Below are positions 1-64,000 of a stretch of 64,000 bases of DNA, in pieces. The first letter of the stretch is position 1; every line of letters begins with the position of its first letter. Both the position numbers and the translations under genes were made by a program. Source of the stretch: a bacterium (GTDB taxonomy: Bacteria > Actinomycetota > Acidimicrobiia > Spongiisociales > ZC4RG35); assembly GCA_028823995.1 (NCBI GenBank), contig JAPPFD010000024.1, forward strand, positions 21,533-85,532. Reading direction: 5' to 3'. The notes under the pieces are model-generated. The model ran no database searches and was not told the DNA's origin. It saw only the letters and a list, made by a program, of their open reading frames with translations.

Positions 1-1
1 G

Positions 2-307
2 CGAACTTCCAGGCATTTTCGCTTGGTATTCTCGCGAGGCAAGCGATGCCGGGTGGGCGGCCTAAGCGTCATCTCGGTGCCGAACACCACAGATCGGACA
101 GGGATTGGCCTGGTGGCCGGTCGCAGGGTTGGAACGGCCGTGGTCCGCAATCGTGCAAAGCGACGTCTACGCGCCGCTTTGGCGGAAGTCGGTCCGCCTC
201 CGGGCCGTGATTATGTGATCGTGGCCACCCGGCAAGTGGCGGAGGTCCCCTTCCGAACGTTGGTGAAGTGGCTGAGAGCCGCACTGGAAACGGTGATTGA
301 AAAATGA
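2..307 (+). CDS. rnpA: Ribonuclease P protein component, 5' truncated by window edge
   Basis: Reading frame continues upstream of the listed ORF (RTSRHFRLVFSRGKRCR...), RnpA-like 'AVVRNRAKRRLRAAL' motif; followed by yidD/yidC/jag as in origin regions. Confidence 0.93.
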   Translation, partial: RTSRHFRLVFSRGKRCRVGGLSVISVPNTTDRTGIGLVAGRRVGTAVVRNRAKRRLRAALAEVGPPPGRDYVIVATRQVAEVPFRTLVKWLRAALETVIEK

Positions 308-576
308 GAGCACAAGCTGAGCAGAAGACAGGCGGTCGGGCCGCAAGGGTGTTGTTAGGCGCGCTAAGGCTCTATCAGGAGCGGATAAGCCCGGCCTTCG
401 GGCGCCGTTGCCGTTACCTTCCCACCTGTTCGGCCTACGCCAGGACAGCCATCGAGAGGTTTGGCGTTAGTAAGGGGGTCTTCTTGACGGGGCGTCGATT
501 GTTGCGCTGTCAACCCTTCGGATCGAGCGGGTACGATCCGGTGCCGGTCCCGGCCGGAGGTGTGGAGACGTGCTAG
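304..576 (+). CDS. yidD: YidD, membrane protein insertion efficiency factor
   Basis: LYQERISPAFGRRCRYLPTCSAYARTAIERFG...RLLRCQPFGSSGYDPVP signature; overlaps rnpA stop. Confidence 0.95.
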   Translation: MRAQAEQKTGGRAARVLLGALRLYQERISPAFGRRCRYLPTCSAYARTAIERFGVSKGVFLTGRRLLRCQPFGSSGYDPVPVPAGGVETC

Positions 577-1436
577 ACCCTTGGTGGACCCTATGGGATT
601 GGATCAAGGAGGGGCTGGGTTGGTCTTTTGCCATCTCATACGACTTCATTCCCAGCTTCGGCATAGCAATCATCCTGGTGACGGTGGTGATCAACACCTT
701 GCTGTTTCCTCTCACCTTGAAACAGACCCGATCCAGCCGGGCGATGATGCAGATCCAGCCCGAGTTGCAGCGCATCCGCCGGGATTACCGGGATCAACGC
801 GAGGAGATGCAGCGTCGGATGACCGAGTTGCAACGTGAGCACGGGGCTTCACCGCTCGGGTGTTTGGGCCCGCTGCTGGTCCAGTCCCCCATCCTGTTTG
901 CCATCTTTCGGGTGTTGAATGATCCCACCGGTCTGCACACCGACTTTTCCCCTGTCCCTCCCGGGAGCGCTTTGTGGGAGGCCATCCGGGCAGAGGAGGC
1001 CATCTTCGTCGGCATGGACCTGGCGTTGAGTCCCGCCCAGGCGACCACCACAGGACTGGTGGCGGCGCTCCCCTACCTGGGCACCATGATTCTGATGATC
1101 ACCATCCAATACATTCAGCAGTGGTACACCCAGCGCGACCAGGTCTCGGTGGCGGGGGACCGGCAGAGGCGGCAAATGCAGATGTTCACCCGCATCATGC
1201 CGCTCTTCCTGGGCTTCATCTCGTGGAACTTTCCCGCGGGACTGTTGCTTTATTGGACAACTTCCAACCTGGTTCGCCTGAGCCAGCAAATCGCTATCAA
1301 TTGGATGGACGGTCGGCCGGAACCGCCCCCAGGGCTGGGTTCGGAGGAGAAGCCGGGCGAGGGAGATTCCCCGTCCTCTGCCCAGCCACACTCCCATTCG
1401 GCCAGGAAATCGAGGAGGAGGAAGAGGAGGAACTGA
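570..1436 (+). CDS. yidC: YidC/Oxa1-family membrane protein insertase
   Basis: GTG start overlapping yidD stop; TLKQTRSSRAMMQIQPELQRIRRDY...GCLGPLLVQSPILFAIFRVL motifs. Confidence 0.95.
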   Translation: MLDPWWTLWDWIKEGLGWSFAISYDFIPSFGIAIILVTVVINTLLFPLTLKQTRSSRAMMQIQPELQRIRRDYRDQREEMQRRMTELQREHGASPLGCLGPLLVQSPILFAIFRVLNDPTGLHTDFSPVPPGSALWEAIRAEEAIFVGMDLALSPAQATTTGLVAALPYLGTMILMITIQYIQQWYTQRDQVSVAGDRQRRQMQMFTRIMPLFLGFISWNFPAGLLLYWTTSNLVRLSQQIAINWMDGRPEPPPGLGSEEKPGEGDSPSSAQPHSHSARKSRRRKRRN

Positions 1437-1438
1437 TA

Positions 1439-2251
1439 ATGGAACTGATAGAAATACGAGCCCGAACGGTGGAGTTGGCCGAGCAGGCCGCCTTGGAAGA
1501 GCTAGGCCTCAAGGACCGGAACCGTGTGGAATGGGAGATACTGCAGGAGCCGACCCGGGGATTCCTGGGAGTTGGCCGACAGGACGCCATCGTGCGCGCC
1601 AAGCGCAAGCCGGCGAAGCGTCGCCGGGGTCGAGGGGGACGGGGCGAGAAATCCAAATCGGGACGCCAGCAGGACAGTAGACCCAAGCGGCAGAAGCAGG
1701 CCCCGGGGCGTGGTTCCCAGAGGAGGCAGGCCAAGAAGCCGGCCGGAGGGCGCGGGCAACCTGCCAAGAAAAAGGCTTCTGCCTCCGTGGATGAGCAGGC
1801 TGAGGTGGCCAAGAGCTTTGTGGTGGGCCTATTGGAGGCGGTGGAAATGGATGGGGAGGTGGAGACCACGCTGGCTGACGATCTGGTTACCTTGGAGGTC
1901 AAGGGTGAAGAGACGGAGCCTCTGGTGGGTCCGCGGGGCAGCGGCATCGAGGCTCTCCACACTGTGGCCAAGTCGGTCATCAAGCGTAAGACCAGCGGAT
2001 CGGCCCGACTCCGGGTGGATGTCGCTGGGTACGGGATGCGCCGGCGGGAGGCTCTGGCTATCTACGCGGCAGGCCTGATCGAGCAGGTGAACGCCGAAGG
2101 GGGGGAACTGATGCTCGAGCCAATGAATGCTGCTGACCGCAAGGTTATTCATGATACGGTAGGCAAACATGATAATGTACGTTCTTTCTCCGAGGGCGAA
2201 GCGCCACAACGTTATGTAGTAATAGCTTATGTGGAGGATGGCGCCAGCTAA
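1439..2251 (+). CDS. jag: Jag/KhpB-like RNA-binding protein (Jag_N, KH, R3H)
   Basis: Start at MELIEIRARTVELAEQAALEELGL within longer ORF 974..2251; KH 'LVGPRGSGIEALHTVAKSVIKRKTSG' and R3H-like tail; directly after yidC. Confidence 0.9.
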   Translation: MELIEIRARTVELAEQAALEELGLKDRNRVEWEILQEPTRGFLGVGRQDAIVRAKRKPAKRRRGRGGRGEKSKSGRQQDSRPKRQKQAPGRGSQRRQAKKPAGGRGQPAKKKASASVDEQAEVAKSFVVGLLEAVEMDGEVETTLADDLVTLEVKGEETEPLVGPRGSGIEALHTVAKSVIKRKTSGSARLRVDVAGYGMRRREALAIYAAGLIEQVNAEGGELMLEPMNAADRKVIHDTVGKHDNVRSFSEGEAPQRYVVIAYVEDGAS

Positions 2252-2297
2252 AGCCGCGCTCGGCTGCGAGTGGAGGCGGTTGGGTTACGCCCCGAGG

Positions 2298-3149
2298 TCA
2301 GGGGGCGATCAGCTTGGCGAAGACTCGTTGTAAATCGTCAATCGAGTTGAACCCGACCTTCACGCTCCCCTTTTGGTTCCCGTAGCTGATGGCGACAGGG
2401 AGACCCAGCTGGTCGGTGAGCCTCGTCTCCAATTCGACGATTTGGGCAGGCCGGGGGGTCTTGGTGGCGCGCGAGGTCCGTTTGCGGGGTGCCCGCGCAT
2501 TGACCGCTTCCTCTACCTGGCGAACCGTCCATCCCTCCGCCACCGCCCGTTTGGCGATGTGAGCGGCGTACTTGGGGTCGGATACCGAGAGAAGCGCTCG
2601 CGCATGCCCGGCGGTGAGCTGTCGAGTCTCCAGTAGCTCGAGAATGGGCGGCGGCAGGCGGAGGAGCCGGATGCTGTTGGCCACGGTGGCCCGCCCTTTG
2701 CCTACCCGGTGGGCTACCTCCTGCTGGGTGAGACCGTGTTGGTCGATAAGGTCCCGGTAGGCGGAGGCCTCCTCCAACGGAGTCAAATCCTCTCGTTGGA
2801 GGTTCTCGATGAGCGCCTGTGTGAGAGCGCCGGTCTCATCGGCCTGTCGGAGCATGGCAGGGATACTCTGAAGGCCTGCCAGTTGTGCGGCCCGCCAGCG
2901 ACGCTCTCCGGAGATGAGGGTGTAGCCGTCATCGCTCTCCTGAACCACAACGGGTTGTAGCACGCCTACCTCTATGATGGAGCGGGCCAAGCCCCTTAGC
3001 GTCTCCTCGTCATGATGCGAGCGGGGCTGGGCGGGGTTGGGACGGATCTGGTTGATGGGGATCTCCCTGTAAGGTGAAACGGAGGCTGGCTCGCCGGTTG
3101 GAATCAGGGCGCTCAAGCCCCGGCCAAGTCCTCCTCGACGGCTGGTCAT
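2298..3149 (-). CDS. parB: Chromosome partitioning protein ParB (Spo0J)
   Basis: EIPINQIRPNPAQPR...LISGERRWRAAQLAGLQSIPAM...IENLQREDLTPLEEA; overlaps parA. Confidence 0.96.
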   Translation of the reverse strand: MTSRRGGLGRGLSALIPTGEPASVSPYREIPINQIRPNPAQPRSHHDEETLRGLARSIIEVGVLQPVVVQESDDGYTLISGERRWRAAQLAGLQSIPAMLRQADETGALTQALIENLQREDLTPLEEASAYRDLIDQHGLTQQEVAHRVGKGRATVANSIRLLRLPPPILELLETRQLTAGHARALLSVSDPKYAAHIAKRAVAEGWTVRQVEEAVNARAPRKRTSRATKTPRPAQIVELETRLTDQLGLPVAISYGNQKGSVKVGFNSIDDLQRVFAKLIAP

Positions 3150-3934
3150 GGTTGCAATGCCCCCTTTGTTTTGAGACGGTCACGGAGTTCCTCCGCCAGT
3201 CTCCTGTAGGCGATGGCGCCCCGGTTCATGTGATCGAAGATGTCGATGGGCTCCCCATAGGACGCCGCTTCGGCCAGCCGAACCCTTCGAGGGATGTAAC
3301 TGCGAAAGACCCGGTCGCCGAAGTGGTCCTTCACCTGTTCGGATACCTCTCTGGAAAGACGTGTCCTGCCGTCCATCATGGTCAAGAGAACCCCGAGGAG
3401 TTCTAGGGAGGGGTTGAGAGCGGAGCGAACCATCTCGATGGTGCGACTCAACTCCACCAGGCCGTCGAGGGCGTATTGCTCGCACTGCATCGGAATCATG
3501 ACATATTGAGCGGCAGTCAGGGCATTCACCGTCAGAAGGCCCAAGGAAGGGGGACAGTCGATCAAGACATAGGAATAGTGACCGTCGATCGCCCTCAAAC
3601 AGTTACGCAGTCTTTGTTCTCTGGCCATCATGGGGACCAGTTCTATGTTGGCATCCACAAGATGACGGGTAGATGGTAGGAGATAGAGGTTTCTTACCGT
3701 GGTTGGCTCGATTGCGTCCTCGACCGGCGTGTCTTTGAGCAGGACGTCATAAATGGAAACAGCAACCTCTTCATGGTTGAGGCCCAACCCCGAGGTGGCG
3801 TTGGATTGTGGGTCCAGGTCCAGGACTAGTACGGATTCGCCCAAGCCGGCCAAGGCGGCGCCGAGGTTGACTGACGTAGTGGTCTTGCCTACGCCGCCCT
3901 TTTGGTTGGTGATGGCGATCAAGGCAGAGGTCAT
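3146..3934 (-). CDS. parA: Chromosome partitioning ATPase ParA (Soj)
   Basis: MTSALIAITNQKGGVGKTTTSVNLGAALA deviant Walker A; DCPPSLGLLTVNAL; start 3934 chosen inside longer ORF 3146..4561. Confidence 0.96.
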   Translation of the reverse strand: MTSALIAITNQKGGVGKTTTSVNLGAALAGLGESVLVLDLDPQSNATSGLGLNHEEVAVSIYDVLLKDTPVEDAIEPTTVRNLYLLPSTRHLVDANIELVPMMAREQRLRNCLRAIDGHYSYVLIDCPPSLGLLTVNALTAAQYVMIPMQCEQYALDGLVELSRTIEMVRSALNPSLELLGVLLTMMDGRTRLSREVSEQVKDHFGDRVFRSYIPRRVRLAEAASYGEPIDIFDHMNRGAIAYRRLAEELRDRLKTKGALQP

Positions 3935-4561
3935 GTTTTTTCCATGATAAGGAGCCAAACCGGGTTTCCAAGGATATTGGAGGGCACCCGCAACGTTGAG
4001 AACCCCTGAAAGACGGGCGGCGAGCGATGCGAACCGCCGATCACGGCTACTCCTGTGGGGGAGAGCAGCCGGTGCAGGTCCCCTTTCAGGCGGTCGGGGG
4101 AACTTACCGCGCGGCAGACCAGCAGTTCGGCGGCGGTCTTCCATTGCCGCGTCTGTGTCGAGGCCACTTCCACGTTCTCCAAACCCAGGAGACGCACCGC
4201 ACGCCGGGCCAGGTCGGCGCGCCGGACCGACCGCTCCAAGTAGGGTCACGTTGCTGGAGGGCCAACAAATCGACAGAGGCAGGCCAGGAAGTCCCACACC
4301 GGATCCTATGTCAAGGACGGTGGGTGGCGAGCCTTGTCGAGAGCGCCAGGGGGCCGCGAATAGGAGAGAATCGGCGATATGTCGGGAATACACCACCGAT
4401 CCTTCTGCCGGTCCCAGGCCTCCCGCCGGGATTGCCTCTGCCACCAGCCAGTCGGCAAGGTCCTCCAGAAGACCCAGTTGGCGGGCGGCTAGGGTGATTC
4501 CCGCCCAGTGGGCAGCTCTCCGGACGGTGTCCAGTCCGTGCTGGCCGGCCATTTGGGTCAC
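3931..4561 (-). pseudogene. rsmG: 16S rRNA (guanine527-N7)-methyltransferase RsmG, apparent 1-nt frameshift near 4240
   Basis: Frame 1 (ORF from 4561) gives ...TVLDIGSGVGLPGLPLSICWPSSNVTLL; frame 2 (ORF 3931..4239) continues ERSVRRADLARRAVRLLGLENVEV...; removing one base rejoins the family sequence and the stop overlaps the parA ATG (ATGA). Confidence 0.8.
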
Positions 4562-4577
4562 GGTTTCACGTGAAACA
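4562..4577. promoter_or_regulatory. parS-like ParB binding site (GGTTTCACGTGAAACA)
   Basis: 15/16 match to TGTTTCACGTGAAACA; abuts the rsmG start codon beside parAB. Confidence 0.9.
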
Positions 4578-4623
4578 TCCCCGAGAAAGCGGGATCGCGG
4601 CTGCGGAGGGCAAGCTCAGAGGA

Positions 4624-4639
4624 TGTTTCACGTGAAACA
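4624..4639. promoter_or_regulatory. parS ParB binding site (TGTTTCACGTGAAACA)
   Basis: Exact match to canonical 16-bp parS; 62 bp from the first site in inverted extended context. Confidence 0.95.
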
Positions 4640-4728
4640 CAACGGCGGCAGGGCCGAACGCATGGATTGCAGGTAACAGAGAATTACAACAGTGTAATTT
4701 ACCCCAAACGCCGTCTATGGAGGGGGGA

Positions 4729-5691
4729 TCAGGAGATCGAGGTCTCGAAGAACAGTTTGAGACCCAGCACCGCGGCCTCTCCAGTAGTGGCGCCCAGGTC
4801 GGGAACGGCGATCACCACCGCCGGCGACCGCGTGTCCTTGAGGATGGCCGTGGCCTGGCCAACCACCTCCAACTCCATAGCCTTGGCCAGGCAGGAAGCG
4901 ATCAATTTGCCGGCGACGCTGTGGCTCTGCGAGGTGGCGAAGTAGCTGATTGCCCCGGTTGGGCGGCCCGAGAGCTGAAAGGAGATGATCAGGTCCGCCC
5001 CCATGCGATTGGCTCTCCGTGCCCGCACCCGCTCCGGGAAGGTGCTGTCCACACCACGGGAGAGGATCGGCGTCCCGCCCCCCTGCTGAAGCGCTATCGA
5101 TGCCGCGGTGGCCGCCTCCCAACTCACAGAGGCCTCCTCCTGGGTGCGACAGGCCGGGTCGAAATAGATTCGGGCGCCGACCAGGGTGGAGGGCCGCGAC
5201 CGGAGCCACTCCCGCTCCCGGAGGGTCACTCGACCGGCCCGCAACTCGCCGCGCGCCACCAATCGCAATTCGGTTATCACCTCAGGTCCGGAGATTCCAT
5301 CGATCGCCAGACCCCGGTTGAACTGGAAGTCCCGCAAGCCCCGCTCCGTCTGCGGGCCGAAAATGCCGTCGGGCTTGCCGGTGTCGAACCCCAAAGCATC
5401 CAGCCGACTCTGTAGTTCAGCGACGTCGTCCCCGCGCAGCATGGGCCGCCGCAGAAAGAGCAGGCGGTCGCCCAGTCGGTAACCGGCTTCGTACAGCGCC
5501 CTCCAGGATTCCTGTCCCACCACCCCGGTGGTGGGCAGGCTTCGGGTCCGCTGGAACGCCTTTACCGCTGCCAGAGTGGCTTCTCCAAATTCGCCGGGCC
5601 GGTCCCGGTCGCAACTGTGACCAAGCGCCGAGAGACGTTCCTGTATCTCCCTGACGCCCTCTCCGGAATTGCCTAGCTGATAGCGGCGCAT
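4729..5691 (-). CDS. cwlM: CwlM-like N-acetylmuramoyl-L-alanine amidase family protein with two peptidoglycan-binding domains
   Basis: Two PG_binding_1-like repeats (GVREIQERLSALGH..., DVAELQSRLDALGFDTGKPDGIFGPQTERGLRDFQ) then amidase_3-like domain; synteny with trxA/trxB and parAB as in mycobacteria. Confidence 0.82.
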   Translation of the reverse strand: MRRYQLGNSGEGVREIQERLSALGHSCDRDRPGEFGEATLAAVKAFQRTRSLPTTGVVGQESWRALYEAGYRLGDRLLFLRRPMLRGDDVAELQSRLDALGFDTGKPDGIFGPQTERGLRDFQFNRGLAIDGISGPEVITELRLVARGELRAGRVTLREREWLRSRPSTLVGARIYFDPACRTQEEASVSWEAATAASIALQQGGGTPILSRGVDSTFPERVRARRANRMGADLIISFQLSGRPTGAISYFATSQSHSVAGKLIASCLAKAMELEVVGQATAILKDTRSPAVVIAVPDLGATTGEAAVLGLKLFFETSIS

Positions 5692-5779
5692 CGGTTACCT
5701 GGTGATCGCAGAATACTGCCCTTGTTTCATCAGGATAGAAAGGAACCGCCTGGGCAGGCGGCAACCCCAGCCGCCAGGG

Positions 5780-6103
5780 TCAGAGATGCTCTTTTATGTT
5801 CTTGTAGAGCCACTCCTTGGGACGCGCACCCACTATACGCTGCACTTCTTCCCCATTCTTGAACAAGATGAGGGTGGGGATACTCATCACGCCGTAGCTG
5901 GCGGGAGATTGAGGGTTCTCGTCTATGTTCAGCTTGGCGACAGCCAACTGGTCGGGATGGTCTGTGGCGAGCGCCTCGAGGTGGGGAGCGATCAATCGGC
6001 AGGGACCGCACCACTCGGCCCAGAAGTCGACCAGCACGGGCCGGTCGCCCGAGATGACGTCCTGGAAATTCTGGTCGGTGATAGTGAGAAGGTTGTCCGC
6101 CAT
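5780..6103 (-). CDS. trxA: Thioredoxin
   Basis: VLVDFWAEWCGPCRLIAPHLEALA active site WCGPC. Confidence 0.97.
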   Translation of the reverse strand: MADNLLTITDQNFQDVISGDRPVLVDFWAEWCGPCRLIAPHLEALATDHPDQLAVAKLNIDENPQSPASYGVMSIPTLILFKNGEEVQRIVGARPKEWLYKNIKEHL

Positions 6104-6133
6104 CGGTTGTTAATCCTTTCTTGACCGGGCCGA

Positions 6134-7069
6134 CTACAGCCCGACGGTGTTTTGAAGATAATGATCAGCGTCCAGAGCGGCCTGGCACCCGGTCCCCGCC
6201 GCGGTGACGGCCTGACGATATATCGGGTCAGCCACATCACCAGCAGCGAAGACTCCCGGCACAGAAGTGGCCGTGCCGCCTGCATTGGCGAGAGTGATAT
6301 AGCCGCGCTCGTCCAAGGTTACCCACTCGGAGAACAACTCGGTGTTGGGTCGATGACCGATCGCCACGAACACGCCGTTGATCGACTGCTGTCTGGCTTC
6401 TCCACTGACAGTGTCGACCAGAGTGACGGCGGTCACCTGTTGCTCGCCGTGGATCTCTTCGACAACGGTGTTCCACGCCACCCCGATCTTGGGGTTCGCC
6501 AGAGCGCGCCGCGCCATTATGGCGGAGGCGCGGAATTCGTCACGGCGGTGGGCAATCGTAACCGAGGAAGCGAACTTGGTGAGGAATAGGGACTCCTCCA
6601 TTGCGGAGTCGCCGCCGCCCACCACCAACAGGTCCTTGTCCTTGAAGAAGAAGCCGTCACAGGTTGCGCAGGCCGAGACTCCCCGTCCGGTGAGCCGCTC
6701 TTCGCCCGGCACGCCCAGCCACTTGGCGCTGGCTCCGGTGGCGATGATCACGGTGTGGGATAGGTGGACCTTGCCATTGGTGACTACTTGGAGGGGCGTG
6801 GTGGAGAAGTCGACGGCGGTGGCGTCTTCGGTGAGAAGTTGGGCGCCGAACCGTTCAGCCTGGGCTCGGAACTTCTCCATGATCTCGGGACCCAGCACCC
6901 CCTCGGGAAAGCCAGGGTAGTTCTCCACGTCGGTGGTGATCATCAGTTGGCCGCCGGGCGTGCTGCCTTCCAGCACCAACGGGGCCAACTCGGCGCGGGC
7001 GGCGTACAGCGCGGCGGTGTAACCGGCCGGCCCGCCTCCGATAATCAGCACGTTGTGAATGTCGTTCAT
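6134..7069 (-). CDS. trxB: Thioredoxin-disulfide reductase
   Basis: MNDIHNVLIIGGGPAGYTAALYAARA...CATCDGFFFKDKDLLVVGGGDSAMEE; start 7069 inside longer ORF. Confidence 0.97.
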   Translation of the reverse strand: MNDIHNVLIIGGGPAGYTAALYAARAELAPLVLEGSTPGGQLMITTDVENYPGFPEGVLGPEIMEKFRAQAERFGAQLLTEDATAVDFSTTPLQVVTNGKVHLSHTVIIATGASAKWLGVPGEERLTGRGVSACATCDGFFFKDKDLLVVGGGDSAMEESLFLTKFASSVTIAHRRDEFRASAIMARRALANPKIGVAWNTVVEEIHGEQQVTAVTLVDTVSGEARQQSINGVFVAIGHRPNTELFSEWVTLDERGYITLANAGGTATSVPGVFAAGDVADPIYRQAVTAAGTGCQAALDADHYLQNTVGL

Positions 7070-7359
7070 TCTCGACCTCGTGGATGGGTTGATCCCCTGT
7101 TCCATATAAACAGCCCGGCGACAAGAAATAGTCCCCCCAGGGTGGCCAGCGAGCCTGCCGCACCCAAGCCGATCGACAGAGCTCGGTGGGCGGTGATCAG
7201 CAGGAAGACCAGGCCGGTAGCGCCGATCACAGCTGCAATCCCGAGGAACATGGCTGTGCGGAGCCAACCCTCCATTCGATCGGCGGTCATGGCCCGCACC
7301 CGACTGGCCGCCGCTTCGAGTGCATCAGCGAATCGAGTGGGCAGGTCTTCGAATTGCAC
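7066..7359 (-). CDS. Small membrane protein with two predicted TM segments, unknown function
   Basis: 97 aa, two hydrophobic segments, ATGA overlap with trxB. Confidence 0.65.
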   Translation of the reverse strand: MQFEDLPTRFADALEAAASRVRAMTADRMEGWLRTAMFLGIAAVIGATGLVFLLITAHRALSIGLGAAGSLATLGGLFLVAGLFIWNRGSTHPRGRE

Positions 7360-7466
7360 AGCGACAAAGAGGCTAGCGAGGTTCGCCGTCGGCTCGTGCG
7401 CTAATCAAGCAGCCGAGCCCCCCCAGTCCATTGTTGCCAAATATTAGCCAACGTTACTAACGTTAA

Positions 7467-8822
7467 TCATCCCCAGAAGCGGACTTCGGCGATCGAAGTT
7501 GAATAGTTCTCGGGACCCACATATGGCAGCTCGGTGAACCACAGCAGCCAAGAGCCGTCCGGCTGATGAGGCAAGGTGAGAAAGAAAGCGCCGGAAGTGG
7601 TTTGTCCGGTGGCCACCGGACTCCATTCACTCAGGGAAGCGTTGGGTGACTCCGCCCAGGACAAGGTGTACACGGTTCCAGGGGTGATGCCCCATAGTTC
7701 GAGTTGTCGCGCGCCGGCAGGAGGCGTCATCACCAGCCCGACGCCCGCTTTGATCAGCGAAAGCGGATCGTAATAACGCTCGGTACGCCAGGTGGTGTCA
7801 CGGTCTCCATCCACCAGGAACCCCAGGCGGTGGTCCATTTCCCCTCCGCCCCCGTAGGGGTCGAGAGTAAACACGACCGGGACGTCCAACAGAGTGGACG
7901 GCGTCGGGGCGAGTACCGGAGCGGGAGGGACAACCGGCTCCGGAGAGGGGATGGTTGATGGAGGGGCGGCGTCGGTGACGGTGGGCGTTTGCGGGGTGAG
8001 GGTGAGGGTGGTGGTTGATTCCTGGGGAGGTGGAGGTGAAACAGAACCGGCTGACAGCAGGGTGCCCATACCAACCAGCCCCACCGCAGTCACTATCAGG
8101 GCAGTGGTCAGCCATGCCCCGACCCGGGAAGCGCCGGCCGCCCGGGAGGAGGAGGCTATGGTGGCGGGCGCCGCCGCCAGGAGGCCCGCCAACTCCGACG
8201 AGGTCAGATGCCCGGCGTCGGCGTCGGCGAGTATGTCATCAATGGCGGGGGCAATGCCATCCACCAATTCCGAGAGGGGCAGACCGCGCGATGTCTTGCC
8301 GATCGCCCATTGCTCCAGGGTGTCGACCAGTTGCACCACATCGCTGGTGAAGGTGCTTTCCTCGTTGGGCGGCCCTACTCCTCCCAGTTTGGCTGGATGG
8401 TCCACCGAGTAATAGATCGTGTCGGGACTGATCCGGGCGTGGACGATTCCCGCCTCGTGCAGGGTGGCCAGCGCCCCGGCCAGGCCGGCGGCGTTCGGTT
8501 GGAACTCGGCAGGGCTCGGTTTGGCCCCGGCCGCCAACCGGTGTGACAGGGCCGCCCCTCCGGTCCACTCGTAGGCGGCGAAGACTCCCCCCTGGACCGA
8601 GCCCGCATCGTAAACGGAAAGCAGGTTGGGATGAGCGGCCACTGTCGAGAGACGCACGGCTTGGAGGTACTCCTCCCGCAGAGAAGGGGCCGTCTCCGGG
8701 CCGAGCACCCGCAGTTGTACGGGCCGGTCCAACACCGTGTCGGTGGCCAGCCACTCTTCGACGCCCTCGATTCTGCCCAGGCGAACCTCGAGGCGATAAC
8801 GTTCGGGTAGGGGGGGCGGCAT
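7467..8822 (-). CDS. Stand-alone MviN/MurJ-type pseudokinase: kinase-like domain, TM segment, Pro/Thr-rich linker, extracytoplasmic beta-sandwich-like domain
   Basis: Kinase fold landmarks without catalytic residues (VQLRVLG for VAIK, HARISPD for HRD, GGVGPP for DFG); TM 'GAWLTTALIVTAVGLVGMGTLLSAG'; C-term 'DPYGGGGEMDHRLGFLVDGDRDTTWRTERYYDPLSLIKAGVGLVM'. Confidence 0.75.
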   Translation of the reverse strand: MPPPLPERYRLEVRLGRIEGVEEWLATDTVLDRPVQLRVLGPETAPSLREEYLQAVRLSTVAAHPNLLSVYDAGSVQGGVFAAYEWTGGAALSHRLAAGAKPSPAEFQPNAAGLAGALATLHEAGIVHARISPDTIYYSVDHPAKLGGVGPPNEESTFTSDVVQLVDTLEQWAIGKTSRGLPLSELVDGIAPAIDDILADADAGHLTSSELAGLLAAAPATIASSSRAAGASRVGAWLTTALIVTAVGLVGMGTLLSAGSVSPPPPQESTTTLTLTPQTPTVTDAAPPSTIPSPEPVVPPAPVLAPTPSTLLDVPVVFTLDPYGGGGEMDHRLGFLVDGDRDTTWRTERYYDPLSLIKAGVGLVMTPPAGARQLELWGITPGTVYTLSWAESPNASLSEWSPVATGQTTSGAFFLTLPHQPDGSWLLWFTELPYVGPENYSTSIAEVRFWG

Positions 8823-8896
8823 CGGTTCTACTCGAAGATTATCGACCCGAAGGTTCCAAAGGGGAGGGCCGTCGCGCCAGACTATCTGATGCGATC

Positions 8897-9907
8897 GTGA
8901 GAGTTCTCTACCTGACCCATCCCGCTTTCTACCGGCACCAGGCCGGACCCCATCACCCGGAACGACCGGCCCGGCTGGGGGCCGTCGAACGGGGAGTGGT
9001 TGCCTCGGGCCTCGAGATCGAACGGGTGGAACCGCCGGAAGCCGATGACCACCTCCTGGGACTGGCCCATACTTCCGCTTACATCTCCGGTGTCCGTGAC
9101 GTGATCGCGGCTGGAGGGGGCCGGTTCGATCCTGACACGGCGGCAGGTCCCGATTCGTGGGAAGCGGCTGTTCGCGCGGCGGGATCGGGACCGCAGGCGG
9201 TCCGGCTTCTCGAGGGAGAAACGGATTCGGTGGCCCTTTTGGCGGTGCGCCCCCCCGGTCACCATGCGCTTCGAGATCGGGCGATGGGATTCTGTCTGTT
9301 CAACAACGCCGCGATAACCGCCCGGTATCTCCAGGGCCGGGGGCGCCGGGTGGCGATCATCGATTGGGATGTGCATCACGGCAACGGAACGGATGCCGAG
9401 TTCGAACACGATCCCGATGTGTTCTACATCAGCGCCCATCAGTGGCCCTACTACCCCGGCACAGGGGCTTTCGACCGGGTGGGTGCGGGACCGGGGAAGG
9501 GATACACCATCAATGCGGCGCTGCCGGCCGGGACGGGCGGTGACGTGTATAGGAGGCTCTTCCGGGAGATGGTGATCCCACGCCTGCGCCGATATGCCCC
9601 CGATTGGATTCTCGTGAGTTGCGGGTTCGACGCCCATCACCTGGACCCTCTGGCAGGTCTGCGATTGACTGAAGGCGACTACCACTTCATGGCTGAACAG
9701 TTGTTGGAAGTCGTTGCTTCCAACCGGATCCTGGTCTTCCTTGAAGGCGGCTATGACCTGGATGCCATTGCGGGGTCCACCCAGGCAATGCTCCTGGGAG
9801 TGGCCGGCAGGCCCTATGAGAGTTCGACTCCCACCCAGATGTCCCCCGCCAGCGGCCACCGCGCACTGGAGAGACTGGTGGACATCCATGACCGGGTTTC
9901 GGGGTGA
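8897..9907 (+). CDS. Histone deacetylase / acetoin utilization (AcuC-like) family protein
   Basis: HPERPARLGAVERG..., RPPGHHALRDRAMGFCLFNNAAI, IIDWDVHHGNGTD, FLEGGYDLDAIAG; GTG start inferred. Confidence 0.9.
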   Translation: MRVLYLTHPAFYRHQAGPHHPERPARLGAVERGVVASGLEIERVEPPEADDHLLGLAHTSAYISGVRDVIAAGGGRFDPDTAAGPDSWEAAVRAAGSGPQAVRLLEGETDSVALLAVRPPGHHALRDRAMGFCLFNNAAITARYLQGRGRRVAIIDWDVHHGNGTDAEFEHDPDVFYISAHQWPYYPGTGAFDRVGAGPGKGYTINAALPAGTGGDVYRRLFREMVIPRLRRYAPDWILVSCGFDAHHLDPLAGLRLTEGDYHFMAEQLLEVVASNRILVFLEGGYDLDAIAGSTQAMLLGVAGRPYESSTPTQMSPASGHRALERLVDIHDRVSG

Positions 9908-9937
9908 AGGGCCAAAACTCTGAGCAATTGCGGATCG

Positions 9938-11377
9938 ATGCCTACCAACATTGAGCCGGTGATCCCCGAAAGACTGACGTGGTTGTTGGCCGCCGGGCAG
10001 ATCCCCGGTCTGCTGGGTCGCCGCTTCGCGGAGTTCGGCCACCAGCTCTACCTGGTGGGAGGCACGGTGAGGGATGCTTTCCTGGCCCACGCCAATCCTG
10101 GCTCGGGCAGCGAATACGACTTCGCTACCGACGCCCGCCCACCGCAGATCAAGGCGATTCTTGAAGGCTGGGCCGAAAAGGTTTACACCACCGGCGAGGC
10201 CTTCGGGACAGTGGCGGGCATAAGGGACGGAAACACCCTTGAGATAACCACCTTCCGGAGGGATGTGTATCGCACCGACAGCCGGCATCCGGAGGTCTCT
10301 TTCTCCAACACCATCGAAGAGGACCTCGAGCGGAGGGACTTCACCGTGAACGCTTTGGCGATCAAGGTTCCTGACGCCCAGATGGTCGATCCGTTCGGAG
10401 GACTTGCCGATCTTGCCCGGCGGGTCCTGACCACACCCACCTCCCCGGAGAAGACCTTCGCCGACGATCCGCTGCGGATGCTTCGCCTCTTTCGTTTCTG
10501 GGCGACGCTGGAGTTCCAACCTGCCGCGCCCACCCTGCAGGCCGTGGCCGAGATGGCGGGCCGCCTTCAGATAGTGTCGGCCGAGAGGATCAGGGACGAA
10601 CTCAGCAAGCTGCTCACCGCCCCGCATCCCCGTGACGCCCTGCTGGGTCTGGTGAGGTCCGGGTTGGCCGAGCACTTCCTGCCCGAGCTTTCCTCCCTGG
10701 AGATGGAACAGGATCCTCGCCACCGTCACAAGGACGTTTTGGCCCACAGCTTGGCGGTGGTGGAGAAGGCCTCACCGCGACTGGTGTTGCGGCTGGCTTG
10801 CCTGCTCCACGACATAGGCAAGCCCGACACCCGCATTTACGGATCCAAGGGGGTCAGTTTTCACCATCACGAGGTGGTGGGCGCTCGACTGGCCCGTCGC
10901 CGACTGGAGGAACTGAGGTATCGACGGGCGGTCATCGACGACGTGACCCGGTTGGTCGAGTTGCATCTGCGCCCCCACACCCTGAGGATGGGTTGGTCGG
11001 ATTCGGCGGTGCGTCGCTATGTGCGGGATGCCGGGCCGCTCCTGGAGGATCTGAACGAGTTGGTTCGTTGCGACGTGACCACCGTCAACCGGCGACGAGC
11101 CGCCGCTATCCAGAGTCGGATCGATCAACTGGAGCAGCGTATCGCCGAACTCAAGGAGAAGGAAGACCTGGAGCGTCTCCGGCCGCCGGTGAACGGTTAC
11201 CGGATCATGTCCTACCTGGGGATTCCCCCGGGTCCGAAAGTGGGCGAGATCATGAAAGTCCTCCTGGAGAAGCGCATAGAGGATGGCCCCTATTCAGAGC
11301 ACGAGGCGCTGACGATCGCCCGTGAGTGGGCGAAAGACCAGGGCTGGGAGGACCCGGGGCCCCCTCCTCCGGCATGA
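9938..11377 (+). CDS. pcnA: CCA tRNA nucleotidyltransferase / poly(A) polymerase family with HD domain
   Basis: LYLVGGTVRDAFLA...EYDFATDA, RRDFTVNALA, LLHDIGKPDTR HD motif. Confidence 0.93.
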   Translation: MPTNIEPVIPERLTWLLAAGQIPGLLGRRFAEFGHQLYLVGGTVRDAFLAHANPGSGSEYDFATDARPPQIKAILEGWAEKVYTTGEAFGTVAGIRDGNTLEITTFRRDVYRTDSRHPEVSFSNTIEEDLERRDFTVNALAIKVPDAQMVDPFGGLADLARRVLTTPTSPEKTFADDPLRMLRLFRFWATLEFQPAAPTLQAVAEMAGRLQIVSAERIRDELSKLLTAPHPRDALLGLVRSGLAEHFLPELSSLEMEQDPRHRHKDVLAHSLAVVEKASPRLVLRLACLLHDIGKPDTRIYGSKGVSFHHHEVVGARLARRRLEELRYRRAVIDDVTRLVELHLRPHTLRMGWSDSAVRRYVRDAGPLLEDLNELVRCDVTTVNRRRAAAIQSRIDQLEQRIAELKEKEDLERLRPPVNGYRIMSYLGIPPGPKVGEIMKVLLEKRIEDGPYSEHEALTIAREWAKDQGWEDPGPPPPA

Positions 11378-13104
11378 AGAGACTGATCGCGGTCGGGGCC
11401 CTGCTGGGAGGCTTGGTGTTTGTCGCCTCCTGCGATGACGGCCCTGCAGTCGCCCCTCCGGACACCGCGGGCCGAGTCGATGGCGAGACCCCTGCCATCA
11501 CCACCTCGACAACCGGCGCGATCACCACCACAGCCCCGCCCACCACCACCGCTCCCACCACTTCAGCCGGAACAACGACTACCACCACCTCGTCTCCGAC
11601 CACGACGACGTCGCCCACCACCACCGCTCCCACAACTACTACTACCACCACCATTCCGCCGGAGCCCACTCTGTGGGAGCGTCTGCAGGCGTTGGGACGG
11701 GAGGGGATCGGCGACAGCCTGTACCCGACCCTCGGCGCCTCCGGTTATGACGTGGAGAGCTACCTGATCGAGTTCCGCTTCGACCCGGAGACGGGCCGGC
11801 TTTCGGGGTCCTCCACCATCGCGGCCGTGGCCACCGAAGATCTCGACCTGTTCAGCCTGGACTTCTTCGGTATGGAGACCGAGGCGGTGACAGTCAACAG
11901 CGCACCGGCGGACTACGAGCAAGTCTCCGAAGAGTTGATCGTCGTGCCATCCCAGGCGCTCGGCGAGGGCGAGCGGATGACGGTGGTCGTCTCCTACCAG
12001 GGGGCCGTGGCCTCCCGGCCGGCCCGGGCCATTCAGGGGTTTACCTCCGGCGGTCGCTGGTCCATTGATGAGGAGATCTTCTTCATGATGAACGAGCCGG
12101 ACGGCTCTGCCGCCTTGGCGCCTTTCAATGACCATCCCCTGGACAAGGCGCTGGTAACCGTCGAGGTGGAGGTCCCCGTGGGGTGGACGGTTGTTTCGGG
12201 TGGAACCCTGGAGGAGGTGAGGGAGGAGGAGCAGTACACAGTCTTCCGGTGGTCGATGGAACACCCGGTGGCCCCCTACCTGATCCCCCTTGGTATCGGG
12301 CAGTTTGCGTCCCGTTCCGAGCCCGACCCCCTGGGCCTGGAGATCACCACCTGGTATCCCGAGGACCTGGACACCGAGTTGCTCGACCCCTTCACCGACC
12401 AGCATCGCATGCTGGAATTCCTGTCGGGGCTGTTCGGGCCCTATCCATTCGAATCCCTGGGCGCCATGGTGGTTGACGCCGGATTGCCACTGGCCCTGGA
12501 GCACCAGACCCTCCCCACCTACGATCTCTCCACGGTGCAGGAGACGGTCGTGGTGCACGAACTCGCCCATCAGTGGTTCGGCAACTCGTTGTCGGTGGCG
12601 GACTGGAGCGACATCTGGCTCAACGAGGGCCCCGCCACCCTGTCGGAGTGGCTCTGGACGGAGGAAATCCTGGGGGTGACCGACTACGACCGGGAGGTGG
12701 CCAACAATTACCGGCTGTTCTCCGGGGAGTTCTTCCTGTCGGGCGACACCACCGACGCCATCGAGAGGGCGACCGCCATGGCGGTCCGCCAGTTCTATCC
12801 CCCCGGCCTGCCTCCCGACGATGACCTCTTCAACTATTCGGTGTATGGAAGGGGAGCGCTCACGCTGGTGGCTCTCCGTGACCACCTGGGCGACGCATCC
12901 TTCTTCGCGCTGCTCAGGACCTGGCACGACACCCATCGCTATGGAAACGCAACAACTGCCGACTTCCTGTCGCTGGTGGAGCAAACCGGGGGCGCCCCGG
13001 GGCGGGAACTGGTGGAATCCTGGCTCTACGATCCGTTGCCGCCGCCCATGCCTGAACGAGACCTGTATCCGCTCGGGCACGAGGAGAATTCCCGGAGCCC
13101 GTAA
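11374..13104 (+). CDS. M1-family metallopeptidase lipoprotein with Thr-rich linker
   Basis: Lipobox-like FVASC; TTTTSAGTTTTTTS linker; VVHELAHQWFGNSLSVADWSDIWLNEGPATLSEW (HEXXH...E); ATGA overlap with upstream gene. Confidence 0.9.
   Translation: MKRLIAVGALLGGLVFVASCDDGPAVAPPDTAGRVDGETPAITTSTTGAITTTAPPTTTAPTTSAGTTTTTTSSPTTTTSPTTTAPTTTTTTTIPPEPTLWERLQALGREGIGDSLYPTLGASGYDVESYLIEFRFDPETGRLSGSSTIAAVATEDLDLFSLDFFGMETEAVTVNSAPADYEQVSEELIVVPSQALGEGERMTVVVSYQGAVASRPARAIQGFTSGGRWSIDEEIFFMMNEPDGSAALAPFNDHPLDKALVTVEVEVPVGWTVVSGGTLEEVREEEQYTVFRWSMEHPVAPYLIPLGIGQFASRSEPDPLGLEITTWYPEDLDTELLDPFTDQHRMLEFLSGLFGPYPFESLGAMVVDAGLPLALEHQTLPTYDLSTVQETVVVHELAHQWFGNSLSVADWSDIWLNEGPATLSEWLWTEEILGVTDYDREVANNYRLFSGEFFLSGDTTDAIERATAMAVRQFYPPGLPPDDDLFNYSVYGRGALTLVALRDHLGDASFFALLRTWHDTHRYGNATTADFLSLVEQTGGAPGRELVESWLYDPLPPPMPERDLYPLGHEENSRSP
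11491..11655. repeat. ACC/ACN triplet-rich low-complexity tract encoding Thr/Pro linker
   Basis: Runs of accaccacc / actactactacc within the CDS. Confidence 0.85.
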
Positions 13105-13116
13105 CCGGCTTTGGCG

Positions 13117-13128
13117 ATATGCGCATAT
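13117..13128. promoter_or_regulatory. Candidate ArgR operator (ATATGCGCATAT palindrome) upstream of arg operon
   Basis: Perfect 12-bp palindrome followed by AT-rich TCGTATATAG, 38 bp before argC; operon encodes ArgR. Confidence 0.4.
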
Positions 13129-13166
13129 TCGTATATAGTTGTCCCGATGCAAGAGACTGAGTTCAA

Positions 13167-14189
13167 ATGACACTGACGGCGGCGGTGATCGGCGCCTCCG
13201 GGTATGCCGGGGGGGAGCTGATCCGACTGCTGGATGCCCACCCGGCCTTCGACCTGGTGTGGATGGGCGCCCACAGCCGGGCCGGCGCCCCGCTGGGAGA
13301 GGTGCATCCTCACCTCTCCGAGGGCGATCGGCGGCTGTCCTCCACGACTGTCGAGAACATTCCCTCGGTGGATGCGGCGTTCCTGGCCCTGCCCCACGGG
13401 GCGTCCTATGAGTTGGGGCACGAGTTGGCGGAGAGAGGCACAGCCGTGTTCGACCTGGGGTCTGACTACCGGTTCGACACACAGGAGCGCTATGAGAATG
13501 CCTATGGCGCTCCCCATCCGGCTCCCGAGCGCCTCGGCGAGTGGCGGTACGGCCTGCCGGAGTTGTTCAGCTTGGAAGGGGCCCGGAGGGTCGCCCTGCC
13601 GGGCTGTTATCCGACCGCCGTGATGCTTGCATCCGTCCCGCTGCTGGCGGGCGGGTTGACCTCGGGCCCGGTGGTGGCCGACTGCCTGTCAGGCATCTCG
13701 GGGGCGGGCAGGTCAGTCCGATCAGACTTGATGTTCGGACAGGTGGCGGAAGGAGCACAGGCCTACAAGGTTGCGGCCCACCGGCACCGGCCCGAGATCG
13801 AGATGGGCATGGAGATGGCCGGGGTTGCTGTCCGGGTCACGTTCACCCCCCATCTGCTTCCCATCCAGCGGGGACTGCTGGCCACGGTGACCATGCCTGC
13901 CGCCGATCCCCCGGGAGACCGGGAGGACCTTCTGGGAATGCTCGGAAAAGCGTACGAGGGCCGTCGGTTGGTGGACGTTGTCGATCATCCCCCCCAGACA
14001 CGATGGGTGGCGGGATCAAACCGCGCGCTGGTCACGGCCTTCTTCGATTCTCACACCGGGATGGTCATCGCCCAGGCTGCCCTGGACAATCTTTTGAAGG
14101 GGGCCGCCGGGCAGGCCGTTCAGGCCGCCAACCTGGTATTCGGCCTGGAGGAGGCAACCGGCCTGGACACCACCGGGTGGATGCCATGA
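13167..14189 (+). CDS. argC: N-acetyl-gamma-glutamyl-phosphate reductase
   Basis: AAVIGASGYAGGELIRLL...LPGCYPTAVMLA; arg operon context. Confidence 0.96.
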   Translation: MTLTAAVIGASGYAGGELIRLLDAHPAFDLVWMGAHSRAGAPLGEVHPHLSEGDRRLSSTTVENIPSVDAAFLALPHGASYELGHELAERGTAVFDLGSDYRFDTQERYENAYGAPHPAPERLGEWRYGLPELFSLEGARRVALPGCYPTAVMLASVPLLAGGLTSGPVVADCLSGISGAGRSVRSDLMFGQVAEGAQAYKVAAHRHRPEIEMGMEMAGVAVRVTFTPHLLPIQRGLLATVTMPAADPPGDREDLLGMLGKAYEGRRLVDVVDHPPQTRWVAGSNRALVTAFFDSHTGMVIAQAALDNLLKGAAGQAVQAANLVFGLEEATGLDTTGWMP

Positions 14190-15352
14190 GCGTCACCTTC
14201 CCCAGGGGATTTCGGGCATCGGGCGTGGCGGCGGGGATCAAGCCCTCCGGCGCTCCGGACCTGAGTGTGGTGATCGCCGAAGAGCCGGTGCCGGCCGCGG
14301 CGGTGTTCACCCAGAACAGTGCGGCCGCCGCGCCGGTGCGGCTCTCCCGTCGTCACATGGAGGTCTCGAGGGGAGCGATCCGGGGCGTGACGCTCAACTC
14401 CGGTTGTGCCAACGCAGCCACCGGGGAACTCGGCGACCGGGCCGCCTACGACATGGCCGCCGCGGTCGCCGGGGAGGTGGGGTGCGAAGTCACTGAGGTG
14501 CTGGTCTGCTCCACCGGACCGATCGGTCCCCAGTTGCCAATGGACAAGATCCTTCCCGCCATGCAGCTTCTCGTCGCCCGGGCGGCTTCAAGCCCAACGG
14601 CGGGAAAGGACGCCGCGGCCGGGCTCATGACTACCGACACCTTCATCAAGGAGGCGGCGGTCTCCGGTCCCGGGGGATTCCGGGTCGGAGGCATGGCCAA
14701 AGGGGCGGCGATGATCCGCCCCAGCATGGCCACCATGCTGGCGGTGATCACCACCGACGCCGTTTCTTCGGCCCAACGGCTGAGGGCGGTGCTCTCCGAG
14801 GCGGTGGAGGAGACCTTCAACAGCATCAACATCGATGGATGCGAATCCACCAACGACACGGTGATTCTCATGGCTTCCGGCCGTTCGGGGATCGAGCCGT
14901 CTCCGGAGGAGTTGACTAAAGGGGTACGAAAGGTGTGCGCGCAGCTGGCCCGTGACATCGTGGCGGACGCAGAGGATTGCACTCGCGTGGTGACCATCCT
15001 GGTGAGCGGCGCCCCCGATGACGGCTCCGCTCGTCGGATGGGGATGGCGATAGCCGACTCCGACCTGGTGCGCTGTTCCTTTTACGGGGGAGACCCCAAC
15101 TGGGGACGGCTGGTGGCCGCCCTCGGCGCCTGTGGCGAGCCCCTGGACGCCTCCCGGATAGACATCACCTACCAGGGAACGCCGGTGGCAAGGGGAGGGA
15201 CCCACACCGGCGTGGATCTGTCCGCGGTCGAGCCGCTTTTGGCGGGAGACTTCGAGATCGACGTGGCGGTAGGGGATGGGCCGGGAACCGCCCGGATTCT
15301 CACCAGCGACCTCACCCCCGGATACGTCATCTTCAACGGGGAGCCGTCATGA
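14186..15352 (+). CDS. argJ: Glutamate N-acetyltransferase / amino-acid acetyltransferase
   Basis: MSVTFPRGFRASGVAAGIKPSG...MLAVITTDAVSS...NSINIDGCESTNDTV; start inside longer ORF, ATGA overlap with argC. Confidence 0.96.
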   Translation: MSVTFPRGFRASGVAAGIKPSGAPDLSVVIAEEPVPAAAVFTQNSAAAAPVRLSRRHMEVSRGAIRGVTLNSGCANAATGELGDRAAYDMAAAVAGEVGCEVTEVLVCSTGPIGPQLPMDKILPAMQLLVARAASSPTAGKDAAAGLMTTDTFIKEAAVSGPGGFRVGGMAKGAAMIRPSMATMLAVITTDAVSSAQRLRAVLSEAVEETFNSINIDGCESTNDTVILMASGRSGIEPSPEELTKGVRKVCAQLARDIVADAEDCTRVVTILVSGAPDDGSARRMGMAIADSDLVRCSFYGGDPNWGRLVAALGACGEPLDASRIDITYQGTPVARGGTHTGVDLSAVEPLLAGDFEIDVAVGDGPGTARILTSDLTPGYVIFNGEPS

Positions 15353-16254
15353 CCACCGGCCACAGTCCCCCCACCCGCCTCAAGCCTCGCATCGCCTCTT
15401 CGATGGGGAAGGCGGCCATCCTCATGGAAGCCTTGCCCTACATCCGTCGATTCTCGGGGACCGTCGTGGTGGTTAAGTACGGTGGCTCGGCGATGGATGA
15501 CCCGAATTTCGCTCAGTCCTTCGCCAAGGACGTGGCTCTCCTCTCCCAGGTGGGGATCAAGATGGTGGTGGTTCACGGAGGCGGGCCGCAGATCACCGCA
15601 GCGATGAAGAGGGAGGGGATCGCGCCCACCTGGGTGGACGGGCTGAGAGTGACCAATTCGCGCACCATGGAGTTGGTCCGGAGGGTGTTGGGAGGGGAGG
15701 TCAACGGGGAGATCGCTCGCCTTCTGGAGACCAGTGGCGCCCACGCGGTGGGCTTGAACGGCGTGGACGCGGGCCTGTTCCGCTGTCGCCGCCTGGACAG
15801 CCGCCTGGGAAGGGTTGGCGATCTGGTCGAGGTGAATCCGGCTCTGATTGAATTCCTGGTGGATGGCGGGATGACGCCGGTGGTGGCGCCGTTGGGCCTG
15901 GGTTTGGACGGCGAGGTCTACAACCTGAACGCCGATACCGTGGCGGGCGCCCTAGCCGCCGCTCTGGGAGCGCAGAAGTTGGTGTTCCTCACGAATGTGG
16001 AGGGGGTGTATCGCAATCCCGCCGACGCCTCCACGCTCATCTCCAAGATGACCCTGCCGGAGTTGGTGATGATGGTCGACCGGTTCCGGGGAGGGATGCT
16101 TCCCAAGTTGCGGGCGGTGGTGGAAGCCATGAAGGGCGGCGTCTCCCAGGCGCATGTCCTGGACGGTCGAATCCAGCACGCTCTCCTGCTGGAGATGTTC
16201 ACCCCCGAGGGGATAGGGACCATGGTCATCCATCACGAAGGAGAAGAACAGTGA
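15349..16254 (+). CDS. argB: Acetylglutamate kinase
   Basis: VVVKYGGSAMDDP...VVHGGGPQITAAMKREGI...FLTNVEGVY. Confidence 0.97.
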   Translation: MTTGHSPPTRLKPRIASSMGKAAILMEALPYIRRFSGTVVVVKYGGSAMDDPNFAQSFAKDVALLSQVGIKMVVVHGGGPQITAAMKREGIAPTWVDGLRVTNSRTMELVRRVLGGEVNGEIARLLETSGAHAVGLNGVDAGLFRCRRLDSRLGRVGDLVEVNPALIEFLVDGGMTPVVAPLGLGLDGEVYNLNADTVAGALAAALGAQKLVFLTNVEGVYRNPADASTLISKMTLPELVMMVDRFRGGMLPKLRAVVEAMKGGVSQAHVLDGRIQHALLLEMFTPEGIGTMVIHHEGEEQ

Positions 16255-17453
16255 ACCCAGAAGTCACGGCCTGGATCGAGAAGGCCGACCGCAAGCTCAT
16301 CCCGGCCTACGGTCGGACGCCGGTGGTGTTCACCCGAGGGCAGGGAGTCTGGCTGTTCGACCGGGAGGGTCGGTCTTACCTGGACTGTCTCACCGGCTTG
16401 GCAGTGGTAGCGGTCGGACACGCCAACCCCAGGGTGGCGGAGGCCGCCCGCGCCCAGATGTCGGAACTGGTTCACGTCTCCAACATCTTCTACACCGAGC
16501 CGATGGTGAGCCTGGCCGGACGGCTGTCCGCTCTCTCCGGGCTGGACCGGGTGTTCTTCGCCAACTGCGGGGCCACCGTCAATGAGACCGCCATCAAGCT
16601 GGCGCGGAGGTACGCCCAGAAGAAGCACGGCGCCCACCGCTACGAAGTGATCTCTCTCCTGGACTCTTTCCACGGACGCACCCTGGCCACCCTGGCCGCC
16701 ACCGGCCAACCCTCCAAACAGGAGACCTTCGAGCCCCTCCCGCCCGGGTTCTTTCAGGTTCCTCCCGCAGATATCGCCGCGCTTGACCGTGCTCTGTCGG
16801 ACCGCACCGCGGCGGTGATGATCGAGACCACCCAGGGAGAGGGAGGAGTGATTCCCCTGCCCGCCGACTTCCTCCAGGAGGTCCGGGAGATGTGCGACCG
16901 GAGGGGAGTCCTGTTGATAATCGACGACGTCCAGGCAGGCATGGGGCGGACGGGCCACATGTTTTCCTGGCAGGGCCTGGGTTTCGAGCCGGACATCGCC
17001 ACGGTGGCCAAGGCTCTGGCCAACGGTCTGGCGATCGGCGCCTGCATGGCGCGTGAGGAGGTGGCTACCGCTTTCGGTCCCGGCGACCACGGCACCACCT
17101 TCGGGGGTGGCCCGGTTCCATGCGCGGCGGCCCTGGCGGTCCTCGACGAGATCGCCGAGCGCGATTTGCTGGCCAACTGCCGGGCGCGCTCCCGCCAGTT
17201 CGCAGAGGGCCTGGGAGCCCTGGACGGCGTGATGGAAGTACGGGGTCGGGGACTGCTGCTGGCAGCCGTCCTGGAAGGAGAGTGGGCGGCGGAGACCACC
17301 CAGCGGGCATTGGAACTCGGGCTGGTGGTCAACAACGTACGACCCGATGCAGTGCGGTTCGCACCACCGCTCACCATCACCCCCGAGGAGACCGCCGAGG
17401 CGATTTCCCGGTTCGGCGAGGCCCTGTCGGCTTCGATCGCCGCGGAGAGTTGA
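16251..17453 (+). CDS. argD: Acetylornithine aminotransferase
   Basis: YLDCLTGLAVVAVGHANPRV...FFANCGATVNETAIKLAR...FSWQGLGFEPDIATVAKALANGL. Confidence 0.95.
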   Translation: MNPEVTAWIEKADRKLIPAYGRTPVVFTRGQGVWLFDREGRSYLDCLTGLAVVAVGHANPRVAEAARAQMSELVHVSNIFYTEPMVSLAGRLSALSGLDRVFFANCGATVNETAIKLARRYAQKKHGAHRYEVISLLDSFHGRTLATLAATGQPSKQETFEPLPPGFFQVPPADIAALDRALSDRTAAVMIETTQGEGGVIPLPADFLQEVREMCDRRGVLLIIDDVQAGMGRTGHMFSWQGLGFEPDIATVAKALANGLAIGACMAREEVATAFGPGDHGTTFGGGPVPCAAALAVLDEIAERDLLANCRARSRQFAEGLGALDGVMEVRGRGLLLAAVLEGEWAAETTQRALELGLVVNNVRPDAVRFAPPLTITPEETAEAISRFGEALSASIAAES

Positions 17454-17454
17454 G

Positions 17455-17931
17455 GTGAGTTCTGCCGGCGCCCGGAGGCGGGCACTGCGCGGCCTGCTTG
17501 CCCGGGGAGGGGCCAGGGAGCAGGCGGAGTTGGCAAGGGGCCTGGCCGAGGAGGGGTTTGTGGTCAGCCAATCCACCGTGTCACGGGACCTGCGGTACCT
17601 CGGCGTGGTGAAGAACCAGGAGGGCCGCTACCGGCTGAACTCGCGCAACAACGAAGCAGAAGATCCCGTAGACCCGGAGCGCAGGCTGGGAAGGGTGATC
17701 AACTCCTACACGCTGTCGATAGAAGCCTCCGCCAACCTGGTGGTGATGAGGACCTTTCCGGGCGCCGCCTCGGTGGTGGCCTCGGCTCTGGACGCTTCCC
17801 TGGAGACGGGGGAGGTCGGCAACGTTCTGGGAACCCTGGCGGGTGACGACACCATCCTGGTGGTGGCGGCTCGACCGTCCGGCGGCCGGGGCGTGAAGGA
17901 GCGACTGGAGCAGATCGGAGAGATGACATGA
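17455..17931 (+). CDS. argR: Arginine repressor
   Basis: GTG start 2 bp after argD stop; [20 protein letters not shown]-terminal [15 protein letters not shown]. Confidence 0.95.
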
Positions 17932-19121
17932 CAAAGGTGGTTCTTGCTTACTCAGGAGGCCTGGACACCTCGGTGATCCTGGCGTGGCTCCGAGAGGTCT
18001 ACGACGCAGACGTCATTACTTTCACGGCTGATGTCGGCCAGGGTGAGGAAGTGGCCGAAGCTCGCCAGAAGGCGCTCGACACCGGGGCGGTGGAGGCGGT
18101 GGTCTCCGACCTGCGCCGGGAATTCGTAACCGAAGCCGTGTTCCCCGCCTTCCGGGCGGGCGCCCTGTATGAGGGGTATTACCTGCTCGGCACCTCTCTG
18201 GCCCGGCCGATAATCACCCAGGGAATGATTGAAGTGGCCCGACGCTTCGGGGCGGACGCCATTTCGCACGGCGCAACCGGCAAGGGTAACGATCAGGTCC
18301 GTTTCGAGCTTTCCGCCTACGCTCTGGAACCGGACATAGAGGTAATCGCCCCCTGGCGGGAGTGGGATTTGAAGGGGCGGGCCGATCTTGTGGAGTACGC
18401 CCGCAAGCGGGGCATTCCCGTTCCGGTCTCTCCCGAGAAGCCTTATTCAACCGACGCCAACCTGCTGCATGTCTCCTATGAGGGAGGAATACTGGAGGAT
18501 CCCTGGGCTTCCCCGCCCGAGGACATGTTCACTATTACCACCGATCCCCGCCTGGGCCCTGAAGAACCCGAGGAGATAGTCCTTTCCATCGAGAAGGGAA
18601 ACCCGGTGGCGGTGAACGGAGAGCGCTTGGAGCCGGTTGCCATGTTGGAGGAACTCAACCGGCTCGGTGGTCGCCACGGGGTGGGCAGGGTCGACATGGT
18701 GGAGAACCGCTTCGTCGGGATAAAGAGCCGGGGCGTGTACGAGACTCCCGGTGGGACGATTCTGTTTCACGCCCTGCGGGCGGTGGAGTCCATCACCCTG
18801 GACCGGCAGGTGGCCCATCTCCGGGATGAGTTGGCGCCGCGGTATTCGGAAATGGTCTACAACGGGTTCTGGTTCGCTCCGGAGCGCTATGCCTTGCAGA
18901 CACTCTTCGACGAGATGGCCGAGTCGGTGACCGGCGAGGCGCGGCTCTCGCTTTTCAAGGGCACGGTGACGGTCTTGGGCCGCCGGGCCCCCTTCAGCCT
19001 CTACGACCCCGACCGGGCCACCTTCGAGGAGGACAAGGTCTACGACCAAGCGGACGCCGGCGGTTTCATAAGGATCAACTCGCTGCGAGTCCGCCCGCCT
19101 ACAGGCTCCGGGGAGGGATAA
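17928..19121 (+). CDS. argG: Argininosuccinate synthase
   Basis: [37 protein letters not shown]. Confidence 0.98.
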
Positions 19122-19125
19122 CAGA

Positions 19126-20493
19126 ATGACCCTCTGGGAAGGGAGGCTGGGAGGCGTCCCCGCATCGGCAATGTGGAACTTCACCGTCTCGGTGGCCGAC
19201 CGCCGCCTCCTGGAGGACGACATCGAGGGTTCCATGGCCCATGTGGCCATGCTGGGAGAAGTCGGGATACTGTCCAAGCAGGAGACGGAGGCAATCACCG
19301 CCGGCCTCCAGACCCTGTCCGAGGAGGCGGGATCGGGCGCGTTCGCATTCAGCGACGACGACGAGGACGTTCACTCGGCGGTGGAGCGTCGTCTGATAGA
19401 ACTGGTCGGCCCGGTGGGGGGCAAGCTTCACACCGGCCGGTCCCGCAACGATCAGGTAGCCCTGGACCTCATTCTCTACATGCGGCGGGAAGCGCTGGGT
19501 CACGCCGATGGACTGGCTCGGCTGGCGTTGGTCCTGGTGGCCGCCGCGGAACGGTTGGGTCCGGAGGTGGTGGTCCCCTCCTACACCCATCTCCAGCAGG
19601 CTCAACCGACCCTATTCGCCCACCACCTCCTGGCTTACGGACAGATGGCGGCGCGGGACCGGCGTCGCTTTCTGGACCTGGCCGACCGGCTGGACTGTTC
19701 TCCGCTCGGCGCGGGAGCGTCGGCGGGTTCGTCGCTGCCCTTGTCGCCGGAGAGGACCGCATCGCTGCTCGGCATGTCCGCCGCCTTTGCCAACTCGCTG
19801 GACGCGGTAGGGTCCCGGGACCGGGCCGCCGAGTACGTGTGGTGTTGCGCCCGCGCCCTGGTGTCTCTTTCCCGACTGGGAGAGGACGTGGTGTTGTGGT
19901 CCACGCGGGAGTTCGGTTGGGTCACCCTGGCGGATGAGTTCGCCACCGGGTCCTCGGCCCTGCCGCAGAAGAAGAATCCCGACGTCGCCGAGTTGGCGCG
20001 GGGCAAGGCGGCCAGTGCGATCGGATCGCTCACCGCCATGCTGGCATTGGAGAAGGGCCTGCCCATGTCTTACAACCGCGACCTGCAGGAAGACAAAGAG
20101 CACCTCTTCCGGGTTGATGACGACCTGGCCGGCGCCACCTCCGCTCTTGCGGGGCTGATAGCTTCCGCCCGGTTTCATCCCCCTCCGCCCGCTCCGGAGA
20201 CCGCAGCCCTGGATCTGGCCGAGGCGCTGGTGGGGAGAGGAGTGCCCTTCCGGGAAGCGCACCGGGTCACCGGAGCGATAGCGGCACGGCTGGCGGCGGA
20301 GAGCCGGGAATTCTCGTCCCTCTCTTTTTCCGACCTTGCGGATGCCCATCCCTCCTTTGAGCCTTCCGATCTGGACCTCCTGGACCCGGTCATCTCGGTG
20401 AACCGGAGAGCGACTCCCGGGGGCGGGAGCCACGGGAGCGTGACCGCCCAGATCGCCCAACTCCGCGCGGAACTCTCCGGCGAGGGGTCGTAG
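19126..20493 (+). CDS. argH: Argininosuccinate lyase
   Basis: LHTGRSRNDQVALDL; GSSALPQKKNPDVAELARGK. Confidence 0.97.
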   Translation: MTLWEGRLGGVPASAMWNFTVSVADRRLLEDDIEGSMAHVAMLGEVGILSKQETEAITAGLQTLSEEAGSGAFAFSDDDEDVHSAVERRLIELVGPVGGKLHTGRSRNDQVALDLILYMRREALGHADGLARLALVLVAAAERLGPEVVVPSYTHLQQAQPTLFAHHLLAYGQMAARDRRRFLDLADRLDCSPLGAGASAGSSLPLSPERTASLLGMSAAFANSLDAVGSRDRAAEYVWCCARALVSLSRLGEDVVLWSTREFGWVTLADEFATGSSALPQKKNPDVAELARGKAASAIGSLTAMLALEKGLPMSYNRDLQEDKEHLFRVDDDLAGATSALAGLIASARFHPPPPAPETAALDLAEALVGRGVPFREAHRVTGAIAARLAAESREFSSLSFSDLADAHPSFEPSDLDLLDPVISVNRRATPGGGSHGSVTAQIAQLRAELSGEGS

Positions 20494-20610
20494 ACCTCCA
20501 AGAGAATCCAGGTGGTTCCGGGTCTCCAAACCGTTGGACCCCGGGTCTCCAAACCTAGACTCAAGGCCAGCCGATGGATGCTTGGTCCTAACTCGAAGTA
20601 AAGAGACATA

Positions 20611-22137
20611 TTGGCGAACCGACCCAGCCTTGCCTCACCGACGCGACCGCCGCTCTGGCGGAATGCCACCTTTCTCAAGTGGGCCGCGCAGATCGGCGTG
20701 CTGTTCGGCGTGCTTGCTTTGGGATCGGTGTTGGTCGGCGAGGCGATGGCCAACATGAGAGCTCAGGGGCTGTCGCTCGACTGGGATCTCCTGACGGATC
20801 CCCCCGGCATCCAACTGGGCGAAGGCATCTTCATCAAGCCGAGCACCGGGATGGAGGCGTTTTACACCGGGGCGGTCAACATGCTGCGCGTTGCCCTGTC
20901 CGGGATCGTGGCCGCCACCGTGGTGGGGGCAATGGTCGGAATCGCCAGGCTTTCCTCCAACTGGCTGGCGTCGAGACTGGCTACGGTGTTCGTGGAGACC
21001 CTTCGCAACATCCCGGTCCTGGTGCAGGTCGTGTTCTGGTTCTTCCTTGCCTCGACCCTCTTTCCCGTCCTGGAGGAAGACAGTTCGGGGCCCATTCCCG
21101 GAGTCCTCCTGGTAAGTCGCAAAGGGGTGTCCTTCGCTTGGCCCTTCCCCCAGGAGACCTTCTGGCAGTGGGGGGCGTTTCTGGTGGTTGGTCTGCTGAC
21201 CGCCCGGTGGGCCTATCGCACCCGGATGCGAAGAGCCGAGGAGTTGGGAGAGGACACCCGTCCCCTTACCTGGGCATTATTGGTCTTCTTGGCATGGGCG
21301 GTGGTGGGCTGGTTCGCCCATCCTCTGGCCGGCGCCATCGGGTGGTTGTTCATGTTGTTGGGGGCTTCGGTGGGAGCCATCCCGGTGGTGGTCTACCAGG
21401 TCCTCCTTGCGCTGGTCTCTCTATATCTGGGATGGCGGTGGATTCATCGCTTCCTTGAGTCCCGGCGAAGTCCGGCGGGACTGGCCAAGCTCACCGATGA
21501 CGACTACTTCCGGATGATCCTGGCCGGAGCGCTGGGCGCGGGGGGCGCGGCTGTTCTGATGCTGCTTCCGGCCGCAACCGAGGTGGGGACCAACGTGGTT
21601 CAGTACTTGCTGGAGTTCTGCGATCAGAAGTTCGAATTCCTCCGGTCCGGGGCGCCGTTGGCCATAGGCACTCCCTCGGTCGACGTGCCGGGCCGTTTTC
21701 CGCAGATCGCCAGCACCGGTTTGACCATGACTCCCTCCTTCTTCGGGATCTGGATGGGGGTGACTCTCTACACCGCATCGTTCATCGCCGAGATCGTGCG
21801 CGGGGGGATACTGTCGGTGCCAAAGGGTCAGAGCGAAGCCGGTTATGCCCTGGGCCTGCGGCGGGGACAACTCCTGCGCATGGTGATCCTGCCCCAGGCC
21901 TTCCGGGTGATACTCCCGCCGCTGGGCAACCAGTACCTGAACCTCTCGAAGAACACCTCCCTCGGGATAGCGGTGGCCTTCCCGGAGATGGTCCAGGTGG
22001 GACAGACCATGTTCAACCAGACCGGGGACACCATCCAGGTGATCCTGATCTGGATGGCCTTCTATCTGAGCATCAGCCTGCTGATTTCGGTGCTGATCAA
22101 CTACTACAACCGGCGTACCCAACTGGTGGAGAGGTAG
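20611..22137 (+). CDS. Polar amino-acid ABC transporter permease (AapQ/HisMQ type), N-terminally extended
   Basis: GIWMGVTLYTASFIAEIVRGGILSVPKGQSEAGYALGLRRGQLLRMVILPQAFRVILPPLGNQYLNLSKNTSLG. Confidence 0.9.
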   Translation: MANRPSLASPTRPPLWRNATFLKWAAQIGVLFGVLALGSVLVGEAMANMRAQGLSLDWDLLTDPPGIQLGEGIFIKPSTGMEAFYTGAVNMLRVALSGIVAATVVGAMVGIARLSSNWLASRLATVFVETLRNIPVLVQVVFWFFLASTLFPVLEEDSSGPIPGVLLVSRKGVSFAWPFPQETFWQWGAFLVVGLLTARWAYRTRMRRAEELGEDTRPLTWALLVFLAWAVVGWFAHPLAGAIGWLFMLLGASVGAIPVVVYQVLLALVSLYLGWRWIHRFLESRRSPAGLAKLTDDDYFRMILAGALGAGGAAVLMLLPAATEVGTNVVQYLLEFCDQKFEFLRSGAPLAIGTPSVDVPGRFPQIASTGLTMTPSFFGIWMGVTLYTASFIAEIVRGGILSVPKGQSEAGYALGLRRGQLLRMVILPQAFRVILPPLGNQYLNLSKNTSLGIAVAFPEMVQVGQTMFNQTGDTIQVILIWMAFYLSISLLISVLINYYNRRTQLVER

Positions 22138-23877
22138 ATGAGCGCCGAATCCTTCGATCTTCCCCTGCCGCCGGAGCCTCCTCCCAAGGTCTCTCGGATC
22201 GGGTGGCTGGACTGGGTGCGCAAGAACCTCTTCAACTCGGTGTTCAACGGAACCCTGACGGCAGTGCTGACTGCGGGCCTGTTGCTGCTGATCCTGGCGG
22301 TACTGCGTTTCGTGTTCAGCCCGGATCGCCGATGGGAGGTGATGCCGCCCAACGCCGCCAACTACGTGGTGGAGGCCTACCCCCGGGAGGACCTGTTCAA
22401 CATGTGGTTGTCGTTGTGGATCGTCGCCGCCCTGGCGGGATTCTCCACCGCATCATGGGGGATGAGGGGACAGGTTTCGGTGATCAAGGTGGTGGCTGCT
22501 GTGAGAGCGATAGGGGCTACTGCGTTGGTGGTGGGGGTGCTCTCATTGTGGTCTCCCGCCGGCAGCGCCACCCAGACGGTTCTGGTATTCGGAGGGGTGG
22601 CGCTTTTCGGAGTGGGAGTGGGGGCCATGCGTCTGGTGCGGGAGGAAAGAGAGGTCTCGGTGGCGAGGGTGTTGGCCATCGTGGGCGCCCTGCTGGTGGG
22701 CTTGGTCTGGTACATGCCGCTCGAGTCCGGTACCACCTGGCCCCTGACGATCACGGCGTTGGTGGTGGCGGCGTTTCACTGGGTCGGGAAACTGGTGGGG
22801 CAGTGGCTGTCGGACCGGTTGATGAAGAGGGTGGTCACCATTCTGTGGGTGCTGTCCTTCCCCGTTATCTACCTGCACATTCAGCGCAACCCCTCCCTGG
22901 TCTGGGAAGAAGTGACGTCCTGGCTGCCGTGGGCAGGCCTCCTGATCGCGGCTGGGCCTGCGGTGATCTGGATCGTGAGCCGGGCGGGACGGGAGCAGGC
23001 GGCCGGGGTGAACTTCCTTCTGGGCGCGGTCGCGATCTATTCCTGGGTCATCCAATGGCCGATGGCTATTCGGGTTCTGTTTCTGCTGCTGACGCTCTTT
23101 TCGTTGGCCACACCCACGTTTGCTGCCAGTCCCAGGGCGCGAAGAGCCTTCTACTGGACGTGGCTGGCGGGTGGGGTGTGCACTCTGTACCTCTTCCTGG
23201 CGGGCATCGGATCGACCGATCTCGCTACCCGTGGGCACTTCCTGGGCGGGATCAACCTCACCATCCTGCTGGCAGTGGGGGGCACGGCGCTTTCCTTCCC
23301 CCTGGGGGTGATGCTGGCGCTGGGGCGCACCTCGTCCATGCCGATCTTCAGGATTCTCTCCATTGTCTACATAGAGGTGGTGAGGGGCGTTCCCCTCATT
23401 ACCGTGCTGTTCTTCGGTGACAAGGTGATTCCCCGGTTCCTGCCGCCGGGACTCGACTTCGCCGGCGAGGCCAAGGCGCTCTTGGCGATCACCGCTTTCT
23501 CTGCGGCCTACCTCGCCGAGAACGTCAGGGGAGGGCTCCAAGCTGTCTCGAAGGGTCAAACCGAGGCATCCCGGGCGTTGGGCATGACCACGGCCCAGAT
23601 GACCATGCTCATCACTCTTCCGCAGGCCCTGCGGGTGGTTATTCCGGCGTTGGTCGGTCAGGCCATCGCCCTTTTCAAAGACACGTCCCTGGTGGCCATC
23701 ATCGGGCTGGCAGACTTCTTGCGGGTGGCGCGCGATATCGTGCCCAACCAGCCCGATTCCTTGGGGAGCATCCTGGAGAACCTGCTCCTGGCGGCCTTGG
23801 TGTATTGGATTTTTGCTTTTAGCTTCAGTCGGGCCAGCCTGCGACTGGAGAAACGATTGGGCGTGGGCACCCGGTAA
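22138..23877 (+). CDS. Polar amino-acid ABC transporter permease (AapM type) with long extra TM N-terminal region
   Basis: C-term GGINLTILLAVGGTALSFPLGVMLALGRTS...EVVRGVPLITVLFF...AENVRGGLQAVSKGQTEASRALGM; preceding ~370 aa strongly hydrophobic. Confidence 0.88.
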   Translation: MSAESFDLPLPPEPPPKVSRIGWLDWVRKNLFNSVFNGTLTAVLTAGLLLLILAVLRFVFSPDRRWEVMPPNAANYVVEAYPREDLFNMWLSLWIVAALAGFSTASWGMRGQVSVIKVVAAVRAIGATALVVGVLSLWSPAGSATQTVLVFGGVALFGVGVGAMRLVREEREVSVARVLAIVGALLVGLVWYMPLESGTTWPLTITALVVAAFHWVGKLVGQWLSDRLMKRVVTILWVLSFPVIYLHIQRNPSLVWEEVTSWLPWAGLLIAAGPAVIWIVSRAGREQAAGVNFLLGAVAIYSWVIQWPMAIRVLFLLLTLFSLATPTFAASPRARRAFYWTWLAGGVCTLYLFLAGIGSTDLATRGHFLGGINLTILLAVGGTALSFPLGVMLALGRTSSMPIFRILSIVYIEVVRGVPLITVLFFGDKVIPRFLPPGLDFAGEAKALLAITAFSAAYLAENVRGGLQAVSKGQTEASRALGMTTAQMTMLITLPQALRVVIPALVGQAIALFKDTSLVAIIGLADFLRVARDIVPNQPDSLGSILENLLLAALVYWIFAFSFSRASLRLEKRLGVGTR

Positions 23878-23894
23878 TCGAAAGGGAGAAATAG

Positions 23895-24647
23895 ATGGAA
23901 AACGGAGCAGCCAACCCGATCATCGTTTGTGAGAACGTGAAGAAGTGGTTCGGGGACTTCCAGGCCCTGCGAGGAGTCACCACCTCCGTCGAGGAAGGGG
24001 AGGTGGTGGTGGTGATCGGTCCGTCGGGCTCGGGTAAGTCGACATTCATCCGCTGCATCAATCGCCTGGAGCAGCACCAGGAGGGCCGGATCGTGGTGGC
24101 CGGGATCGAACTCACCTCCGATGTGCGCAACATCGAGCGGATCCGGTCGGAGGTGGGGATGGTCTTCCAGCAGTTCAACCTGTTTCCGCACCTCACCGTC
24201 ATGCAGAACATCACCCTGGCACAGGTTTGGGTTCGCAAGCGTTCTAGGTCGGACGCCGAGCAGCGCGCCATGGCTCTCTTGGAGCGGGTGGGGATCCCGG
24301 AACAGGCCGCCAAGTATCCCGGCCAGTTGTCGGGCGGCCAGCAGCAGCGGGTGGCCATCGCCCGTTCCCTGGCCATGGATCCCAAGATCATGCTGTTCGA
24401 CGAGCCCACGTCGGCTCTCGATCCGGAGATGATCAAAGAGGTGTTGGAGGTGATGCAGGAGCTAGCCGGGACCGGGATGACCATCGTGGCCGTCACCCAC
24501 GAAATGGGTTTCGCCCGGGAAGTGGCAAACCGCATCGTGCTGTTCGACGAGGGCCAGATAGTCGAAGAGGGCCCCCCCTCGGAGTTCTTCGCCAACCCCC
24601 GCCATCCCCGCACCAAGATGTTCCTGAGCCAGATACTCAGTCACTAA
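23895..24647 (+). CDS. Polar amino-acid ABC transporter ATP-binding protein (GlnQ/AapP type)
   Basis: VVVVIGPSGSGKSTFIRCINRLE; YPGQLSGGQQQRVAIARSLAMDPKIMLFDEPTSALDPEMIKEVL. Confidence 0.97.
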   Translation: MENGAANPIIVCENVKKWFGDFQALRGVTTSVEEGEVVVVIGPSGSGKSTFIRCINRLEQHQEGRIVVAGIELTSDVRNIERIRSEVGMVFQQFNLFPHLTVMQNITLAQVWVRKRSRSDAEQRAMALLERVGIPEQAAKYPGQLSGGQQQRVAIARSLAMDPKIMLFDEPTSALDPEMIKEVLEVMQELAGTGMTIVAVTHEMGFAREVANRIVLFDEGQIVEEGPPSEFFANPRHPRTKMFLSQILSH

Positions 24648-24701
24648 TCGCCCCACCGGGTGGTTCTTGTCCGCTTCCAAAATGCGGGGGAGAGACGCGG
24701 C

Positions 24702-25922
24702 CTATTCTCTTTGTTTAGCCGGGTGTAGCGCTCTGCGGCGTTGACGGGGTTGGTGTTTCGAGTGGGGTGGGCGTGTCCGGCCGGGGGGTGGTGGGCGTAG
24801 CCGGTAGGCGCCGGTGGGGGTTTGTTCAACTTGCCAGTCCCGGTCGTGGACGTTGTGGTGGCACCGGGAACAGAGCAAACACATGTTGTCGAGGTTGGTG
24901 GGGCCTCCGTTTTGCCAGTGGATGATGTGGTGGGATTGACACCAGGCGGCTTTGGCGCCACATCCGATGCATGCCCGGTCGCGGGCGATGAGAGCTGCGC
25001 GTTGGGAGGGACTGGCCTTACGTCGTGCCATGCCTAGGTCCATAGGCACCGACGGTCCCCGGAAGATAGCGGGCAGGATTTGCGCGTCGCAGGCCAGCCG
25101 TCGCAGTTCGGAGGCGGGGATAGGAGTCCCGTTCTCCAAGCGAGCATGGCCCAGTTGCTGGTTCACCACGTCGAAGTCGGCGATCACCAAGAGCCTCACG
25201 TCCTGGGATGGCCCGCCTTTCTTCCCTCCCGGACGAGTAAGCAACAAAGCAAGGGCGTCAGCCATTCTCTGCCCTGGCGTGGCCCGGTTCTGAGGGTCTT
25301 CTTCCTGCCATAGTTCGTTCATCTTCTTGGACAACGCTGTCTCGATCCGCGCTCCGGTGATCGGGTCGAACCGCCCGTACAGCACGGTCATCCCGTCCTC
25401 CAGAGCGGTTCGGATCTTGGCATACCGCTGTGACCGCTGATGCTCCAACCTCGAAACACCGTCATCCTGGGAACGTTGTCTTTCGTGTTTGCGGACCGTA
25501 GCCGCGAATTTGTCAGGAGACTGAGCACGGGCGTCGTTCAACAGTTCTTTCTCGTCTATGGTGCCCCGCTGGCTGGCCCTGGCAAGGATCCGCGCGTTCT
25601 CATATGGGATATCCCCGTCCCGCAGGCCCTTCGACGTCTCCGGAAGCTTCTCCAGTTCCCGAGCGGTCTCCACCTCAGAACGGGCCCGCCGGCGGTGCTT
25701 CTTGCCCCTCTCCCGCAGCTCGGTCTCGGTGATCTCGGTCCCCGCCCGGCGGCTCAGTTCGGCCAGGGCCTCGGCGCGGATCCCCGCCAGTTGGTTCTCT
25801 CCACGGATGGTGGACTGCACCCGATCCCGAAGTTCGGTCACCGTTGCTTCACCCACCGACAAAGAGGGTCCCAACACCCTCGCCCGGTTGGCCACCTTCC
25901 GGTCCACTGTTGTCGTGTTCAT
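24702..25922 (-). CDS. DUF222 / HNH endonuclease (13E12 repeat-type) protein
   Basis: C-term CIGCGAKAAWCQSHHIIHWQNGGPTNLDNMCLLCSRCHHNVHD HNH; N-term DUF222-like helical region; start at MNTTTVDRK. Confidence 0.88.
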   Translation of the reverse strand: MNTTTVDRKVANRARVLGPSLSVGEATVTELRDRVQSTIRGENQLAGIRAEALAELSRRAGTEITETELRERGKKHRRRARSEVETARELEKLPETSKGLRDGDIPYENARILARASQRGTIDEKELLNDARAQSPDKFAATVRKHERQRSQDDGVSRLEHQRSQRYAKIRTALEDGMTVLYGRFDPITGARIETALSKKMNELWQEEDPQNRATPGQRMADALALLLTRPGGKKGGPSQDVRLLVIADFDVVNQQLGHARLENGTPIPASELRRLACDAQILPAIFRGPSVPMDLGMARRKASPSQRAALIARDRACIGCGAKAAWCQSHHIIHWQNGGPTNLDNMCLLCSRCHHNVHDRDWQVEQTPTGAYRLRPPPPGRTRPPHSKHQPRQRRRALHPAKQRE

Positions 25923-26499
25923 AACAAACAGTATGCCCCAGGGGGTGTGACAAAACACCTCTACATACCATAAAGGTGGTAAAACAAACACTAACAAACC
26001 GGTCAGTAGTGGATTCGTTCTAGGCTTTCCGCCAAGGCACAAAACAAGCCGAACCGTTACGGGTTTTTAACGACCGTGTCTTGAACCCGCGAAAAACAAG
26101 GCCCCCTTGGGCTTCCCTCCCCCACCACCACCTATCCAGCGTCCGACAAGCCCGGACAGCCCGGAGCAGGGCTGTCGAGCAAATCTGGGTTTGATCTCGA
26201 TGGGGCCCGAACGACGCCGGAACGGACCGTCTCAGTGCTTGGCTCCTAACCAACATGAATCACCGGTGCGACAAAAGCAACCCTCCGCCTCCCCGTTTTT
26301 TCACACCCTCGGAGTGCGTTGCGGCGTCGGTAGGGGAGGCGGGTTTTATGGGGTTTTTATCACACCTTTGGCAGGTTGTCCTCATGGTGCCCGGGAAAGA
26401 AACCCTGAGTGGTATATCATCCCAGACGCTGTAGACTGTACATTTTGTAAAGCTAGGAGGCGGAGTGAGACGTAAGCCGACTACCAGAGAGGGGAGGAG

Positions 26500-26694
26500 A
26501 TGAGCGAGCCGATCAAGGGTTACATGGTCCGTGGGAAGAAACGGGCCCCCAAAGCCTATCCGACCGGGCGGGTTTGCATCCACCAAGGGTGCAGCGTGAA
26601 GCTGAACCGCTACAACCGTCGCGAGTACTGCTACAACCACGCCCCCATCCGCTACCCGAGGGTCCGGGGAAGGGTTCTTCCCGAGAACGCCTGA
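26500..26694 (+). CDS. Small Cys/His-rich (putative zinc-binding) protein, 64 aa
   Basis: RVCIHQGCSVKLNRYNRREYCYNHAP; ORF ends just upstream of a strong hairpin. Confidence 0.6.
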   Translation: MSEPIKGYMVRGKKRAPKAYPTGRVCIHQGCSVKLNRYNRREYCYNHAPIRYPRVRGRVLPENA

Positions 26695-26716
26695 ACCGTT
26701 CCAACTCAGACAGCGA

Positions 26717-26749
26717 GAGGGCGGCCCCGATCCACCCGGGGCCGCCCTC
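26717..26749. terminator. Terminator-like hairpin between convergent genes
   Basis: Perfect 12-bp stem GAGGGCGGCCCC / GGGGCCGCCCTC with 9-nt loop, between 26694 (+) and the acs end (-). Confidence 0.75.
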
Positions 26750-26766
26750 AGCTTTATCCGAAAGTG

Positions 26767-28716
<1,950 letters not shown>

Positions 28717-28889
28717 GCTGCGCTCCTTCGTCGATCTGGGAATTGCCCCCGAATATAGGGAGGACGGGGGTCTATTCCTTATGCCGGTGACAGTCCGATA
28801 TGAACATGGTAGATGATCTGACCCGTCCCAGCGCTACCCGGTCCACGCCCGATCTTGCGGGTTCCGACCGGGGCGGCCTCCCCGGCGGC

Positions 28890-30422
28890 TTACCGGGGAA
28901 GGCGGCGGCGACTGGGATAGCGGCGGCGATACATCCCGTGCAGTATTTCCCACGCCAGAGATGCAATCGCCAGGATTTGCACCCAGTCTCCAAGTCGAAC
29001 GTAAAGAGTGGGCCCCTGGCCGGGCGCCCGGGTCCGCACTTCCCCGATCAGGAGAGCCTCTTGCGCCAGGGCTGTGCGGAGACCGGTCTCCCCGGTGGGC
29101 GAGATGAGTGTGGATCGGCCGGTCACGGCAGTGTGGATCAGGGGCATGCCCAGTTCTGCGGCCCGCATGCGCGTAATGCCGATGAACTGGTCGGAAGCCA
29201 CGGAATAGGGATAGCTCTCCTGGCTGGTGGCCAGGATCAGCAATCCGGCGCCTTCCCGGGCGTTCTCTCTGCCGTAGCGGGCGAACGACCCCTCGAAGGA
29301 GATCACCGAACCGAACCGGCCGAAGCCCAGATCCCACAGGACCGGGCCCTCTCCCCGCAGCATGTCGCGGCTGGGCAGGTCCGCATGGAGGTTCTCCACC
29401 CACTTGAACACCGAGCGGGCGGGGATGTACTCACCATAGGGAACCGGGTGCTGTTTGTGGTACTCGCTGACGATCTTCCCCGTCTGGTCGAACACGACGT
29501 TGGCGTTTACCCAGTGTGTGTCGTTGAGGGGCCGATCGCCCCCCGCCAGCAGCACCGCCCCGATGCGGGCCGCCTCTGCGCCCATGGCCTCTCCAACCTC
29601 CGGAGCGTTGATCGGGTCTGCCGTCCATGAACCGGTGGAGCCCTCCGGCCAGATCACGAGGTCGACGCTTCCAGGCTGCAGGGTACGGGTCAACCGGAGG
29701 TGGTTCTGGTAGATCTGGTACCGCTCGTTGGGACAGTGCTCTCCCGGACACGGGTTGTTGCCCTGCACCACCGCAACCCGGACTACCTCCCCCTCGGTGT
29801 GTGGAGGCCAGAGCGACCCCCCGATCAACAGAAGACCCAGCAGGAGGGTCACCACCCCAGCGACGCGAAGAGATGGCCCGCGGCGGGTCTGACGAAGGGC
29901 TAGGAGTGTCAGGGCGGCGGCCGCGGCCACAACCAACACGGTCCAGCCGGAGGCGCCGATCCAGCGGGCCGCGCTCCTGGGCGGCGCCCACTCGCTCAAG
30001 GCATACCCGGACATCCCCCACTCCAGTCCGCCCAGGGGCCATCGCACCCTGGCCCACTCCATGAGAGCCCAACCCCCCACAGCCCGGACCCACCAGCGGG
30101 ACGGAGGCAAGGAGACGCTCCGAACCATCAGCACCGCGTAAAGAGCCGGAAACACAGAGAGCACGATCACCGGCGGGATGAAGGCAATGAGGCCAAGTTC
30201 GGAGAGCCAGGGCATCAGGAACCCGAAGAAGGAAAGGCCGAAAGCCAAGCCGGCCAGCACGGCGCTGAATACGCCCTCGCAACGCCGGGTCTGCAGGAGG
30301 AACAGTGCAATTGCAGGAAGGGTCATCCACCACCAGCCGCGAGGCGGGAAGGCCAGAGACAGGGCCGCGCCGGCGAGAGCCGAGAGCAGAACCGGGGCGA
30401 CGCGTCGTATCAGTGGGTCCAC
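28890..30422 (-). CDS. lnt: Apolipoprotein N-acyltransferase
   Basis: N-terminal TM region; nitrilase domain LVIWPEGSTGSW, YHKQHPVPYGEYIPARSVF, SFEGSFARYGRENAREGAGLLILATSQESY. Confidence 0.93.
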   Translation of the reverse strand: MDPLIRRVAPVLLSALAGAALSLAFPPRGWWWMTLPAIALFLLQTRRCEGVFSAVLAGLAFGLSFFGFLMPWLSELGLIAFIPPVIVLSVFPALYAVLMVRSVSLPPSRWWVRAVGGWALMEWARVRWPLGGLEWGMSGYALSEWAPPRSAARWIGASGWTVLVVAAAAALTLLALRQTRRGPSLRVAGVVTLLLGLLLIGGSLWPPHTEGEVVRVAVVQGNNPCPGEHCPNERYQIYQNHLRLTRTLQPGSVDLVIWPEGSTGSWTADPINAPEVGEAMGAEAARIGAVLLAGGDRPLNDTHWVNANVVFDQTGKIVSEYHKQHPVPYGEYIPARSVFKWVENLHADLPSRDMLRGEGPVLWDLGFGRFGSVISFEGSFARYGRENAREGAGLLILATSQESYPYSVASDQFIGITRMRAAELGMPLIHTAVTGRSTLISPTGETGLRTALAQEALLIGEVRTRAPGQGPTLYVRLGDWVQILAIASLAWEILHGMYRRRYPSRRRLPR

Positions 30423-30468
30423 CTACCCGAGAGGCTACCTCATACTCGGTGGAGGTATTCTGTGCCGG

Positions 30469-31266
30469 GTGAAATACGGTGGCCGCGGTTCAAGCGATCT
30501 GACCTTGGCCGTGACCGCGGCTCGCCGGGCCGCCACGCTGTTGAGAGAGGCCTTGGGGAAGAGCGCCGAGGTCGAGTTCAAGGGAGAGGTGGACCCGGTT
30601 ACCGAAGTGGACCGACGGGTGGAGGCCGAGATCCGGCGGATGCTCATTACGCACCGGCCCTCCGACGACATAGTGGGAGAGGAGGAGGGCGGAGTCCTGC
30701 CGCCGACAGGTCGGGCGTGGATAATCGATCCCCTGGATGGGACGGTGAACTTCATACACGGATTGGCGCCGGTGAGCGTCTCCGTGGCCCTCTGGGAAGA
30801 TGGGGCTCCACTGGTTGGAGTGGTCATCGAAGCAATACACGGCGAGGAGTTCACCGCGGTCCGCGGAGAGGGAGCCTGGCTCGACTCGCAGCCGATATCG
30901 GTCAGCTCCCAAGCTGTCCTGACCCAGGCCCTGGTGGGAACCGGGTTTCCCTACGACCGGAGAGAGCGGTCCCACGAATATGCAGCATTGGTCGGGGCGG
31001 TGCTGGCGGAGTGCCAAGGAGTTCGGCGGCGGGGTTCGGCGGCGTTGGACCTCTGCTATGTGGCGGTGGGTCGATTCGACGCCTTTTGGGAGCAGGGACT
31101 GGCGGTCTGGGACATGGCGGCCGGGATTCTCATGGTCGAGGAGGCAGGGGGAAAGGTAACCGGCCTCGACGGAGGGAAGGTTCCCTTGGACGGATCCCTG
31201 GTGATAGCCACCAACGGGTCGGTTCATGACCAGTTTGGGAAAGTGCTGGCCAGAGCGGTCGGCTGA
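30469..31266 (+). CDS. Inositol monophosphatase family protein
   Basis: VGEEEGG...AWIIDPLDGTVNFIHGLAPVSVSVAL; VWDMAAGILMVEEAGG; GTG start inferred. Confidence 0.93.
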   Translation: MKYGGRGSSDLTLAVTAARRAATLLREALGKSAEVEFKGEVDPVTEVDRRVEAEIRRMLITHRPSDDIVGEEEGGVLPPTGRAWIIDPLDGTVNFIHGLAPVSVSVALWEDGAPLVGVVIEAIHGEEFTAVRGEGAWLDSQPISVSSQAVLTQALVGTGFPYDRRERSHEYAALVGAVLAECQGVRRRGSAALDLCYVAVGRFDAFWEQGLAVWDMAAGILMVEEAGGKVTGLDGGKVPLDGSLVIATNGSVHDQFGKVLARAVG

Positions 31267-31284
31267 ACGATACTTGGAGAGGTT

Positions 31285-33303
31285 ATGGGCAATCACGCAG
31301 ATGAGATATTCGATTACACGGCGATCACCGTTCCGGTCATAGAGGAGATCGCGTCGCGCGCCATTGACGAAGCGGAACGGTTGCGGTCGGAAGTGTTGGG
31401 CGCCGGCTCACCCCGGACCTACGGAAACACCCTGGCTCCGCTGGAAGCGGTGGAGGAGGTCCTTTCTCGGGCTTTTGGCGAGGCCGGATTCATGGGTTAC
31501 GTGCACACCGACCCCGAAGTGAGGGTGGCGGGGCACGCCTGTTCGGAGAGAATCTCCAAGTGGCATACCGACATGACCTTCGACCCCGGGCTTTATCAAG
31601 CGGTGGAGGCGTTCCGGTCCACCGAGCAGGCCGGGACGCTCACCGGAGAGCGCGCCCGCTACCTCGAGTTCGTGGGCCGTGACCTCAAGAAGGCGGGACA
31701 CCACCTACCTGCCGACTCCCAGGCTCGCGTGAAAGAGTTGTCCGCCCGAATGATCGAGCTGGGGGTGGCCTTCGCCCAGAACATAGCCGAGTACGAAGAT
31801 GCCTTGGAGGTGACCCGAGAGGACTTGGACGGCCTCCCGGATAGCTACATCGACTCGTTGCCCCGCGCGGCGGAGGAGGGAAAGCTCCGGGTGACGATGG
31901 CCTATCCCCACGTAGTCCCGTTCATGGAGAACGCCAGTCGAAGAGACCTGCGCCAACTCTTGGCGAAGAAGTTCAGCAATCGGGCGGTGGAGAGCAATCG
32001 GCCGATCCTCGAGGAGGCGATAGACATCCGGTTGGAGATCGCCACGCTGTTCGGCGAGCCCTCCTGGGCACACCACCGACTGTCCGAACGGATGGCCAAG
32101 ACTCCGGAGACGGTAGAGGGCTTCTATAACCTGTTGCTGGAACCGCTCCAGGAAGCGGGGCGCCGGGAGGTTGCCCGCATAGCGGAGATATTGGGATCGG
32201 ACGGCGAGCAAGGCCCTGTGCAGTCTTGGGATTGGCGGTACTACGACAATCGGATCCGCCGCACCGAGTACGGGGTTGACCAGATGGAAGTGGCTGGCTA
32301 CTTCCCGCTTGACCGGGTGCTGGAGGGGATGCTGGATCTGACCGGAGAGATGTTCGGCGTGGAATACCAACGGGTGGAGGCACCCGTGTGGCACGAGGAT
32401 GTGATCACCTACGCCGTCTTCGACGAAGCGTCCGGAGAGCACATCTCCAACTTCCACATGGACCTCTTTCCCAGGGAGGGGAAGTTCAGCCACGCGGCCG
32501 CCTTCACCTTGGTGAAGGGGCGTCGCCGGGGGGACGGGTCCTATCAGAAACCCCGCTCGGCGATAGTTGCCAACTTCACACCGCCTTCTAAGGGAACCCC
32601 CGCACTTCTGCAGCACTCGGAAGTGCTGACCCTGTTCCATGAATTCGGCCACATACTCCATCAGGTCCTCACCCGCGCCGAATCCGGCCGTTTCTCCGGA
32701 ACAAGCACAGAGTGGGACTTCGTGGAGGCGGCGAGCCAGATCATGGAGAACTGGACCTGGCGACCCGAGATTCTGGCCCGGTTCGCATTCCATCACCTGA
32801 GCGGTGAGCCTCTCCCCGAGGAGCTCTTGGAAAAGCTGACCGCCGCCAAGCTGCTCAACATCGCCATCTCCAAGCTTCGCCAGGCGAGCTTCGGTCTGCT
32901 GGATATGGCCCTGCACGGCACCGAACCGGAGAAGGATATTGACGAGATACTGGAACGTTGCAATGAGGTGTCGCTGTTTCCCCTGCAGAAGGGGACCTTT
33001 TCGCCGGCCAGTTTCGGTCACCTCATGGGTGGTTACGACGCGGGCTACTACGGGTACCTATGGTCGGAAGTCTTTGGTGACGACATGTGGCGGCGCTTCG
33101 AGGAAGAGGGCATCGCCAATCCGGCGGTGGGGATGGACTACCGCCGAGAAGTGCTGGAGGTGGGAGGCTCCCGCGACGCCATCGAGACGCTCCGGGCATT
33201 CTTGGGCCGGGAGCCCGACAACGGCGCCTTCCTCCGCAAACTGGGTATAACCCCGCAGAGATCCTGCTTGGCTGATAGCAGCAAGGACGAGGCAGGCGCC
33301 TGA
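31285..33303 (+). CDS. M3-family oligopeptidase (thimet/oligopeptidase A-like)
   Basis: VLTLFHEFGHILHQVLT (HEXXH); WDFVEAASQIMENWTW. Confidence 0.94.
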   Translation: MGNHADEIFDYTAITVPVIEEIASRAIDEAERLRSEVLGAGSPRTYGNTLAPLEAVEEVLSRAFGEAGFMGYVHTDPEVRVAGHACSERISKWHTDMTFDPGLYQAVEAFRSTEQAGTLTGERARYLEFVGRDLKKAGHHLPADSQARVKELSARMIELGVAFAQNIAEYEDALEVTREDLDGLPDSYIDSLPRAAEEGKLRVTMAYPHVVPFMENASRRDLRQLLAKKFSNRAVESNRPILEEAIDIRLEIATLFGEPSWAHHRLSERMAKTPETVEGFYNLLLEPLQEAGRREVARIAEILGSDGEQGPVQSWDWRYYDNRIRRTEYGVDQMEVAGYFPLDRVLEGMLDLTGEMFGVEYQRVEAPVWHEDVITYAVFDEASGEHISNFHMDLFPREGKFSHAAAFTLVKGRRRGDGSYQKPRSAIVANFTPPSKGTPALLQHSEVLTLFHEFGHILHQVLTRAESGRFSGTSTEWDFVEAASQIMENWTWRPEILARFAFHHLSGEPLPEELLEKLTAAKLLNIAISKLRQASFGLLDMALHGTEPEKDIDEILERCNEVSLFPLQKGTFSPASFGHLMGGYDAGYYGYLWSEVFGDDMWRRFEEEGIANPAVGMDYRREVLEVGGSRDAIETLRAFLGREPDNGAFLRKLGITPQRSCLADSSKDEAGA

Positions 33304-33348
33304 AAGCACCAGTAGTATGAATGAGCCTTCGATATCACCAGGAAGACA

Positions 33349-33879
33349 GTGACTGCGAGAGCTTTGAGACAGTTCCGCGTTTGGCTGCTACCTCACGTTC
33401 GGTCCGTATTCAGCTTTCCGAATCCGGTTAACGAGGTGGCCGCCAGGGTTGTGGCGGGGATGGTAGCCGCATTATCCCTCACGACCGTTGTCACCGGTCA
33501 AGCCTGGCTGATGTTCGTCCTCGCCTACGGTTTCCTGGCCAGGGTCGCCACCGGCCCTACCTTGAGCCCAATGGGACAACTGGCGACGAGACTGATTGCG
33601 CCTCGCATCTCCGAGCCGCAGCCGGTGCCCGGCCCTCCCAAGCGGTTTGCTCAGGCCGTGGGACTTGGCTTCTCGACGGCCGCGCTGGTGTTGCACTTCC
33701 TAGCAGGGTCTCCTGAAGCGGCCAGTGCGGTGCTTGTGGTGCTGACTGTGTTCGCCTCTCTGGAAGCATGCCTGGGTTTCTGCGCCGGCTGCTTTGTGTT
33801 CAATTACTTGATACGGTGGGGTTTGGTGCCGCAATCAATCTGTGAGGCGTGTGTCGACTTCGGCTCGACACGAGCCTAG
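33349..33879 (+). CDS. DUF4395 family membrane protein
   Basis: FPNPVNEVAARVVAGMVAAL...LACLGFCAGCFVFNYLIRWGLVP-like C-terminal Cys motif. Confidence 0.75.
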   Translation: MTARALRQFRVWLLPHVRSVFSFPNPVNEVAARVVAGMVAALSLTTVVTGQAWLMFVLAYGFLARVATGPTLSPMGQLATRLIAPRISEPQPVPGPPKRFAQAVGLGFSTAALVLHFLAGSPEAASAVLVVLTVFASLEACLGFCAGCFVFNYLIRWGLVPQSICEACVDFGSTRA

Positions 33880-34197
33880 CCGTCCTCGTTCCTGTGTAAG
33901 ACCGCGACCTGCTGGGTTGGCCGAGCGGCAACCGTGGATGACTCAGAGATGGTGGGATAGAGATACCGGGCGCCGCCCTTCCAGTCCTTCACCAGAATCG
34001 CTACCAGCCAACCAGATCGGGGTTCTGGTGGTCCGAGGCGACACTTTCGTGATTCTGGGCTCTGTCACGTCCTGTTGGGTTGCTGCGGGCATTGTCGATG
34101 GGTGAGAACGGGGGTCGATCTCCCTCCGCCCCGGGCGTGCGGGGTGGTGGTAAGCCGATTCGTGGGGGAGTTCAGCCTGGCTGAGGCAGCCTCAGGC

Positions 34198-34893
34198 TCA
34201 GGACTCCACTTCGATACCGCCGAACAGGCACACGCCGGTAAGCGTGAGGCGATCGCCGGAAGCGCCAGCCGGAGGCCTGGCCCGCTTGTCTTCCACTCCG
34301 CCCAGGATGTTCGTGGTCTGTATGTCGACGTTCCAGTCCTCCGGGACGCGGAACTCGGCGCCGCCGAACACCGCTGACACGTCCAGGGTTGCCCCACCAT
34401 CTGCGAGGCCTGCATCGGCCATATTTATCTTCGTGGAGCCGAATATCGAAACTATCTGACCACCCGATACGTTCCGGTCGATGACTTTACGGCTGGCAGA
34501 TCCGAAAACGGAGGTGATGTTCACCTCGCCGGGAACGGATTCGTCGCTGACGTATTGTGGATCACGCTTGGAGCGCTTCTTCTTACGCCAGAAGAGGATT
34601 CTTGCCCCTACCAGGATCAGGACGATCGGCCAGAACCGCCAGATGTCCCCGATGGAGTAATCCCAGACGTCCAAAGTGCTCAGGAGGAAGAACACGCCGA
34701 GAGCAGTGATGAACAGTCCCGTGAGCCAGGACTTCGGCCGGAGGTTCCAGAGACCCGCGGCGATGATGATCGCTGGCCACCAGCTTGCCCAGGGGATCTC
34801 CCAGTCGGTGAGGTTTCCGACCAGGAAGGCCCCTCCGATGATCACCAGGGCCAGTCCGACCAGAACACGCCCGCCGCGTCCGGATGTCGCCAT
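34198..34893 (-). CDS. LiaF-like / cell wall-active antibiotics response membrane protein
   Basis: N-term TM repeats (WPAIIIAAGLWNL; WPIVLILVGARILFWRKK) then beta-rich NITSVFGSASRKV...VSIFGSTKI...VSAVFGGAEFRVPEDW. Confidence 0.8.
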   Translation of the reverse strand: MATSGRGGRVLVGLALVIIGGAFLVGNLTDWEIPWASWWPAIIIAAGLWNLRPKSWLTGLFITALGVFFLLSTLDVWDYSIGDIWRFWPIVLILVGARILFWRKKKRSKRDPQYVSDESVPGEVNITSVFGSASRKVIDRNVSGGQIVSIFGSTKINMADAGLADGGATLDVSAVFGGAEFRVPEDWNVDIQTTNILGGVEDKRARPPAGASGDRLTLTGVCLFGGIEVES

Positions 34894-35030
34894 GATCTTC
34901 TCCTTTGGTCCTGGGTCTGTGCCGCAGATGCTAGGCGCGTTCTGGGACGCACGACGACAGGCGGGCCTTCACGGGAAGGGAGCCACTCGGACCCAGCACA
35001 GGTTCCCTGTGGCCCGGAACCGTTATTCGT

Positions 35031-35822
35031 TCAGCCGCTGGGATCGGTGGAGGTTGAGGCATCCGGCCATGGGGGGTCTGGAAGCCGCATCTCTCGGCTC
35101 ACGATTAGGGCCGCTATCTCTTCATCTCCGATGTACTCGGCAATCACGGCGTCGACGCCCTCCAGAAAAACCCCCCACGCCGCGTTCAAGCCCACCTGCG
35201 CCGCTTGGCGCTGTTCCCCTGTGTCGGTCGACTGCAAACCTGCCAGCATCTCCGTGGCGGCGCCGGTGATCTGGCTCACTGCGTACGAGACATCCAGGTG
35301 TTTGTCCGGGTATCCATCGGTGGGTGGAGCCTGGATCAGATTGAAATCTGCCCCCGCCGCTCCCAGTCTCTCCACTACTCCTTCCATGGCAGCTTCGGTG
35401 TCGGTGTAATCGACGTTGGTTTCGGCGCGACTGTCCCAGGCATTGCTGACCTCGACGATCTCCACAACCAGAAGAGCGATCCCCTCCTCGGCGGTGATCA
35501 GTTGTTTGAGGTAGTTTCGCACTACCTCGACAGGGAAAGTCGTAGTGGTGGTGGGCGCCTGGGTGGTGGTAGTGGTGGTTGGCGCCTGGGTGGTGGTAGT
35601 GGTGGTGGGTTCCAGGGTGGTAGTGGTGGTGGGCGCCTGGGTGGTGGTTACCAGGGGAGCGGTGGTGTCGACGGTAGCCCCGGTTGTGGAACTGGCAGGT
35701 TGAGCTTCATCCGATACGAGAAAGCAGGACGAGCCGCCCAGGAGTCCCATGGAGAGGACCACTGGCAGGACAGCGGCTCTACGTATGTTCGGCACATTTC
35801 GGAAAGAAGAAAACAACGGCAT
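35031..35822 (-). CDS. Secreted/lipoprotein-like protein with TQAPTTTTT linker; paralog of 43724..44671
   Basis: Signal-like N-term; linker; NYLKQLITAEEGIALLVVEIVEVSNAWDSRAETNVDYTDTEAAMEGV...TEMLAGLQSTDTGEQRQAAQVGL. Confidence 0.75.
   Translation of the reverse strand: MPLFSSFRNVPNIRRAAVLPVVLSMGLLGGSSCFLVSDEAQPASSTTGATVDTTAPLVTTTQAPTTTTTLEPTTTTTTQAPTTTTTTQAPTTTTTFPVEVVRNYLKQLITAEEGIALLVVEIVEVSNAWDSRAETNVDYTDTEAAMEGVVERLGAAGADFNLIQAPPTDGYPDKHLDVSYAVSQITGAATEMLAGLQSTDTGEQRQAAQVGLNAAWGVFLEGVDAVIAEYIGDEEIAALIVSREMRLPDPPWPDASTSTDPSG
35542..35646. repeat. In-frame minisatellite (27/27/24/27-nt units) encoding the TTTTTTQAP linker
   Basis: gtagtggtggtgggcgcctgggtggtg repeated about 4 times. Confidence 0.85.
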
Positions 35823-36124
35823 CGTCTTCTCAGGCAGGCCGTAACGCTGATCGACGGGTTGATTCCACCAAGTCGAATATACACAGCGGTGACCCCGGAA
35901 AGGCGTCACCCGCGCGCTGAGGTACGCCCGTCTCGACGGTAGACGCTCACAAGCCACGCCGTTGGAAGTCGGCATGATCTTCTCACTTGGTCTTGGATAC
36001 TCACTACAGGATGCGGAGCATTCTGAGACCAAGCGCACGATGACAGCCCAAGCCTCAGGAAACTACGGGGCATCAGCCGACAGCGTCGCAGGCAACCCGG
36101 AGAGCGCCCATTTAGTAAAAGTGT

Positions 36125-36154
36125 TTGACAAATAGGGTCGAGCGCACTTACACT
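36125..36154 (+). promoter_or_regulatory. Candidate sigma70-type promoter (TTGACA - 18 nt - TACACT) for ROK operon
   Basis: Perfect -35 and partial -10 with 18-nt spacer about 80 nt before the ROK ORF. Confidence 0.45.
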
Positions 36155-36230
36155 CCCTTCCAGACCAGGCGGAAGCCAGTTGCAGCGAGTGCAGGGAACC
36201 GGCGAATGGAAACGGAGGAGACATCCGGAG

Positions 36231-37439
36231 ATGCTTGAGGAGTCGGGGTCCGGGATGGTTCGGCTGCGTAACGGCCAGGTGGTGTTCGACCGGTTCGTGG
36301 AAGCCGGGACCAATCCCATCTCCCGCGCCGAGATCGCCCGCCGGACCGGACTCTCGAAGCCCACCGTGAACACGCTGGTTCAGGATCTCGAAGCCGCCGG
36401 TGTGGTGAGGTGCAACCCCTCTGCTCAGCCGTCCCAGGGTCGGATCGGCCGGCCGGCTGCTTCCTATGAATTGGTGCCAGACGCCGCGCTTGTGGTGGGG
36501 GTCGATATGGGCGCTACCAAGACCATCATCGGCGTAGCGGACCTGTTGGGAGATGTGATAGCCGCCGAGCAAATCGAGACTCCGGCCGACGCGGTGGCGG
36601 CGGTGAACGCAGTGGTGACCGCAACGCGGCGCCTGCTGGAAGGCCTCGGCGAGCGGGGGTCGAGGCTGGAAGCAGCCTGCATGGGAGTGCCCGGCGTCTA
36701 TCGACCCACCCACGACCGGGTGGAGATGGCCCCCAACCTCCCCGGGTTCGTTGACTTGCCGATCAGGGCGGAACTGTCGGACCGGCTCGGCGTCGAGGTG
36801 ACCATAGAGAACGACGTGAACCTCGCCACGGTCGGGGAGGCGAACGAGATGGCGGGTAAGGGAACCAAGCATTTCGCCGCCATCTCCATCGGCACCGGAA
36901 TCGGTATGGGGATGGTGATGGAAGGCGCCCTGTACCGGGGCGCCCACGGAGCGGCGGGGGAGATCGGATCGGTCAAGCTGCCGCGGGTGGGCGGGGAGGT
37001 GTTCCACGCTCTCACCCTGGAGGACGTGGCATCGGCGCCTGCCATCAGAAAGCTGTTTCACCGTTCGGTGGAGGCGGGATGGCGCACCGGCCTGGAAGGA
37101 GACGCCGATGTCCCGGCCATATTCGCCGCCGCTTCGCGAGGCGACCAGGCGGCCACCACTGCTCTCGACATCGCCGCTGACGCAGTTGCCTTCGCCACCT
37201 CCTACTTCTGCTGGGTGAATGATCCAACCTTGGTGGTGTTCGGCGGCGGGGTGGGTTCGAACCCCATTTTCGTGGATGCGGTCCGGGCCCGGATCGGCCG
37301 CTATCTGACCGTCATACCCGAGATGGCGCCCTCCACCTTGGGGGGCCGGGCGGCGTTTCTGGGCGCGATCTCCACCGCTCTCGCCGAGGTTCGCGGTTCA
37401 CTGGTGGCGAAGCGACTGGCGCGGAGGAATGAGGGATGA
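36231..37439 (+). CDS. ROK-family transcriptional regulator / sugar kinase-like protein
   Basis: N-term wHTH (ISRAEIARRTGLSKPTVNTLVQDLEAAGVV) then GVDMGATKTIIGVADLLG...ISIGTGIGMGMVMEGALYRGAHGAAGEIG. Confidence 0.92.
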   Translation: MLEESGSGMVRLRNGQVVFDRFVEAGTNPISRAEIARRTGLSKPTVNTLVQDLEAAGVVRCNPSAQPSQGRIGRPAASYELVPDAALVVGVDMGATKTIIGVADLLGDVIAAEQIETPADAVAAVNAVVTATRRLLEGLGERGSRLEAACMGVPGVYRPTHDRVEMAPNLPGFVDLPIRAELSDRLGVEVTIENDVNLATVGEANEMAGKGTKHFAAISIGTGIGMGMVMEGALYRGAHGAAGEIGSVKLPRVGGEVFHALTLEDVASAPAIRKLFHRSVEAGWRTGLEGDADVPAIFAAASRGDQAATTALDIAADAVAFATSYFCWVNDPTLVVFGGGVGSNPIFVDAVRARIGRYLTVIPEMAPSTLGGRAAFLGAISTALAEVRGSLVAKRLARRNEG

Positions 37440-38707
37440 CCGAACACGCCGCCTCCGTGGCAGCCTCCGTCGATGAGGGCGCCCTGGTCAACCTGGCCCG
37501 GGAGGCGGTGAGGATTCCAAGCGTCACTCCCGATGAAGCGGCGTTCGCAGAGTGGGTGAGGGACCGGCTTGAGGAAGGTGGATGGAACGAAGTCAGTCTG
37601 CTCGAGGTAGAACCGGGTCGGCCCAATGTCCATGCCCACGCCGGGGACCCCGATGGTGGAGGCCGGTCTTTGGTGCTGGCGGGGCACCTCGACACGGTCC
37701 ATGCAGATGACTGGACCCAGGAGTGGGCGGGCACCGATCGCGCCGATCCGTTCAGGGCGCACTTGCTCGACGGGGAGATCTGGGCGCGGGGTGTGACTGA
37801 CCAGAAGGGAGGGATCTGTTCCATCATCGAAGCCGTCCGCGCCGTCCGTCGGGCGGGGCACCGGCTGGCGGGATCGCTGACCGGATTGTTCGTCTGCGAC
37901 GAGGAGTCCGGTCAACCGGGGAGCGGGCTCTCTGTGGGAATGCGGGCCGCAATGAGGGATTCGGCGAGAGGTGGCGGGAAAGCGCCTGACTTTGCGATTT
38001 ACACCGAGCCCACCACCGGCGCCATCTATACGGCACAGATGGGATTCCTGATCGCCGACATCACCCTGGCGGGAAGGTCGGCCTACTTCGGCACACCGGA
38101 ACTCGGGGTGGACGCGCTGGCGGCCGGACACGCTCTGTTGAGCGCCTTGTGGAGCTACAACGACACGCTGGGCGCGGGCGAGGCTCATCCCCTGCTGGGT
38201 AAGCGGTTTCTCCTTGTCACCAGGGTGGAGTCGGGGGGCAACATCGCGGTCCCCGGGAAATTCCAGTTGTCCCTCATCCAGAAGCTGCTGCCCGGTGACG
38301 ACCTGGACGGAGCGGCCGTGGCGCTTAGAGACGTCACAGAGAGGGTCTCCGAGCAATACGGGGTCACTGGAGATGTGGCCTTCTCCGCGCCGAGGGACCA
38401 TCCTGTCGGAGGCACGCCGGATGAGGTCCCGGCCGATCACCCCGCGGTCACCCAGTTGGCGGCCGCCATCCAGCGGACCACCGGGCACTCGGCCCGGATC
38501 GAGGGGGCTCCTTACTGGTCGGAGAAGCCGCTTCTCCGGGCAGCCGGCATTCCGGGTGTCTACTTTGCGGCAGGTGACATCGCCACCTGTCACACGCCTT
38601 TCGAGCGATTGCCGATCGATCAATTCGTCTCAGTAACCCGGACCCTGGCGTACTTCATTGCGGCGTGGTGCGGGATCGAGGAAGCAACAGAAAAGGAGGA
38701 ACCATGA
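37436..38707 (+). CDS. M20-family peptidase/deacylase (ArgE/DapE-like)
   Basis: LVLAGHLDTVHADDW; ARGVTDQKGGICSIIEA; CDEESGQPGS; ATGA overlaps with ROK gene and binding-protein gene. Confidence 0.88.
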   Translation: MTEHAASVAASVDEGALVNLAREAVRIPSVTPDEAAFAEWVRDRLEEGGWNEVSLLEVEPGRPNVHAHAGDPDGGGRSLVLAGHLDTVHADDWTQEWAGTDRADPFRAHLLDGEIWARGVTDQKGGICSIIEAVRAVRRAGHRLAGSLTGLFVCDEESGQPGSGLSVGMRAAMRDSARGGGKAPDFAIYTEPTTGAIYTAQMGFLIADITLAGRSAYFGTPELGVDALAAGHALLSALWSYNDTLGAGEAHPLLGKRFLLVTRVESGGNIAVPGKFQLSLIQKLLPGDDLDGAAVALRDVTERVSEQYGVTGDVAFSAPRDHPVGGTPDEVPADHPAVTQLAAAIQRTTGHSARIEGAPYWSEKPLLRAAGIPGVYFAAGDIATCHTPFERLPIDQFVSVTRTLAYFIAAWCGIEEATEKEEP

Positions 38708-39897
38708 GAAAAAGAACCATGAACCTCAGACGCAATACGTCCGCCCTGTGGCTCGTCACCGGTCTGGTGGCAGTGCTCAGCCTGGTTGCGGCGGCTTGCG
38801 GCGACGCCGAGGAGGAAACCACCACTACCCAGGCATCAGCCGCAGCCACCACTACCCAGGCGCCTGCTACGACACAAGCTCCAACTGAACCCGTGGCGCC
38901 GGTTACTCAGGGGCCGGGTGGTGAGGAGGCTACTCCGTCGGGTGAGATTGGTTTGAGTGGTGATGAGATTGCGGAGGTGCAGTCTGGGGGGTACACGGCG
39001 GCTTTGTTGTGGCATACGGCGGGTGCGTTCACTGATGCGGTGAGCCAGGGCGCTCGGGATGCTTTCGCGGAGTTGGGTGTTGAGGTGATCGCTGAGACCA
39101 ATGCGCAGTTCGATGCTGCTCAGCAGGCCAATGATGTGGAGACTGTGTTGGCGCAGGATCCTGACATCATTGTCAGTTTGGTGATCGATCCGGTGTCGGG
39201 CGCGGAGGCGTTCCGTCCTGCGGTTGATGCCGGTGTGCAGTTGGTGTTCTTGAGCAATGTGCCCGAGGGTTATGTGCATGGTGTTGACTATGTGGGGGTG
39301 GTGACCGATGATCTGGCTGCGATGGGTATGGCGGCTGCTGATCTGTTGGCTGATGCGTTGGGTGGCTCGGGGAAGGTGGGTTTCATCTTCCATGACGCTG
39401 CCTATTACGTGACGAACCAGCGTGATCAGGCGTTCAAGACTTGGATAGCGGAGCGTTATCCGGGTATTGAGATTGTCTCTGAGCAGGGGTTGGCTGATCC
39501 GGCTGCTGCTGAGGAGATCGCTTCGGCGTTGTTGACCCGGAATCCTGATCTGGATGGGATCTATGCGCCGTGGTCGGCTGGTCCGGCTGACGGGGTGTTG
39601 GCTGCTTTGCGGGCGGCGGGCGCTTCGGATGTAGCGGTGGTGACCCTGGATCTGGACACGAATGTCTCGCTGGACCTGGTGGAAGGCGGGAACATCGTGG
39701 GTATCGCGGCGGATGAGGCCTATGAGCTTGGACGGACCATGGCGCTGGAAGGCGCTTACGGGCTGTTGGGCAAGGACGCCCCTCCGTTCACAGTGGTGCC
39801 GGCCATCAAGGTCACCGCGGACAACATCGTGGACGCCTACCGGCGATCACTCGCCACCGACCCACCAGCAGAAGTCATGCAAGCACTGGGCGGATAA
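38704..39897 (+). CDS. CUT2-type sugar ABC transporter substrate-binding lipoprotein
   Basis: Lipobox LVAAACG; TTTTQASAAATTTQAPATTQAPTE linker; Peripla_BP_4-like GGYTAALLWHTAGAFTDAVSQGARDAFAELGVEV. Confidence 0.9.
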   Translation: MRKRTMNLRRNTSALWLVTGLVAVLSLVAAACGDAEEETTTTQASAAATTTQAPATTQAPTEPVAPVTQGPGGEEATPSGEIGLSGDEIAEVQSGGYTAALLWHTAGAFTDAVSQGARDAFAELGVEVIAETNAQFDAAQQANDVETVLAQDPDIIVSLVIDPVSGAEAFRPAVDAGVQLVFLSNVPEGYVHGVDYVGVVTDDLAAMGMAAADLLADALGGSGKVGFIFHDAAYYVTNQRDQAFKTWIAERYPGIEIVSEQGLADPAAAEEIASALLTRNPDLDGIYAPWSAGPADGVLAALRAAGASDVAVVTLDLDTNVSLDLVEGGNIVGIAADEAYELGRTMALEGAYGLLGKDAPPFTVVPAIKVTADNIVDAYRRSLATDPPAEVMQALGG

Positions 39898-39939
39898 CCT
39901 CCCTGAATAGCTGATCGAACAAGGAAATAATCCCCAGAG

Positions 39940-40947
39940 ATGAGAGTCCATGTCCGCGCCGGCGCCCGGTTGAGGCGGGCATGGGCTCGCCGGAGCGAAG
40001 ACGGCGGGTATCGACAGTACGTGGTCTATTTGGCCTTCGTCTCGATTCTTGCGGTCTTCGCTCTGATGCTGTGGGATGACGGCTTCCTGAGCTGGTCGAA
40101 CCTTCTCAACATCGGGCGTCAGGCCGCTCCGATCGCAGTGATGGCCGTGGGCATGGCGTTCGCGCTGGCGTCGGCCGAGATAGATCTCTCGATCGGATCT
40201 ACCGTGGCGCTCTCGTCGCTGGTAGCAGCGGCGGTGGTCGGCGATCACGGGTTCTTTCTCGGAGCCATGGCCGCGGTGGGGGTGGGGGCGGCGATCGGGC
40301 TGGTGAACGGCCTGATCACGGTCAAGGTGCGGATTCCCTCCTTCCTGGTGACCCTGGGGACGCTGGGAATCATCAGCGGCATCGCCCGCAACATGAACAA
40401 CCTGCAGTCCATGCCGATCAGGAACGACGCCTTCTCCGCGCTGTTCGGCGCCGGGTCGCTGGGTCCCATCTCATCGCTGGTCATCTGGACGGCGATCGCC
40501 TTTGCCATCGGGCACTTCGCGCTGCATCACCTGCGTTGGGGGAGGCATGTTCTCGCCACGGGGGCAAACCGGGCGTCGGCCAAGGCGGCCGGTCTCAATA
40601 CCGACCGGATCAGGATAAGCGCCCTGATGGTCAGCTCGGTGGCGGCGTCCTTCGCCGGGGTGTTGCTGGCCGGCCGGTTGGCCATCGGCCGTCACGATCT
40701 GGGGGAGAATGACCTGCTCACCGTCATCGCCGCGGTGGTGATCGGCGGGACGAATCTGTTCGGCGGCCGCGCCTCCATCGCCGGCGCGGTGACGGGGGCC
40801 CTGATCATGGCGATGCTCAACAATGGATTGATACTCATGGGCCTCGAGGTGGCGGACCAGTTGATCGCCCGGGGTCTCATCATCATCGTGGCGGTGGCGC
40901 TCAGCATGCGGACGCCGTCGGAAAGTGTGGGTGACGATGTTCCTTAG
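39940..40947 (+). CDS. CUT2-type ABC transporter permease (RbsC-like)
   Basis: GMAFALASAEIDLSIGSTVALSSLVAA; AAVVIGGTNLFGGRASIAGAVTGALIMAMLNNGLIL. Confidence 0.92.
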   Translation: MRVHVRAGARLRRAWARRSEDGGYRQYVVYLAFVSILAVFALMLWDDGFLSWSNLLNIGRQAAPIAVMAVGMAFALASAEIDLSIGSTVALSSLVAAAVVGDHGFFLGAMAAVGVGAAIGLVNGLITVKVRIPSFLVTLGTLGIISGIARNMNNLQSMPIRNDAFSALFGAGSLGPISSLVIWTAIAFAIGHFALHHLRWGRHVLATGANRASAKAAGLNTDRIRISALMVSSVAASFAGVLLAGRLAIGRHDLGENDLLTVIAAVVIGGTNLFGGRASIAGAVTGALIMAMLNNGLILMGLEVADQLIARGLIIIVAVALSMRTPSESVGDDVP

Positions 40948-42142
40948 TTCCCTGATCGCCAGGAACCAGGCCTTTCTGGAGGCGTCGGTCCAACTCCATC
41001 AGGACAACCTGATTCCTGCCAACAGCTACGTGCTGGACCTCGACGCCCTGGGGGCGAATACCCGCCACATGGCGGCCGAGGCGCACCGTCGGGGCTTGAA
41101 GGTGTACGCGATGAGCAAACAGGTTGGACGAGCCCCGGGGGCGCTGCGGGCGATCACCGACGGGGGCGCGGACGGCTATGTGGCGGTGGATATGGCATGT
41201 GCGAGGCCCATCGTCGCCTACGGCCACCGGCTGGGCAATCTGGGGCACCTTGTTCAGGTGCCGAGAGCCGAGGCGGGCGAGGCGGCGCGCCTTGAGCCGG
41301 AGTATTGGACGATATTTTCGCGGAACAAAGCGCGTGAGGCCTCCCGGGCCGTGTCTGGAGGCGACCGCACGCAGCAGGTCCTTCTGAGGGTGTGGGATCG
41401 ACGAGATGTGTTCTATCCGGGACACGAGGGGGGTTTCCATCTCGACGACTTGTCGGATGCGATCGAGTTCGTCAACCGCCTCGACGGGCTGGAGTTCGCC
41501 GGGCTCACCACCTTTCCCGCCCTGCTGTATAACCCGGAGGGGAGAAATGTGAAGCCCACTCCCAATGTGGAGACTCTGGCTCGCGGCGTGGAGATCGCCC
41601 TCGGACATTTGGGGACCGGCTTTCCGATAGAGGTGAATGCCCCCGGCACCACTTCCACCGCGGTGCTAGAGCTCCTGGCGGAGATCGGCGCCACCCAGGT
41701 GGAGCCGGGGCACGGCCTGACCGGCACCACGCCCCTGCATGCGGTGGCGGAGCTTCCCGAAAAGCCCGCCGTCCTCTACCTGACCGAAGTCGCCCACCTG
41801 CACCAGGACGTGCCGCTCTGCTTCGGCGGGGGCCTCTATGTGGACCCCGTATTCGATCCGTATCAAACCAGGGTGTTGGCGGCCAGGAGTCCCGAGGACG
41901 TCGGCTTGGAACCGGTCCCCATCGACATGCCGGATCCGGCCGGCATCGATTACTATGCCCGGCTCCATCCGCCGGAGGGTCGAAGGCTGCGAGAAGGCGA
42001 CACCGTGATCGCCGGCTTTCGTATCCAGGCCTTCGTGACGAGGGCGTCGGTGGTGGGAGTGAAGGGAGTCGGCGCCGGGAACCCGGTGGTGGCGGGTGTG
42101 TGGAACGTCGAGGGCGCACCGGCCGACTGGGGTGGCCGATGA
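40937..42142 (+). CDS. Alanine racemase-like PLP enzyme (YhfX-like)
   Basis: SYVLDLDALGANTRHMAAEAHRRGLKVYAMSKQVGR (PLP Lys context); VEPGHGLTGTTPLHA; start 40937 inferred. Confidence 0.78.
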   Translation: MFLSSLIARNQAFLEASVQLHQDNLIPANSYVLDLDALGANTRHMAAEAHRRGLKVYAMSKQVGRAPGALRAITDGGADGYVAVDMACARPIVAYGHRLGNLGHLVQVPRAEAGEAARLEPEYWTIFSRNKAREASRAVSGGDRTQQVLLRVWDRRDVFYPGHEGGFHLDDLSDAIEFVNRLDGLEFAGLTTFPALLYNPEGRNVKPTPNVETLARGVEIALGHLGTGFPIEVNAPGTTSTAVLELLAEIGATQVEPGHGLTGTTPLHAVAELPEKPAVLYLTEVAHLHQDVPLCFGGGLYVDPVFDPYQTRVLAARSPEDVGLEPVPIDMPDPAGIDYYARLHPPEGRRLREGDTVIAGFRIQAFVTRASVVGVKGVGAGNPVVAGVWNVEGAPADWGGR

Positions 42143-42906
42143 CTGCGCCGGCGCTCTCGGTGCGGAAGATGTCCAAGGCGTTTCGCGCGGTGCAGGCCCT
42201 CGAGGACGTCTCGCTGGATGTCCATCGCGGCCGGGTGACGGCGCTTCTCGGTGACAATGGCGCCGGAAAGTCCACGCTGGTCAAATGCATAGCCGGGGTG
42301 TACCAGCCCGACTCTGGCACGGTGAGCATAGACGGCGTCACGCATCGCATCTCCTCTCCGGACGTAGCTCGGACCCTGGGCGTGGAGACCGTTCACCAGA
42401 ACCTCTCGCTGATCGACAGTCTCAATGTGGTGGAGAACCTCTTTCTCAACCGCGAATACACCCGGGGCGGGTCTTTCGGGTCCCGCATAGGCCTCCTGCA
42501 CAAGAAGAGGATGTCCCGTGAGTGCCAGGCCACCCTGGCCCGTCTCGGGATCTCCATTCCCTCACTGCGAAAGCCGGTGGGCCTCCTCTCGGGGGGCCAG
42601 CGCCAGGCCATCGCCATCGGGAGAGCGGTGGCGTGGGGCCAGAAGATCGTTCTCCTGGACGAGCCGGCCGCCGCCCTGGGAGTCGAGCAAGCACAAAGGG
42701 TGCTCGATCTGATCGTGGCGCTCCGGGAGGCGGATGTCGCAGTGCTGCTCATCACCCACAACATGGACCGTGTCACCCAGGTCTGCGACGACGCGGTGGT
42801 CTTGCGCCGGGGCCGCAAAGCAGCCGAGGTGAGAGTCGACCAGGTCACCAAGGACGATCTCGTGGCGTTCATTACGGGAGCCAAGACCACCGACGGCGGG
42901 ACTTGA
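42139..42906 (+). CDS. CUT2-type ABC transporter ATP-binding protein (single NBD)
   Basis: LLGDNGAGKSTLVKCIAGVYQPDSG; LLSGGQRQAIAIGRAVAWGQKIVLLDEPAAALGVEQ. Confidence 0.93.
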   Translation: MTAPALSVRKMSKAFRAVQALEDVSLDVHRGRVTALLGDNGAGKSTLVKCIAGVYQPDSGTVSIDGVTHRISSPDVARTLGVETVHQNLSLIDSLNVVENLFLNREYTRGGSFGSRIGLLHKKRMSRECQATLARLGISIPSLRKPVGLLSGGQRQAIAIGRAVAWGQKIVLLDEPAAALGVEQAQRVLDLIVALREADVAVLLITHNMDRVTQVCDDAVVLRRGRKAAEVRVDQVTKDDLVAFITGAKTTDGGT

Positions 42907-42948
42907 CCCGTTTCCAGCGGCGCGCGCGGGCGCCTGCCCCCTAAAGCG

Positions 42949-43698
42949 ATGCGAGTGAACTCAGTGGAGGTGATCGTGGAGGGAGATCCGGCCGGTTTGG
43001 CGCGCAGGACCGCCGACGTGGTCCAGGAATACCTCGGTTACACCCGAGATCCGGTGCTGGGGCTGGCCACCGGGGCGTCCGTGCGCCCTCTTTACCGGGA
43101 ACTGATCCGTCGCCACCGCCGGGAGCAGCTGAGCTTCAGCGGGGTGCGGTCCTTCCTGCTCGACGATTACATCGGTCTCGGTCCGGAGCATCCCCAGTGC
43201 TATGGCAACCTCATCGAAACCGAGTTCTCGGGGCATGTGGACATCGAACCTGAAAACCTGTACGCCCCGGATTGTCGGGCTGCCGACCCTGAGCTGGAGT
43301 GCGATCGCTACGACCGGCTGGTGACCCGGGCGGGAGTGGGACTGCAGATTCTCGGGGTGGGGCGCAACGGCCATCTGGCGTTCAACGAGCCAGGGTCCTC
43401 CTTCGAGTCCCGTACCCGGGTGGTACGACTGGCGGCGGCCACCAGGGCCGACAACGCCCGGTACTTCGACGGCCCCGACCAGGTACCGGCCCTTGCTATG
43501 ACCCAGGGCATAGCCACGATCAGCCAGGCCGCCCATCTCTTGGTATTGGCGACGGGACCTTCCAAGGCCGAGGCTGTTCGGGCGGCGCTGGAAGGGCCGA
43601 TCACCTCGGCGGTTCCGGCCTCGGCGATCCGGCGGCACTCCAGGGTAACGGTTCTCCTGGATCCGTCGGCCGCCCGGCTCACCGGCCTGGGCCGGTAG
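42949..43698 (+). CDS. nagB: Glucosamine-6-phosphate deaminase/isomerase-like protein
   Basis: VLGLATGASVRPLYRELIRRH; FLLDDYIGLGPEHPQCY; ILGVGRNGHLAFNEPGSSFESRTRVV. Confidence 0.93.
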   Translation: MRVNSVEVIVEGDPAGLARRTADVVQEYLGYTRDPVLGLATGASVRPLYRELIRRHRREQLSFSGVRSFLLDDYIGLGPEHPQCYGNLIETEFSGHVDIEPENLYAPDCRAADPELECDRYDRLVTRAGVGLQILGVGRNGHLAFNEPGSSFESRTRVVRLAAATRADNARYFDGPDQVPALAMTQGIATISQAAHLLVLATGPSKAEAVRAALEGPITSAVPASAIRRHSRVTVLLDPSAARLTGLGR

Positions 43699-43704
43699 GC
43701 CCTC

Positions 43705-43719
43705 GCCTGAGCGTCAGGC
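43705..43719. terminator. Short stem-loop between convergent genes
   Basis: GCCTGA-gcg-TCAGGC; no T-run. Confidence 0.25.
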
Positions 43720-43723
43720 TCCC

Positions 43724-44671
43724 CTACGGCAGAAGTTCACAGGCTATCCCGTTGTTGTTCGTGTCCATCAGGGCTACGTCGCCGTACAAGGGGAAATAGG
43801 TGTCGAACCACTCCTGGGCTTCTGCCTGGGTGGCGAAGTCACTGCAATTCTTGGTGTTGCCGGGATTCTCCGGATCAGTGTCGGTGGCCGGTGCGGTAGT
43901 GGTGGTGGTGGCCGCGTCCGTGGTGGTGGCCGCGTCCGTGGTGGTGGTGGCGCCTTCCCGGATCGTTGGGACGGTGTTCGCGGTCCTGCTGCTCTCGAGG
44001 GCCGCGATTGCTTCATCACCGATGATCTCGGCCACTCGCGTTACGGCTTCCCCGAAGATTTCATAGGCGGTTAGGAACCCCACCAGCGCTGATCGGCGGG
44101 ACTGGCCTGTGTCTGTGGATCGCAAGCCGTCGAGCATCTCTGCAGCTGTGTCCGCCATAAGGACCACCGCAGCGGCCGCGGTCTGATGTTCGAGGGGGAT
44201 GTTGCCTTGCGAGGATGGCTGTATGCCCTCGAAGGCGTCCCGTAGCTCCTGGGCGCGCTGCGCGGCAGCCTCCATGCCTGCATCAGTTTCCCCGTAGGAA
44301 ACCCCGGATTCGGACCGGTTGTCCCAGTTCTCGTTCAAGGCCTGCACGTCCGCGACCAGTTTGCCGATGTTGACCTCGACCGCCAACAGCACCTCGAGAT
44401 AGTTCATCGATTCCTCGGCCAAAGAGATCAGGGTGGTTGACGTCGTGGTTGTCTCCGCCAGGGTGGTTTCGGGCGGTGGGAGAGTGGTGGTGGCCAACCG
44501 GGTGGTGGATGTAGATGTGATCGGCGCCAGGGTGGTGGGAATCTCAGGGGCCGGATCATCCCCGCACGATGCGCCAGCCACGATCACCGCCAACGCGGCC
44601 ACCAGTCTCACGGGGCTTCGCCGGGGAGTAAACACTGATCGCAATCTGGGCCTGGTCGTCCTTCCGGCCAA
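43724..44671 (-). CDS. Secreted protein with helical domain (paralog of 35031..35822), Thr-rich linker and C-terminal excalibur calcium-binding domain
   Basis: MNYLEVLLAVEVNIGKLVADVQALNENWDNRSESGVSYGETDAGMEAAAQR...DGLRSTDTGQSRRSALVGFLTAY; C-term NCSDFATQAEAQEWFDTYFPLYGDVALMDTNNNGIACELLP. Confidence 0.8.
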   Translation of the reverse strand: MAGRTTRPRLRSVFTPRRSPVRLVAALAVIVAGASCGDDPAPEIPTTLAPITSTSTTRLATTTLPPPETTLAETTTTSTTLISLAEESMNYLEVLLAVEVNIGKLVADVQALNENWDNRSESGVSYGETDAGMEAAAQRAQELRDAFEGIQPSSQGNIPLEHQTAAAAVVLMADTAAEMLDGLRSTDTGQSRRSALVGFLTAYEIFGEAVTRVAEIIGDEAIAALESSRTANTVPTIREGATTTTDAATTTDAATTTTTAPATDTDPENPGNTKNCSDFATQAEAQEWFDTYFPLYGDVALMDTNNNGIACELLP

Positions 44672-44721
44672 ACAATACTCACGGGACAGCCCGGAAGGTG
44701 GGATGATCTCTCAATCGCCGT

Positions 44722-45435
44722 TCAGGAGGAACGACCCTTTGTCTTGCGGCTCCAGACTCTGGCAAGGTAGGGCAGGGCGTCCGGCGTCTTGCAGGAGGTC
44801 TGACCGTGATCGACCTTCACCTTGCCGATCCGGACGGCGGCCTGCTCTGCTGCCTTCCGCAACTCCCGGCTCCGACACCCGATGGCAATCAGGGCCCCGT
44901 TCATGGAGTGCCGGACCCGGTTGGCCGCCACCCCGATGTTCCGCTCTATGTAGGAAAGCCTCTCGGTGAAGTATTCCTCAGACAGATGGCGTTCGCCATC
45001 CAGCGCCTGTGCGGCCACCAACGACCAGCCGACCGTTCCCGTCCACTCATCTTCGGGGTCGGTAGTCCAATCTCCCGCCACCTCATCTCGGAGACCGGTG
45101 CGACCCACCAATGAAGCAAGGGCGTCGGCCAGGACGTAATTGTCAACATCGGCAAGGCGGTCCCGGAGGGTCTGCTCCGATATCCGGGAGGGATCGTCCA
45201 CCATGGCGGCCAACACCCGGGCGTCGTGGTTCCCCGAGGACCACAACTCGACAGCCAACCGGTGATCAGGAGCCAGGCGTTTGGCGAGTTTCCTCAGGTT
45301 GGCGTAGCTGACCCCGAAGAGTGGCCCTTTGACGCCGTGCCGGGGGTAGACCTTGCGATTCTGGGGAGTGCCGAGTTCTTCCAGTCGCGCCAACGTTTCA
45401 TCACAGAGAGCGGAGGCGACAACGGTGGTTGACAT
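44722..45435 (-). CDS. DNA alkylation repair (AlkD-like) protein
   Basis: [41 protein letters not shown]...[24 protein letters not shown]. Confidence 0.85.
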
Positions 45436-45565
45436 GGGGGTCCTTCAGTGGTTGGCGGGGAACGGGCCTCAGTTTAGGATCCCTCGCCAAGTTAACCGGC
45501 GCTGGCAGGCCGTCTGCGCCGAGGGTTCCTTAGCATTCGAAGGAAGGCTGCTGAAAGGAGTGAGA

Positions 45566-46741
45566 ATGAGCAGCAATTTGACAGCCGCGGCGGACGCGGT
45601 CCTGGATGGCGTGGTGTCAGGCAGCCCGCGGGTCCCCGGCGTGGTCGCCCTGGCAACCAACCGCGAGGGGAACATCTACGAAGGAGCGCGCGGGATGCGG
45701 TCCCTGGGCAACGGCGCAGCGATGACCACCGACACCATATGCGCGATCTTCTCGACGACCAAGGCCATCGCAGGCACCGCCTGCCTGCAGTTGGTCGAGG
45801 ATGGTAAACTCGACCTCGACGCCCCGGCCAAGAACTACGCGCCCGACATCGGGGAACTGCAGGTGCTGGACGGGTTTGACGACGACGGAGACCCCATGCT
45901 CCGTCCGCCGAAGCGTGATGTGACCACCAGGATGCTGCTCCTCCACACCGCCGGCCTGTCCTACTTCTTCTTCAATGAGACGTACAACCGGTTGGCCGAG
46001 GACCACGGCCAGGTCAGCCCGGTCACGTCATCCAAGGAGTCGCTCATGACTCCCCTTCTCTTCGATCCGGGAGACGAGTGGGAGTACGGAACCAATATCG
46101 ACTGGGCCGGCCAGGTGGTTGAAGGGATCACCGGCCAGCGCCTGGGCGAGGTGATGCAGGAGCGGATATTCGATCCCCTCGGAATGAATTCCACCTCTTT
46201 CGACCTGAGCGATGAGATGCGGAGTCGGATGGCGTTGATACATCACCGGGGCGACGACGGGGAGTTGACTCCTCTCGACTTCGAGTTGCCGCCGGATCCC
46301 GAGGTGCACATGGCCGGTCACGGCTTGTACTCGACCGTGGAGGACTACATCAAGTTCATCCGAATGTGGCTGAACGACGGCATGGGTCCCGGCGGGCAGG
46401 TTCTCGGCAAGGAAACCGTTGAGATGGCTGCGCAGAACGGCTTGGGAGAGATGAAGATAAAAGGTCTCCCCGCTGTGGACCCGTCTCTGACCAACTATGC
46501 GGAGTTCTTCCCCGGTATGCCCAAGTCATGGGCGCTGACCTTCATGATCAACGATGAGGACGCTCCCACGGGGCGGCCGGCGGGCGCCCTGGCCTGGGCT
46601 GGCTTGGCCAACCTCTACTACTGGATCGATCGTCAGAACGGAGTGGGGGGCTTCTGGGCCACCCAGATCTTCCCGTTTGCCGACGCCACTTCGGTGGGCG
46701 GCTTCATGGACTTCGAGACGGCGATCTACGACAACCTGTAG
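45566..46741 (+). CDS. Serine hydrolase, beta-lactamase class C-like
   Basis: [36 protein letters not shown] (SxxK: STTK); [31 protein letters not shown]. Confidence 0.92.
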
Positions 46742-46845
46742 CCGGCGAATCCTCTCAAACGCACGGAAGGGGGCTCCCGTCGCTGGGAACCCCTTTCTGC
46801 TGCAAATAGGCGGCACAGCGGTTGCGTCCGCCGACCCGGTCCTGG

Positions 46846-47796
46846 CTAGCGGTAACCCCCGCCCCTCCGCAGGCTGTCCAGGGTCACGGCGATGATCAGT
46901 ATCGCGCCGCGCACCACCGACTGCCAGTAGATCTGCACCTGGAGGAGAATCAGTCCGTTCTGGACGACCCCGATTATCAACAGTCCCAAAAGGGTCCCCA
47001 AGAGGCCTCCCCGGCCTCCGCTCAGGGCGATGCCACCCAGCAACACCGCGGCGATGATGTCCAGTTCGGCGCCGTTAAGGGCACTTGGCAGGGCTGTCCC
47101 GCTCTGGGAGGTGAGCATGAGGCCCGCCAACCCCGCTAGGCAGGCCTGGGCCACGTAAGTCCAGCCTCGCAACCGGTCGACCCTGATGCCGACGTTGCGA
47201 CATGCCTCGCTGTTGCCGCCTATGGCGTAAAGGTGGTTGCCGGCCACCGTGAACCGCATGAAGCACATTCCCAACACCACCACCGCCAGGAACAGCCAAA
47301 CGGTTATCGGAGCCCCAAGCCAGGACCCCCTACCCAGTTCGCTCCAAGCGTTGACGCCGATCACGATGTTGTCGCCCCCGGTGGACACGAACGCCAGGCC
47401 CCGGTAGAAGAGCAGAGTTCCCAGTGTGGCGATGATCGGGTTGATCCGGAACTTGACAATCAGCAAGGCGTTGAAGGACCCCAGGACGCCGGCGGCGGCT
47501 ATGCCCAGCACGCCGACCAGGACGCTGTTGACCTCCAGGGTGATCAGGCTCGCCGTGACCATGCCGGCCACAGCAGCCACGGCGGCCATGGAAAGATCCA
47601 GACCTCCGGCGATCATCACCACCGTCAAACCGATGGCGATGAGGCCTCGGATGGAAATGGCCTGCCCGATGTTGATGAAGTTGCGGGTTGTGAAGAAGAA
47701 CTCGGACTGCCAACTGAAAAGGGCAATGAGCATCAGCAGTGTGATGAACAGTCCGATCAGTGTCCAGTTGTCCTGCCTCTTTAGAGCCGAGATCAT
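46846..47796 (-). CDS. CUT2-type ABC transporter permease (RbsC-like)
   Basis: GLIAIGLTVVMIAGGLDLSMAAVAAVAGMV; AAVLLGGIALSGGRGGLLGTLLGLLIIGVVQNGLIL. Confidence 0.92.
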   Translation of the reverse strand: MISALKRQDNWTLIGLFITLLMLIALFSWQSEFFFTTRNFINIGQAISIRGLIAIGLTVVMIAGGLDLSMAAVAAVAGMVTASLITLEVNSVLVGVLGIAAAGVLGSFNALLIVKFRINPIIATLGTLLFYRGLAFVSTGGDNIVIGVNAWSELGRGSWLGAPITVWLFLAVVVLGMCFMRFTVAGNHLYAIGGNSEACRNVGIRVDRLRGWTYVAQACLAGLAGLMLTSQSGTALPSALNGAELDIIAAVLLGGIALSGGRGGLLGTLLGLLIIGVVQNGLILLQVQIYWQSVVRGAILIIAVTLDSLRRGGGYR

Positions 47797-48587
47797 TGGT
47801 CGGAACCATTGTTCATCTCGACCGCTCCGTTCCGGACATGAGGTGGGGCAACTCCGGTTATCCACCCGATGATCTGGTTGGTGGTCGTCTCTGACGAGGG
47901 GGCGTAGGCCCAGAGCTTGCCTTGGCGGAGCACCGCGATGCGATCGGTTATGTCCAAGATGTCGCTCAAGTCGTGGGTGATCACCACGACCGCTTTGTCC
48001 TGCCGGCGCATGCTGGTGATCAGGTGGTGAACTTGCTGGGTCTGTTCCACTCCCAGGGCGGCCGTGGGTTCGTCCAGAAGAAGGATGTTGCCTCCCATGG
48101 CGATTGCCCTTGACAGAGCAACGGCTTGCCTCTGTCCACCCGACAGCAACTCGACATCGGTCTTCTGAGACGCCAACCGGATGTTCAGTTCCTCAAGCAT
48201 CACGTTGGCGTCGCGTTCCATCTTGCGGCGGTCCATGAAGTACCCGAAGCGGCGAGGTTCCCGTCCCAAATAGATGTTGTGAGCCACAGATCTGGTTTCC
48301 ACCAGCGCCAGGTCCTGATAGACGGTGGCGATTCCCAGAGCTTGGGCGTCGGCTGGGCGGTTGATGGTTACCGGCCGCCCCTGGTATTCGAAAGAACCCT
48401 CGTCGGCGTGATAGTTTCCCGACAGGATCTTGATCAGCGTGGACTTTCCGGCTCCGTTGTCACCCAGCAGACCCACGACTTCTCCTGCATGCAGGTCCAG
48501 ACTCACATCCACCAGAGCTTTCACTTGACCGAACGCCTTGGAGACATTCGACAAACGCATCAGCGGCGGTTTGCTCGGTTTACCCAT
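47793..48587 (-). CDS. CUT2-type ABC transporter ATP-binding protein (single NBD)
   Basis: VVGLLGDNGAGKSTLIKILSGNYHADEG; LLSGGQRQAVALSRAIAMGGNILLLDEPTAALGVEQTQQ; start at MGKPSKPP. Confidence 0.93.
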   Translation of the reverse strand: MGKPSKPPLMRLSNVSKAFGQVKALVDVSLDLHAGEVVGLLGDNGAGKSTLIKILSGNYHADEGSFEYQGRPVTINRPADAQALGIATVYQDLALVETRSVAHNIYLGREPRRFGYFMDRRKMERDANVMLEELNIRLASQKTDVELLSGGQRQAVALSRAIAMGGNILLLDEPTAALGVEQTQQVHHLITSMRRQDKAVVVITHDLSDILDITDRIAVLRQGKLWAYAPSSETTTNQIIGWITGVAPPHVRNGAVEMNNGSDQ

Positions 48588-48613
48588 ATCTCGTTGTCCA
48601 TGCGGTTGTGGAT

Positions 48614-48651
48614 GTGCCCGGTGGTCGCCATGGCGGCGGGCCACCGGGCAC
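48614..48651. other. Intercistronic hairpin between binding-protein and ATPase genes (- strand transcript)
   Basis: Perfect 11-bp stem GTGCCCGGTGG / CCACCGGGCAC; loop contains palindrome CGCCATGGCG. Confidence 0.8.
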
Positions 48652-48672
48652 AATCCTATTTCGTTTTCGCTT

Positions 48673-50700
48673 CTACCCCGGGTAGAGGTCGAAGACGTTG
48701 TCTCTGGTCACCGGCGAGACGGAGGGGATGAGCCGTTCGGGAACGGTCTTGCCCTCGATCAGGTCCACGATGGCGGGCACCAGGTAGGTGCCGTAGCGCT
48801 CGGGGAAGTAGCTGATGGTGGCCTTGAACACCGACTCGTTGTCGGAGCGCTGCCGCAGGTCCACCAGTGCCTCGTCGGAGGCGCCCAGGCTGGCGGCGGC
48901 CGCGTGACCGAGGTAGCCACTCTGCTCCAAGGCCAGGGCGCAGTCCACGCCGGGCTGGTCGCTGTGTCCGAAGCAGAGCACGTGCTGCGCGCCGGGGTTG
49001 GCGGTCGCCCAGGTGGTCACGTTGGGGAGCGTGTCGGTCAGACCCTCGGTGGGGATGTCGTGGATGTTCTCGTCCGGGATGGCGAAGCTCTCCCTGACGC
49101 CGTCTCTGGCGCCGTCGGCCCGGGCCTTGTGGACGGGAACGTCCGGCGTCCACACCAACAGCAAATGGGTGTCCTCGGCTGCCCAACCCTGCTCCTGGGC
49201 GAAGGCGGCCAGGTACCGCCCCGCTTCCAGAGCGGCGTTGTAGTTGTCGGGGCCGAATGCCACGCATCCGGGGTGGGGTCCGTCGTAGGAGACGCAGGGG
49301 ATGCCGGCGTCGTGGAAGATCCCGGCGATGAGTTCTTCGGTGCCGGCGATCCAGTTGGCGAAGATCACTCCGTCGACCTGTTGGGTGACCAGCAGGTTGG
49401 AGCACTCCACGGTCCGCTCCTGGTCGTAGGCGTTGTCGCAGTAGACGATCTCCACGCCCATCTCGGCGGCGACCGCGTTGATGTTGTCGGTGACGCTGTC
49501 GGTGAACGGAATACCCGACAGGCCGTCGCCGTAACCGATCCTGAACGCTCCGGAAGCTTCCCGAATCACGGCTTCGTATTCGTCCTCGTCGGCCATGGCT
49601 GCCTCGTCCAACTCGCCTCCCGGGTACAACTGCTCGACGTTGTCCCTGGTCACCGGCGAGACTGAGGGGATGAGCCGTTCTGGAACGGTCTTGCCCTCGA
49701 TCAGGTCCACGATGGCGGGCACCAGGTACTGGCCGTAGCGCTCGGGGAAGTAGCTGATGGTGGCCTTGAACGCCGACTCATCGTCAGAGCGGCCCCTCAG
49801 GTCCACCAGTGCCTCGTCGGAGGCGCCCAGGCTGGCGGCCGCCGCGTTGCCCAGGAAGCCGCTTTGCTCGAGGGCCAACGCGCAGTCCACGCCCGGTTGG
49901 TCGCTGTGTCCGAAGCAGAGCACGTGCTTGGCGTCGGGATTGCCGGTCGCCCAGGTAGTCACGTTGGGCAAGGTGTCGGTCAGACCCTCGGTGGGGATGT
50001 CATGGATGTTCTCATCCGGAATGTCGAACGACTGTCGCACGCCGTCGGTGGCGCCGTCAGCGCGGGCCTTGTGGACCGGAACGTCCGGGGTCCAGACCAG
50101 CAGGAGTTCGGTTTCCGCGGGGTCCCATCCCTGGTCGATGGCGTACTGGGCCAGGAATTGGCCGGCGGCAACACCAGCCTCGTAGTTGTCGGGGCCGAAC
50201 GCCACGCATCCGGGGTGGGGTCCGTCGTAGGAGACGCAGGGGATTCCGGCGTCGTGGAAGATCCCGGCGATGAGTTCTTCGGTGCCGGCGATCCAGTTGG
50301 CGAAGATCACTCCGTCGACCTGTTGGGTGACCAGCAGGTTGGAGCACTCCACGGTCCGCTCCTGGTCGTAGGCGTTGTCGCAGTAGACGATCTCCACGCC
50401 CATCTCGGCGGCTATGGCGTTGATGTTGTCTGTGACGCTGTCGGTGAACGGGATACCGGACAGGCCGTCACCGTAACCGATCTTCCAGGGCTGCTCGGCC
50501 GGGCGGATCATGGCCTCGTAAGGACCGCTGGGTTCCTCGGGTTCTTCTTCCGGGGCTTCTTCCGGCGCCTCTTCCACGGGGGCGGCTGTCGTTGCGGGGG
50601 CAGCGGTGGTGGCGGGAGCCGCCTCCTCGTCTTCCCCGCAGGCAGCCACCAACAGAGCGATGACCGCAATTCCAACTATCAGCTTGCGTGACATTCTCAA
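48673..50700 (-). CDS. CUT2-type substrate-binding lipoprotein with two tandem near-identical binding domains
   Basis: Lipobox LLVAACG; two copies of IGYGDGLSGIPFTDSVTDNINA[I/V]AAEMGVEIVYCDNAYDQERTVECSNLLVTQQVDGVIFANWIAGTEELIAGIFHDAGIPCVSYDGPHPGCVAFGPDNY, 314 aa apart. Confidence 0.93.
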   Translation of the reverse strand: MRMSRKLIVGIAVIALLVAACGEDEEAAPATTAAPATTAAPVEEAPEEAPEEEPEEPSGPYEAMIRPAEQPWKIGYGDGLSGIPFTDSVTDNINAIAAEMGVEIVYCDNAYDQERTVECSNLLVTQQVDGVIFANWIAGTEELIAGIFHDAGIPCVSYDGPHPGCVAFGPDNYEAGVAAGQFLAQYAIDQGWDPAETELLLVWTPDVPVHKARADGATDGVRQSFDIPDENIHDIPTEGLTDTLPNVTTWATGNPDAKHVLCFGHSDQPGVDCALALEQSGFLGNAAAASLGASDEALVDLRGRSDDESAFKATISYFPERYGQYLVPAIVDLIEGKTVPERLIPSVSPVTRDNVEQLYPGGELDEAAMADEDEYEAVIREASGAFRIGYGDGLSGIPFTDSVTDNINAVAAEMGVEIVYCDNAYDQERTVECSNLLVTQQVDGVIFANWIAGTEELIAGIFHDAGIPCVSYDGPHPGCVAFGPDNYNAALEAGRYLAAFAQEQGWAAEDTHLLLVWTPDVPVHKARADGARDGVRESFAIPDENIHDIPTEGLTDTLPNVTTWATANPGAQHVLCFGHSDQPGVDCALALEQSGYLGHAAAASLGASDEALVDLRQRSDNESVFKATISYFPERYGTYLVPAIVDLIEGKTVPERLIPSVSPVTRDNVFDLYPG
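48676..49581 (-). repeat. Copy B of intragenic tandem duplication (942-bp period)
   Basis: Aligns with 49618..50523 at a constant +942 offset; 49304..49470 reads identical to 50246..50412. Confidence 0.92.
49618..50523 (-). repeat. Copy A of intragenic tandem duplication (942-bp period)
   Basis: See copy B; separated by an acidic linker GGELDEAAMADEDEYEA. Confidence 0.92.
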
Positions 50701-50839
50701 CCTTTCTCTTTATTCAGATGGTGACGAAATCGCTATTCGCCAAACCGGTATGACATGGACCACCGTATGGCGGTATACAAGCGGTTCCCGGTCAAAAAAG
50801 TATCCTAACCCGGCCTGACCCCGCCTTATTCGGGAGGAG

Positions 50840-52153
50840 CTAGCATTGATGCGCTCCAATTGGCCGTGAGACGCCTTCGGCATAGGCGACGAGGCTGGCG
50901 TTGACGGGGTCTCCAGCATGGAACTCCCCGGGTTCCAGGGCGGCGACATCGACAGGTTGTCCTGCCCTGAAGACCTCTCGCACCCGGCCGATGTGATCGA
51001 TCTCCGAGAGGGGGTTTCCCTCCGTCAGGAGGAGGTCTGCCGCCTTCCCTTCTTCGAGAGTCCCGGTCAGACGGTCGACGCCCAGCCTGCGGCTTGCCTC
51101 CCGGGTGGCAGCGGTGAGGACCTGCGCCGGCGTGAGCCCCGAAGTCGTCAACATCGCCAGTTCATCGTGGAGGCTGAATCCGGGGATCAGGTAAGGCCAG
51201 GGCGCGTCGGTTCCGGCGACGATGGGGACGCCGGCCCGATAGAACGCCGGGATCGCCCTTTGGATCTCTGCCACGGCCGCCATCCGGCCTCGGGATCCTT
51301 CCGGATCATGGCGGTGAGGAAAGGCCTCCCAGCTCTGCCTGATCTCCTCGGGAACCCACCGAAGCCGCGGATCGGGCCGGGAGACAAACTGGCTGAGGCG
51401 GGCCAGGCGGTCCCAAACGACCACGGTGGGGCACAGCGCCGTGTCGGCTTCGATCAGCGCATCGGTCACTTCTTGGAGATCCACCAGATGGGAGCCGTCG
51501 AAGGGATGGATGATCCCGCTCAGGTGCTGAAGTTCGGCCACCCCCGCCCGGGCGGCTTCCAGCGCGTTCACTTCTCCCAGGTGGGCCACCACCGGCACCC
51601 CGGCTCGCCTCCCCGCCGCCACTGCCGCCTCGACCTGTTCCAGGTCCAGGTGAACGTAGAGCTTGATCTCGTCAACCCCGGCCTCGGCAAGTCTCTCCAC
51701 CTTCGCAGCCACGGCCGCCGGGTCCTCGTGGCGCTCTCCGATCAGCGGCCAGTTGACATGGCGGCCGTCCAGCACCGGGCCGCAGCAGCGAATCCGGGGA
51801 GCGGGCCGGGGATCGGCGGCAAGCCGACTTCGCAGACCCAGTATCCAGTCAAGGTCGTTGCCGATGTCCCGCACCGTGGTCACCCCGGTGGCCAGGAGAG
51901 CAGGAGCCATCCACGAGGCCATGTGAACGTGGGCGTCGATCAGACCCGGCATGAGGGTGCATCCCGGAAAGGCCACCCGGTCCATGTCACCCGGCAGGGT
52001 CCTGGCGTCCGCCACTCCTTCGATCTTGCTCCCCGAGATCACCAGGGCCTTTCCGGATTGAGGCTCGGGGTCCGGCGGGTTCCAAACCAGGTCCGGTAAC
52101 ACCGCCAATCGCGGTGGACGTGGGTGTTGGGAAGGAGAAGATCGGTTTTGCAC
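50840..52153 (-). CDS. Amidohydrolase family protein (imidazolonepropionase/prolidase-like)
   Basis: CTLMPGLIDAHVHMASWMAPALLATGVTTVRDIG; VVAHLGEVNALEAARAGVAELQHLSG; IVAGTDAPWPYLIPGFSLHDEL. Confidence 0.92.
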   Translation of the reverse strand: MQNRSSPSQHPRPPRLAVLPDLVWNPPDPEPQSGKALVISGSKIEGVADARTLPGDMDRVAFPGCTLMPGLIDAHVHMASWMAPALLATGVTTVRDIGNDLDWILGLRSRLAADPRPAPRIRCCGPVLDGRHVNWPLIGERHEDPAAVAAKVERLAEAGVDEIKLYVHLDLEQVEAAVAAGRRAGVPVVAHLGEVNALEAARAGVAELQHLSGIIHPFDGSHLVDLQEVTDALIEADTALCPTVVVWDRLARLSQFVSRPDPRLRWVPEEIRQSWEAFPHRHDPEGSRGRMAAVAEIQRAIPAFYRAGVPIVAGTDAPWPYLIPGFSLHDELAMLTTSGLTPAQVLTAATREASRRLGVDRLTGTLEEGKAADLLLTEGNPLSEIDHIGRVREVFRAGQPVDVAALEPGEFHAGDPVNASLVAYAEGVSRPIGAHQC

Positions 52154-52237
52154 AGCAGGCGACCCCGGTTGGCAGCGAGATTTACCCTACCGAAATCTGA
52201 ACGGCCCGGTCCCAAGCCGTCCTAGCCTCTTGGGATC

Positions 52238-53344
52238 ATGACAGAGAGAGAAGACCCTCCTGACCGTGCGCCTCTGAGGGTGGCGGTGATCGGCGCCGGT
52301 TGGTGGGCGGTGGAGAATCATCTTCCGGTGCTGAGTTCCCGCTCCGATGTGGAAGTGCGGGCTGTGTGCCGGAAGGGAGCGGTCGAGGTGGAGCAGGTGG
52401 CGGAGCGGTTCGGCGTGCCCATTGCGACAGAGGATCATGAACTCCTGCCGTGGGACGAACTGGATGCGGTGGTGGTTTGCTCGCCGCACAGTTTTCACCA
52501 CCAGCATGCCATGGCCGCCTTGGACCGGGGTTTGCACGTCATGTGTGAGAAGCCGTTGGCGATCACCGCCGCCGATGCCTTCGACATGGTGAGGCGGGCC
52601 GAGGAGCGGGAAGTTGTACTCCTGGTGCCACACGGATGGCAGTTCCTTCCCCAAGCCGCGGCGGCTCGCCAGTGGATCAGAGAGGGTCGGATCGGCCGCT
52701 TGGAGCATGTCGTCGCTCAGATGGCCTCTCCGGCGCGGGGACTGTTCTCCGGCGAGGAGGACTCCATCCCCGGCGCGGAGAGCCCACCGGAACCTTCCAC
52801 CTGGGTGGGGGAAGAGGGCGGATACGCCTACGGACAGTTGAGCCATCTGTATTCATTGGTGTTCTGGCTGACCGGCTTGGTCCCCGACGAGGTGATGGGA
52901 GCGGTGTCTCCGGGGCCGGCGGGAAGTGACCTTTACGACGCCTTCCTGACCACCACCCGGCAGGGTCCTTTGATCTCGGTTTCGGGTGGGGCGGGCGTGC
53001 CCACCTCCCAGCGGCATCACATGGAAGTACGAGTGTTCGGAACCGAGGGAGTAGCCATAGTCGACCTGGAGCGGGACCGGATAGAGGTGGTCCGGGAGGA
53101 CGGAGACGACTATTCCTTTCCCCTGATGAGAGGCGCCACCATCTATCCGGCGACGTTGCCCGTGCACGCTTTCTGCGATCTGGCTGTGGGCTATCCCGAC
53201 GCCGTCAACCACGGTGATGCGGTCGCGTCCGCCTTGGGTATCGCGGTGATCCAAGCGGCCCTTCGTTCCGCCCAGACCCGATGTTCCGAGCCGGTCTCTC
53301 CATCTGTAGCCGAAGCGGAAGCCAACGGGATCAAGCTGGATTAA
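52238..53344 (+). CDS. Gfo/Idh/MocA family oxidoreductase
   Basis: LRVAVIGAGWWAVENHLPVLSSRSDVEVRAVCRKG; VVVCSPHSFHHQHAMAALDRGLHVMCEKPLAIT. Confidence 0.93.
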   Translation: MTEREDPPDRAPLRVAVIGAGWWAVENHLPVLSSRSDVEVRAVCRKGAVEVEQVAERFGVPIATEDHELLPWDELDAVVVCSPHSFHHQHAMAALDRGLHVMCEKPLAITAADAFDMVRRAEEREVVLLVPHGWQFLPQAAAARQWIREGRIGRLEHVVAQMASPARGLFSGEEDSIPGAESPPEPSTWVGEEGGYAYGQLSHLYSLVFWLTGLVPDEVMGAVSPGPAGSDLYDAFLTTTRQGPLISVSGGAGVPTSQRHHMEVRVFGTEGVAIVDLERDRIEVVREDGDDYSFPLMRGATIYPATLPVHAFCDLAVGYPDAVNHGDAVASALGIAVIQAALRSAQTRCSEPVSPSVAEAEANGIKLD

Positions 53345-53529
53345 CCGGTTGTAGGGATCCAAGTCCCGGTTCGGTTCACATCGGAAAAACCCGACTAGGG
53401 ATGTCCAAGGTAGCCGAAAAAACCTTCCCCTATGACCCTCGGAATCCCTTCACCATGTAACATATCACATAAGTTTTTCGGTCATGAGAAGATCGAATTT
53501 GTGTTTGGATTTAGAGAAGGCAGGTGAAA

Positions 53530-54309
53530 ATGTCACCGGTTATTCCCCCCGACGAACGCCCGCTTCTGGTCTGTCGCGTCGACTGTCCGCCCCCTTTGCA
53601 GGAGGAACTTGACGGTTGGACTACTTGGCATTTTGACGACTTCGGCCGTCACTATGCGGTTCTCGGGGCATCCAGCTACAAGATAATTCGCGACTTCGAT
53701 CCCGAAGGTGGGCTTCCTGCGGCTTTCAACGCTTCTCAGGCCACACGGTTCATTCCATATGTGGCCACCAGCATCCCGGACATGCACGCCTGGATAGGAA
53801 GCGAAGTGGTGACGGGAGGGCTGGACGAGCCCACCTTGGAACGCGAGTCGAAGTACCCGACGCTGGAGCAGGAGCCGTTCAACGGCACGATGATGACCAT
53901 CTCCAAGGTGGTGGGGGCCATCGGGAGAGACCAGGTCGGCAGCGGTGGCTGTGTAGTCGAGCGCTTCGAAGTCGGCCCCGAGCACACCGAAGAGTTCGAC
54001 GAGTGGCTCGAAGGCCCCCACCTGGCGAGTTACGCCGAGTTGGACGGATGGGTGAGGATTCGGACCTGTCGGGCGGATCGCACCGCAGACTACGCCTTTC
54101 CCTGGAACCGCTATCTGGGCAAGGGCAACCGGATGATCTGGTGCGAGCTGCAGGGAGATGTTGACCCCAAGGAGTTTGTCAGAAGCCCCGAATACAACGC
54201 GATCCTGCAGAGTTCGCTTCGCTGGGATTCCGTACTGCCTTACATCACCCGTGAGGCTTGCGAGGAATTCATAGTCCGAGACCTGTCGCACATCCCTTCG
54301 GCAGTCTGA
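53530..54309 (+). CDS. Uncharacterised two-domain protein (possible dimeric alpha/beta-barrel type), paralog of 57658..58383
   Basis: VERFEVGPEHTEEFDEWLEGPHLASYAELDGWVRIRT...GNRMIWCEL...SSLRWDSVLPYITREACEEF. Confidence 0.75.
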   Translation: MSPVIPPDERPLLVCRVDCPPPLQEELDGWTTWHFDDFGRHYAVLGASSYKIIRDFDPEGGLPAAFNASQATRFIPYVATSIPDMHAWIGSEVVTGGLDEPTLERESKYPTLEQEPFNGTMMTISKVVGAIGRDQVGSGGCVVERFEVGPEHTEEFDEWLEGPHLASYAELDGWVRIRTCRADRTADYAFPWNRYLGKGNRMIWCELQGDVDPKEFVRSPEYNAILQSSLRWDSVLPYITREACEEFIVRDLSHIPSAV

Positions 54310-54401
54310 AGCTTCGGCAGCCTGGGTTCCCCGGGTTGCCAAGGGTTTATCCCTAGCTCCGGTAAGAGCAAGAGAACCGGAAAGGAAAGGAAGATCTCAA
54401 G

Positions 54402-55787
54402 ATGAGACTGAATAAGGAACTGGAGATAATCCGGCGCGCCAAGCAGGCCGGAATGTCCCGACGAGAGTTCATACGGTTAGGTGGGACGGCGGCTGCCGCC
54501 GCGGCCTTCCTGGCGGCATGCGGCGAAGACGCCGCTCCGGAGACCACCGCCGCTCCGGCAACTACGGCCGCTCCTGCTACGACCGCAGCGCCAACTACCA
54601 CGGCCGCGCCTGACGCAGATGAAGTCGGTGGTGAGATCACCCTCTGGGCCTGGGGCGCAGGGTTTGAAGGAGAGGTAATCCAACAGCGCATCGACTACTT
54701 CAACAGCAAGTACCCCAACGTGCAGGTGAACTGGGAGCCCCTGGCCGCCAACGGTTACGAGGAGTATCCCAACCTGCTGGCGCGTTTTGCGGCCGGCAAC
54801 GCGCCGGACGTCATGCGGATGCTCAACTTCCAACTGACCCAGTTGACGGCCGAAGGAGAGGCTCTTCTGCAGGTCGACGACTATATCGCCCGGGACGCGG
54901 AAGAGCTCAACATGGGTGATTACATCCCGACCACCGTAGAAGGCGCCAAGGTCGACGGCAAGATGTACGGTCTGCCCGACAACACCGAGCCTTACGTGAT
55001 CTATTACAACCGTGACGCCTTCAATGATGCGGGTTTGGAAGATCCACAGGTGCTATTCCAAAACGGCGAATGGAACGAGGAGGCGTTCACCAATTCCATT
55101 GATGCCTTGATAGACAACGGTATGCGTTTCGGGGTTTCCTTCGAGTCGTGGAACTATGACACCTTCTGCTTCATGGGCGGCGGGACCATCCTCAACGAGA
55201 ACTTGGAGCCGACCATCCACCAGGGCGCCAGCCCCCAGATGCTCGGCTACTTCGCCCAGTTGATCGCCGACGGCAAGTCCCCAAGTCCTGTTGTGGCCGG
55301 AGGTACACACCTGGAAGCCTTCAGGAACCAGCAGACCGGCATGTATCTGATGGGTCCCTGGTGGTACGGCGCTCTCACGGGAACCGTCGACTTCGACTAC
55401 GACGTCACCACACTTCCGAGCTTCAACGGCGTTCGGGCCGGAAAACTGGAGTTGGGCACCATCTCCATTTCATCCCAGTCGAAGAATCCTGAAGCTGCGT
55501 GGGCCTTTACCAAGACCATCACCGACACCCGGGGCCTGGAGATCTGGAGCCAGGTCGCCACGCCGACTCGCAGGAGCGCCCTGGAAGCGGCCGGTTTCAA
55601 CGACGTGCAGTGGAAGAAGGACGCCGTGGCCATGGTCGAGGCTGGGACGTGGACGCCCTTCACCACCCAGGGTTTCGCGGTGGACACGGCCTGTGCGGCA
55701 GCGCTGGATCTGCTGTGGGCCGGTGAGGTTACCGCGGAGGAAGCGACCCAGGACGCGGCGAATAGGATCAGGGAAGCACTGGCTTAG
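54402..55787 (+). CDS. CUT1-type sugar ABC transporter substrate-binding lipoprotein, Tat-like signal
   Basis: MSRREFIRLGGTAAAAAAFLAACG; GEITLWAWGAGFEGEVIQQRIDYFNSKYPNVQVNWEPLAANGYEEYPNLLARFAAGNAPDVMRM. Confidence 0.94.
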   Translation: MRLNKELEIIRRAKQAGMSRREFIRLGGTAAAAAAFLAACGEDAAPETTAAPATTAAPATTAAPTTTAAPDADEVGGEITLWAWGAGFEGEVIQQRIDYFNSKYPNVQVNWEPLAANGYEEYPNLLARFAAGNAPDVMRMLNFQLTQLTAEGEALLQVDDYIARDAEELNMGDYIPTTVEGAKVDGKMYGLPDNTEPYVIYYNRDAFNDAGLEDPQVLFQNGEWNEEAFTNSIDALIDNGMRFGVSFESWNYDTFCFMGGGTILNENLEPTIHQGASPQMLGYFAQLIADGKSPSPVVAGGTHLEAFRNQQTGMYLMGPWWYGALTGTVDFDYDVTTLPSFNGVRAGKLELGTISISSQSKNPEAAWAFTKTITDTRGLEIWSQVATPTRRSALEAAGFNDVQWKKDAVAMVEAGTWTPFTTQGFAVDTACAAALDLLWAGEVTAEEATQDAANRIREALA

Positions 55788-55836
55788 CTAACTCGCCGGG
55801 GTGGCGACATAACCAACGCAGAAACTGTCCGAGCGG

Positions 55837-55869
55837 ATGCGGGGGACTCATATCGCGAGTCCCCCGCAT
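55837..55869. other. Intercistronic hairpin between binding-protein and permease genes
   Basis: Perfect 13-bp stem ATGCGGGGGACTC / GAGTCCCCCGCAT, 7-nt loop ATATCGC. Confidence 0.85.
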
Positions 55870-55883
55870 TCAAGCGACCGAGG

Positions 55884-56768
55884 TTGCGCTGGAGGCGGAA
55901 GAGCACGTTGGTTGCCTATGGCTTTTTGGCGCCATGGATCATTGGCTTGGCGGTGTTCTATCTGGGACCGATTGGCGCGTCCGCCGTGCTGTCGTTCACC
56001 GACTACAACATCATCTCCCCGGCGGAGTTCACCGGTTTCGACAACTACGAGAAGATGATCACCGATGGGGAGTTCGTGCAGGCCCTCAAGGTGACTCTCT
56101 ATTACACGGCCTTCTTCCTGTTGATGTACGTGGTCCTCTCTCTGTTCGTTGCCATGCTGGCGAACCGCCCGGGACGAGGAACGGGCCTGTTCCGGCTGGT
56201 GGTTTTCCTTCCGTCTCTAATTCCTCTGTTCGCGGCGGCCGTGCTTTGGGGCTGGATATTCAACACCGACTTCGGCCTGATCAACTACATACTTGACGAG
56301 ATCGGGCTTCCCCGGCAGGGCTTCTTTCAAAGTCCCGAGCAGGCATTGCCTCTGGTGGGCATGCTGACGTTCTGGTCGATCGGATCGGCGTTCCTGGTGT
56401 ACCTATCCGGACTGCAGTCGATTCCCATCCACTTGTATGAAGCGATTACCGTCGACGGCGCCTCGGCGGTTCGTAGGTTCTGGCACGTCACTCTACCGAT
56501 GCTGAGTCCGGTGATTCTGTTCAATCTCATCATCGGTATCGTGCTTTCCTTCCAGGTGTTCGACATTGCCTGGGTTCTTACGGACGGCGGACCCGCCAAT
56601 CGCACCCTTTTCTGGGTGCTGTTGATTTACCGCCGCGCCTTTCAAGACTTCGAGATGGGATATGCCTCCGCGCTGTCCTGGGTGTTGTTCATAGTGGTTG
56701 CAGGAGTAACCGGGCTGATCTTCCGCACCTCGCGATGGTGGGTCCACTACGAGGGAAGAACCCGGTGA
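55884..56768 (+). CDS. CUT1-type ABC transporter permease (MalF/UgpA-like)
   Basis: FLAPWIIGLAVFYLGPIGASAVLSFTDYNII; YEAITVDGASAVRRFWHVTLPMLSPVILFNLIIG. Confidence 0.93.
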   Translation: MRWRRKSTLVAYGFLAPWIIGLAVFYLGPIGASAVLSFTDYNIISPAEFTGFDNYEKMITDGEFVQALKVTLYYTAFFLLMYVVLSLFVAMLANRPGRGTGLFRLVVFLPSLIPLFAAAVLWGWIFNTDFGLINYILDEIGLPRQGFFQSPEQALPLVGMLTFWSIGSAFLVYLSGLQSIPIHLYEAITVDGASAVRRFWHVTLPMLSPVILFNLIIGIVLSFQVFDIAWVLTDGGPANRTLFWVLLIYRRAFQDFEMGYASALSWVLFIVVAGVTGLIFRTSRWWVHYEGRTR

Positions 56769-57658
56769 CCGCGCCCGCAAGACTGTCGCCTCCGGTCCCG
56801 ACCGGTAACCTGGCCCAGCGATTGCAGCAGCGACGGAAGATCTTGTGGTACCTGAGCATGGTGTTCATAGCTCTGGTCATGATCCTTCCGGTCTACTACA
56901 TGGTCTACCTGGCGTTTTCTGAACTCGGTAAGGAATTCGTATTTCCACCGGGGATCATTCCCGATCCCATCAAATTCGAGAATGTGCTCCGGGCGCCGGA
57001 AGGGACTGCGACTCCGCTGTGGGGATATGCCAAGAACAGCATCCTCTACGCCGGGCTCGGCACTCTGGGAGCCCTGGTGGCGGAGTCCATGGCGGGCTTC
57101 GCGCTAGCGCGCATGCGTTTTCCGGGCCGTAACGTCCTTTTTGCGCTGACGGTGGGCATGCTGATCATGCCTTTCGTTGCCACGATCATCCCCAAGTTCC
57201 TGCTTTTCAGCAGGATCGGGCTGGTAGACACCTACTGGGCGTTGATCCTGCCCTGGTGGTTCGGGGGGTCGCCGTACGGGATATTCCTGATGCGCCAGTT
57301 CTTCCTCACCATTCCCCGGGAGTTCGATGAGGCGGCTCTGATCGATGGCGCCGGACCCTGGAGGACCATGTGGTTGGTGCTGATGCCCCAGGCGGTTCCG
57401 GTGCTGGTAGCCCTGGGAATGCTCCACTTCGCCTACTTCTGGAACGACCTTCTGGGCCCTCTGGTGTTCTGCCAGACACGGGTCTGCAAGACCCTGCCCC
57501 AGGGCATCCTCGCCAACTACCAGGCGACCTGGGATCCCCAGTGGGCGATGTTCATGATGTCCACCGTGCTGATGGTGGCGCCTGTGGCGGTGGTGTTCAT
57601 CCTGGCGCAGCGGCGGTTCAAACAGGGCTTTCTGTTCTCCGGTCTGGGAGGACGGTGA
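56765..57658 (+). CDS. CUT1-type ABC transporter permease (MalG/UgpE-like)
   Basis: SMAGFALARMRFPGRNVLFALTVGMLIMPFVATIIPKF; FDEAALIDGAGPWRTMWLVLMPQAVPVL; GTG start with GTGA overlap. Confidence 0.92.
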   Translation: MTAPARLSPPVPTGNLAQRLQQRRKILWYLSMVFIALVMILPVYYMVYLAFSELGKEFVFPPGIIPDPIKFENVLRAPEGTATPLWGYAKNSILYAGLGTLGALVAESMAGFALARMRFPGRNVLFALTVGMLIMPFVATIIPKFLLFSRIGLVDTYWALILPWWFGGSPYGIFLMRQFFLTIPREFDEAALIDGAGPWRTMWLVLMPQAVPVLVALGMLHFAYFWNDLLGPLVFCQTRVCKTLPQGILANYQATWDPQWAMFMMSTVLMVAPVAVVFILAQRRFKQGFLFSGLGGR

Positions 57659-58383
57659 TGGCCTTGCACCTCGGCGCGGTGCTCATTGCCCGAGCGTGGC
57701 CCCAGCAGCATGCGCTGGCCGAGTTCGATCATTGGCAGCAGACCAAGCACCTGGTCGACCTGGTCGGGTTGCCCGGAGTCCGCCGGGTGAGTTACTACGC
57801 CACCCGGACTTCCGGCGTTCCGCAGGCCTGGCAGGGGAGCGGCAACCGGATGGCTGCCTACTGGGCCGAGGATCTCGACGGTCTCAAACGCTGGATGTCC
57901 GACCCCGGTCTGGCGGCGGCTATAGAAGACGGCAGCCAGTTCTTCGACTCGTTCAATGAACTGGACGACAGTACCTACACCGGAAACGTCTACCGGCTCG
58001 GTCCCCGGTGGCCGGGAGACCCTGAGCCCTCTCTGGAGGGGTGTCTTCTTATGCAACGGTTCGAAGTGGACGATCATCAGCAGGAGGAATTCGACAACTG
58101 GATCATAAGGAAGCACCTGCCGGCTCTGCGGAGCATCCCGGGACTCCGTTGGGCCCAGTGGGGCAAGGCGGTCAGGGGACTGCCGGTGCAGTACTACAAC
58201 TCCCCCGGCAATCGGGTGGTGTTGGCGGAAATGGATCAGTCCGAGGCGTCTGACCTTAATACCCGCCCCGTGGATCGGGTAGTGGCCGATTCTCTCCGCT
58301 GGGACCGTTGTCTCAACTACGTTCGGCGGGAGGTTGACGAGCGCGTCGCCTCCTTCGACAAGCCTATGGGGGTATCTTCATGA
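57658..58383 (+). CDS. Uncharacterised internally duplicated protein (possible dimeric alpha/beta-barrel type), paralog of 53530..54309
   Basis: N-half EFDHWQQTKHLVDLVGLPGVRRVSYYATRTSGVPQAWQGSGNRMAAYWAED parallels C-half EFDNWIIRKHLPALRSIPGLRWAQWGKAVRGLPVQYYNSPGNRVVLAEMD; TGATG overlap in operon. Confidence 0.78.
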   Translation: MALHLGAVLIARAWPQQHALAEFDHWQQTKHLVDLVGLPGVRRVSYYATRTSGVPQAWQGSGNRMAAYWAEDLDGLKRWMSDPGLAAAIEDGSQFFDSFNELDDSTYTGNVYRLGPRWPGDPEPSLEGCLLMQRFEVDDHQQEEFDNWIIRKHLPALRSIPGLRWAQWGKAVRGLPVQYYNSPGNRVVLAEMDQSEASDLNTRPVDRVVADSLRWDRCLNYVRREVDERVASFDKPMGVSS

Positions 58384-59600
58384 CCTTTGTAACTCTCGAG
58401 GATGTCTGGAAGGTCTACCTCGACGGCACGGTGGCCGTCGACAGCCTCGATCTCACCGTCGAGGAGGGGGAACTGATGGTGCTGGTGGGACCGTCGGGTT
58501 GCGGCAAGTCGTCGATTCTCCGAATGATCGCCGGTCTCGAAGAGATATCGGCAGGCTCCCTGTACATCGGAGGGGAACGGGTAAACGAGATCTCCCCTGA
58601 CAAACGCAACATCGCAATGGTCTTTCAGAACTACGCCCTGTATCCACACATGACCGTGGCCGAGAACATGGGATTCAGCCTCAGGCTCCAGCACGTGGCC
58701 AGAGCTATCCGGGACCGGATCGTGGGAGAGACCGCCAACGTGCTGAGCTTGAGTGAGCTGTTGGGACGTCAGCCGGCGCAACTAAGTGGCGGTCAGCGGC
58801 AACGGGTGGCGATGGGACGCGCCATGGTGCGGGATCCCCGGGTCTTTCTACTGGATGAACCGCTCTCGAATCTCGACGCCAAGCTGCGGACCCAGATGCG
58901 CACCGAAGTGAGGGAACTACAGCAACGGCTTGGTTCGACCATGATCTATGTGACGCACGACCAGGTTGAAGCGATGACCATGGCCGACCGCATCGCGGTG
59001 CTGAGGCGGGGCGTGCTGCAACAGGTAGGGACACCCCGGGAGCTTTACTGGGAGCCGGCCAACCTGTTCGTAGCAGACTTCATCGGATCGCCCGCCATGA
59101 ACCTGCTCCAAGGACGGCTACAGGTGGATGGAGACCGGGTTCACATGGTGTACGGGGAAGGTAAGACCTTCGAGTTGCCCTCCGAGCTGTTGACCGGTCC
59201 CCCGCGTTCCGATGCCCAGGGAAAGGAGGTGATCCTCGGGGTGCGTCCCGAACATTTCACCTTCGCAGAAGACGGATCGGGACAGGGCATTCCCGTGAAG
59301 GTGCGGTTCTCGGAGGTCCTGGGGTCGGAGACCCTGGTGCATGTCGATGTTCCCGCCCCCACAGTTGTCACCGAGGGGTTACGTGAAATTGCCCAGGACA
59401 TCGACGACACGGTTTTGAGTCAGTTGGAGACGGCAAAGGAGAGCCGCTTCGTCATCAAGTTGAGCGGTGATCGTCCGATCGGCGCCGGCGAGGACAGGCA
59501 CATCGTCCCCAACCGGGACAGCCGTCTCTACTTCTTCGATCCGGAGTCGCCGGTGACGCCCGCTTGGTCTCCGAACCGAAAGGAGGAGGATGATGAGTGA
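58380..59600 (+). CDS. CUT1-type ABC transporter ATP-binding protein (MalK/UgpC-like)
   Basis: LVGPSGCGKSSILRMIAGLE; LSGGQRQRVAMGRAMVRDPRVFLLDEPLSNLDAKLR; TOBE-like C-terminus. Confidence 0.96.
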   Translation: MTFVTLEDVWKVYLDGTVAVDSLDLTVEEGELMVLVGPSGCGKSSILRMIAGLEEISAGSLYIGGERVNEISPDKRNIAMVFQNYALYPHMTVAENMGFSLRLQHVARAIRDRIVGETANVLSLSELLGRQPAQLSGGQRQRVAMGRAMVRDPRVFLLDEPLSNLDAKLRTQMRTEVRELQQRLGSTMIYVTHDQVEAMTMADRIAVLRRGVLQQVGTPRELYWEPANLFVADFIGSPAMNLLQGRLQVDGDRVHMVYGEGKTFELPSELLTGPPRSDAQGKEVILGVRPEHFTFAEDGSGQGIPVKVRFSEVLGSETLVHVDVPAPTVVTEGLREIAQDIDDTVLSQLETAKESRFVIKLSGDRPIGAGEDRHIVPNRDSRLYFFDPESPVTPAWSPNRKEEDDE

Positions 59601-60612
59601 ACAGAGTCTCTCGAAGCTCGCCCTGGGTTGCTATCCCCTGGGGGGTGGGTACGGCAATCTGGATGTGGAGACCGCCGGAGGCACGGTGGACGCCGCGCTG
59701 GATGCCGGCTGGACGTTCTTCGACACCGCGGAGGGATATCTCGATTCCGAGGTGAGGTTGGGCCGGTTCCTGGCCGGGCGGCGCGATCAGGTCTTCCTGG
59801 CCACCAAGGTCTTCCCCAACGAACCGTACACCTATGAGAACATGCGCGTCTCCTTGAACAACAGCCTCCGGAAACTGCGGACGGATCGAGTCGATCTCCT
59901 GCAGTTGCATGGCCCGCCGGACTGGGTGATCACCTTCGACGATGCCCCGTCCATGGCGGAGGTGGGGGAATCGCTGGCGCGATTGGTGGAGAGCGGAGAC
60001 GTCCTCAATGTGGGCGTTTGCAACCTTCCCGTGCCCCTGATGGAAGAGCTTTCCTCGACGGTCAAGCTGTTCTCGACCCAGAATCTCTGGTCGCTCTACG
60101 ATCAGGTCGGGACGGACGACGGGATTCACCTGCCGGTGGGGGAGTCAATCATCCCCTGGTCGCGGGACAACGGGGTGCATGTATTCGCCTTCAGTCCACT
60201 GGCTCGGGGGCTCTTGGCCGACGGGCTGTCACCTGATCGGGCCTTCCCCACCCACGATGAGCGGTTCTATCTGCCCCGTTTCCATCCGGATGTCTATCCG
60301 GAGTGGGCGCGCCTCTCCAACCGACTGGAGGGATGGGCGCGCGACCACGGCCGCACCCTGGTGCAGTTGGCGGTGGCTTGGACGCTGGCCACCCCCGGCG
60401 TCACCTCCACACTGATAGGCGCCAAGACTCCCCGGCACATCCAGGCGATGGCCGGCGCCGACGAATGGGAGTTGTCGGAGGGCGACCTGCAGGAGATAGA
60501 CGACATAATCGCCACTCTTCCCCCCAAGGCCGCCGCCGCCCTGTCCATCGTCTGGGACCACTTTCCCGAAGACGCTGTACGAGCAATGGCCGACCGCCGC
60601 CACGGCCGGTAG
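59590..60612 (+). CDS. Aldo/keto reductase
   Basis: AGWTFFDTAEGYLDSEVRLGRFL; FLATKVFPN; RVDLLQLHGPPDW (D-Y-K-H tetrad visible). Confidence 0.93.
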   Translation: MMSEQSLSKLALGCYPLGGGYGNLDVETAGGTVDAALDAGWTFFDTAEGYLDSEVRLGRFLAGRRDQVFLATKVFPNEPYTYENMRVSLNNSLRKLRTDRVDLLQLHGPPDWVITFDDAPSMAEVGESLARLVESGDVLNVGVCNLPVPLMEELSSTVKLFSTQNLWSLYDQVGTDDGIHLPVGESIIPWSRDNGVHVFAFSPLARGLLADGLSPDRAFPTHDERFYLPRFHPDVYPEWARLSNRLEGWARDHGRTLVQLAVAWTLATPGVTSTLIGAKTPRHIQAMAGADEWELSEGDLQEIDDIIATLPPKAAAALSIVWDHFPEDAVRAMADRRHGR

Positions 60613-60660
60613 GCGCTGGCCCGGAAGACAGGCGCAATCCTTCACCGGACTGTATCCGGC

Positions 60661-61527
60661 TCAGTTTGAGGCCTGGTCGGCCAGTGCCTCGCGGACTTCG
60701 TTGCGGACGTAGATGGTCTCGCACAGGTTGTCCACGCGGTCGCAGGCCCACTTCTGCATCCATACGTACTCAGCGGCGATGAAGCCGTCGTAGCCCTGCG
60801 CGATCAGCTTCCGTACCAGCCGCTTGATGTCGATGGTTCCCTCATAAGAGATGGCCTGCATCACCCCGTCAGCGGCTTGCCGGACCTGGTGGTGCCGGGA
60901 AATGGGCAGCAGGGTCTCGATGCGCTCCTGGGAGATGCCCTGGTAGACGAAATGGGCGAAGTCAAGGCAGACCTTCAAGCCCGGTACCTCCGCCACAAAC
61001 TGCGCCGTTGTCTCGGGAGTCTCGGTGATCGAGCCGATATGGGGCTCGAATCCCAGTCCCAGACCGGCGTCTTCGGCTACCTCGACCCGCCAGGCCAGTT
61101 CCTCGGTTGCCAATCCCCAGTCCCGATCCGGGTCACTGTCCTCGAAGGGGCAGCCCGGCAGGATGGTGAGCCCCGGAGACTCCAGCACCAAGGTGAACTC
61201 GATGAACCGGAGGAAGTCATCCCGGGCCTTGGTCCGAACCTCGGCCGAGGGATTGTTGGGCGCCGCCGACTGCACGTCGAACACGGGTCTGAAGTCGGTG
61301 ATCACGATGGGAAAGACATCTGCCACAACCAGCCCGGCATCGTCGGTCATGGCCTTGACCTGCCGGCCCACGCCGGTGGGGTCGGCGATGACGTCCTCGG
61401 CGGAGTTGTTGGGGTTTCCCGAGAACACGGCTACGTCCACCGCATCGAATTCCAGTCCCTTGATCAGGGCGAGGTTCACGTCGTACGGCAGTAGCGGGAA
61501 GGAATAGTCGGCGCACGAAAGCCGCAT
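60661..61527 (-). CDS. Sugar phosphate isomerase/epimerase-like (xylose isomerase-type TIM barrel)
   Basis: MRLSCADYSFPLLPYDVNLALIKGLEFDAVDVAVFSGNPNNS...LGFEPHIGSITETPETTAQFV; KVCLDFAHFVYQGI; FIAAEYVW. Confidence 0.82.
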   Translation of the reverse strand: MRLSCADYSFPLLPYDVNLALIKGLEFDAVDVAVFSGNPNNSAEDVIADPTGVGRQVKAMTDDAGLVVADVFPIVITDFRPVFDVQSAAPNNPSAEVRTKARDDFLRFIEFTLVLESPGLTILPGCPFEDSDPDRDWGLATEELAWRVEVAEDAGLGLGFEPHIGSITETPETTAQFVAEVPGLKVCLDFAHFVYQGISQERIETLLPISRHHQVRQAADGVMQAISYEGTIDIKRLVRKLIAQGYDGFIAAEYVWMQKWACDRVDNLCETIYVRNEVREALADQASN

Positions 61528-61583
61528 GGCGGTCGTTCCTTTCGTCGGCGGGATGTGGTCTGTTATTAAAGTTAGGCCAACCG

Positions 61584-63002
61584 ATGAGCCGCCCCTCTCC
61601 AGACCGCCCACCGCGCATCGGACAACTGTCCGTTTATTTCGGGCTGTTCGACGAGGCGATGCCCCCCGAGTTCCGCCGGGACCGGGAGGCTTTGGCTCAT
61701 CGATTCACCGAGTTCCTCTCGGCCGGAGGAGATGTCGTGTATCCCGGTGTGGTGGACTCCGAGGAGGCCGGGCGCCGGGCAAACCAGGTATTCGCTGCCG
61801 AAGAAGTCGAGGTGGTGGTCTTCGTTCCCGCCATGGCTGCTCCCCCCAGCTACGGCTGGGAGGCGATCTCGGGGTTGGACGTTCCGGTGATCTCGGTGGC
61901 CGCCCAGGAACTGACCTCGATACCCGATGTGTACACCACCGAGGAGGGAACCCAGCGGAGCACCCTGGTGGGTCTGGTGATGTTCACCAACGTCATGGCC
62001 CGAGAGGGACAGCCTATGGTCACCATGGTGGGCCGGTTGGATTCGGAGGAATTCGCGGCGGAGGTGGCGGAGACCGTGCGGGCGGCCGCGATTGCCAAAC
62101 GTCTCCGAGGTTCACGGGTGGCCGCCATCGGCGCTCCGATCGGGGGCTATCTGGACGTGGAGGCCACCCCCGAGGAGGTGAGCCGGCTGGGTCTGGAGAT
62201 GGTGCCGGTTTCTCGGGAGGAACTCAACTCCGCTTTTGCCGGAGCGTCAGAGGAAAGCGTCCGGGAACTGGCCGACGGCCTGCGCAACAGGTTCGAGACG
62301 GAACGCACTCCTGATGAGACACTTCACCGCTCGGCCCGCTTGGCCCTGGCTCTTCAGGACATATGTCAGCGGAACAATCTGGCGGGCGGGACGGTGAACT
62401 GCCACGGGGACATGTTCCGCTGGAACCCCGAGGTCGGGATCACGGCCTGTCTGGGAGTCACATGTCTGACCGAGGGGGGCACGCCGCTTTCATGCACCGG
62501 CGACCTTCCGGCCGGCATCGCCCTGGTCATCGGGAAGGCGGTGGCGGGCGGTTCCCTGTACTGCGAGGTCTACGGGGTCGACTTCGAAGGGGACTGGGTG
62601 CTCTTGGCCAACGGCGGCGAGAGCGATGTCTCGATGGCCGATCCGACCCGCCCCATCACCCTCCTGCCCGAGGACCACTACATGGGGGTGGGCGGCCCCG
62701 GCACCGCGATCGTGTTCTCCCTGCCCACCGGACCGGCCACCCTGCTCAGTATGTCTCCGATAGCGGGCGCCGAGGGGGGCTGGGCGCTGGTGGTGGGTGA
62801 GGGTGAGATAATCGGCTCGCGGCACGAGGCGATCGAGGGACCGAACGGGATGTTCCGCTTCTCCTCGGGTCCGGCCCCCGAGGCCTTCCAGCGGTTCTGC
62901 AACGCCGGCGCCACCCACCACAGCGTGCTGACCCCCGGCCATCACCTCCGGACGCTTCAACTGATGGCGGAGTGGATGGGCTTCGAAGTGCGGGCGGTCT
63001 GA
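61584..63002 (+). CDS. L-fucose/L-arabinose isomerase family protein
   Basis: VYFGLFDEAMPPEFRRD...; NCHGDMFRWNPEVGITACLGVTCLTEGGTPLSCTGDLPAGIALVI; C-term NAGATHHSVLTPGHHLRTLQLMAEWMGFE. Confidence 0.85.
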   Translation: MSRPSPDRPPRIGQLSVYFGLFDEAMPPEFRRDREALAHRFTEFLSAGGDVVYPGVVDSEEAGRRANQVFAAEEVEVVVFVPAMAAPPSYGWEAISGLDVPVISVAAQELTSIPDVYTTEEGTQRSTLVGLVMFTNVMAREGQPMVTMVGRLDSEEFAAEVAETVRAAAIAKRLRGSRVAAIGAPIGGYLDVEATPEEVSRLGLEMVPVSREELNSAFAGASEESVRELADGLRNRFETERTPDETLHRSARLALALQDICQRNNLAGGTVNCHGDMFRWNPEVGITACLGVTCLTEGGTPLSCTGDLPAGIALVIGKAVAGGSLYCEVYGVDFEGDWVLLANGGESDVSMADPTRPITLLPEDHYMGVGGPGTAIVFSLPTGPATLLSMSPIAGAEGGWALVVGEGEIIGSRHEAIEGPNGMFRFSSGPAPEAFQRFCNAGATHHSVLTPGHHLRTLQLMAEWMGFEVRAV

Positions 63003-63141
63003 CACCGGCCTCGGTCCGGGGATTCTCCCCGCCAATTAACTCTCTCTCCCACCGGAGCGCCGGGGGATCTGTCCTCTACCATTACCTCATAGGGCTTTCT
63101 TGCAGAAGTAGGGGCTGAGTGGTCCCGGAACAGGAGAAGTT

Positions 63142-64000
63142 ATGCGCATATCCAAGGTAACTCCAATCTCGGTCGCCTATCCCGAGCCCAACGACTCTGG
63201 CGCAACCCGGCACCTCACCTTTTGCCGGATCGAGACCACCGATGGGACCGTGGGCTGGGGAGAGGCCATAACCATGTGGCCGGAGGCGTGCCGGGCCACC
63301 GAGCAGATCATCTTGGGGATGGGGGAGCTCATCGTGGGGAGGGACGTGGCCGACAACATCGCCATCTGGAGGCAGTTGCGTAAACACGCCTGGTGGTACG
63401 GATTTCGCGGCGGGCTTTCTCACTTCGCCCTCTCGGCGATCGACCTGGCCCTGTGGGACCTGAAGGGAAAGGACCTGGGCCAGTCCGTCCTCAAGATGCT
63501 GGGTGGTCCCGTCCGGGAGTCACTGCCGGCCATTGCCAGCACCCACGCCTTCCTGACCATGGACGAGGAGATCGAAAAACACGGCCGGTGGGTGCAGGAA
63601 GACGGTTACCGGGGGGTGAAGATCGGATTGGGCAAGGCGGGGATAGCCCGCCTGGGTTACGATGCCAATCGGGACATCGAATTCATGCGTCGGCTCCGGG
63701 AGGCGGTGGGTCCCGATGCCTGGATCATGCTGGACCGCGGGGTCAATTGCACCTGGGATCTGGAACACGCCATCCGGCTGATCCGCACATGGGAGGAGTA
63801 CGGGTTGCGGTGGATGGAGGAGCCCTTCGAGCCCCGTGAGTACATCAATTACAAGAAACTCCGCGGCGCGGTGAACACCATGCTGGCGTGGGGAGAGCGG
63901 GAGTGGGACGCAGACGGCTACCGCGAGGTGATCGACACCGGCGCAGCCGACGTGCTGGGAGTCGACCCCGGTCGCGTCGGGGGCATCACCGGCTCCCTGC
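63142..64000 (+). CDS. Enolase superfamily (mandelate racemase/muconate lactonizing enzyme-like), truncated by window end
   Basis: MRISKVTPISVAYPEP...GLSHFALSAIDLALWDLKGKDLGQSVLKMLGG; KIGLGK; IMLDRGVN; WMEEPFEP; open to window end so absent from ORF track. Confidence 0.88.
   Translation, partial: MRISKVTPISVAYPEPNDSGATRHLTFCRIETTDGTVGWGEAITMWPEACRATEQIILGMGELIVGRDVADNIAIWRQLRKHAWWYGFRGGLSHFALSAIDLALWDLKGKDLGQSVLKMLGGPVRESLPAIASTHAFLTMDEEIEKHGRWVQEDGYRGVKIGLGKAGIARLGYDANRDIEFMRRLREAVGPDAWIMLDRGVNCTWDLEHAIRLIRTWEEYGLRWMEEPFEPREYINYKKLRGAVNTMLAWGEREWDADGYREVIDTGAADVLGVDPGRVGGITGSL

Follow-up and report, generated by a model that had tools for sequence, protein, structure and literature searches.

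A gene for a sugar-binding lipoprotein in the window (the whole stretch of 64,000 nucleotides that was analysed) contains two tandem, in-frame copies of its ligand-binding domain. The arrangement is conserved in related genomes, its copies share conversion tracts, and tandem architecture of this kind was found in at least ten binding-protein families of the class Acidimicrobiia (24 genes). In our opinion, the probable explanation is receptor dosage, in which the binding domain was duplicated in frame and gene conversion holds the copies uniform.

The predicted protein begins with a putative signal peptide MSRKLIVGIAVIALLVAAC, in which a lipobox Cys was recognized by eye, followed by a Pro/Ala/Thr/Glu tether, domain A, an acidic linker of 25 residues, and domain B. 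ATG at 50694 is the likely start rather than TTG at 50700, because a ribosome-binding site AGAGAAAGG precedes it. The whole protein matched Peripla_BP_4 (PF13407) with 133.7 bits and the two domains with 70.6 and 68.1 bits; the receptor thus exceeds the Pfam cut-off of 35.1. The RbsB-type domains lie 314 aa apart in a repeat unit of 942 bp, and over 301 codons the copies share 86.5% DNA and 87.7% protein identity. The sequence bore out the reading frame, the strand, and the 942-bp in-frame spacing of the original prediction. The 167-nt identity between the copies that it had described proved exact, and beyond one mismatch, 44 more nucleotides are identical. Coordinates of the features are given in Table 1.

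Table 1. Features of the tandem receptor gene and its neighborhood (window coordinates)
Feature	Position	Strand	Basis or remark
Tandem sugar-binding lipoprotein gene	48673..50694	-	673 aa, ATG start
Ribosome-binding site AGAGAAAGG	50701..50709	-	Read from sequence
Lipoprotein signal peptide, lipobox LVAAC (Cys19)	50638..50694	-	From sequence
Disordered Pro/Ala/Thr/Glu tether, residues 20-67	50494..50637	-	Sequence; pLDDT <50 in model
Binding domain A (Peripla_BP_4)	49618..50484	-	Profile match and model
Acidic interdomain linker, about 25 residues, GELDEAAMADEDEYEAVIREASGAF	49543..49617	-	Sequence; residues 361-382 pLDDT <50
Binding domain B (Peripla_BP_4)	48676..49542	-	Profile match
Identical (gene-conversion) tract, copy A	50246..50412	-	Copy alignment, dS
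Identical (gene-conversion) tract, copy B	49304..49470	-	Copy alignment, dS
Strong intergenic RNA hairpin 3' of receptor gene	48610..48656 (approximate)	-	-41 kcal/mol, z -3.5
Single-NBD ABC ATPase	47793..48587	-	Profile match; ATG 48587 chosen by eye
CUT2-type permease (BPD_transp_2)	46846..47865	-	Profile match; true start probably inside ORF
Amidohydrolase directly upstream of receptor	50840..52153	-	Same strand; operon membership uncertain

The receptor gene stands at the head of a CUT2-type operon, in which a permease and a single-NBD ATPase are each encoded once. The permease matched BPD_transp_2 with 132.9 bits, and its nearest NCBIfam models were those of arabinose and ribose permeases, with scores under the equivalog cut-offs. 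The ATPase, a 286-aa ORF with one ABC_tran domain, aligned to the first half only of the RbsA/YtfR models; two fused NBDs of the RbsA form were not present in it according to the profile search. Domain matches of the receptor, permease, and ATPase agree with the original description of a free lipoprotein serving a CUT2 transporter. FrcBCA is the type of single-NBD CUT2 transporters, and its receptor FrcB has a single domain. At the level of architecture, at which the two are compared, the operon has one permease gene and one single-NBD ATPase gene as in the FrcBCA type but differs in its tandem receptor. RbsB and the arabinose-binding proteins of CUT2 importers share the fold and the pocket core with the tandem receptor, whereas their known members are single-domain. 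The stem of the hairpin predicted between the receptor and ATPase genes is conserved across five species, and genome G003 shows paired changes in it. Since sequence inspection revealed no T-run 3' of it, the hairpin is probably an element of mRNA stability or processing; analogous elements of other binding-protein operons are the basis of this reading.

AlphaFold2 modeling of domain A (pLDDT 93) yielded a type I periplasmic-binding fold, for which Foldseek retrieved arabinose- and ribose-binding proteins as the best matches (4kzk and 7e7m at the top, TM-score 0.81–0.87). In the full-length model, built from a shallow alignment, the two domains were separate and both tether and linker were disordered; its relative domain placement is not reliable (pTM 0.46). 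Phe, Asp, and Arg residues equivalent to F15, D89, and R141 of RbsB were invariant across 37 relatives. Differences between A and B were concentrated at domain residues 102–126 and at the C-terminal edge, and none was found at the seven positions equivalent to the ribose pocket. This match is consistent with a shared ligand, although seven positions are too few to exclude different ligands.

The window genome (G000) is a 2.94-Mb assembly of 40 contigs; its contigs C1 and C4 have the same match set with identical scores, which suggests a redundant assembly stretch. The full tandem was detected in G003, in G004, which belongs to the same genus, and in G005, while in G001 it is broken by contig ends. 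Orthologs of the receptor in G002 and G068 are single-copy. In the phylogenetic tree, A copies were separated from B copies across species, except for the loosely placed A copy of G003 and the A copy of G004, which grouped with B; the two lineages maintain a 12–16% protein difference across species. The one domain of G002 was placed among the B copies (support 0.98), a placement made unreliable by recombination. A scan of genome contigs with the tandem alignment recovered one locus, the patterns having landed on the signal peptide and tether.

A metagenome assembler could have written a single-copy gene twice or joined two genes. The genomes are mostly fragmented bins, exact tandem repeats are poorly counted in short-read assemblies, and contigs of several relatives break at the repeat. 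However, the copies in the window differ by 12% and have a unique linker, G003, G004, and G005 share the arrangement, and tandem genes are present on the single contigs of G138 (4.78 Mb) and G256 (4.97 Mb) as well as on a 3.0-Mb contig of G068. As an account of the existence of the tandem, an artefact is already refuted, and we consider it extremely improbable; the sister-genome tandems and the single-contig genomes support the initial view that this is not an assembly duplicate. Copy number and exact identity in the binned genomes are uncertain, since short-read assemblers can merge similar repeats, but the genomes assembled into one contig indicate that tandems with exact or almost exact repeats do exist.

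Alignment of the halves with dS calculated along the gene, as suggested with the original prediction, located a conversion tract. In its 129-nt core, dS was zero in all tested pairs of G000, G003, G004, and G005, both between copies and between species, whereas outside the tract the domain had dS of 0.04–0.87. The run of identical silent codons exceeded the permutation expectation in G000 (p about 0.006) and G004 (p = 5e-5, approximately). Against G002, dS was 0.36 in the tract and 0.50–0.56 in the remaining domain, which ruled out strong nucleotide constraint as the reason why the tract is identical. The two copies of G004 match perfectly over 621 nt, where copy A bears B-type residues, which supports overwriting of A by B-type sequence through conversion, with loss of the A/B differences over this stretch. 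Judging by these patterns, the tract spread recently between the copies and probably between species as well. Between the copies, dN was 0.082 and dS 0.32; therefore, both are under purifying constraint. The original prediction had proposed an older duplication with either local conversion or strong constraint: silent divergence and the overwritten copy of G004 favor conversion, and the dS against G002 speaks against constraint.

The ten tandem families of Acidimicrobiia share 15–34% identity with each other, and perfect runs above 800 nt occur in 15 of the 24 genes, one of which is located on the single-contig 5.0-Mb genome G256. The tandem gene of G138 has copies 99.0% identical with a 615-nt perfect run. 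The window genome harbors two more: an unrelated tandem Peripla_BP_4 receptor on contig 22 (L009), whose copies agree perfectly over 296 nt, and a tandem receptor of the branched-chain type (Peripla_BP_6) on contig 36 (L153). Fam3 and Fam4 tandems were found in G051, G058, G068, G073, G074, and G075, Fam6 tandems in G311 and G352, and three further families in G138, G047, and G256. The Fam5 receptor is tandem in G004, G038, G075, and G077 and broken at the repeat in G003. Its window copy (38704..39897) is single; given the tandems of the four genomes, the assembly may have collapsed it here. In trees of Fam3, Fam4, and Fam5, the two copies of each genome were sisters, although differences between genomes ranged from a few per cent up to 18%. 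The Fam5 junction ALGE is common to five genomes, and the linker beyond it copies the N-terminal tether of each genome's own protein. A junction held in common, together with copies specific to each genome, suggests that the duplication is old and that homogenisation is still ongoing; in some families, independent duplication is possible.

Several other loci were noted. The Fam5 receptor of the window is surrounded by an amino-sugar-type cluster (36180..43698, + strand) consisting of a ROK-like regulator, a peptidase-like protein, the Peripla_BP_4 receptor, a CUT2 permease, a racemase-like protein, a single-NBD ATPase, and a member of the glucosamine-6-phosphate isomerase family. Three adjacent Peripla_BP_6 matches in G058 (L155, G058:C45:86752-90507) lie in separate frames and form a gene-level array, vs. 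the fused tandems of this family in G000 and G068. The Fam4 tandem of G068 adjoins a protein of 600 aa (L069:10504-12303, - strand) in which a Cache-type sensor domain is repeated about four times, a further instance of in-frame multiplication of a ligand-binding domain. A 665-aa permease-like ORF (L163:17816-19810, + strand) has an internal repeat of about 59% over 100 residues at an offset of 320 aa, and L176:741-3599 and L177:18316-20000 contain repeated RECTEQGLTNYG..TGQKWIG..Y.NLYNC motifs with poly-Thr between them.

The original prediction had regarded a free double-domain lipoprotein as uncommon and proposed a search for others. Among roughly 157 listed Peripla_BP_4 matches in 178 genomes of the class, 11 proteins were tandem, a count that takes in second copies of G000 and G005 from separate per-genome results. 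Control samples of other Actinomycetota gave no open frame with two matches among the matches listed. Thus, the architecture is uncommon in the sampled controls but recurrent within Acidimicrobiia. In plasmid records, also used for comparison outside the class, the relatives were single-domain among the places listed; RbsB-like proteins of rhizobial plasmids shared about 62% identity with the tandem protein of G256, both halves of which matched one single-domain place. Two long frames outside the class, in G641 (906 aa, one Pfam domain) and G612 (711 aa), were rejected as tandems, having no comparable internal repeat. In the literature on tandem or duplicated solute-binding lipoproteins, we found only the work on GlnPQ.

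The tandem could also be a neutral by-product, with occasional in-frame duplications whose extra domains are tolerated, ordinary recombination homogenising the copies, and uptake unchanged. Low-complexity Pro/Ala/Thr tethers flank the duplicated unit, close relatives include both single and double forms, and conversion between direct repeats requires no selection. Against such an origin, ten families are doubled in one class and none in the phylum control samples, other genes of the window genome contain no second near-identical domain-size duplication over 464 kb, and the frame and both domains are kept under purifying constraint. The bias toward receptors answers this alternative only partly, and it is real, albeit rather unlikely.

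According to the dosage explanation, the entire binding domain would have been duplicated in tandem and in frame, so that one anchor and one signal peptide serve two receptors, and recombination between A and B would repeatedly convert one copy into the other. Converted copies would still share their ligand and the permease on which they dock, giving more receptor locally per anchor and per transporter, with selection for dosage acting through a higher uptake capacity. The conserved hairpin between the receptor and ATPase genes would fit in with receptors usually outnumbering transporters, and the tandems of sister genomes have species-consistent A and B copies. Several observations count against dosage. 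The copies in the window have drifted by 12% in protein sequence, and their functions could be separating. SBP_bac_1 receptors of the same genomes are undoubled (no tandem in 29 matches, three genomes), which a general dosage argument would not predict. Direct repeats are also expected to lose a copy through recombination, and single-copy orthologs exist in G002 and G068.

Separation of functions would make the protein a two-ligand receptor in the manner of GlnPQ, with specificities or affinities of A and B that differ or are diverging. The tandem SBDs of GlnPQ from Lactococcus lactis multiply the binding sites near the translocator, bind independently of one another, and differ in ligand (PMC8025302). 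In both systems, a single polypeptide displays two binding domains, connected by a short linker, on the outer side of the cell membrane. However, those of GlnPQ form part of the permease chain and bind amino acids with differing specificities, whereas here a free lipoprotein with its permease encoded separately has near-identical domains of a sugar-type fold, in an architecture of ten families. Persistence of the A and B lineages across species at their present protein difference would favor two ligands; ongoing homogenisation, identical pocket-equivalent positions, and the sequence-identical domains of most families oppose it, and we find this role improbable. Of the two roles originally proposed, receptor density is thus favored over two ligands on sequence grounds, given the homogenisation of the copies and their agreement at the ribose-pocket equivalents.

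Acidimicrobiia may even adjust the stoichiometry of their receptors through the number of domain copies: domains of the periplasmic-binding fold would be duplicated in frame in many unrelated importers, continuing concerted evolution would hold the copies identical, and copy number would grow and shrink among strains. We put this forward as a possibility short of probable. Such repeats may be miscounted in short-read assemblies, and they provide clean cases of concerted evolution within single bacterial genes. Previously known tandem binding domains belong to a few amino-acid importers, as permease fusions whose specificities diverge. By doubling free receptors of the sugar and branched-chain types again and again and holding their copies identical, the class offers a natural experiment on whether the number of binding proteins limits uptake.
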